A DNA stretch of 30,551 nt from a virus: IMG/VR virus record IMGVR_UViG_3300017743_002322, positions 1 to 30,551 of that record; one strand, 5' to 3'. Shown here piece after piece: positions 1 to 30,551 of this stretch. The notes beneath the pieces are model-generated. The model did no database searches. It was not told where the DNA came from and saw only the letters and a list, made by a program, of their open reading frames with translations. The position numbers and the translations under genes were made by a program. Numbering within the stretch: the first letter of the stretch is position 1; each line of letters begins with the position of its first letter.

Positions 1-48
1 CCTCCAAAAACGGCCGGGCAGGATGTCACCTACGTGGATTGTTTTTGA
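1..48 (+). CDS. possible C-terminal tail of a plus-strand gene (partial)
   Basis: Frame 1 of the plus strand is open from the window edge and ends at TGA (46-48), giving 15 residues that finish ...DVTYVDCF. The stop directly abuts the stop of the convergent peroxiredoxin gene. The stretch is markedly richer in G and C than its surroundings. Only the tail is visible, so no product can be named. It may equally be intergenic sequence read by chance; the opposite strand of the same 48 bases ends in GGAGG at the window edge, which could be a ribosome binding site for a minus-strand gene lying outside. Confidence 0.3.
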   Translation, partial: PPKTAGQDVTYVDCF

Positions 49-567
49 TTAGGCTCCCCTAAGAAAATCTAATACTGTTTCAGGTGATGTTTCTCCATAA
101 GGGTCAGTTTCACAATCATCAGATTTACCAGGTTCGACAAACATCTTTTCGACCACGCCATCATTTACAATCATAGCATATCTCCAAGACCTTGCACCAA
201 AACCTAGGTTATCTTTCTTTACAATCATATCCATTCCAGCAGTAAATTCGCATGAACCATCTGGTATAAATTCAACATTTTTAACGCGTTGGTCTTGTAA
301 CCAAGCATTCATAACGAAAGAATCATTACATGATATACAATAAATATTATCAATTCCTTCTGCTTTAAAATCCTCAAACCTTGCTTCATAGCCAGGTACT
401 TGGAAGTTAGAACATGTTGGAGTAAACGCACCAGGTAAGCTGAATACAACTACCCTTTTACCACCAAAATAATCAGCAGTCGTTGGATGTTGCCATTCAA
501 AATCACCAGTATCTATATTTCGAGAGCGAGTTTTAAATGTTACGTCGGGTATTCTTTTAGTTTCCAT
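49..567 (-). CDS. peroxiredoxin (Prx5/AhpC-TSA type)
   Basis: A 172-residue thioredoxin-fold peroxidase that would reduce H2O2 and alkyl hydroperoxides in the cytoplasm of the infected cell. The signature PGAFTPTCS lies at about residues 45-53, with the peroxidatic cysteine at 52; two further cysteines (about 77 and 80) could act in resolution. The later FGARSWRYAMIVNDG segment is typical of the Prx5 group, and the length is normal for it. It follows hsp20 by about 50 bp on the same strand, with a perfect 7-bp hairpin between them. It probably belongs to the same late-promoted stress-protection unit. Family assignment is firm; its electron donor is unknown, though the phage carries its own glutaredoxin at 12.4 kb. 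Confidence 0.93.
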   Translation of the reverse strand: METKRIPDVTFKTRSRNIDTGDFEWQHPTTADYFGGKRVVVFSLPGAFTPTCSNFQVPGYEARFEDFKAEGIDNIYCISCNDSFVMNAWLQDQRVKNVEFIPDGSCEFTAGMDMIVKKDNLGFGARSWRYAMIVNDGVVEKMFVEPGKSDDCETDPYGETSPETVLDFLRGA

Positions 568-589
568 AATATATTCCTATTTAGTTAGT

Positions 590-610
590 GAGAGGGCATT
601 ACACCCTCTC
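590..610. other. perfect 7-bp inverted repeat between hsp20 and prx
   Basis: GAGAGGG (590-596) and CCCTCTC (604-610) flank a 7-nt loop. There is no T-run after the stem on the minus strand, so this is not a convincing intrinsic terminator. It may be an mRNA stability or processing hairpin separating the hsp20 and peroxiredoxin messages. Confidence 0.5.
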
Positions 611-617
611 GTCAAAG

Positions 618-1070
618 TTATTCTACTAAGAATTCCTTTTTGTTATCGATTTTAATTTTCTGTGGCTTCTTGTGGTCTGGAATAATTCTTTCCAATCCAA
701 TAGTCAATAAACCATCTTTGAAGCTAGCTCCGACGACTTCAATGTCATCTGCAAGAGTAAAGCTTCGAGTGAATTTCCTTTTAGAAATTCCTTTGTGAAC
801 AAAATCATCACCACCATTATCTGTATCATATACAGACTTAATAGTTAATTGATTTTCTTTAACTTCAATATCTACATCTTTATCTGAAAGACCTGCTAAG
901 GCAAGTTCAATAGAGAACTTTAGCTCGTCTTTAGAAGCGCGAATATTGTAAGGTGGAAAACCTGATTGCGTTTGTCTAGCAGGGTGGTTTTCAATTTCGA
1001 CCAATCTATCAAAGATTCGGTCAAAGCCCACTGTGAACGGGGCGAGGTTGTGTATATTAAATCCAGTCAT
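618..1070 (-). CDS. hsp20: small heat shock protein Hsp20 (IbpA-like)
   Basis: A 150-residue ATP-independent holdase chaperone of the alpha-crystallin family. An N-terminal arm (about 1-40) is followed by the alpha-crystallin domain (about 40-135), with the FTRSFTLADDIEV strand and the conserved GLLTIGL motif near residues 118-124, then a short basic tail. Hsp20 genes are common in marine T4-like phages, where a role in scaffold or head assembly or in stress tolerance is suspected. The start has a strong AAGGAG ribosome site. A T4-type late promoter (minus strand, 1164-1171) sits about 95 bp upstream, leaving a leader of about 85 nt with two hairpins. Late expression fits a role during virion assembly. 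Confidence 0.95.
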   Translation of the reverse strand: MTGFNIHNLAPFTVGFDRIFDRLVEIENHPARQTQSGFPPYNIRASKDELKFSIELALAGLSDKDVDIEVKENQLTIKSVYDTDNGGDDFVHKGISKRKFTRSFTLADDIEVVGASFKDGLLTIGLERIIPDHKKPQKIKIDNKKEFLVE

Positions 1071-1110
1071 TGTTATCTCCTTTTAAGCAAGATTATTGTT
1101 ATACTAAATT

Positions 1111-1159
1111 GGTGGCTGTTAGCACACCGCTTAATGTGAACCGATAATTCGTATTCACA
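1111..1159 (-). promoter_or_regulatory. structured 5' leader of hsp20 (two hairpins)
   Basis: On the transcript, the first hairpin pairs TGTGAA with TTCACA (1135-1159, with an inner CGA/TCG stem). The second pairs GGTG-GCT with AGC-CACC around a 3-nt loop with one bulged base (1111-1128). Long structured leaders are unusual in this tightly packed genome. I see no obvious pairing with the AAGGAG ribosome site, so a thermometer role is not shown. Confidence 0.4.
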
Positions 1160-1163
1160 ATTT

Positions 1164-1171
1164 TATTTATA
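1164..1171 (-). promoter_or_regulatory. T4-type late promoter (TATAAATA)
   Basis: The plus strand reads TATTTATA, so the minus strand has the exact T4 late consensus TATAAATA, used by gp55-RNA polymerase with the sliding clamp. It lies upstream of hsp20 and overlaps the stop codon of the RHH gene. gp55 and gp45 are both encoded in this window. Confidence 0.65.
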
Positions 1172-1316
1172 CAGACTGTGTATTTTGCTTGATAAAAATC
1201 TTAATAAAGTTTCTTATTTCACGAGATGCTGACGTATCATCATCTTTACATAGTTGTATGAATTCTTTTTTCTGTTCTTTGTTAATTTTAATAATTAACG
1301 TATCATCTTTAGTCAT
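1167..1316 (-). CDS. small ribbon-helix-helix (CopG/Arc-like) DNA-binding protein
   Basis: A 49-residue ORF. Residues 5-12 (DTLIIKIN) look like the DNA-contacting beta strand, followed by helix KEQKKEFIQLCKD (about 13-25), a turn, and helix TSASREIRNFIKIFIKQ (about 28-44). This is the classic RHH layout and size; RHH proteins dimerise to bind palindromes. The start is supported by AAGGTG 8 nt upstream. The gene has its own likely promoter (TTGTTA / 17 bp / TATATT, 1360-1388), and an 18-bp inverted repeat (1333-1350) lies just downstream of the -10 box, where a self-repressor would bind. The stop overlaps the late promoter for hsp20. The fold is inferred from the pattern only. Confidence 0.7.
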   Translation of the reverse strand: MTKDDTLIIKINKEQKKEFIQLCKDDDTSASREIRNFIKIFIKQNTQSV

Positions 1317-1332
1317 AATTAGTTCACCTTTT

Positions 1333-1350
1333 TGTCACACAAGTGTAACA
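1333..1350. promoter_or_regulatory. palindromic operator candidate
   Basis: TGTCACACAAGTGTAACA is a near-perfect inverted repeat: TGTnACAC and GTGTnACA arms around AA, with one mismatched pair. It lies between the -10 box and the start codon of the RHH gene, which suggests autoregulation. Confidence 0.55.
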
Positions 1351-1355
1351 ATTGA

Positions 1356-1363
1356 TATAAATA
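1356..1363 (+). promoter_or_regulatory. T4-type late promoter (TATAAATA), plus strand
   Basis: An exact TATAAATA lies on the plus strand, about 37 bp before the ATG of a possible 28-aa ORF. It physically overlaps the minus-strand promoter of the RHH gene, so early and late use would exclude one another. Confidence 0.5.
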
Positions 1364-1388
1364 TAATGTATATACTATATATTAACAA
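1360..1388 (-). promoter_or_regulatory. sigma70-like promoter of the RHH gene
   Basis: Minus strand: TTGTTA (1383-1388), a 17-bp spacer, then TATATT (1360-1365). This gives a start point inside or next to the inverted repeat at 1333-1350. It is weaker than the TTGACA/TATAAT promoters found elsewhere in the window. Confidence 0.45.
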
Positions 1389-1399
1389 AAGGTAATATC

Positions 1400-1486
1400 A
1401 TGCAATACATTAAAAAACAACTTAATAGCTTTCATTTACTAATGAAGCAGAACAGAATCCAAAACGTTTGGAGAAAAGTTCTTTAA
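1400..1486 (+). CDS. possible 28-aa basic peptide
   Basis: A short plus-strand ORF, starting MQYIKKQLNSF and rich in K, R, N and Q. It has an AAAAGG ribosome site 7 nt upstream and the late promoter TATAAATA about 37 bp upstream. It ends TAA four bases into the convergent dUTPase gene. The combination of late promoter, ribosome site and ATG supports translation, but the ORF is too short for statistical confidence and I recognise no family. It could instead be only the start of a late transcript antisense to dut. Confidence 0.35.
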   Translation: MQYIKKQLNSFHLLMKQNRIQNVWRKVL

Positions 1487-1989
1487 GTTCCAGTACTTCC
1501 TATACCACCTTTCCTATCAGTTTTCTGTAGCGGTGGTTCAGAAATTTCTACCAAATCATAAGTTTGTACAGGCTCTATAACACATTGTGCTAATCTTTCA
1601 CCGTGTACAATACGAATTAAACTATCTGATATATTGAGCGCCAAAATATGCGTTTCATCAACATAATCAGAATCTATAATACCTACACCATTACTTAATG
1701 CTAAACCTCTTTTAGAGGCTACACTACTACGAATATACATTTTCATAACGTGATGTTCAGGTATGTCGAAAATTAAACCTGTTGGAATCAGAGCTCTTTG
1801 CCCTGGATGTAGAAGAAAGGCAGGTTGACCTTCAATCTCTTTAGTTAATACTTCTACTTTTCTATTAACTGTATTATACGCTTTTATTTTTTCACCAGTC
1901 ACAAAGGCTGCAGACAAGTCAAAACAAGCACTGCCTGTGGTAGCGTAATTTGGAAAGATTGCACATTCTTTTGTTTTATAAACATTCAT
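1483..1989 (-). CDS. dut: dUTP pyrophosphatase (trimeric dUTPase)
   Basis: Hydrolyses dUTP to dUMP and pyrophosphate, keeping uracil out of phage DNA and feeding thymidylate synthesis (ThyX lies at 29.8 kb). The five trimeric-dUTPase motifs are present: GSACFDLSA (near 19-27), RSSVASKRGLAL, GVGIIDSDYVDE (with the catalytic Asp), GERLAQCVIEP and the C-terminal KGGIGSTG that closes over the substrate. An insertion of about 20 residues follows motif 1. I take the ATG at 1989; an in-frame TTG lies 6 bp upstream. The promoter -10 box (2003-2008) is so close that the mRNA would have only about 7 nt of leader. Length is about 168 residues. Confidence 0.93.
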   Translation of the reverse strand: MNVYKTKECAIFPNYATTGSACFDLSAAFVTGEKIKAYNTVNRKVEVLTKEIEGQPAFLLHPGQRALIPTGLIFDIPEHHVMKMYIRSSVASKRGLALSNGVGIIDSDYVDETHILALNISDSLIRIVHGERLAQCVIEPVQTYDLVEISEPPLQKTDRKGGIGSTGT

Positions 1990-2002
1990 AATCAATAACC
2001 AT

Positions 2003-2031
2003 ATTATAACATAAATTTATGTTTTTGTCAA
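2003..2031 (-). promoter_or_regulatory. early promoter for dut
   Basis: TTGACA (2026-2031), a 17-bp spacer and TATAAT (2003-2008) with TGT directly before it. The -35 box overlaps the end of regA. The spacer contains the 12-bp palindrome CATAAATTTATG. Confidence 0.85.
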
Positions 2032-2441
2032 CTACTTTTTGATGTTCCTATATTGTACTTGACTGTCAATTCCCAATCATCTTTTTCTTTATAAGAAATA
2101 ATTTTGATTTGGTTTAGCGATGCGACAGGGTCTTTCGTCTTTTCGGCATCTACAATTTTTACGAGTTCCCACTCTTCTAAAAGATTAACGATCGTGTTTC
2201 TACGAGCGTGGTCTTCTTCTGTAAAAGTATTATGCTTACCATCAAGGATAAACAATTCTTTAAAATGCAGAATTGAGTATCTACCCTTTTTGTGCAGTAT
2301 GTGACAGGACTGAAATAGTTTCTTATCTTTACGACTTGAAATACCAATCCTTGTGAGTGTTTCTTTAATTTTTAAGAAACTATCAGGCGTAGGAAGCGTT
2401 ACTTCAACGCCTACACCTCTAAAAATATCTTCTTGTTCCAT
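2028..2441 (-). CDS. regA: RegA translational repressor
   Basis: T4 RegA binds ribosome-binding regions of early mRNAs and represses their translation, including those of clamp and loader genes. The 137-residue product shows the family blocks FLKIKETLTRIGI, KDKKLFQSCHILHKKGRYSILHFKELF, the acidic-basic TEEDHARR region, a LLEEWELVKIV block and a WELTVKYNIG end. It is slightly longer than T4 RegA (about 122 aa), with an extra 10-residue N-terminus. The start has AAAGGTGA upstream. It is the last gene of the gp45-gp44-gp62 cluster, the order known from T4. Confidence 0.95.
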   Translation of the reverse strand: MEQEDIFRGVGVEVTLPTPDSFLKIKETLTRIGISSRKDKKLFQSCHILHKKGRYSILHFKELFILDGKHNTFTEEDHARRNTIVNLLEEWELVKIVDAEKTKDPVASLNQIKIISYKEKDDWELTVKYNIGTSKSS

Positions 2442-2516
2442 GATACATATTCACCTTTAATTATTATGTGACTGATGGTATATAACCACTATAGGATTAT
2501 TTATCTTTTTCAAAAC

Positions 2517-2915
2517 TTAACCACCTGTCACGAGGCGTGCATGGACATCTTTAAGTTGTTCTTCATTGAGAACTTTAAGATATTGTTTTGCTACAGTACG
2601 ATTACATTGGTATACTTCTTGGATTGCATCGAGATTAATATCTTTATCAGCCTTCGGCCATTTAGAGAATCTCTTACGCTTTCGCAATACAGCACGATAG
2701 TAGTCAAACTGTGCTGCTGGGAATAACTCATGTCGTTGATTCATTTCATTTGCATGAAGTATAGTATCTTCGAAGTTCGTAAACCCACGGTTAACAATAT
2801 ACGCATTGTATTGTTTTTCAATTAATTCTGGATTGTCGTTGTCTTTGATTATGTCTGCTTTAGTAAAAGATACAGCATTCATAAAATCAAATGGATTATA
2901 ATCACCCTTTGCCAT
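2517..2915 (-). CDS. 62: clamp loader small subunit gp62
   Basis: Partner of gp44 in the ATP-driven loader that opens the gp45 ring onto primed DNA. The 132-residue protein is recognised by position (between gp44 and RegA) and by the RKRKRFSKWPKA block that resembles T4 gp62; it is shorter than T4 gp62 (187 aa), as I would expect for the marine group. The start overlaps the end of the small zinc-ribbon gene by 14 bp, so the two are probably translationally coupled. A gap of about 75 bp to regA follows. In it the minus strand has GATAAATA (2498-2505), one base off the late consensus; I do not call it a promoter. Confidence 0.88.
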   Translation of the reverse strand: MAKGDYNPFDFMNAVSFTKADIIKDNDNPELIEKQYNAYIVNRGFTNFEDTILHANEMNQRHELFPAAQFDYYRAVLRKRKRFSKWPKADKDINLDAIQEVYQCNRTVAKQYLKVLNEEQLKDVHARLVTGG

Positions 2916-3090
2916 TTTGTATTTCCTCTATTCCTATGAGTATCTCATTAAAGTCTTTAGCGCAAGTTGCGCACATTTTGACTTCCGCTTCGCCATCTGA
3001 TGCTTGGTACTTTAGAGTGTATTCTTCACCTCCTTCAATACGCTCACTACAGTTAAAGCAATCATATGATTTGCGAAAATCAATTTTCAT
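2902..3090 (-). CDS. small CxxC-CxxC zinc-ribbon-like protein
   Basis: A 62-residue protein with C11-x2-C14 and C40-x2-C43 (CFNC...CATC), spacing that fits a single structural zinc ribbon; the rest is acidic. Its ATG shares the last A of the gp44 stop (TAATG), and its end overlaps the gp62 start by 14 bp, so it is wedged between the two clamp-loader subunit genes and translated with them. T4 itself has gp44 directly followed by gp62. The function is unknown; a role with the loader or clamp is only suggested by position. I do not recognise a named family. Confidence 0.8.
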   Translation of the reverse strand: MKIDFRKSYDCFNCSERIEGGEEYTLKYQASDGEAEVKMCATCAKDFNEILIGIEEIQNGKG

Positions 3091-4037
3091 TAGAGATACT
3101 CAGATTCAATCATAACTTCTGTTAGAAAAGCAACCATGTTAATCTCTTGGTCAGCTACAAAGTTACTCTTATACATATAGTCGGCTATGGTGACTACAAA
3201 TCCTGGTAATGTTTTAAACTCTACTCGTTCAGATGATGCATCGTATATTCTACGAAACATTTCATTCATGTCTTGGTCTGAGTTTCTTGCTACCCATTTA
3301 CGCATATTAGTAAAGTCTTTCGCTTTGAGTAAGTTAAATAACTCATCAATGCTTTCTTGTTTTAGATTTACAAATATACCTTCGTCAATTTTACCTGAAG
3401 CTGCATAAGATTGTAGTTCAGTTAATACTCTACGAAAGTCTGGGAAGTGTTTTTCAATAACTTTTGCTACAACTGCTTTATCGTAGTTAACATTCTCATT
3501 CTCAAGAATATTAATAACTCGTTTAAAGAATTGCATAGCAAGAGCTGGACGCTCTGTCTGTTCAATAGAGAAATCTACTTCAGATAACCTTGAACGGAGT
3601 GGAGCAATAATTCTGTTCTTAAAATTACAAGTAAATATAAATCCACAGTTCGCTGAATATTCTTCAATGAAATTACGAAGAGCAGGTTGTACATTAGCTG
3701 CACTAAGATAATCTGCTTCGTCAAAGATTACATATTTTCTGCCACCACTAAGGGAAACAGCACTTGCATAAGTTGAGATGTCATATCGAAGAGTGTCGAT
3801 ATTCACATTAAGGGAACCATTTTTAACGATATAGTCACAGCCCATTTCATCGAGCATAGCTTTAGCGATCGTAGTTTTACCTACTCCTGGTCCGCCGGTT
3901 AGTAATAAGTTTGGTACGTTTTCGTCGTTTACAAATTTACGAAACGTGTTTTTCATTTTGTCTGGTAAGATTGTGTCGTCTATAGATTGTGGACGATACT
4001 TTTCTACCCAGAGTACTTCATTTGTTTTGTGTTGCAT
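3090..4037 (-). CDS. 44: clamp loader large subunit gp44 (AAA+ ATPase)
   Basis: ATPase subunit of the sliding clamp loader. The 315-residue protein has the AAA+ hallmarks in order: WVEKYRP box II near residue 10, Walker A GGPGVGKTT (about 48-56), Walker B YVIFDEADYL (about 102-111), sensor 1 IFTCNFKNRI, and LRSRLSEVDF in place of the usual SRC box. The C-terminal collar region follows. Upstream are two tandem hairpins separating it from the 93-aa gene and gp45. Downstream it is coupled to the zinc-ribbon gene by TAATG. Length and motifs match T4 gp44. Confidence 0.97.
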   Translation of the reverse strand: MQHKTNEVLWVEKYRPQSIDDTILPDKMKNTFRKFVNDENVPNLLLTGGPGVGKTTIAKAMLDEMGCDYIVKNGSLNVNIDTLRYDISTYASAVSLSGGRKYVIFDEADYLSAANVQPALRNFIEEYSANCGFIFTCNFKNRIIAPLRSRLSEVDFSIEQTERPALAMQFFKRVINILENENVNYDKAVVAKVIEKHFPDFRRVLTELQSYAASGKIDEGIFVNLKQESIDELFNLLKAKDFTNMRKWVARNSDQDMNEMFRRIYDASSERVEFKTLPGFVVTIADYMYKSNFVADQEINMVAFLTEVMIESEYL

Positions 4038-4072
4038 AGGTCACCAATATCATAATATAAAAAATTAAAAGC

Positions 4073-4097
4073 GGGGATAAGCGTAAGCTGTATCCCC
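4073..4097 (-). terminator. intrinsic-terminator-like hairpin upstream of gp44
   Basis: GGGGATA (4073-4079) pairs with TATCCCC (4091-4097), with an inner AGC/GCT stem and a GTAA loop. Read on the minus strand, the stem is followed by GCTTTTAATTTTTTA. It lies after the 93-aa gene and before gp44, so it could attenuate clamp-loader expression relative to the clamp. Confidence 0.6.
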
Positions 4098-4114
4098 TGT
4101 TCTCGAGAAAGAGA

Positions 4115-4133
4115 GTTGGTCTAGTCAACCAAC
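4115..4133. other. 6-bp inverted repeat spanning a stop codon
   Basis: GTTGGT (4115-4120) pairs with ACCAAC (4128-4133) across the TAG stop of the 93-aa gene. It immediately precedes the terminator-like hairpin on the minus strand, making a tandem pair. Confidence 0.4.
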
Positions 4134-4402
4134 TTGTCAGCTAATTCACCAGCTGCTGGCATAGCTACATCCACTTCACCGTCCGCACCTTGTGGAGCTT
4201 CTTGTTGTGGCATGTTTTGTCTTAGGTAAGCTTCGAGCTTATTCCTTAACATTCCTACACCTGCTAGTTCATTACCTTGAAACCCGCCTCTTGTTGACAC
4301 TACGTCAATAAGTTGCAGGATTGTTGAGAGGTCGTTCATATTGATTACGACTTCTTCTTGCTGTTGCTGGCCACCGAAGTTGCCTTGTACTGCGTCATTC
4401 AT
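4121..4402 (-). CDS. conserved hypothetical protein next to gp45
   Basis: A 93-residue acidic protein. A Q/G-rich N-terminus (1-20) leads to a predicted helical core (VINMNDLSTILQLIDVVS, about 19-36), a GGFQGNELAGVGMLRNKLEAYL block (about 39-60) and a low-complexity P/Q/A/D-rich tail. The core pattern resembles small conserved proteins I associate with marine T4-like phages, but I cannot name a function. It follows gp45 by 8 bp and shares its promoter. It ends with TAG inside a hairpin. No catalytic motif, signal peptide or membrane segment is visible. Confidence 0.8.
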   Translation of the reverse strand: MNDAVQGNFGGQQQQEEVVINMNDLSTILQLIDVVSTRGGFQGNELAGVGMLRNKLEAYLRQNMPQQEAPQGADGEVDVAMPAAGELADKLVD

Positions 4403-4410
4403 AGTTTCAC

Positions 4411-5073
4411 CTATCCTTTATTATATGTTGACTTTGAATCTATTGCCACAAAGTAAGTGACGTTATCCCCTTTGAATTCTGAGATACCTTTTGAACAAAT
4501 GGTAACCTCATAATCCATCGGCATTAGCTTCAAGTTATCAGTTTTAATGATGACTTTAAACTCATCGTCAGTTTCACCAATTTCAACACCAAAGTCATCT
4601 GTGTTGTCGTTAGCGCTGTCGATTGCTTTCAGAGTACATTTGCCGTTTTCACCTACAAATGCAATCTCTGTGAACTGAAGAACTCCTGCCGCTTTAAGTA
4701 CTGAGGAAAGGTCACTTTCCGTTACACTTACTACGACGTCTTCAGATGGTATATTTATATCTTTTTCGGGCGGAGTGTGAATCATAGAGATGTCTGCGTA
4801 GACATACTTGGTTCGCCTCTTACCTTCTGAGATAGTAAAATACTTATCGCCAAACTCAACGTCTGGGTCATTATATAAGCCTAGAATTGACAGGAATCTA
4901 GATAAATCATATACACAAGCTTCGCTTGGTATTTCATCTGGGATTTCTGCAATTGCAATAAGCGTTTTTTCTGGAGTAATTGTCTTTAAGATATTACCGG
5001 GCTTCATCTGAATAGATTTGTTGATTGCGGTAAAAGACTTAAGGACACTCAAGGTTTCGTTAGAAAATTTCAT
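4411..5073 (-). CDS. 45: sliding clamp gp45
   Basis: Trimeric ring that tethers gp43 to DNA and also activates late promoters with gp55. At 220 residues it is close to T4 gp45 (228). The N-terminus (KFSNETLSVLKSFTAINKSI), the acidic LSILGLYNDPDVEF region and the C-terminal YFVAIDSKST match the clamp family; two PCNA-like domains are expected. It has its own strong promoter (5105-5133), giving a leader of about 25 nt with AGGAG. Expression above that of the loader subunits is expected, and a terminator-like hairpin lies downstream. Confidence 0.95.
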   Translation of the reverse strand: MKFSNETLSVLKSFTAINKSIQMKPGNILKTITPEKTLIAIAEIPDEIPSEACVYDLSRFLSILGLYNDPDVEFGDKYFTISEGKRRTKYVYADISMIHTPPEKDINIPSEDVVVSVTESDLSSVLKAAGVLQFTEIAFVGENGKCTLKAIDSANDNTDDFGVEIGETDDEFKVIIKTDNLKLMPMDYEVTICSKGISEFKGDNVTYFVAIDSKSTYNKG

Positions 5074-5104
5074 AATATAAATTTCTCCTAGTTTATGAAA
5101 GGTT

Positions 5105-5133
5105 ATTATAACACATTAGTGTGCATTTGTCAA
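5105..5133 (-). promoter_or_regulatory. early promoter for gp45
   Basis: TTGACA (5128-5133), a 17-bp spacer and TATAAT (5105-5110), preceded by TGT (extended -10). The -35 box overlaps the stop of the glycosyltransferase gene. Confidence 0.9.
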
Positions 5134-5987
5134 CCATTTTTGTAACTCTTTTTAGAAGAGGTACTATCTGCGGTTGCTGTTACTCCAAGCTCTGCAATGG
5201 AACCCATACCACCTTTAAAGATATATGTTCCTGTATGGTTTAGTTGCATCCAAGGACACATCCAAACTTTCAGACCCGCTTTGCGGGCTTGCTTACAGAA
5301 GAAATAATCTTCTGATAAGTAACGCTTAGAATCTGGGTCGATAACACAATCAAAGAAAGCTGTAATCTCTCTTGTGCCATCAAATTGTTCTGTTCTGACA
5401 TGGTCTGGTAGATATGATAACTCAGGATATGCATCACGATATTTCTCAAATGCTTCTCTACTGATTAACATAAATCCAGTTCCTGCTTCTTGTACTTCAA
5501 CAGGTTCACTCAATTTAAATTGTTGCATACCTTTAACTGGGTTGAATACAAAGTCTGATGTAAATCTTTCTAGTTCAAATGGATTCTCATCACTCTTGCC
5601 CATTTGAGCTGCCTTAGCTACTTTTTCCCATGCAATTGTTTTCTTAGGATAAGGTCCAGTTACAATAGGATATTCTTCAGGGTCTTGTAAATGTACACCA
5701 AGTAATGCTAAAGCATCACGAGGGTTAAATGCAACGTCTGCATCAATGAATAATAGATGAGAACAATCTGAACGCATGAATTCGTCTACTATATAGTTCC
5801 TAGCACGTTGTACAAGGCTCTCATTGAAAAGGAAATAGTATTTTAATGGGATACCATGAGTAGCACATAACATACTTAGATCGTTGGTAGCCTTCGTGTA
5901 AAGGCCTGTTGCTTGACCACCATACATTGGTGTGCCAACAAAAATACTATGTTTTCTTAGTTCTTCTGTTTTGATTTCAATTTTCAT
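5130..5987 (-). CDS. glycosyltransferase, GT-A (family 2-like)
   Basis: A 285-residue protein that would transfer a sugar from a nucleotide-sugar donor. It shows an N-terminal FVGTPMYGG strand, NESLVQRARNYIVDEFM helix, and HLLFIDADVAF with the metal-binding DxD near residues 97-99. A later EDYFFCKQARKAGLKVWM block (about 225-242) and a terminal LNHTGTYIF complete a GT-A layout. No membrane segment is seen. Its start overlaps the dexA stop by 4 bp (ATGA), so it closes the operon of glycosyltransferases, C5-methyltransferase and DexA. The acceptor is unknown: hydroxymethylated DNA, a virion protein or the host surface are options. Confidence 0.8.
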   Translation of the reverse strand: MKIEIKTEELRKHSIFVGTPMYGGQATGLYTKATNDLSMLCATHGIPLKYYFLFNESLVQRARNYIVDEFMRSDCSHLLFIDADVAFNPRDALALLGVHLQDPEEYPIVTGPYPKKTIAWEKVAKAAQMGKSDENPFELERFTSDFVFNPVKGMQQFKLSEPVEVQEAGTGFMLISREAFEKYRDAYPELSYLPDHVRTEQFDGTREITAFFDCVIDPDSKRYLSEDYFFCKQARKAGLKVWMCPWMQLNHTGTYIFKGGMGSIAELGVTATADSTSSKKSYKNG

Positions 5988-6610
5988 ATTTGCTCCAAAT
6001 CGTTTTCTGCTCTTACGATCGCTTGTAATCTGAGTACATCAGCTAAGACATCCCAAGAGCTATCGTGCGCTTTAAATATTTTATCCCATTTTTCTGAATC
6101 GGCAATAGGTGTAAATCCGTTTTGTTTATTTTCAAAGTTAAACTTAGCATCAATATAAGTTCTCATATCACGCACCATATAGTACTTCAAATAGTTATAG
6201 AGATGTGCTTTACGGCCTTGACTATCAAATAGTCTTGTAATAATAATTGGGTCAAAAGCATTTCCTCGAGTCCACCAATGGCCGATGTTTTCGTCAACAA
6301 CTAAATTGTGAAAGTTGGATACAAACTCTTTTACTGTAAGGTCTTGCTGTGATGGTTTAACTTTATCACGAACTTCTTTAGATTGCTCTTGCCAAAACTT
6401 AATAACATCTTCTTCAATGTTATATCCATAGTCTTTGACTTGTTCTGCAACATTAAGTTTAAAGCGTCGAGTCTTGTTAATGTCTGCAGGTGTATAAGGA
6501 TTGGTTGTAAAATTATCCCAATCAAAAATCATTACAGAACAATCAACGACTGCACATGTTGTGGGTTCAGTCCCCATTGTTTCAAAGTCAAGTACTAAAT
6601 GTTTTTTCAT
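5984..6610 (-). CDS. dexA: exonuclease A, DEDD 3'-5' exonuclease (DexA)
   Basis: A 208-residue DnaQ-like nuclease. Exo I is LVLDFETMG (about 5-13), the middle block WWTRGNAFDPIIITRLFD carries the exo II Asp, and exo III is HDSSWDVLAD near residue 185. The WWTRG...FDP and MVRDMRTYID segments resemble T4 DexA. In T4, DexA degrades DNA 3'-5' and is non-essential. Here it overlaps the methyltransferase stop and the next glycosyltransferase start by 4 bp each, so it is cotranslated with modification genes. That suggests a role in attacking unmodified DNA, but this is inference. Confidence 0.88.
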   Translation of the reverse strand: MKKHLVLDFETMGTEPTTCAVVDCSVMIFDWDNFTTNPYTPADINKTRRFKLNVAEQVKDYGYNIEEDVIKFWQEQSKEVRDKVKPSQQDLTVKEFVSNFHNLVVDENIGHWWTRGNAFDPIIITRLFDSQGRKAHLYNYLKYYMVRDMRTYIDAKFNFENKQNGFTPIADSEKWDKIFKAHDSSWDVLADVLRLQAIVRAENDLEQI

Positions 6611-7839
6611 GTCATAAACTCAGTTATATCTATAGATGAATGGCTATCACGAATACGCTGTGACAAATTGTCTTGGTATAAGAATGTAGCATCTTCCATC
6701 GGTAATTTTTTCTCTATTGCTTTTTTAACTTGACGAGCCATATCCCTTGCAGTCTTGTAAGGTACATTTTGGCAGATATGATTGATGCTTTTTTCTGGGT
6801 CAAGTAGTTCATAATCTTGTGGAAGCCCCATGATGTTCATTGCTTCCCTTATGTTTATATATCTATCTTCAACAGGATGCGTGAGAACATGTGGCATATG
6901 TACTACGAAAGCTCCGATGTATCTAACTGGAACTACTGTTCCTCGCCACATTACACCGCCTCCAGCTTTAAGTTTTTCATATCGTCTCATACATTTTTCA
7001 GCTTCTCTATCAAGTCCTAAGCCTTTCATGTATTCAGCTACTTCAGCATAGTTTTTACCAAAGTGATGTATGATTTCACTTTCAATATTAAATGATGCTC
7101 TTGTAAATGTTTCGTCTTCTCTTAATTCTGCTGCAAAATCACTATGAGTCATTCCGCCCTTAAGTTCTTCTAATAAGTATTTGTAGTAAGGGTCGTCTTG
7201 TGATGGAATACGCTTATTAATTGCTTCTGTTTGGAAATTAGATTTTGATTCCATTAATAAGTCAGTAATGGTTGGCATTGGTTTATCAAAATACTCAAAC
7301 GTTGGTACCTTATTATTAAATACATCTTTTTTCCAAAAGAAATAGAATGAGCGTCTACGAACTTGAGGATTACCGTGCAATAATGTTTTAGTAGTATAGA
7401 TGGTCATATTATAACCAGCTTCTTGCCCAATCTCCATTAGTTTCTTTTTCATAAATGCGCCGACATTGGTTGCAAGAGCAGGAGCGTTTTCACCCCATAA
7501 TACTTTAGGACCAATTTCATTTAATACGAATCTTGTAGATTTTTCTAACCATTGGTTATTTGGATTTTCTTCACCATAAGAATTATGATAACTACTTAAT
7601 CCTGCACAAGGACATACCGATGATACCACATCAACTTTCTTATATCGCTTAGGTGCATTATCACCATCAATAACGTGATATGGAACATCATGGTCATGTT
7701 CTTTATAATAATTCAGCAAATGCTTTTCGTTACCTTCAAATCCGCCGTATGTCATTAAATACTCAGGCTTCTGTCCGTAAGCTTCATCAGATGCTAATAT
7801 CTCCCCTCCAATTAATGGGATAATTCCTGCATGTTTCAT
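6607..7839 (-). CDS. C5-cytosine DNA methyltransferase-like protein (divergent)
   Basis: A 410-residue protein with C5-MTase motifs: motif IV with the catalytic Pro-Cys in SSVCPCAGLS (PC at 77-78), motif VI as GENAP (117-120, where ENV is usual), motif VIII as QVRRRSF (159-165), and a C-terminal CQNVPYKTARDM resembling motif X. Motif I is hard to place (IPLIGGEI near the N-terminus). A helical insert of about 130 residues separates motifs VIII and X, where target recognition would sit. It overlaps both neighbours by 4 bp in the glycosyltransferase/DexA operon. The phage also encodes dCMP hydroxymethylase, so its real substrate (C, hmC, or host DNA) is open. Confidence 0.85.
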   Translation of the reverse strand: MKHAGIIPLIGGEILASDEAYGQKPEYLMTYGGFEGNEKHLLNYYKEHDHDVPYHVIDGDNAPKRYKKVDVVSSVCPCAGLSSYHNSYGEENPNNQWLEKSTRFVLNEIGPKVLWGENAPALATNVGAFMKKKLMEIGQEAGYNMTIYTTKTLLHGNPQVRRRSFYFFWKKDVFNNKVPTFEYFDKPMPTITDLLMESKSNFQTEAINKRIPSQDDPYYKYLLEELKGGMTHSDFAAELREDETFTRASFNIESEIIHHFGKNYAEVAEYMKGLGLDREAEKCMRRYEKLKAGGGVMWRGTVVPVRYIGAFVVHMPHVLTHPVEDRYINIREAMNIMGLPQDYELLDPEKSINHICQNVPYKTARDMARQVKKAIEKKLPMEDATFLYQDNLSQRIRDSHSSIDITEFMT

Positions 7840-8960
7840 TCTACTACTCCTAAAAGCTCACTTCTTTGTGTCGCCTTATCTAGTGGGTGGTTATCATAAA
7901 GACATTCTTTTTGAGCCTTACCCAGTTTTGTTAATTCTTCAATAGACATATTCTCAACACTTTCAATAGTATTTCCAACATATGCCTCCCCGTAAATTTT
8001 ACCTTCTGCATCTGAACATACGAGCACTGACTCTACATCAGCAACTTGTTGAACACGAGAACGCCACCAACCAGAACCTGCATGATAATATTCAGGCATC
8101 ATGCAACCCCAGTTCTCATTATAAATCTTACACATCTCAGGCTCTTTCACTCTATATGTTTCAATGCCTTTAGTTTGTTTTGTTTCTCGTCTTGGGCCAA
8201 AGTTTAATACATCCCATGTTGGTTTCTGTTTGTTGAACCAACCCATAGTTTTACTTTGTACAATAGATGAGAATATCCACCTATGTTTCTTTTCATCAGG
8301 TGGGAGAATAATTGGCTCATCATCAAAGAATCCAAGTAATCCAACATCCTCACCATAATTGTTTTCAGGTCTACGATTAAGATTGTAAGGGTTTGGATTA
8401 TAATTAATAATCTCACCTTTGTAGTCAATCTTAAATAACTCGTTTTCACCACCTGCAAATGTACATAAAATCAGTTTACTAGTTTTGCGATTTACTATTT
8501 GACATGCTTCAATAAACGTGTCGATATGTTTACCCATATCTTCAAGTGGTGTATCGCCTTTATATAGATTTGCAAGATAAGTATTTGTTCCATAATCATA
8601 GAATGGCTTACCTGAAGCTTTATGCTTAATAAGATTTTCTTCGTATAATTTAAACGAGGTAAATACTTCACGTACTTGCCAATCATCGTTAGCAAGAATT
8701 GCATCAGGTCTTGCAGTTAGTGCATATAATGCATCAAAAGCATGGTGAGCAAAAGATTTAACAGATGAAAGATAAATGATAACTTTATCATATCCGCTAA
8801 GGTCTTCTCCAATACTAATTGTTCGTTGTTCAATTTCATGGCCCATATCTTCAAGGCAACGAATTAAACTGTAATGTGAGTTTAATATTTTGAGCTCTTT
8901 ACCAAGATAATAGTCTTTGGTACACTGCTCTTTATTACACCCAGTAATTAAAATTTTCAT
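7836..8960 (-). CDS. putative GT-B-type glycosyltransferase
   Basis: A protein of about 374 residues. The start is the ATG at 8960, which has GGAG 8 nt upstream; an in-frame TTG precedes it. The N-terminus (MKILITGCN..., then LIRCLEDMGHEIEQRTISIG and YDKVIIYLSS) looks like the first Rossmann half of a GT-B enzyme. The general layout is reminiscent of T4 DNA beta-glucosyltransferase: an acceptor-domain segment around ARPDAILANDDW and a C-terminal GSGWWRSRVQQVADVESVLVCS that could be the donor half. The similarity is by pattern only. It lies between a GT8-like gene and the C5-MTase, and close to dCMP hydroxymethylase, so hmC glucosylation is an attractive but unproven role. Confidence 0.6.
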   Translation of the reverse strand: MKILITGCNKEQCTKDYYLGKELKILNSHYSLIRCLEDMGHEIEQRTISIGEDLSGYDKVIIYLSSVKSFAHHAFDALYALTARPDAILANDDWQVREVFTSFKLYEENLIKHKASGKPFYDYGTNTYLANLYKGDTPLEDMGKHIDTFIEACQIVNRKTSKLILCTFAGGENELFKIDYKGEIINYNPNPYNLNRRPENNYGEDVGLLGFFDDEPIILPPDEKKHRWIFSSIVQSKTMGWFNKQKPTWDVLNFGPRRETKQTKGIETYRVKEPEMCKIYNENWGCMMPEYYHAGSGWWRSRVQQVADVESVLVCSDAEGKIYGEAYVGNTIESVENMSIEELTKLGKAQKECLYDNHPLDKATQRSELLGVVE

Positions 8961-8975
8961 CAATAATTCTCCATT

Positions 8976-9659
8976 CTATAGTTTGGATTCCCAGTCCAAA
9001 AATTTCTGTTCATCGAAAGTTTTAGTACCTCCAGCAGTAGTTACATGCTGAATGTATTTACCTTTCTTGCCCCAGTGTCCCCACTCATTACTTATGTTTG
9101 TGTATTCACCATAGTGGTTACCAACTAAAACATTAAATAATGATTGGTCATGCTGTGGTTGAGGCACAACTAATTGTGCTTTCCAGTGGTCTTTAGTCGC
9201 TTCGTAATATTTTCTATCAAATAAAACTGTACCTGAGCAAAAGTATATATGCTCATCTGGTATTCCTAAGCGATCGTTAAATCTTTTTTGTTTTGCTGCA
9301 GCAGCTTCTGTATTATAGCCGTAATCCATCATTGCTGAAAATTCATCGTTCTCAAATAAGTTAGGACAAATTTTAGTAATAATAGCATCACTATCCAAAT
9401 ACATAATTTTATCGTACCCTTGCTCGAATAGTTCGTAAATATAAAGCTTATGATATGCAGGTGAATATTGTCCACCCAACCATTCGTCAGTTGTTAAACG
9501 AAAATACTCTGCTCCATTCTTTTCAGCATAAGCCTTTGCTCTTAAAGTAGAGTAATCATATAAGTCTTGGGCGTAATGGAATTTTTTCTTACCTTCTGAG
9601 CGACCGCCATTGGGCTTTATTTGGACTTGGAACACAAGGTTCTTTTCAATTTTACTCAT
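8976..9659 (-). CDS. glycosyltransferase, GT-A (family 8-like)
   Basis: A 227-residue protein. The core YDKIMYLDSDAII (about 82-94) carries the metal-binding DSD. YFCSGTVLFDRKYY, HDQSLFNVLVG (about 170-180) and the terminal YIQHVTTAGG follow the order seen in GT8 / glycogenin-type enzymes. SPAYHKLYIYELF upstream supplies the usual helix before the DxD strand. It is the first gene after its own promoter (9683-9711) and begins the modification operon. Donor and acceptor are not identifiable. Together with the two other glycosyltransferase-like genes it implies at least one glycosylated phage product. Confidence 0.8.
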   Translation of the reverse strand: MSKIEKNLVFQVQIKPNGGRSEGKKKFHYAQDLYDYSTLRAKAYAEKNGAEYFRLTTDEWLGGQYSPAYHKLYIYELFEQGYDKIMYLDSDAIITKICPNLFENDEFSAMMDYGYNTEAAAAKQKRFNDRLGIPDEHIYFCSGTVLFDRKYYEATKDHWKAQLVVPQPQHDQSLFNVLVGNHYGEYTNISNEWGHWGKKGKYIQHVTTAGGTKTFDEQKFLDWESKL

Positions 9660-9682
9660 AATATATTACCTTTTAATTGTAT

Positions 9683-9711
9683 ATTATAACATGTTTTTAT
9701 TAGAATGTACA
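9683..9711 (-). promoter_or_regulatory. promoter of the glycosyltransferase/methyltransferase operon
   Basis: TATAAT (9683-9688) preceded by TGT, with TGTACA at the -35 position (9706-9711) and a 17-bp spacer. The -35 box is two bases off TTGACA, so this should be a weaker member of the family. Confidence 0.7.
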
Positions 9712-9730
9712 CAATTATTTATGAAAATTT

Positions 9731-10183
9731 TCAAAGTAATTTGCTGGCTTCAATGATTTTCCAATCAATCCCAGCTTCTTTAAACATGTCAGATGTTTTA
9801 GCAAAGGAGCTTTTCCAATTATCTGGTACATCTTCCGTTGCCATAACAGCTCTTAAACAACCAACTTGAATGATACCTTTTGCACATTCGTGGCAGATAG
9901 GTAATCCCCAAACATATGCAGTTGCACCATTAAGAGATTGACCGTGAGCTGTAGCATTGTATATGCCATTCATTTCTGCATGAGATACTAACTCATACTT
10001 AAGCTCTCTGTTATTGTATCGCTCTTCTGTGTCGTCGATACCTCGTGGAAAGCCATTATAACCTGTAGATACGATTCTACGATTAACAACATAGACAGCA
10101 CCTATTTGTTTAGATGGGTCTTTGCTCCAAGTTGAAACTTCTTTTGCTAATCTTAGAAATCTAATATCCCATTTATCAGCCAT
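9731..10183 (-). CDS. cd: dCMP deaminase
   Basis: Deaminates dCMP to dUMP, supplying ThyX and balancing the pool used by dCMP hydroxymethylase. The 150-residue protein has the zinc motifs HAEMNGIYNA (about 68-77, catalytic Glu) and PICHECAKGIIQVG (P...C..C, about 93-106). The N-terminal SKDPSKQIGAVYVV and GYNGFPRGID blocks are standard. It is shorter than T4 Cd (193 aa). It starts inside the last 8 bp of gp42 (ATGGCTGA), giving a coupled hydroxymethylase-deaminase pair. Confidence 0.95.
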   Translation of the reverse strand: MADKWDIRFLRLAKEVSTWSKDPSKQIGAVYVVNRRIVSTGYNGFPRGIDDTEERYNNRELKYELVSHAEMNGIYNATAHGQSLNGATAYVWGLPICHECAKGIIQVGCLRAVMATEDVPDNWKSSFAKTSDMFKEAGIDWKIIEASKLL

Positions 10184-10838
10184 TCATTAATTCCTCAATG
10201 AAATTAAAGTGTCTTTCGTAAACATGAAAGTTGGATGCTGTCCAAAAGATATTGCCGACTTGAACATTTAAGTCATTCGCCAATTCTTGTTGAACATGTT
10301 TTGCCCATGCAACATCGTTATTGTAACCAAAGACTGCATCGTTAGAACGCATCAAGTAATGAGATTCAAGTTGACCATCGCGAATATAAAAAGTATTTGC
10401 ATATGTACACATAAAATCTGACATACCATCACGATTGTAATCCAAATGCATTGAAGGCCTATTGTATAACATAGTGGCTCTACGGGAATTTGGATTGCTC
10501 TTCAGTTCACGCAATACATGTTTATATTGGTTACCATTATCTTCAGAATAAATGCACCAGCCGTAATTAGAATTAATCTGGCCCTCTGTCGATGCAATGT
10601 CTTTCCATATCTGAGGAGTTTCTCCTGGGATATCGTTTACATTAAGGGATTGAGATTTGTACCACTCTAATTCACGCTCGATATAAGCGTAAGCAGGTTT
10701 ACGAATAACATAATCTTGGTCAGCAACAAATGTTGCACCAATGATTTCAATAGTTTTAGCACCTGTTCTGTCGATTACAAAATCTTCGTCAAGGTACTTG
10801 TCAATGATTAGTTGTCTTATGTTACCAACTGTCAACAT
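10176..10838 (-). CDS. 42: dCMP hydroxymethylase (T4 gp42-like)
   Basis: Converts dCMP to 5-hydroxymethyl-dCMP using methylene-tetrahydrofolate. The 220-residue protein matches T4 gp42 in blocks: TGAKTIEIIGATFVAD, ELEWYKSQSLNVNDIPGETP, INSNYGW, YNRPSMHLDYNRDGMSDFMC (nucleophilic Cys near 143), and LMRSNDAVFGYNNDVAW. The Asp in YNNDVAW replaces the thymidylate-synthase Asn that selects dUMP; the same change is seen in T4 gp42 and marks dCMP specificity. It overlaps dCMP deaminase by 8 bp and is preceded at 1-bp overlap by the DsbA-like gene. This is the strongest sign that the virion DNA contains modified cytosine. Confidence 0.95.
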   Translation of the reverse strand: MLTVGNIRQLIIDKYLDEDFVIDRTGAKTIEIIGATFVADQDYVIRKPAYAYIERELEWYKSQSLNVNDIPGETPQIWKDIASTEGQINSNYGWCIYSEDNGNQYKHVLRELKSNPNSRRATMLYNRPSMHLDYNRDGMSDFMCTYANTFYIRDGQLESHYLMRSNDAVFGYNNDVAWAKHVQQELANDLNVQVGNIFWTASNFHVYERHFNFIEELMNG

Positions 10839-11092
10839 TAAATACTCTCCAGCAACGCTTCCATATCTTCAACTTCAGTTACAACTGAGTTAATGTTTTG
10901 TTTGTGAAATACTCTTGCAGCTTTACGAAGTGTTCCTTTTGGGATATCAACATCGTCAGCTAGTGCATCAATAGCATCTTTTTGGAATGCTCTTTCTGCT
11001 TCAATTCGTACAAATGAATTACTGATTTCTTCAAATGCTCCACGTATGCGTTTTTTATCTTCTTCGCTTGAAGGTATAATAATATTACTCAT
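10838..11092 (-). CDS. dsbA: DsbA-like double-stranded DNA-binding protein
   Basis: An 84-residue charged, helical protein. The segment DDVDIPKGTLRKAARVFHKQNINSV (about 46-70) and the acidic C-terminus (EVEDMEALLESI) resemble T4 DsbA (DELGVDGKMFNRLLALYHKDN... then an acidic tail). DsbA binds dsDNA near late promoters and modulates late transcription in T4. The start lies in the last 8 bp of the upstream gene (ATGAGTAA). It is cotranscribed with gp42 and dCMP deaminase. Assignment is by pattern and size, so moderately sure. Confidence 0.72.
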   Translation of the reverse strand: MSNIIIPSSEEDKKRIRGAFEEISNSFVRIEAERAFQKDAIDALADDVDIPKGTLRKAARVFHKQNINSVVTEVEDMEALLESI

Positions 11093-11423
11093 CTCTATTT
11101 CTCCTGTTGAATGCGTCTGCTCGAGGGTCTTGCCCAGGAATCATCTGTCTAGCATAAGCTACAAAGAAACTCGAGTAGTTAATTAAGTCTTTTGCTGAAT
11201 CTTCAAGAGATTCAAAGTTTGGTTCGTAATCATCAGATTGCATGGCTTCCATGACTGATTTCATGCGGAGCATTTTAGCGTGCATGATGTCATGGATTGT
11301 TGTGATGCCATTGGGGTAATAGTCTGCTTGGGAAACAGACGAATTAGGATTCTGATAATCACGAGATTTTTTTTCTTGTAAGTCAATGCATTCTTGCAAT
11401 ACATTTACTGATTCTCGTGCCAT
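11085..11423 (-). CDS. DUF1599 / Nmad1-like protein
   Basis: A 112-residue protein using the ATG at 11423, which has AGTGAG upstream; the ATG at 11444 would leave almost no leader after the promoter. The pattern ECIDLQEKKSRDYQNP, then TTIHDIMHAKMLRMKSV, then LEDSAKDLINYSSFFVAY matches the all-helical DUF1599 (nucleotide modification associated domain 1) layout as I know it. Such proteins occur in phage gene clusters for modified nucleotides, but the reaction is not established. It heads the operon with DsbA-like, dCMP hydroxymethylase and dCMP deaminase, consistent with that association. Confidence 0.75.
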   Translation of the reverse strand: MARESVNVLQECIDLQEKKSRDYQNPNSSVSQADYYPNGITTIHDIMHAKMLRMKSVMEAMQSDDYEPNFESLEDSAKDLINYSSFFVAYARQMIPGQDPRADAFNRRNRDE

Positions 11424-11457
11424 AGTTTTACTCACTTTTGTCATAATTTAAAGTATT

Positions 11458-11486
11458 ATTATAACACACTAATGTGTGTTTGTCAA
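11458..11486 (-). promoter_or_regulatory. early promoter for the gp42/cd operon
   Basis: TTGACA (11481-11486), a 17-bp spacer and TATAAT (11458-11463) preceded by TGT. It is nearly identical to the gp45 promoter, including the ATTAGTGTGT-type spacer end. Confidence 0.9.
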
Positions 11487-11500
11487 CCAATATTTGTATT

Positions 11501-11722
11501 TTATACAACCTTTGGTGGAATTGGTGCACTGAATTGCTTTACAGTTTGAAGCTTATCTTCAGCTTCTGCTAACTTAGCTACTTCAGTATCAAGAGTTTCA
11601 ATAGTACCAGGATGTTCTGCTACTCCAACTCCATTTTCTAAAAAGATAGCGATATTCGCTGTATGTTCTGCAATAGATGCTTGATACTTAGCGATTAGCG
11701 CATTTACTAATAGTTCTTTCAT
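11501..11722 (-). CDS. conserved small protein of unknown function
   Basis: A 73-residue protein with a helical N-terminus (MKELLVNALIAKYQASIAEH), a central ENGVGVAEHPGTIETLDTEV segment (about 29-48) and a second helix (AKLAEAEDKLQTVKQF), ending in a proline-rich tail. This helix - GxGxxEHP - helix layout is familiar to me from marine T4-like phages, but I know of no function. It starts 2 bp after the MazG-like stop and ends just before the next promoter, so it closes the redox operon. No membrane or catalytic motif is visible. Confidence 0.75.
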   Translation of the reverse strand: MKELLVNALIAKYQASIAEHTANIAIFLENGVGVAEHPGTIETLDTEVAKLAEAEDKLQTVKQFSAPIPPKVV

Positions 11723-11724
11723 TC

Positions 11725-12135
11725 TTATTCTCCTTTAATGTCTGAAAATTTTCCATGGTTACCTTCATGTGAGGGTGGATACCATGTGTCTGGTTTAATT
11801 AAGTCGGGTACTCCAAGTGGATTTGGTCTAGATGGTTTTTCACCGACTTCTTTGTTCATATTTGCTTTGAGTACTTCGTCCCAAGCTTTATAAGGGTCAA
11901 CTCCAAATGCATCAAGCGTACCGATAGCTACAACACATAGGTCAATTAATCCATCTACAATTTCTTCTGCATCATATTCAGATACAGCTTTACGAGTTTC
12001 TTCTAACTCTTCATTAAGAAAGTCAACACGAAACTCAAGAAACTTTTGTAGTTTCTCTGGATTATTTTCTACCCATTGTCTTGTAAGATATTTACCTTGC
12101 ATTACATGGATATCTTCTACCCAATTTTTACTCAT
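11725..12135 (-). CDS. MazG-like nucleotide pyrophosphohydrolase
   Basis: All-helical NTP pyrophosphatase type. The ELEETRKAVSEYDAEEIVDGLIDLCVVAIG segment carries the ExxE...ExxD metal-binding pattern of MazG / phosphoribosyl-ATP pyrophosphohydrolase folds. A second helix (AWDEVLKANMNKEVG) and a C-terminal WYPP segment follow. I choose the ATG at 12135 (136 aa) because AAGGA lies 7 nt upstream and it overlaps the cytochrome c stop by 8 bp; an ATG at 12183 would add 16 residues overlapping that gene. Phage MazG-like enzymes are proposed to clean up non-canonical NTPs or alter (p)ppGpp; the substrate is not evident here. Confidence 0.82.
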   Translation of the reverse strand: MSKNWVEDIHVMQGKYLTRQWVENNPEKLQKFLEFRVDFLNEELEETRKAVSEYDAEEIVDGLIDLCVVAIGTLDAFGVDPYKAWDEVLKANMNKEVGEKPSRPNPLGVPDLIKPDTWYPPSHEGNHGKFSDIKGE

Positions 12136-12451
12136 TTGGAAATCCTTGCTGAATGTATACGCCGATGGTACCAATTTGTCCATCAGTCAAACCTTTAGCT
12201 GTTCCCCACATCATTGGAGATTGTGGTCCAACTGTTTCACCAGCTTTATATTGTAAAAGCTTACTGATAATGTCATCAGCACTTTGTCCTGCAAGTTTTG
12301 GACCGATGCCACCTTGACCTTGTTGGCCATGACATGCTGCACAGGTTTTCCATACTTGTCTGATTTCCTTATAACTATCAAGCTTTTCTTCTGCTTGTGC
12401 TGTAAGACCGATAGCAAATAATGTTGCTGCTGTTAAAATTTGTATTTTCAT
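12128..12451 (-). CDS. c-type cytochrome (class I, exported)
   Basis: A 107-residue protein with a clear signal peptide (positive start, hydrophobic 4-17, cleavage probably after A20 in TAQA-EE). The mature part has one heme-attachment motif CAACH (37-41, His proximal ligand) and a downstream MMWGTAKGLTD, with Met80 or Met81 as the likely distal ligand. GGIGPKLAGQ between them is typical of small class I cytochromes c (c553/c5-like). It would be matured in the periplasm by host Ccm machinery and carry electrons between membrane complexes. Its start overlaps the glutaredoxin stop by 4 bp and its end overlaps the MazG-like start by 8 bp, so it is an integral phage gene. Which host complex it serves is unknown. 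Confidence 0.92.
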   Translation of the reverse strand: MKIQILTAATLFAIGLTAQAEEKLDSYKEIRQVWKTCAACHGQQGQGGIGPKLAGQSADDIISKLLQYKAGETVGPQSPMMWGTAKGLTDGQIGTIGVYIQQGFPNE

Positions 12452-12675
12452 GAGTTTAGCTTTAGCCTCTTTTCTAATTCAGTATATCCACCAATGTTTT
12501 CGCCTTCAATTTGAATTTGTGGGAAGGTTCTTGCACTAGGGAAAGTTTCAAAAAATTCTTCAGATGTATAATCTTTACCCATACTCAAATATTGGTATGG
12601 TACTGATAATTGTTTACATAGTGATTCAGCCATTACGCAATAACCACAAGAAGGTTTACCATATATTTTTACCAT
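12448..12675 (-). CDS. grx: glutaredoxin
   Basis: A 75-residue thiol-disulfide oxidoreductase. The active site is CGYC (10-13) rather than the common CPYC. The cis-proline TFPQI loop lies at about 50-54 and the glutathione-binding GGYTEL at 62-67. Size and order are standard. It may reduce ribonucleotide reductase, the peroxiredoxin at 0.05 kb or other host proteins. It is the second gene of a unit with a 95-aa unknown upstream and cytochrome c, MazG-like and a 73-aa unknown downstream; spacing to the first is 8 bp and it overlaps cytochrome c by 4 bp. Confidence 0.93.
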   Translation of the reverse strand: MVKIYGKPSCGYCVMAESLCKQLSVPYQYLSMGKDYTSEEFFETFPSARTFPQIQIEGENIGGYTELEKRLKLNS

Positions 12676-12683
12676 GTTTTCTC

Positions 12684-12971
12684 CTATACTAATTTAAGTC
12701 CGTCGTTACCTGGCATCATAATACCTGTGGTAGCTTCAATAACTTGTCGTTTTAACTCATCGGCAGGTTCTAATAAAAACATAACGTGTTGTTCACCAAT
12801 TGTTACTGGTCCACGTTTTGCGTAAGGTACAAATGGAACCATTCCAATTTTACCTTCTCCTGCAGGAACTAACAGAATTGCGTCTGTTAATGTGTAGAAG
12901 CCTTTATCATATACGACTTCTGCTACAACCTCTTCACCGGTTGATAGTCTTACTATTTGTACATCTTTCAT
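12684..12971 (-). CDS. conserved small beta-rich protein, unknown (possibly Sm-like)
   Basis: A 95-residue protein starting at the ATG at 12971, which has GGAG 6 nt upstream; an ATG at 12983 lacks a ribosome site. The N-terminal half (VQIVRLSTGEEVVAEVVYD... YTLTDAILLVP) reads as alternating strands with a central G-E, a pattern like the Sm/LSm fold. The middle MVPFVPYAKRG and EQHVMFLLEP continue as beta strands, and the tail is flexible. The Sm-like idea is inference; no RNA-binding residue set is certain. It is first in the redox operon, directly after the promoter. Confidence 0.75.
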   Translation of the reverse strand: MKDVQIVRLSTGEEVVAEVVYDKGFYTLTDAILLVPAGEGKIGMVPFVPYAKRGPVTIGEQHVMFLLEPADELKRQVIEATTGIMMPGNDGLKLV

Positions 12972-12994
12972 AATGTTCTCCATAATTGTGTCAT

Positions 12995-13023
12995 ATTATA
13001 ACACGTTTGTTTGTATTTGTCAA
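12995..13023 (-). promoter_or_regulatory. early promoter for the glutaredoxin/cytochrome c operon
   Basis: TTGACA (13018-13023), a 17-bp spacer and TATAAT (12995-13000) preceded by TGT. The -35 box overlaps the end of gp43. Confidence 0.9.
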
Positions 13024-15566
13024 CTAAAAAATAAATCAAGGTTATCAGTCTTTTCAGAAGTCCAGCCAAGAGCTTCAATGATATGCTCTATGGGACTAAG
13101 GAATACCTTGTTGAATTGTGTTTCGTAATCTATATATTGCTCGAGTCCAAGTTCAGTTGGTAGAACATTTGGAAATGATATTACATTTTCACGAAGTGGG
13201 TTTGGTACTTTGAGATAGACGAACTTAATCTTATCGCCAGACTGCACGGACTCGTATCGTTTACTGAGACCTTTCTCTTTAAGATAATGGTTAAATAATA
13301 TGCAACCACGAACATGTATTGGGCAACCTTTCTTGTATCCACCCTTGGTCATATACTTCTCGATGTTATCAGTACCTGAGTTACGAGCAACAACCTGTGC
13401 AGGTAGTTTAAAGAATTCCTGTTTAAAGTCTGCAATAAATTTTTGTGTTTGTTCTTCGCCTTCGTTTAGAATCACGCTGAAAATTTCACGCATCTTGTCA
13501 CGACATATCTCTGGAGTAGATGAACGAACACTTTCAAGTCCTGTTACACTGATTTTTGGTTTTTCGTAATGTACGCCTTCTGAGTTGAGAGTATTAAGAA
13601 TGTATCTCTTTTTAGCAATGAAGATTGCACGGTCATTAATTTTCTCACGCTTCATTACCATCGCATTACGATAGGCACCCATATCAGATGCAAGCGTTTC
13701 GTAACCTTCTTCGATAACCTCTTCGATTTTAGTTTGGCATACTTTATCAAGGAACTCTTCTCCAGTCTTGCGATCAATGTCAGTCGTACCATAGACCTTT
13801 TCAATCAAGTCTGCAAAGTTAACATAGACCGAGTCAGTGTCGATATAGATGACATAGTCTTTGTCTTTTGTTTTAAGTACTTTGTTAAGATAATTGTTTA
13901 CAGATTTTTCTGCATATCGAATAGAGAGTTGACCTGATGTCGTAATAGCTTCAGCCATATCATTAATATAGTATAAGAAGTATATGTTTGCTGTAGCACC
14001 ATAAAGTGAGTTCATAGAAATCTTTATGGACATCTGAGAATTATGTAATTGGTTAGCTTCTGTTTTTAACTTTTTCTTTTCAGTTGGGTCAGTTTCAACT
14101 TCAAGTTGTTGTTCAACTGCAAGCATCTGTCGTTTGATTTGAGCACGATTATTATAGTACTCATCAATAATCTCTGGAATGATGCCCATCTTTTTATTAC
14201 TGAAACATGCACCATTTGCTGCAACTGAGAAATCTTTGTTTGTATTTTTAAACTCACCTTTTAGTATCATGTCTTGAGTTGTATACTCACGATCGTCATG
14301 CGAATAAGTTTCAGGTGACATATTGTATTGTAACATCAAGTGAGGATATAGTGAGTTCAAGTCAAATGATACTACCCAAGGATACATTGCAGGTTTAGGG
14401 TCTTTAACATAACCACCTACAAGACCAGAACCTCGTTGACCTGGTGATTCTTTAATTGGTGGAACAATTTTATCTTTCATAAGTTTACGATAGATAATAG
14501 ATTCCCAGATACCAACAGTACCAAATGCATCGTTATAGTTAACTCCACCACCATAAGCAACAGTCATCACAAGAGCAAGTAGAGATGTTTCCTCTTCGAG
14601 CCTTTCGATGAGCTGTGTATCTTTTAAGTTATAGTCGAGATAGAGCTGTGGGTTCTGTTCGTAAAGAGCAGTCAAGTTACCATATTCAGAATAGTCAAGT
14701 TTCTTTTCACCGAGTACAACATTTGCAATATGGTCAAGTCTGTAAGATTCTTGTGGACCATATTTGTAACCAAACTTTTTGAAAGCATCCATATAGTCAA
14801 TAACAGCAACACCTGAGATATTGTAAGATGATTGTACCTTACCAAATACCTCTCGCGAATATTTACGAATATTATTCCAAGGGCTAAGTCGTTTTGATAA
14901 CTCTTCACCACATAGATTTGCAATACGAGTTACGATATACTGAATGTCAAAGTATTGGACGTTCCAACCTGTTACAACATCTGGATAATCAGATACCCAT
15001 ATCTCAACAAAGCGTCTCAGTAATTGTACCTCTGAGTCAAACTTGATAAACATAATATTATCGGGGTCAATACCAGTGATAGTTTGAGTCTTGTCAAAGT
15101 CTTTACGACCAAGCAAATAATAGATATTTGATTTTGAAGATTTGTATGCAATAGATGTGATTTCTTTGTCAGCATATTCTGTGTTTGCATACCCGTCACT
15201 GATATCGACCTCGATGTCGAAGCTGACGATGTTGACTTGGTTAATGTCATAACGTACATCGTCGGGATAATTTTCTTGGATAAATTGAGCAGTGTAGTTT
15301 GTGTTACCAAAGATTTTCATACCGTGAACACCTTTGTATTCTTCAGTAAATTCTTTGGATTCACGCATCGAGCCAAACAGTTGTGGACTCAATGGCAAAT
15401 TACCTTTAAGGGAAGTATATCCCTCGTCACCAGATTTTGGTGTGTGTAAGTAGAGAGTTGGCTTATAAGGAACGCGATATGAAAAACGTTTACCGTTTTC
15501 GTAACCACGATGCAAGATATTATTGCCGTAACGCTCGACTGAAGTGTAGAATGAAGTCATACTCAT
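13020..15566 (-). CDS. 43: family B DNA polymerase gp43
   Basis: Replicative polymerase with proofreading, 848 residues (T4 gp43 is 898). The exonuclease motifs are VSFDIEVD (exo I, near 110), WNVQYFDIQYI (exo II, near 200) and YNLKDTQLI (exo III). The polymerase motifs are FDLNSLYPHLMLQYN (motif A), the KISMNSLYGA helix (motif B) and YIDTDSVYV (motif C, catalytic DTD), followed by a KKRYI block. The C-terminus NLDLFFS looks like a clamp-binding peptide for gp45. It is transcribed alone from its own promoter. No intein or intron is present. Confidence 0.98.
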   Translation of the reverse strand: MSMTSFYTSVERYGNNILHRGYENGKRFSYRVPYKPTLYLHTPKSGDEGYTSLKGNLPLSPQLFGSMRESKEFTEEYKGVHGMKIFGNTNYTAQFIQENYPDDVRYDINQVNIVSFDIEVDISDGYANTEYADKEITSIAYKSSKSNIYYLLGRKDFDKTQTITGIDPDNIMFIKFDSEVQLLRRFVEIWVSDYPDVVTGWNVQYFDIQYIVTRIANLCGEELSKRLSPWNNIRKYSREVFGKVQSSYNISGVAVIDYMDAFKKFGYKYGPQESYRLDHIANVVLGEKKLDYSEYGNLTALYEQNPQLYLDYNLKDTQLIERLEEETSLLALVMTVAYGGGVNYNDAFGTVGIWESIIYRKLMKDKIVPPIKESPGQRGSGLVGGYVKDPKPAMYPWVVSFDLNSLYPHLMLQYNMSPETYSHDDREYTTQDMILKGEFKNTNKDFSVAANGACFSNKKMGIIPEIIDEYYNNRAQIKRQMLAVEQQLEVETDPTEKKKLKTEANQLHNSQMSIKISMNSLYGATANIYFLYYINDMAEAITTSGQLSIRYAEKSVNNYLNKVLKTKDKDYVIYIDTDSVYVNFADLIEKVYGTTDIDRKTGEEFLDKVCQTKIEEVIEEGYETLASDMGAYRNAMVMKREKINDRAIFIAKKRYILNTLNSEGVHYEKPKISVTGLESVRSSTPEICRDKMREIFSVILNEGEEQTQKFIADFKQEFFKLPAQVVARNSGTDNIEKYMTKGGYKKGCPIHVRGCILFNHYLKEKGLSKRYESVQSGDKIKFVYLKVPNPLRENVISFPNVLPTELGLEQYIDYETQFNKVFLSPIEHIIEALGWTSEKTDNLDLFFS

Positions 15567-15589
15567 ATTATTCCATATTGTAAGGGACT

Positions 15590-15618
15590 ATTATAACACG
15601 TTCTGAGAGATTTGTCAA
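15590..15618 (-). promoter_or_regulatory. early promoter for gp43
   Basis: TTGACA (15613-15618), a 17-bp spacer and TATAAT (15590-15595) preceded by CGTGT. It gives a leader of about 17 nt before the polymerase start codon. Confidence 0.9.
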
Positions 15619-15623
15619 CTACT

Positions 15624-17336
15624 TTATGCAGCAATCTCACTAAAGTTTTTCACCTTTTGGAACGTGATACTAGTGTCAAATTTCTCTGCGAATTGGTCAC
15701 CTCTATGTGAGATAACGAATACATTGTCATCAGCATTCAAGCTGTGCAGAGTTTCAATTAAACTTTCGATACCTACACTATCAAGTGCACCATCTAGAGT
15801 TTCATCAAGTATAAGAAGATTTGTAGATACTGAGTTACGTAGTTTAGCAACTGATCGCCATGTTAGCATGATCGCAAGTGTAATACGTAGTTTCTCACCT
15901 TCTGAAAAAGAAGCATAAGAGAACTTATCTCTGAAACGAGATTTGATAATCTCATTGAAGTTTTCATCAAGTTGGAAATCGACGAAGAGGTCGAATGCAG
16001 CTAGATATTTGTTTATAAGCTTATTCATAACTGGAATATACTGACTGATGATTCTTGCTTTGATGCCACCATCTTGTAGTATAGTTCTAACAACATTAAG
16101 TACTTCACGTTCTTCGAGAAGTTCTGTTCTTTGTTCTTGTTTCTTCTCTAAGTCTTTTTCTAATTTTAAAAGTTTACTAACATCAACTTCATCTACTTCT
16201 CTTTGTGCATTATCTAATTCTTTCTTCATAGCTACTAAAGCATTCTTAGACATTTTGATTTCAGCACGATACTCTGAGATTTTAAAGTTAACATTTTGTA
16301 TCTGTGTTTCTATTTTAGATATTGAGTTGAGTCTGTCTTGGTGAGTTTTAATAACACCAGCTGTTTCTACTAGACCTTTTTCAATATCATCTTTCTGGCT
16401 ATTTTTCTCATTAATTTGGTCTTGTTTAAAGTCGTGCTCAATACCTTGTTTACATGTTGGACAGTTATCGTGGTCGTGATAGAAAGCTACTTCTTTTTCG
16501 TATGCGATACGCTGTCGTTCTAAGTCACTACGCTTTTCTGTAGCATCTTGGAATTTTTGTTTCTCTTCGGGTTTATCTGATATATCATCGTAAAGAGTTT
16601 TAATAATCTCATCTTGCGTATCAATGATATCGTTTTTACTTTCTACAGTATCAATCTCAACACTCATACGCTCTTTGATTTTAGATACTTCGACTTCTTT
16701 AATCTTACGAATTTCTTCGTTATTCTCACGAGCACTGTCAATTTTAGATTCGTTTAACTCAATCTGATAAGCATTATCATTGATGTCATCAGTTGTTTCT
16801 TTCATCTGGTCTTTAGCTAACCATCCCATAGTACTGAATACTTGAATGTCTAGTAAATCCTCAATGATATCTCTTCTTGCTCCAGCATGTAATTCCATAA
16901 AGGGAACATAGGTAGCTGAACCAAGTACAACAATCTGATTAAATGATTTGTAATTGATACCAATAATAGATGTTTCTAGATACTCTTGGTAATCTTTCTT
17001 TGCTGCGTCTTGGTTAATGAGTTGACCATCTTGATAGATTTCAAATACAACAGGTCTCATTCCTCGTTTAACCATATAGTTCTTACCACCAACTTGAAAG
17101 TAAATCTCAACCAACAACTCTTTGTTATTAATTGTATTGATTAACTGACCTTTGTTGACTTTACGAAATGGCTTTCCGTATAGACCGAACACGATCGCAT
17201 CAAGCAATGTGCTCTTACCTGAACCATTAGTACCACTGATTAGAGTGGTTGGTTTGGTATCAAAATCGATTGTAGTAAAGTTGTTTCCAGTGGATAATAT
17301 GTTTTTGTATTTAATTTTCTTAAATTGAATTCGCAT
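15624..17336 (-). CDS. 46: recombination nuclease subunit gp46 (Rad50-like)
   Basis: SMC-type ATPase that works with gp47 to resect DNA ends for recombination-dependent replication. The 570-residue protein has Walker A GTNGSGKST (35-43), a long coiled coil with the zinc-hook CPTC in the middle (about 285-300), the ABC signature YASFSEGEKLRI and Walker B LLILDETLDGALD near the C-terminus, then the ISHRG H-loop. Its start codon shares a base with the gp47 stop. It is the last gene of the long gp55-to-gp46 operon. Confidence 0.97.
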   Translation of the reverse strand: MRIQFKKIKYKNILSTGNNFTTIDFDTKPTTLISGTNGSGKSTLLDAIVFGLYGKPFRKVNKGQLINTINNKELLVEIYFQVGGKNYMVKRGMRPVVFEIYQDGQLINQDAAKKDYQEYLETSIIGINYKSFNQIVVLGSATYVPFMELHAGARRDIIEDLLDIQVFSTMGWLAKDQMKETTDDINDNAYQIELNESKIDSARENNEEIRKIKEVEVSKIKERMSVEIDTVESKNDIIDTQDEIIKTLYDDISDKPEEKQKFQDATEKRSDLERQRIAYEKEVAFYHDHDNCPTCKQGIEHDFKQDQINEKNSQKDDIEKGLVETAGVIKTHQDRLNSISKIETQIQNVNFKISEYRAEIKMSKNALVAMKKELDNAQREVDEVDVSKLLKLEKDLEKKQEQRTELLEEREVLNVVRTILQDGGIKARIISQYIPVMNKLINKYLAAFDLFVDFQLDENFNEIIKSRFRDKFSYASFSEGEKLRITLAIMLTWRSVAKLRNSVSTNLLILDETLDGALDSVGIESLIETLHSLNADDNVFVISHRGDQFAEKFDTSITFQKVKNFSEIAA

Positions 17337-18397
17337 TATAAATTAAGGGCCTCATGATATAAGTCGTCGATAACTTGTTTTACTCTTCCTTTATCGACTT
17401 GGGTCTCTATACTATCTATATACTGGTGAAGGATTTCTCCAGTGTCTTTTGTTTCGTCAAGTACTTCATCGACTCCAACATGTTCAAGGTTAAGATTATC
17501 ATCAATCGCCTTGACATCAACCGCACCACATTCACTCATACGACTCATAAAGAGGTCATACAAATAAGCATTGGTACGGTTTTTCACAATCACCTTTACA
17601 AATGTATCTTTATATTTGTCAACATCAAAATTAGCTACAGTATCTACTGTCCAATCTGAATCATCATAATCTATTTTATAAAAGACTTTGTTAGGGTTTT
17701 CGTGTTTGGTCATCTCTCTTGTTTCAGTATCGAAGACATGGAATCCACGGCTACCATTATAATCTGACCAAGTCATTTCATAAGGAGCTCCGAGGTATTC
17801 TACATTTCCATAGCGAGATGGGTGATGGAAATGACCAGAGTAAACATCTTCAAAATTCTTAAATACTTCCATTTCTGTACCGTGAGTACATGGAACACCT
17901 TTTAACATCTCAAATCCTTTGACTTCAAGGTGACCCATAACTACATCAGCTTTACTTTCGGCAAGCATCTTATAATTATATTCTGCATTTTCTTTATTAA
18001 TCCAAGGTAGCATCAAGAATGTTGTTGAACCAATCTCAATATGCTCAGCTTTATCTTCATATAGATTAAAGTGTTTATAGTCTTGCAATAATAGATTCAT
18101 GCTGTTAATGCTATTTGTATTGGTATAATAGATATCGTGATTACCAATTAAGCAATGAAAATCAATTTTACGTTTGTTAAGCTCATCAAAGAAGAACTCA
18201 CGACATCTGTCTAAGCTTACGAAGTTAACATACTTTCTTCTATCAAAGGTATCACCAAGGTCAAACACGGTTGTGATACCATGTTCATCTACATAAGGAA
18301 AAAATACCTCTTGGAAAAACTTTCTTTGTACCTCATGGAATACTCTACTATCTCCTCGAGCACCAAAGTGTAAGTCAGTTACGATCGCAATCTTCAT
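17336..18397 (-). CDS. 47: recombination nuclease subunit gp47 (Mre11-like)
   Basis: Metallophosphoesterase nuclease partner of gp46, 353 residues. Catalytic motifs in order: TDLHFGARGD (about 7-16), FDLGDTFDRRKYV (about 45-57), IGNHDIYY (about 89-96), MGHLEVKG and SGHFHHPSRYG (about 190-200). A C-terminal region of about 130 residues would contact gp46. It directly follows the peptide deformylase gene without overlap. Length matches T4 gp47 (339). Confidence 0.97.
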   Translation of the reverse strand: MKIAIVTDLHFGARGDSRVFHEVQRKFFQEVFFPYVDEHGITTVFDLGDTFDRRKYVNFVSLDRCREFFFDELNKRKIDFHCLIGNHDIYYTNTNSINSMNLLLQDYKHFNLYEDKAEHIEIGSTTFLMLPWINKENAEYNYKMLAESKADVVMGHLEVKGFEMLKGVPCTHGTEMEVFKNFEDVYSGHFHHPSRYGNVEYLGAPYEMTWSDYNGSRGFHVFDTETREMTKHENPNKVFYKIDYDDSDWTVDTVANFDVDKYKDTFVKVIVKNRTNAYLYDLFMSRMSECGAVDVKAIDDNLNLEHVGVDEVLDETKDTGEILHQYIDSIETQVDKGRVKQVIDDLYHEALNL

Positions 18398-18994
18398 TTA
18401 ATCTCCAGTGTTCAGGTCTAATGCTACTTCTGCCTGAGCTTTTTCTTTTTGTGCCATTGAGTTAAGATACGTCATAGCTTCTTGCATTTTCTTTCTTTGC
18501 TTTTGGATTTTAGTTTTCTTAGTTGTAGCTCTATCCCATTTAAGACGAGATACTTTATCTCTAAAAACTACTCCGTTGAGATGGTCAAACTCATGCATAA
18601 AACATCGAGCACCATAACCATCAAGAGTTCCTGCTTGGTAGTTACCATGTTCATCAACCCATTCAGCTGATACTTGTGATGGTCTAGCAATTTGTAAAAA
18701 CATATCTGGAAAGCTTAGACAACCTTCTGGAGCTAATTCTGTTTCTTCACCAAACCCAAGTATTTTTGGATTGATTACCATAATGGCAGATTCTTTTGTT
18801 TCTCCAATTACAAAACAACGCATGTTTAAACCAACTTGACAAGCTGATAATCCAACACCTTTATGTTTTACCATCAGGTCAACCATTTGTTCTTTTAAAT
18901 CTGCAGCATCTGCAAATATTTCTTTGACTTTTTCAAAATCAAACTCTTCCAGTCCCTTAGTAAGGATTGGGTCAGTACTTGGTACTAATTTCAT
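18398..18994 (-). CDS. def: peptide deformylase
   Basis: Removes the N-formyl group from nascent proteins. The three family motifs are present: GVGLSACQVG (motif 1, about 46-55), PEGCLSFP (motif 2, the metal-binding Cys, about 93-100) and HEFDHLNGV (motif 3, the metal-binding HxxxH). At 198 residues it has a C-terminal extension of about 40 residues, rich in K and Q, unlike the shorter versions typical of cyanophages. Such phage enzymes are thought to keep rapidly made proteins matured during infection. It overlaps the nucleotidyltransferase gene by 4 bp in the gp55 operon. Confidence 0.95.
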   Translation of the reverse strand: MKLVPSTDPILTKGLEEFDFEKVKEIFADAADLKEQMVDLMVKHKGVGLSACQVGLNMRCFVIGETKESAIMVINPKILGFGEETELAPEGCLSFPDMFLQIARPSQVSAEWVDEHGNYQAGTLDGYGARCFMHEFDHLNGVVFRDKVSRLKWDRATTKKTKIQKQRKKMQEAMTYLNSMAQKEKAQAEVALDLNTGD

Positions 18995-19416
18995 AATTTA
19001 CCTTCTTCTCTCATTTTGGCTCTAATTTTTGTAGCACTAATGTTATGTACATCTGCTCCTAAGTCATGCTCAGTAAATGTATAACCAACACCTCGACCAT
19101 AACTAATGTCTACGATGTTTGGTACGGCCATAATCATATATTCACGACCTTCTTCATAACCTGCTTCTCCTAAACCCTTTTTGATACCATCAATAACAGC
19201 AATCTCACCAAAGGGATTATCTGTCTGTTCAACAGTACGACCAGCTCCAGCATCACCTTCTGTGCCGAATACTTCACGTACCATTATAACAACTTGTCCT
19301 GTAATTGTCAAGGCTTTTTGAAATAATTTTGTGTGACCTTCATGCCACGGTTGCCATCTACCCAACATTTGTACTGTTGGTTTTTTAAAATCGAATGCAT
19401 CTTCCATTTCAAACAT
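18991..19416 (-). CDS. HIGH-superfamily nucleotidyltransferase (cytidylyl/adenylyltransferase-like)
   Basis: A 141-residue protein. The GRWQPWHEGHTKLF block (19-32) carries the HxGH-type motif (HEGH, 25-28), and ISATKIR (126-132) is the second signature, ISxTxxR. The fold transfers a nucleotide from CTP or ATP to a phosphorylated substrate (NMN, pantetheine phosphate, glycerol phosphate and others). The substrate cannot be told from sequence. Its ATG shares the last A of the DUF2061 stop, and the kinase-like gene is just beyond, so the three probably act together. Confidence 0.85.
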   Translation of the reverse strand: MFEMEDAFDFKKPTVQMLGRWQPWHEGHTKLFQKALTITGQVVIMVREVFGTEGDAGAGRTVEQTDNPFGEIAVIDGIKKGLGEAGYEEGREYMIMAVPNIVDISYGRGVGYTFTEHDLGADVHNISATKIRAKMREEGKL

Positions 19417-19628
19417 TATTCTTTTACTCCAAATTTTATGTGATTATACCATAAGCGTTCATGCCCATAATATAATACAAATTTTATTACTATATCAGCA
19501 AGAAAAACTGCGCCTACTGCTTTTTGGGGTAAACCAAAGTATAATGCAATTGAAGCTGTAGTTATACTTGCTATAATTCTCCATGTAACTGCTTTAGCTA
19601 AATGTCTCGCTTTTGTTACTTCACTCAT
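19416..19628 (-). CDS. DUF2061 small membrane protein
   Basis: A 70-residue protein beginning MSEVTKARHLAKAV, overlapping the upstream kinase by 8 bp (ATGAGTGA); an ATG at 19661 would add 11 residues. KAVTWRIIASITTASIALYFG and AVGAVFLADIVIKFVLYYGHERLW match the DUF2061 pattern, with two hydrophobic stretches (about 15-32 and 38-55). DUF2061 members are often found near sulfate-assimilation genes. Here the upstream neighbour is APS-kinase-like. Function is unknown; inner-membrane location is likely. Confidence 0.85.
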   Translation of the reverse strand: MSEVTKARHLAKAVTWRIIASITTASIALYFGLPQKAVGAVFLADIVIKFVLYYGHERLWYNHIKFGVKE

Positions 19629-20037
19629 ATTTCGCTTTAATAACCTTGGCCATAGATACATGAGTATCTTGTCGCCATGTGTGTATAATATGGTCTACAA
19701 CTTCTGGTTTCTCAAAGATTTTATTAGTATCTTCAAATCTGCCTTCTGTAATTGTATCCATCCACACTGTATAGTCTGCATTGAAATCTTTTCGAGCTCT
19801 CTCAAAAGGACAAACAAAATCTGTGATAGCATATTTTCCTGCTCGGACTACGCCATCTGCGAGAAATTTCATTCTCATTGCTTGTCTCATACGACCTTCG
19901 TCACTAAAATCCCAGTCGTCGTAATGTTCACGTACTTGGTCAGCGTTAATCCAAACACCTTCCAATTCCTCGGCCAACGGTTCTGCAAGATAGCTCTTAC
20001 CCGAACCAGGAAGCCCGCAAATTAAGATTTTTTTCAT
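19621..20037 (-). CDS. P-loop kinase, adenylylsulfate-kinase-like
   Basis: A 138-residue small-molecule kinase with Walker A GLPGSGKS (8-15) and a VWINADQVRE segment (about 28-37), which resembles the nucleotide/APS-binding region of CysC. FLADGVVRAGKYAITDFVCP matches the strand after the lid-helix in that group. It lacks about 40 residues of a full CysC, and the C-terminal half is divergent, so the true substrate may not be APS. Its start overlaps the gp55 stop by 4 bp. Together with DUF2061 and the nucleotidyltransferase it forms a three-gene cassette inside the late-sigma operon. Confidence 0.78.
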   Translation of the reverse strand: MKKILICGLPGSGKSYLAEPLAEELEGVWINADQVREHYDDWDFSDEGRMRQAMRMKFLADGVVRAGKYAITDFVCPFERARKDFNADYTVWMDTITEGRFEDTNKIFEKPEVVDHIIHTWRQDTHVSMAKVIKAKYE

Positions 20038-20531
20038 TTCTTATCTTTACTTCCTTTCTTAAATTTAGATTCAAAATCATTAATGAATCGACTAATGTAC
20101 TCAGGTGGCTCATTCATTTGAATAGTTTGTGCATCACTATCTTGAAGTATGCTCTGAGTTAACATGTTCTGAGAAGCTTTAAACTTAATATAAGTCTGCT
20201 TCTTTTCTTTTTGAATTCTTCGTAGAAATGCAAACCAGATAATCTGTGTGAAATATGCAAAAGGGTTCTGCGATTTTTCTGGGTCGAAGTTGTGAATATA
20301 CATTAAGCAATTCTCAATTCCATCTGATATCATTTCTTCTTTATATGAGTAACCAGAGAAATTTGGTTTGGTTGCGAGTCTTGTTGCAATTAACAATATG
20401 CACTTTCCAATGTATTCTGGTACTTGTGGGTTTCTATCTCCTGCGTCTTCTGCTTCTTTACATAGAGCTTTATAATCTATTAGAGCAGCAAGTAAGTCAG
20501 GATTGTTGACATAGTTTCTTTTTCTTGCCAT
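20034..20531 (-). CDS. 55: late-transcription sigma factor gp55
   Basis: Minimal sigma factor that directs host RNA polymerase to TATAAATA late promoters, stimulated by gp45. The 165-residue protein matches T4 gp55 in blocks: YVNNPDLLAALIDYK, NFSGYSYKEEMISDGIENCLMYIHNFDPEKSQNPFAYFTQ (a region 2-like block split across about 57-97) and FLRRIQKEKK. The acidic-hydrophobic clamp-binding tail of T4 gp55 is not obvious; the end is basic (FKKGSKDKK). It has its own promoter (20567-20595). At least three exact TATAAATA sites occur in this window, so the target sites are present. Confidence 0.95.
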   Translation of the reverse strand: MARKRNYVNNPDLLAALIDYKALCKEAEDAGDRNPQVPEYIGKCILLIATRLATKPNFSGYSYKEEMISDGIENCLMYIHNFDPEKSQNPFAYFTQIIWFAFLRRIQKEKKQTYIKFKASQNMLTQSILQDSDAQTIQMNEPPEYISRFINDFESKFKKGSKDKK

Positions 20532-20566
20532 TTTTATTTCCTTATGTTGGAATTTTTTAAAAGTAA

Positions 20567-20595
20567 ATTATAACATGTTTTGAGGGATTTGTCAA
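20567..20595 (-). promoter_or_regulatory. early promoter for the gp55-gp46 operon
   Basis: TTGACA (20590-20595), a 17-bp spacer and TATAAT (20567-20572) preceded by CATGT. It drives gp55 and probably the six genes after it. Confidence 0.9.
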
Positions 20596-20644
20596 CCATT
20601 AATTTACCTTGATGAAAATAAATGAAAATAATTGCAAAAAAGGG

Positions 20645-20673
20645 TTGACAAGTGTAGCATCTTCTGTTATAAT
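20645..20673 (+). promoter_or_regulatory. orphan sigma70 promoter, plus strand
   Basis: GGG-TTGACA (20645-20650), a 17-bp spacer and a perfect TATAAT (20668-20673) preceded by TGT. An A-rich stretch lies upstream. There is no plus-strand ORF downstream; transcription would run antisense into the 3' end of uvsW. Confidence 0.75.
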
Positions 20674-20710
20674 AAGGTTATCAACCTTTAAGGCCCACTA
20701 TAGTACTATA
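20674..20710. repeat. two palindromes at the orphan start site and uvsW stop
   Basis: AAGGTT-ATC-AACCTT (20674-20688) sits exactly where the plus-strand promoter would initiate. TATAGTACTATA (20699-20710) is a perfect 12-bp palindrome that contains the uvsW TAG stop. On the minus strand the first could form a weak terminator after uvsW (6-bp stem, AT-rich tail). Confidence 0.5.
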
Positions 20711-22196
20711 TTTCAATAGTGTATATCTTATACGGAAACTGTTCAGCTCCGTAGATTTCAATCCTTTTCTTAAAGTGCTTTAGAGTATAGTTCTCAAAAC
20801 TTCCAACAGATAAATCATCAGTAATATCATATAGAGTAGCTTCAGTCGAGTCGTCAGCTTTTCTTAATGTTCTACCAATAGATTGTAGTACTTTGATTTC
20901 ACTCTTTGAACCAGTAGCAAATATCACATTATCTAATCTTTTCAAATTAACACCTGTAGAGAATACTCCATAAGAAGCAAGTATGTCATGCCTCTTTTCA
21001 GAATCATTCTCAACTAAATGTCGAATATTCTCACGCTCTTCGCCCTTCGTTCCGCCATATATAAAGTGAAGCTCTCTTCCTTCTTTGCGAAGCAAAGGTT
21101 CTAAAACTTTACCATGTTTTTCTACAAGGTCAAATAGAATCAAATTATTCTGACCTTCTAAACTGTGAACGAGATTCTTAATAAAGTTATTTCGTTTCTC
21201 ATTGTTTACAATAAACTCTCGTTCAGCTGGCCATTTCTTTGTTCCATCTAAATTTTTGAGAGCATCTTTAAATTTCTTTCTTGTTTCATTACTATGAGAT
21301 AACACGATCGCTTTGACTTTAAAATCAGCTACCGTTCCTTTATCCATAAGCTCTTTGGTATTAACAAATCGTTTAACCTCACCAAAACATCCTTCAAGTA
21401 CTAACCTATGAGTTTTACTTTCTGATGATTTTAATGTACCTGTAAATCCATGTCGATATTCACAGTCAGTTAATGATTCCATAATCTTTGTTAAGCTTTT
21501 TGCTTGGAATGTGTGTGCTTCATCTCCAAGTACAACTTTGAATTGGTCAAACCAATCTTTCTTTAATTTAATAAGTGATTGCCATGTAGATATAACAATC
21601 GGTGAGCTAGTATTTTTATCAACACCGCCTTGAATAGTATAGATATCATTCTCATCACAACCATAATCTATAAAGTCACCTTTCATTTGGTGGACTAAAG
21701 AAATAGTTGGTACAATAATTAATGTTCTGTGGCCGAATGCTTGAAAATAATGTTGTTGTATTAAATAGATTATTAAAGACTTGCCAGATGATGTCGGTGA
21801 TAGAGATAAAGATCGGCGTTTACGCAATGCGTTAAGTACATATTCTGTTTGATAATCTCTTGGTATAAACTTACAATCGATTTCTTCAGCGAGCTGAGTA
21901 GGATAATCGTCATCAAATTCCTCGTCTAATCCAATGTGGTCTGGTACAGATAAAAAATATCCGCGGTCGTCGCAAAACTTTTTAATATGTGGATATAAAC
22001 CAACATAGATAATTGGTCGCATTGGTTGGAATAATCTAATGATTCCGTCCCATACTCTATTTTTATAGGCAGGAACAAATTGATAACCTTCTGGTCTGAA
22101 ACTAAATTGCTCAGCTAATTCCATGAGTGTGCCGCTATCTGCAACAACTTTCATGTGGACTGAATTAATAGGTTCTAAGGTTATCTGTTCACTCAT
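20706..22196 (-). CDS. uvsW: UvsW helicase
   Basis: Superfamily 2 helicase that unwinds R-loops and branched DNA and shifts T4 from origin- to recombination-dependent replication. The 496-residue protein has an N-terminal domain (to about 100), the Q-motif region FIPRDYQTEYV, Walker A SPTSSGKSL (about 133-141), motif Ia IIVPTISLVHQM, a DEAH-type GDEAHTFQ box (about 225-232), motif III GFTGTL and a C-terminal motif VI QSIGRTLRK. It overlaps the 95-aa gene by 4 bp in the uvsY operon. It ends with TAG inside a palindrome. Confidence 0.97.
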   Translation of the reverse strand: MSEQITLEPINSVHMKVVADSGTLMELAEQFSFRPEGYQFVPAYKNRVWDGIIRLFQPMRPIIYVGLYPHIKKFCDDRGYFLSVPDHIGLDEEFDDDYPTQLAEEIDCKFIPRDYQTEYVLNALRKRRSLSLSPTSSGKSLIIYLIQQHYFQAFGHRTLIIVPTISLVHQMKGDFIDYGCDENDIYTIQGGVDKNTSSPIVISTWQSLIKLKKDWFDQFKVVLGDEAHTFQAKSLTKIMESLTDCEYRHGFTGTLKSSESKTHRLVLEGCFGEVKRFVNTKELMDKGTVADFKVKAIVLSHSNETRKKFKDALKNLDGTKKWPAEREFIVNNEKRNNFIKNLVHSLEGQNNLILFDLVEKHGKVLEPLLRKEGRELHFIYGGTKGEERENIRHLVENDSEKRHDILASYGVFSTGVNLKRLDNVIFATGSKSEIKVLQSIGRTLRKADDSTEATLYDITDDLSVGSFENYTLKHFKKRIEIYGAEQFPYKIYTIEI

Positions 22197-22480
22197 AGCT
22201 TAATTGCTAATAATATAAAAATGCCGAATAAAATAATGTTAGTAAAAAAGATTCCGATAGCTAATATCGTATGATACCAAATCCATCTCGTCTTATATGC
22301 GTTTTCAATAGTAATTTCTTCTGGGTCAGTATCGTCAGCCATCATGTCAACAACTTTCTTTTGAGGTTGTCGTTCACCTCCGATAGCATTTACATCATCT
22401 ATAATTTTTTGTGTTTCAGCGAATTGTTTATTGGCTTCTTGTTGAAAGCCCCACTCGAGAAATTTATCCCACCAATTCAT
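22193..22480 (-). CDS. small membrane-anchored protein between uvsY and uvsW
   Basis: A 95-residue protein with an amphipathic, charged N-terminal part (WWDKFLEWGFQQEANKQFAETQKIIDD) and an acidic middle. A single C-terminal membrane segment (about 70-93, WYHTILAIGIFFTNIILFGIFILLA) makes a likely tail anchor. It overlaps uvsY and uvsW by 1 and 4 bp. No family is recognised. The position suggests a link between recombination proteins and the membrane, but nothing in the sequence proves it. Confidence 0.78.
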   Translation of the reverse strand: MNWWDKFLEWGFQQEANKQFAETQKIIDDVNAIGGERQPQKKVVDMMADDTDPEEITIENAYKTRWIWYHTILAIGIFFTNIILFGIFILLAIKL

Positions 22481-22917
22481 TAATAATCACCAGCTTGAAA
22501 TTTTAACATGTCAATCATATTTTTTACTATAAAATTGCGACTATGAATAGTTCGCACAATGTCTTCTAAAAAGTTTGCATTAGCAGAATGGTAATCAATA
22601 GTTAAACTGAGTTTGATAATATCCTTATCTGCTTGAATATATTTATCTACTTCGTTACGCAATACTTTCTTCTGATAAGGCTTCCAGCCATTGTCTTTTA
22701 AATCTTCTTCTGCCATTGAGCCATCGTAATATTCACGCTTACGAGCTTCAAGTTCTTTATATTCTGCTTTTAATTTTTTGACTCGAAGTACTTCTCTATA
22801 AAAGAGATTGTAATATTTGCTGTGAAGCACTGGGATTCGTTTTGATTCTCCGACAAGATTTGTTTCGTCGATTACTGAATCTTTTGCCCATAGGGCTGAT
22901 ATGTCATTTGTATCCAT
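22480..22917 (-). CDS. uvsY: recombination mediator UvsY
   Basis: Loads the UvsX recombinase onto single-stranded DNA covered by gp32. The 145-residue protein resembles T4 UvsY (137) in overall plan: LWAKDSVIDETNL near the start, YNLFYREVLRVKKLKAEYKEL, then RKREYYDGS, the YIQADKDIIKLSLTIDYHSANANFLEDIVRTI heptamer-forming helices, and a SRNFIVKNMIDMLKFQAG end. It is first in the operon behind a strong early promoter, followed by a membrane protein and UvsW. Confidence 0.92.
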   Translation of the reverse strand: MDTNDISALWAKDSVIDETNLVGESKRIPVLHSKYYNLFYREVLRVKKLKAEYKELEARKREYYDGSMAEEDLKDNGWKPYQKKVLRNEVDKYIQADKDIIKLSLTIDYHSANANFLEDIVRTIHSRNFIVKNMIDMLKFQAGDY

Positions 22918-22949
22918 AATGTAAACTCGGTTGTTAACTATAAAAGTAT

Positions 22950-22978
22950 ATTATAACAGGTTTGCTGTGATTTGTCAA
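22950..22978 (-). promoter_or_regulatory. early promoter for the uvsY-uvsW operon
   Basis: GGG-TTGACA (22973-22978), a 17-bp spacer and TATAAT (22950-22955) preceded by TGT. Confidence 0.9.
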
Positions 22979-22980
22979 CC

Positions 22981-23469
22981 CTAGTTTAATAACTTAATGT
23001 CAAATGCATCGTATCTCATAGTCACTGTTGCTTCTGGATAGAGAACATCTTGATTCGATAAATCTAAACTTACTGGAGTCAAACCGATGGGCATAGCGTT
23101 AATGTAGGTTACTTCTAAGTTTGGTTGTTTATGACTATCTAAAATTAAAACAGTAACATCGGAAGTATCACCATCTGCACTATTTTTTAGTTTGTCATAT
23201 TGGTCCAATGTATCTGGAGTACCAATACCTTTTAACCAATTAAAAATCTCACGATAGTTGCCCATGTTCTCATCAATAATAAATGTTAAATCTAAATCAG
23301 CATAAGCTAAATGGTCACCTACAGAATAGTAGGCACGAAGTGGAGTATCGCTCTTAACTGCGTTTGTTGTTACCGATGGTAGCAATATTTTATTTGAAAA
23401 AAATTCTACATGCGGCAATCTTTTGAAGATTATTTTAAATCCCGCGCTCGATAAATAGTTATTAATCAT
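22981..23469 (-). CDS. probable structural protein, tail-tube-fold-like
   Basis: A 162-residue protein. The pattern (FKIIFKRLPHVEFFSNKILLPSVTTN, DLDLTFIIDENMGNYREIFNWLKGIG, VLILDSHKQPNLEVTYINAMPIGLTPVSLD, ATVTMRYDAFDIKL) follows the strand-loop-helix-strand order of the T4 tail-tube / baseplate-hub beta-barrel family (gp19, gp54). T4 gp19 is 163 aa. The resemblance is by topology, not strong identity. A T4-type late promoter (23501-23508) lies 32 bp upstream, as expected for a virion gene, in contrast to the early promoters of its neighbours. The exact location in the virion is open. Confidence 0.6.
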   Translation of the reverse strand: MINNYLSSAGFKIIFKRLPHVEFFSNKILLPSVTTNAVKSDTPLRAYYSVGDHLAYADLDLTFIIDENMGNYREIFNWLKGIGTPDTLDQYDKLKNSADGDTSDVTVLILDSHKQPNLEVTYINAMPIGLTPVSLDLSNQDVLYPEATVTMRYDAFDIKLLN

Positions 23470-23500
23470 ACAATAAATTCCAACAATTTGTTTATTATAC

Positions 23501-23508
23501 TATTTATA
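23501..23508 (-). promoter_or_regulatory. T4-type late promoter (TATAAATA)
   Basis: The plus strand reads TATTTATA, so the minus strand has the exact late consensus. The start point falls about 25 nt before the ribosome site and ATG of the structural gene at 23469. Confidence 0.65.
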
Positions 23509-23524
23509 CGAGGCGAACTATATA

Positions 23525-24235
23525 ATGTTTTCAAAACCAAATAACCTTACCTTCGAGCTAGACACAGCCGACTTATCCATCAACCATATTGCTTCTCTTA
23601 GTAAATCCTTTTTCGACAAAAAAGATTACGACTGGTGGTATGAGATTTTACCAGAAGATATATGCGTCGATATTGGTGCTAATATTGGAATGTTTTCAGC
23701 TAAAGCTTTAGATGCTGGTGCCAAAAAAGTTTTTATGATTGAGCCTAATCGTAATTTACTCAAAAGTGCTATTAAAAATTGTGCTGAAGATATTATCGGT
23801 ATACAACAAGATGAACTACCAAAAGTAATACCTATTCATGCAGCAATGGGAAGAACTGAAGTTGACCTTACTTTAGGCTATGGTGAAATACCAGAAGATA
23901 CAAAGCTCATGTCACTTAGAGAATTAGTTGACTATTATGACATAGAGCATATTGACTATTTAAAAGTATCAGCGAATGGTGCAGAGTTTAATATACTACA
24001 TGAAGATAATTTAGATTATCTTGGTACTTCAGTTAGATTTATAGCCGTAAGAGTACATCATAGTGCTTTTTATGGAAGCGATCAACGCTTTGAAAACTGG
24101 AGAGATACTGTTGTTAAACCATTTTTAGATATGGGTCGTGTTTATGTTCAGAACAATGAAATAGAACAGATGTTTGCAGAAAACTGGAGAGCAGTTTTAC
24201 CACTCTCGTTTATGTTGTATATTAAGAATTGGTAG
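23525..24235 (+). CDS. FkbM-family SAM-dependent methyltransferase
   Basis: A 236-residue protein of Rossmann methyltransferase type. Motif I is CVDIGANIGMFSA (47-59); KVFMIEPNRNLL (68-79) is the acidic end of strand 2, where FkbM enzymes have EP. HIDYLKVSANGAEFNIL (about 141-157) is the conserved FkbM block DxLKIDxEGxE, with SANG in place of the usual IDxEG. FkbM enzymes usually O-methylate sugars or polyketides. It stands alone on the plus strand, converges with the next minus gene with only 2 bp between stops, and has GAGG 11 nt before the ATG. It may act on a phage-made glycan. It ends with TAG. Confidence 0.85.
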   Translation: MFSKPNNLTFELDTADLSINHIASLSKSFFDKKDYDWWYEILPEDICVDIGANIGMFSAKALDAGAKKVFMIEPNRNLLKSAIKNCAEDIIGIQQDELPKVIPIHAAMGRTEVDLTLGYGEIPEDTKLMSLRELVDYYDIEHIDYLKVSANGAEFNILHEDNLDYLGTSVRFIAVRVHHSAFYGSDQRFENWRDTVVKPFLDMGRVYVQNNEIEQMFAENWRAVLPLSFMLYIKNW

Positions 24236-24243
24236 AATTACCA
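24230..24243. other. small inverted repeat across convergent stops
   Basis: TGGTA-GAAT-TACCA spans both the FkbM TAG and the opposite-strand TAA. The stem is only 5 bp and no T-run follows on either side, so a terminator role is weak. Confidence 0.3.
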
Positions 24244-24399
24244 GTGGTGAATAGCGTTTGCCATAATAAAGAAGCAAGTAATAAAGTTAACACCCACTAC
24301 AACACTTCTTACAATTGTGATATACTTATCATAGGGCTCAGTCTTATCGTCTGAATATCCGCCAAGGCTGTATTGCCAAATTTTCCAAACTTTATTCAT
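24238..24399 (-). CDS. small membrane protein, unknown
   Basis: A 53-residue protein starting MNKVWKIWQYSLGGYSDD, with one C-terminal membrane segment (about 29-50, IVRSVVVGVNFITCFFIMANAI). I choose the ATG at 24399, which overlaps the preceding stop by 8 bp (ATGAATAA), like several other gene pairs here; 24405 is possible. The KVWKIW...GG.SDDKT.PYD layout seems familiar from marine phages, but no function is known to me. It is the last gene of the topoisomerase operon. Confidence 0.7.
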   Translation of the reverse strand: MNKVWKIWQYSLGGYSDDKTEPYDKYITIVRSVVVGVNFITCFFIMANAIHHW

Positions 24400-24562
24400 A
24401 TTCATGCACGAAGGTTTTGTCTGTATCAATACCTGCTGTATAACATACTCTGCAGAATTGTCCGGCTCCCTCTACATACCCATATCGCATATCAATATGA
24501 GTATCTTTAGTGTATTCTGTTTCAATGCCACACATGCCGCATTTGTCTTTTTCTTGGTTCAT
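24392..24562 (-). CDS. small CxxC-CxxC zinc-ribbon-like protein
   Basis: A 56-residue protein with C8-x2-C11 (KCGMCG) and C37-x2-C40 (FCRVC), giving a likely zinc ribbon. The ATG at 24562 has AGGTG 5 nt upstream; an ATG at 24598 (12 more residues) would overlap the previous stop by 8 bp and is a fair alternative. Function is unknown. It is a second small ribbon protein besides the one at 2902-3090, but the spacing and residues around the cysteines differ, so they are not obvious copies. Confidence 0.7.
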   Translation of the reverse strand: MNQEKDKCGMCGIETEYTKDTHIDMRYGYVEGAGQFCRVCYTAGIDTDKTFVHEYE

Positions 24563-24590
24563 ATAATCACCTGCTGTTGTAAATTTTAAA

Positions 24591-25304
24591 TCATTCATAA
24601 GAAGCTGCTTCAACAAAAAATTCGATGGTATCTTCAATGCTTCCTATTTCAGCAATAATCCATTCACCATCAGCTCCTGCTGGAGTTGTTTCAAGTTCTG
24701 CATATTGAGTAGACCACTTTTCAAATAGTTCGTCCATTGTCATGCCATCAACTCCTTTCCTACTAAAGTTAACTTTGAGAACAACTTCAGGTCCGTCAAT
24801 AGTATAGTTAACATAGAGCTTGTATTCTGTACCTTTAATTCTTTGTGTTTGGTAAACAGAACCAGAGGAGTTTGTTGTAGTTGCTTGAGTAACGCTTTCG
24901 AGCTCTGGATGAGCATTCCAAAATTTATGTGATTCTGCAACTGGATTAATTTGAGTTTTTAACCACTCATCACGAAGAACACTGATAGGAGTTTTGACCC
25001 ATAGTTCATCATACATTCCTTTGATTTTATTAAGCTTTGGTTCGAGTACATTGATTCGCATAGATTCAGTTGCAGCTTGAACAGCTTCAATAGCATCTCG
25101 ACCTTCAGTAAACTTTTCTAAGTTTCTGCCGATAATAATTAGATTGTCGATATCTACAGGTTTATCTTTAAGATGGTCTAGGCATCTCGTTTTAACACCT
25201 TTACCATCGTATTGTGGGTTTACAGTGTTGTCAAATTTTCCGTTAGGATAGTAGGCATATTGGTAGTACCCAAGTGTTTGCATAAATGCTTTAGGATAAG
25301 CCAT
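24591..25304 (-). CDS. hypothetical protein downstream of gp52
   Basis: A 237-residue protein I do not recognise. The first 60 residues are rich in Y, N and G (LGYYQYAYYPNGKFDN). A helical middle (about 55-130, GRNLEKFTEGRDAIEAVQAATESMRINV) is followed by a beta-rich part (YKLYVNYTIDGPEVVLKVNFSRKG, about 158-181) and an acidic C-terminus. No signal peptide, membrane segment or catalytic motif is visible. It follows gp52 by 12 bp in the topoisomerase operon and has GGAG before its ATG, so it is a real gene. Confidence 0.75.
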   Translation of the reverse strand: MAYPKAFMQTLGYYQYAYYPNGKFDNTVNPQYDGKGVKTRCLDHLKDKPVDIDNLIIIGRNLEKFTEGRDAIEAVQAATESMRINVLEPKLNKIKGMYDELWVKTPISVLRDEWLKTQINPVAESHKFWNAHPELESVTQATTTNSSGSVYQTQRIKGTEYKLYVNYTIDGPEVVLKVNFSRKGVDGMTMDELFEKWSTQYAELETTPAGADGEWIIAEIGSIEDTIEFFVEAASYE

Positions 25305-25316
25305 AATTTTTCTCCA

Positions 25317-26666
25317 TTATATAAGTTTTAAGTCACTCAAGAATTGCTTTTTAGGTGTCGCCTTATTCCAAAAGTCTAAGTCCTTCTCAGCTTGCTTGAT
25401 TTGTTTTTCTAAACTCAGAATCTCTTCTGATGTTAAGTTAGAAAATGGTATTGCTAATAGTCGGTCGAGCAAGACACTTGCTTCTGGTATGTGTGATATA
25501 ATATCATCGCCTATTTGCTTTTTGTTCTTATTTTTAAATGTGATTTTATCATCAAGTACAAGTTGGATAAATTCCATTTTAATTTGTAGCCATATTTTTG
25601 CTGCTTCAAATGTTGCAAGGTTCTTGTCAATACGCTTCTGCAATACACCGAAACGGTAATCACAAAAGTCTTTAACAAGAATACTCACATCATCGTACTC
25701 TCGTAACTTACCATCTTGGTCAATCACAGTACAGTTTTGGCTAAGTACTTTTGATAATTTAAATTTGTTAATAACTTTAGCATCATTCCATTTTGCTGAT
25801 GATGCAAGTTTGAGTTTAACTGTAAACTTGAAGCCACTCTTATCACAAAGGTCTTCGTAAGATACTATATCTCCGTCATCTTCAAGTTTATCTAATACCT
25901 TTACATACCCTTCCCTGTCTAGTCCATAAGGTACTTCAGTGATTGTAAGTTGTGTCTTAGATGTCTTCTCATAAACCCCAGTTACGGTATATCGCTTAGG
26001 CTCGAGTGGGTCTTGTTTAACTGTACCACTGAACTCTGGGAATTTTACCTTAATAGTATCTGTAGCAATTTTCTTTGTTCGTAAGTATTCTTCACAAGCT
26101 GCAGCCAAACTATCTGGGCAGTGTGGTAGAATATTTGTAGCGAATCCTGTTGCAATACCTTTAGTGCCATTTGCTAATACTAATGGAATCACTGGTAAGT
26201 AATGTGCAGGTGGCTCATGCTCTGGGTCTTCATGTACTGGACTCAAATCTACATCTTTAACATACTTAGTAAAGTTGTCATGTAGTCGAGTATAGACATA
26301 ACGAGGGGCACCGGCGTCTTGGATTAGTCTTGTACCAAAGGACCCTCGGCCTTCAACTAAACAAATGTTGTTATTCCAAGTCGCGGCCATGAGCTGACCA
26401 GAACCGGCTGCGCTCCCCTCGCCATGATTGTAGCCATAATCTGATATGATACCAGATACGGCGGAAACTTTTTTGAAATCTCTTTTTGTGTTTTGAATAC
26501 TGGAGTATAGGTAAAACCTTTGCACGGGTTTTAGTCCGTCAATCATATTTGGTATCGCACGATTTTCAACGGTGTACATTGCAAATGATTTCCACTCTCT
26601 TGCGGCAACATTTGACAATGGGTAGTATTGATTGTCGTCATTAATATAGTTTGTCAAATCACTCAT
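25317..26666 (-). CDS. 52: DNA topoisomerase II medium subunit gp52
   Basis: DNA breakage-reunion subunit (GyrA/ParC-like) of the T4 topoisomerase, 449 residues (T4 gp52 is 442). Matching blocks are FAMYTVENRAIPNMIDGLKPVQRFYLY, YGYNHGEGSA, LMAATWNNNICLVEGRGSFGTR, and APRYVYTRLHDNF, where the catalytic tyrosine is expected. IIPLVLANGTKGIATGFAT and a C-terminal coiled region follow. It overlaps the end of the large-subunit reading frame by 4 bp. It is complete, so the topoisomerase is likely needed even though the large-subunit frame carries an amber codon. Confidence 0.97.
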   Translation of the reverse strand: MSDLTNYINDDNQYYPLSNVAAREWKSFAMYTVENRAIPNMIDGLKPVQRFYLYSSIQNTKRDFKKVSAVSGIISDYGYNHGEGSAAGSGQLMAATWNNNICLVEGRGSFGTRLIQDAGAPRYVYTRLHDNFTKYVKDVDLSPVHEDPEHEPPAHYLPVIPLVLANGTKGIATGFATNILPHCPDSLAAACEEYLRTKKIATDTIKVKFPEFSGTVKQDPLEPKRYTVTGVYEKTSKTQLTITEVPYGLDREGYVKVLDKLEDDGDIVSYEDLCDKSGFKFTVKLKLASSAKWNDAKVINKFKLSKVLSQNCTVIDQDGKLREYDDVSILVKDFCDYRFGVLQKRIDKNLATFEAAKIWLQIKMEFIQLVLDDKITFKNKNKKQIGDDIISHIPEASVLLDRLLAIPFSNLTSEEILSLEKQIKQAEKDLDFWNKATPKKQFLSDLKLI

Positions 26667-27538
26667 GCGAACATAAACTCCTTTCGTAAATTACTATCCT
26701 TACCAAACATCATTTGGAAAAGACCGGCATCGTCTACTGAAACAGTATCGTACCGTGGTTGGTTAATTATAACATCATATTCCTCTTCTGTCAACGATCC
26801 GAGTCCTTTAATGTAACGATGTTTCCAATTTGAATTCTTTTGCTTGAACTCAGATGCTTCTTCGTAAGTATAGAACCAATTAACTTTATCCTTAAATGTG
26901 GATATCATAATTGGAGTACGAGTAATTTTAACTCTGTGCTCAAGAAGTAGTCGTGGCCAGAACTTATAAAAGAATGCAATTAACAATGGACTGATGTGAC
27001 CAATACCATCGTGGTCGGCATCTGTTAAGGTAGCAATATGTTTATATGTCATATTGTCAACACTGTCTTCGTCGTTAATGTCAAGTCCTAGTACAGCTAC
27101 CAATTCAGATAGTTCTTTGTTTTTCAGAACATCTGCAGGTTTCATATCCCAAGTGTTCATAATAACACCACGCAATGGAAATGCTCCAACCTTGTTTGGG
27201 TCACGAACTTTTAATAAGAATCCCATAGCTGAATCACCCTCTACAATTTTAAGAGTAGCATCATCTTTGTTAGCAGCAATATGTTTTGCAACTTTGACTT
27301 TACGTAATTTCTTTTGAGCCATTGTTGCAGCACGTTTGTCTGCAGCTAACTTCTTAGCAAGTTGAGCTTCAATGATTGGGTCAATAATAACTGGTGTATT
27401 GAGTATCTTACGAGCAAGGAAATTATAATCCTTAATATCACATGTTTCTAAGTGAGCTCTTACCTCTGCGAGAGAGTTAGTTAATCTCTCTTTTGTTTGT
27501 GAGTCAAATTTTGGATTCACAAAGTTTCTTGCGAACAT
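26663..27538 (-). CDS. 39: topoisomerase II large subunit, C-terminal part (Toprim)
   Basis: A 291-residue ORF in the same frame as the N-terminal part, separated from it by a single TAG and 10 codons. It begins with FARNFVNPKFDSQTKERL, containing the QTK loop that contacts ATP in type II ATPases, so the transducer domain itself is cut. The Toprim domain follows with IVEGDSAMGF and LTDADHDGIGH (catalytic Glu and DxD), and then a region that would bind gp52. The ATG at 27538 has AAAGGTGG but about 13 nt away, a poor distance. It could be made by reinitiation, by readthrough, or not at all if the TAG is an error. Confidence 0.88.
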   Translation of the reverse strand: MFARNFVNPKFDSQTKERLTNSLAEVRAHLETCDIKDYNFLARKILNTPVIIDPIIEAQLAKKLAADKRAATMAQKKLRKVKVAKHIAANKDDATLKIVEGDSAMGFLLKVRDPNKVGAFPLRGVIMNTWDMKPADVLKNKELSELVAVLGLDINDEDSVDNMTYKHIATLTDADHDGIGHISPLLIAFFYKFWPRLLLEHRVKITRTPIMISTFKDKVNWFYTYEEASEFKQKNSNWKHRYIKGLGSLTEEEYDVIINQPRYDTVSVDDAGLFQMMFGKDSNLRKEFMFA

Positions 27539-27568
27539 TACAAATGTAAGTCCACCTTTAATAGTTGT

Positions 27569-28501
27569 CTATGCAACTTCAATTTTATGTTTACGTTTAA
27601 TAAGCGTAATCAGTTCATCAACAGTATTGTTAACAAGATGCTCTACATAGATTCCACCTTGTCTTGTATTAACACCGTTTATATAAGAGGTAGTTCTGAA
27701 TCCATCTTCAGATGGTGCAAAGAAGAATGATAGATTATCGCTCTTGTCAATAACTGTATCTTCACTATATTGTAATGCATATTTCTTTAAATCATTGATC
27801 GCTATTCTTTTGTTGTTAAGCGAGAAACGAATTTCCGGAAACGACATCGATAAAGATATAAGTCTATCTTCAAGCAAGTCCAGCGTACCCAAAGTTGATA
27901 GTGAGTTTGTCTCAAATAAGCTGAAGTCTGGCGTGAAAGAAACTTCCGTTCCGCTCCCTGCTCTTTTCTTTTCTTTAACATTTACTGTGTTACCCCCGTC
28001 TGTACAAGTTACTTCAAGTAAGTTTCCACCTGACCAAGTTTTACCTTGGAAAGATGTAGATAAGAAGTTGGTTGCTGCTGAACCAACACCGTTTGTTCCA
28101 ATAGTGACTCGTTCATCGTCAAATGATGTTCCTGCATTGACTCTTGTCCATGCTGCAACTGGTCTTTGTATCTTTTTATTAGATGCTTCGTCATGTATTT
28201 TGTCGTGAGGAATACCACGGCCATTATCATTTACTGTAATTGTATTTGTTGCTTCATTAACAGTAACATTAATTTTATTAGCCTTTTTAAAATTAGTACG
28301 AATGGCTTCATCAATAGCATTATCCAAAATCTCATCAATCATCTTAGTGAGAGCAGGAACGTATTCTACAGCTTTCCATTCGCCTAATACAAATCTTTCA
28401 ATAGATTCTTTAGAGCTTGAGCCCATGTACATGCCGATACGCTCTCGAACATGCTGACGGGCTGTCAGTATTCTAAATTCTTCTTGTTTTTGTTTTGCCA
28501 T
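27569..28501 (-). CDS. 39: topoisomerase II large subunit, N-terminal part (GHKL ATPase)
   Basis: A 310-residue ORF with GHKL ATPase motifs: DEILDNAIDEAI (N box, about 53-64), NDNGRGIP (about 92-99) and the TNGVGSAATNF lid (about 135-145). The first part of the transducer domain follows. It stops at TAG (27569-27571), after which the same frame continues without any other stop to 26663, giving a 612-codon frame typical of an unsplit T4-like large subunit. In T4 the gp39/gp60 split lies farther on, in the Toprim region, so this break is different. Its ATG shares a base with the preceding stop. Confidence 0.9.
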   Translation of the reverse strand: MAKQKQEEFRILTARQHVRERIGMYMGSSSKESIERFVLGEWKAVEYVPALTKMIDEILDNAIDEAIRTNFKKANKINVTVNEATNTITVNDNGRGIPHDKIHDEASNKKIQRPVAAWTRVNAGTSFDDERVTIGTNGVGSAATNFLSTSFQGKTWSGGNLLEVTCTDGGNTVNVKEKKRAGSGTEVSFTPDFSLFETNSLSTLGTLDLLEDRLISLSMSFPEIRFSLNNKRIAINDLKKYALQYSEDTVIDKSDNLSFFFAPSEDGFRTTSYINGVNTRQGGIYVEHLVNNTVDELITLIKRKHKIEVA

Positions 28502-29013
28502 TAAGCAACCTCTTTTTGAGCATCAAACCACTCAGTTAACTCTGCATTTCCTCTGCAGAAATCTCCGTCTTCCATGAGAAACTCAGCAGAGTAATTCTCA
28601 CGTTCGCAATAATCGCCACCGACTTCAGCAGTCCAAGTTTCGATTTTCTCGAGAATCTCAGACTTCATGTAACCCATGTCACGATTGTCAGTCACTTTCA
28701 TGAAAGTAACTTGTCCAGGCTTACCACTGAAGAGCGTAAACTCTGTAGTAGTTTCCCAGTCTTCGCAGACTTTCTTGTTGTAGTCAACAACATCTGCTGA
28801 AATTATATATTCAGCGGTGTGGTCGTTACTCACAGTGATGTGAGATGAAATGGCTTCAACCACGCTATCAACGTCGATATCCTCAGCACAATTCGGCATA
28901 ACGTAAGTCGTGCCACCTTTGAACTTCCAGCCCTGTGGGCATTCACCCTGGCCATCCCAGTCCCATGCTGCATAGTTCTCTTTGTATTGAGTTTGTATAA
29001 CGAGTTTTTTCAT
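28501..29013 (-). CDS. hypothetical protein upstream of gp39
   Basis: A 170-residue acidic protein starting MKKLVIQTQYKENYAAWDWDG. I prefer the ATG at 29013 because AAGGTG lies 6 nt upstream; an ATG at 29031 lacks one. Aromatic, W/Y/D-rich blocks (AAWDWDGQGECPQGWKFKGG, WETTTEFTLF) and several cysteines are spread out without a clear zinc pattern. Codon third positions look richer in C and G than in the neighbours, which may mean a different history. No family is recognised with certainty. It heads the topoisomerase operon. Confidence 0.78.
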   Translation of the reverse strand: MKKLVIQTQYKENYAAWDWDGQGECPQGWKFKGGTTYVMPNCAEDIDVDSVVEAISSHITVSNDHTAEYIISADVVDYNKKVCEDWETTTEFTLFSGKPGQVTFMKVTDNRDMGYMKSEILEKIETWTAEVGGDYCERENYSAEFLMEDGDFCRGNAELTEWFDAQKEVA

Positions 29014-29048
29014 GTTTTTCACCTTTTCCATTAATTTAATATGAGACT

Positions 29049-29077
29049 ATTGTAACACGTTCTTTCTGATTTGTCAA
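29049..29077 (-). promoter_or_regulatory. early promoter for the topoisomerase operon
   Basis: AGGG-TTGACA (29072-29077), a 17-bp spacer and TACAAT (29049-29054) preceded by CGTGT. Confidence 0.85.
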
Positions 29078-29166
29078 CCCTTTTTATAAAAAAAGTTGAA
29101 ATTGTTTCAAATAATTGTCTTGCCTCGTGTGCATGTACGTAACGCGTTATAAAAGGTACATTCATT

Positions 29167-29349
29167 TTAAGAGATTTTTAAGAAACAATGTAGTGGGTTA
29201 GAGAAAAACGCTCCAACCTCGTCAAATCCATATAATACACATCCGTCGTTCACTGGGTCAAACCCGTGAGCGTATTCCACAAGGTCAAAGCCAAATGGAA
29301 TTGTACCGGTAAAGGTATTCATGTCAATCTTTATAATTTCTGCTTTCAT
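29167..29349 (-). CDS. small hypothetical protein
   Basis: A 60-residue protein starting MKAEIIKIDMNTFTGTIPFG, with AAGGA 8 nt before the ATG at 29349; longer starts lack a ribosome site. It is rich in F, G and D, with a likely all-beta N-terminus. A dedicated promoter (29384-29412) lies just upstream. No family is recognised. Its size and solitary early promoter are what is expected of phage proteins that act on the host, but that is only inference. Confidence 0.65.
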   Translation of the reverse strand: MKAEIIKIDMNTFTGTIPFGFDLVEYAHGFDPVNDGCVLYGFDEVGAFFSNPLHCFLKIS

Positions 29350-29383
29350 CTCAATTTTCCTTCTTGTTTGATTTAATAGTACT

Positions 29384-29412
29384 ATTCTAACATAACAAGA
29401 GGGAATTGTCAA
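29384..29412 (-). promoter_or_regulatory. early promoter for the 60-aa gene
   Basis: TTGACA (29407-29412), a 17-bp spacer and TAGAAT (29384-29389) preceded by TGT. It is divergent from the plus-strand promoter at 29489. Confidence 0.8.
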
Positions 29413-29488
29413 CATGTTTTTGCATTTTTTTTATATCTTTTTGGAATATACATATAACCAAGTGTTCTAAATGATTTGCAGAAAAGGG

Positions 29489-29517
29489 TTGACAAATACT
29501 AAAATCTATGTTAGAAT
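29489..29517 (+). promoter_or_regulatory. early promoter for the 85-aa gene and thyX
   Basis: AAAAGGG-TTGACA (29489-29494), a 17-bp spacer and TAGAAT (29512-29517) preceded by TGT. Confidence 0.85.
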
Positions 29518-29545
29518 GACATATCAACTTTAAACAGGAAACATT

Positions 29546-29803
29546 ATGACAGTACAATATAACTATAAAGACGACGGAAGATACTATGGAATCCCAAAGG
29601 ATTCTACTGTAGTATGGAAACCCACTATATATCCAGCTGACAAGTTTGACTACGATAAGATTAAAGCAAGAGTAGCCAAAATGAGAGATGAAGGAAATAA
29701 AAAGGGCCTTGAAACAATGAAGCGAAACTTCGAAAAAGTAATTAAGGATAACCCTGGTGTGTTTGACCATTTTGCAGATATATTCCAAACTAAATCCAAA
29801 TAA
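29546..29803 (+). CDS. hypothetical protein upstream of thyX
   Basis: An 85-residue basic protein. The N-terminal part is rich in Y and D (QYNYKDDGRYYGIPKD), then WKPTIYPADKFDYDKI, and a charged helix (ARVAKMRDEGNKKGLETMKRNFEKVIKD, about 42-69) makes up the rest. AGGAAA precedes the ATG, and the early promoter is 29 bp upstream. thyX follows after 9 bp, so the two are cotranscribed. No family is recognised. Confidence 0.72.
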   Translation: MTVQYNYKDDGRYYGIPKDSTVVWKPTIYPADKFDYDKIKARVAKMRDEGNKKGLETMKRNFEKVIKDNPGVFDHFADIFQTKSK

Positions 29804-29812
29804 GGAAACAAT

Positions 29813-30487
29813 ATGAAAGTAAAACTAATCTCTCACTCACAGGCTCCTCATGCAGCTAATGATTCAGCTCTTGATTTAATAGCCTATTGTGCTAGGGTGA
29901 GTAATCCATCTAATCAATCTAATAAGGAAACAAATGAAAAGCTCGTTAAGTACCTTATTAAACACAAGCATTGGTCACCTTTAGAAATGGTATCAGCTTG
30001 TATTGAAATTGAAACGACTCGTGATATTGCTCGTCAAATCCTACGACATCGTTCTTTCTCATTCCAAGAGTTTAGTCAACGTTATGCAGACCCTACTACT
30101 GATTTAGCATTTGAAGTACGAGATGCTCGTTTACAAGACCTTAAGAACAGACAGAATTCTATTGAGATAGACCAACTCGATGAGTCGCAAAGACGAATCA
30201 ACGAAGATTGGCGTATGAAACAATTGACTCATATTAGACAGACACAAGAACTTTACAACTGGGCAATAGACAATGGCATCGCAAAAGAACAAGCAAGAGC
30301 AGTACTTCCAGAAGGTAACACCATTTCTCGTATGTATGTTAATGGTACCCTTCGTAGTTGGATTTATTTTATTGAGCTCCGTTCTGGTAACGGTACTCAA
30401 CTTGAGCACATGGATATCGCAAAAGAAGTAGCCTCTGTGATTTCAACTATTTTTCCTATGGCTAATGACTTTGTTGAAAATAATTAA
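29813..30487 (+). CDS. thyX: flavin-dependent thymidylate synthase ThyX
   Basis: Makes dTMP from dUMP with FAD, NADPH and methylene-tetrahydrofolate. The 224-residue protein has the ThyX signature as RHRSFSFQEFSQRY (78-91; the family motif is RHRxxSxNxxSxRY, here with Gln for Asn). HKHWSPLEM (51-59) and LPEGNTISRMYVNGTLRSWIYFI, with the substrate-binding Arg, complete the active site. An AGGAAACA ribosome site precedes the ATG. It completes the route dCTP/dCMP - dUMP - dTMP with dUTPase and dCMP deaminase. Unlike most metabolic genes here it is on the plus strand. Confidence 0.97.
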   Translation: MKVKLISHSQAPHAANDSALDLIAYCARVSNPSNQSNKETNEKLVKYLIKHKHWSPLEMVSACIEIETTRDIARQILRHRSFSFQEFSQRYADPTTDLAFEVRDARLQDLKNRQNSIEIDQLDESQRRINEDWRMKQLTHIRQTQELYNWAIDNGIAKEQARAVLPEGNTISRMYVNGTLRSWIYFIELRSGNGTQLEHMDIAKEVASVISTIFPMANDFVENN

Positions 30488-30506
30488 ACTTTTTTCACAA
30501 AAAGGG

Positions 30507-30535
30507 TTGACAAACGATACAAAACCATGTACAAT
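30507..30535 (+). promoter_or_regulatory. early promoter at the right edge
   Basis: AAAGGG-TTGACA (30507-30512), a 17-bp spacer and TACAAT (30530-30535) preceded by TGT. The gene it serves lies beyond the window. Confidence 0.8.
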
Positions 30536-30551
30536 AGACCTATATTAACCA

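Follow-up and report, generated by a model that had tools for sequence, protein, structure and literature searches.

An uncultured marine T4-like phage, whose entire IMG/VR virus record of 30,551 nucleotides is referred to here as the window, carries the gene of a predicted exported cytochrome c among its replication genes. The gene is best interpreted, with a probability of roughly two in three, as a mobile auxiliary metabolic gene that was captured from gammaproteobacteria and encodes a periplasmic electron carrier that would sustain the respiration of the host. As judged from sequence, it combines the location in viral DNA, cellular ancestry, and selective maintenance by which auxiliary metabolic genes are recognized with a predicted metabolic effect.

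The open reading frame outlined in the preliminary description, an exported cytochrome c with a signal peptide, a CAACH heme motif, and a methionine ligand, is present on the minus strand of the window (Table 1). The signal peptide is predicted to be of the Sec type, and the axial methionine is the second residue of a Met80-Met81 pair (nucleotides 12214 to 12209). The 4-bp and 8-bp overlaps reported with the neighboring genes could both be read in the sequence: the stop codon of the glutaredoxin gene overlaps the cytochrome ATG at positions 12448 to 12451, and the cytochrome stop codon overlaps the ATG of the MazG-like gene at positions 12128 to 12135 (ATGAGTAA). Both are widely retained: among 23 distinct proteins, 19 have the 4-bp overlap and 21 the 8-bp overlap. 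The cytochrome gene is flanked by T4-like genes and lies inside the T4-like replication operon. Its GC3 is low (0.21) and matches that of the small genes adjoining it, and the open reading frame is 100% identical in four further metagenome contigs.

Table 1. Features of the cytochrome c gene and of the genes around it in the window
Feature	Position	Strand	Description and basis
Cytochrome c gene	12128..12451	−	107 amino acids, A-type: signal peptide and single class I heme domain; ORF translation, Pfam, profile, predicted fold
Signal peptide, residues 1 to 20	12392..12451	−	MKIQILTAATLFAIGLTAQA, predicted cleavage between AQA and EE; sequence reading and hydropathy
CAACH heme attachment motif, residues 37 to 41	12329..12343	−	Sequence reading, family alignment
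Axial ligand Met81, family-invariant	12209..12211	−	Family alignment
Glutaredoxin, upstream of cytochrome	12448..12675	−	PF00462, E = 1.1e-9
MazG-like pyrophosphohydrolase, downstream of cytochrome	11725..12135	−	PF01503, E = 1.2e-11
phrog_527 protein, function unknown, start of local gene run	12684..12983	−	PHROG match
T4-like family B DNA polymerase (gp43)	13020..15566	−	Pfam; ≤45% identity to any phage-collection record

The recurrent adjacency of glutaredoxin raised the possibility that it is the functional partner of the cytochrome. This was rejected: glutaredoxin is cytoplasmic and elsewhere lies near, or is fused to, ribonucleotide reductase, so that a shared nucleotide-metabolism slot is the simpler reading. 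The window also contains thymidylate synthase genes of two types, thyA and thyX (10176 to 10838 and 29813 to 30487). The thyX gene was recognized by visual inspection and from its 55% identity to a Thy1 protein of another cytochrome-encoding contig (L020). Peroxiredoxin and HSP20 genes are adjacent at one end of the window (49 to 567 and 618 to 1070).

Its profile matches and predicted fold place the window protein among the mono-heme class I cytochromes c of the c4/c552/c553 kind. It matches Pfam Cytochrom_C (PF00034) with an E value of 4.9e-7 and 31.4 bits, against a curated cut-off of 21.3, and has no match in PHROG. A family profile built from 18 diverse phage relatives and compared with the PDB retrieved solved c552, c4, and c554 structures with E values of about 1e-24 to 1e-17, the best being 3.8e-24 for c552, 7.5e-22 for 8yts, and 7.6e-20 for c4. 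The structure predicted for the protein (pLDDT of 84.7 overall and above 90 across most of the heme domain) has the all-helical fold of cytochrome c, and its top PDB matches are all cytochromes c. They include 8yts (TMt 0.80), 1c53, 1cno, and 2zzs, P. nautica c552 and Vibrio c554, and also the cytochrome c4 that forms chain K in 8smr, an entry for the bc1-cbb3 supercomplex of P. aeruginosa. The protein resembles these cellular cytochromes (8yts, 1cno, and 2zzs, and c4 in 1h1o, 6q2u, and 8smr) in fold, CxxCH motif, axial methionine, signal peptide, and size, and differs from them in being phage encoded and belonging to a separate viral clade.

The residues of the heme site are retained throughout the phage family. 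C37, C40, H41, P51 (the heme-pocket proline), and M81 are invariant among the 18 diverse members, the CxxCH motif is present in 108 of the 108 phage open reading frames gathered, and the axial methionine is kept in every sufficiently long one that was inspected. The charge of the heme domain in the phage cytochromes resembles that of their cellular relatives. Some A-type cytochromes contain an insert of 10 to 20 residues with an LQEW motif between the signal peptide and the heme domain (L038:1097-1450 and L021:3083-3403).

Relatives of the cytochrome are encoded by 98 IMG/VR contigs. Searches of 50,697 phage records, whether with A-type, B-type, or bacterial queries, detected none, and T4-like polymerases with up to 45% identity to that of the window were easily detected in the same records. 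Within the T4-like lineage of the window, the order polymerase, phrog_527, glutaredoxin, cytochrome, and MazG is conserved while the identity of the cytochrome falls from 100% to about 65%. One carrier record of this lineage has a gp23 capsid gene, and another cytochrome-carrying record has a terminase. The gene order that was to be sought in metagenomic phage contigs is therefore found in many related phages of IMG/VR, and the cytochrome itself, whose absence from all related phages had been named as grounds for abandoning the idea, is carried by many of them. Cellular contamination and misassembly are ruled out by the phage genes that flank the cytochrome in many independent contigs and by the fact that the filled site (L035 and L039) and the empty one (L173 and L345) were each assembled more than once.

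The gene is selected but facultative and dispensable. Purifying selection is evident from a median dN/dS of 0.24 (353 pairs). A phage with the cytochrome (L035) and one without it (L173) have flanks that are 98.9% identical over 1,035 bp and 99.4% identical over 5,450 bp; the cytochrome is the sole difference between them, and start-stop coupling is intact in both. Such an empty-site pair offers a natural comparison with and without the gene, and a second pair (L228 and L230, 97% identical) involves the B-type cytochrome. On the polymerase tree, the state of the slot (A, B, or none, where none means absence from the slot, since the L214 record has a copy elsewhere) changes at least 10 times. 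A survey anchored on MazG found the cytochrome in 18 cases and a clean junction of glutaredoxin and MazG in 13; another 48 showed neither arrangement, and almost all of these were devoid of glutaredoxin or cytochrome at that place. Over most of their length, the cytochrome genes of L035 and L028 are 92 to 98% identical in DNA, compared with only about 50 to 80% in the flanks, which argues for transfer of essentially a single gene. The cytochrome thus appears to pass from phage to phage as a cassette of one gene, presumably by recombination. The earlier characterization of the gene as integral and not a recent stray insertion holds with respect to function, as selection shows, and fails with respect to permanence, given near-identical phages with and without it, single-gene transfer, and repeated changes of state.

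Facultative single-gene cassettes are common for genes that serve host takeover or the exclusion of other phages, and the cytochrome could act to these ends as a decoy carrier that poisons or blocks host respiration. This is highly improbable: all heme and ligand residues are retained, and heme synthesis and oxidase genes are co-located with the cytochrome in other phages, pointing to added capacity.

Two architectures occur among the phage proteins. A-type cytochromes, including that of the window, have a signal peptide and are predicted to be soluble, and B-type cytochromes have an N-terminal anchor and a CxGxCY motif in front of the same heme domain. In the tree, 59 distinct phage domains form a single clade (96/91) with the A-type monophyletic within the B-type; this clade is nested among anchored cytochromes of gammaproteobacterial genomes, with proteins of Halieaceae and Alteromonadaceae MAGs as sisters. 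The tree rests on 82 columns, so only its broad branches are safe. The N terminus of the B-type phage proteins is recognizably that of the cellular anchored family. The B-type copies and the Halieaceae-type cytochromes have anchor, CxGxCY motif, and heme domain in common, whereas the A-type copies have a cleavable signal peptide and lack the anchor and the second cysteine pair. In the gammaproteobacterial anchored family itself (L241, L243, and L245 to L272), CxGxCY is conserved between anchor and heme domain, and the cellular members examined are solitary genes outside respiratory operons.

Strong profile matches (E ≤ 1e-22) were obtained in 28 of 392 genomes of the GTDB order to which the Halieaceae MAG belongs, and in 5 of 369 genomes, the query genome included, drawn from the whole class. 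The preliminary description had proposed a phylogeny with SAR11 and other marine cytochromes c; no link to SAR11 was seen, and the nearest cellular relatives found are gammaproteobacterial. An origin from SAR11 was rejected, as no Pelagibacterales occur among the 80 best bacterial matches listed and the strong matches cluster in the order of the Halieaceae MAG. The phage cytochromes apparently derive from a membrane-anchored one that viruses acquired from marine Gammaproteobacteria (Halieaceae and kin), and the anchor was likely lost afterward, so that the soluble form would have arisen within viruses. The host would likewise be gammaproteobacterial, to judge from the donor of the cytochrome gene alone.

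In other phages the cytochrome is accompanied by respiratory and heme genes. A second phage group has isocitrate lyase, cytochrome, and alternative oxidase in a row (L018:2685-4981 and L020:6568-8854), with isocitrate lyase upstream of the cytochrome and alternative oxidase (PF01786, E = 1e-65) starting directly after its stop codon in the former contig and overlapping it in the latter; all three genes occur together in six of the six long records of this group. A T4-like record of 169,742 bp (G1147, L395), whose polymerase is 74% identical to that of the window, has the cytochrome adjoining glycine hydroxymethyltransferase; alternative oxidase, ribonucleotide reductase, and 5-aminolevulinate synthase, the last scoring 566 bits where the cut-off is 338, all lie within about 9 kb. 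The whole cluster (L395:3101-13365) comprises thyX, NrdA, alternative oxidase, an NrdB-glutaredoxin fusion, 5-aminolevulinate synthase, a DUF454 protein, DNA ligase, glycine hydroxymethyltransferase, and cytochrome c, and its arrangement is shared by L397 to L400, although alternative oxidase was not seen in L400. Elsewhere the gene is found with a DnaB-type helicase and a family A polymerase (L024 and L034), with ribonucleotide reductase and glutaredoxin (L069), or with recombination genes and glutaredoxin (L057). Phage C48C1 (OQ984149), a complete Kyanoviridae record, has alternative oxidase and isocitrate lyase genes that are annotated as hypothetical (26255 to 26818 and 44172 to 45413); the cytochrome was not found in this phage.

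Because heme supply, electron carrier, and oxidase travel together, respiration is the natural reading, and this genomic context suggests that host respiration is either sustained or redirected. For redirection, the cytochrome, alternative oxidase, and glyoxylate-shunt or heme genes would act as a viral bypass, or as a redox safety valve, by draining a reduced quinol/cytochrome pool. Several phage groups have alternative oxidase next to the cytochrome or not far from it, which fits this view, as does the analogy with cyanophage PTOX and plastocyanin (PMC10452541). Redirection is nevertheless unlikely, as alternative oxidase was not seen in the lineage of the window. Moreover, alternative oxidase takes its electrons from quinol and not from cytochrome c, so that the two proteins would be parallel sinks. 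Neither alternative oxidase nor isocitrate lyase was seen in the window or its near relatives (fragments of up to 108 kb), which, like the dispensability of the gene, counts against sustained respiration. Since the window shows the cytochrome only and its nearer relatives show no oxidase, the claim for this lineage is a top-up of the periplasmic carrier of the host.

The sustaining of respiration would proceed as follows. The cytochrome would be translated by stop-start coupling between glutaredoxin and MazG in the replication and nucleotide operon of the phage, exported by the host Sec system, and provided with heme by the host cytochrome c maturation system. In the periplasm it would shuttle electrons from the bc1 complex of the host to a terminal oxidase of the cbb3 or aa3 type, and this supplement could maintain both respiration and the proton-motive force throughout the shutdown of host gene expression. 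The heme loading of the protein, its redox partners, the direction of electron flow, the benefit to the phage, and the identity of the host are what we infer in this scheme. A periplasmic cytochrome might instead serve defense against oxidative stress, for example, by donating electrons to a periplasmic cytochrome c peroxidase of the host, in keeping with the peroxiredoxin, HSP20, and glutaredoxin genes of the window phage and with peroxiredoxin in some other cytochrome phages. This is quite improbable, as the peroxiredoxin and HSP20 genes lie 11 kb from the cytochrome, no peroxidase was seen in the annotated neighborhoods, and glutaredoxin is cytoplasmic whereas the cytochrome is predicted to be exported.

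For cyanophages, the control that viruses exert over energy metabolism has been well described. Their plastocyanin (petE) and PTOX are host-derived genes to which a role in keeping electrons flowing in infected cells is ascribed (PMC10452541), and the cytochrome resembles them as a phage-borne gene of host origin for an electron carrier or quinol oxidase. Plastocyanin, however, is a copper protein of phages with photosynthetic hosts, whereas the present carrier is a heme protein whose donor and probable host are heterotrophic gammaproteobacteria. The comparison appears to hold as a functional analogy only; a Pfam scan returned cytochrome c families and no homology to petE or PTOX. Aquatic phages with viral 5-aminolevulinate synthase (vAlaS) carry heme-synthesis genes (PMC11480375), and related T4-like records carry alaS together with the cytochrome; that paper, where it deals with cytochromes and heme, mentions no cytochrome c from a phage. 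Viral cytochrome oxidase reads and subunits (PMC3474794) and viral glyoxylate-shunt genes, including isocitrate lyase (PMC4053976 and PMC5332604), are known, and a study of nitrogen genes in marine viruses observed no electron carriers such as cytochromes in its phages (PMC8115048). No description of a phage cytochrome c carrier was found in the open-access papers searched, and one may exist elsewhere. For phages of heterotrophs, a clear gene of an electron carrier was thus met with neither in those papers nor, as a relative of the cytochrome, in the 50,697 phage records.

More broadly, the evidence is evenly poised on whether marine phages of heterotrophic gammaproteobacteria possess a modular respiratory kit, in which cytochrome c, alternative oxidase, isocitrate lyase, and heme-precursor genes, variously combined, would be moved gene by gene between lineages and rebuild the electron-transport chain of the host as cyanophages do for photosynthesis. 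Should the protein work, one small heme protein makes the question directly testable. An infected heterotroph would then respire via a chain that is viral in part, which is relevant to how carbon is respired during infection.
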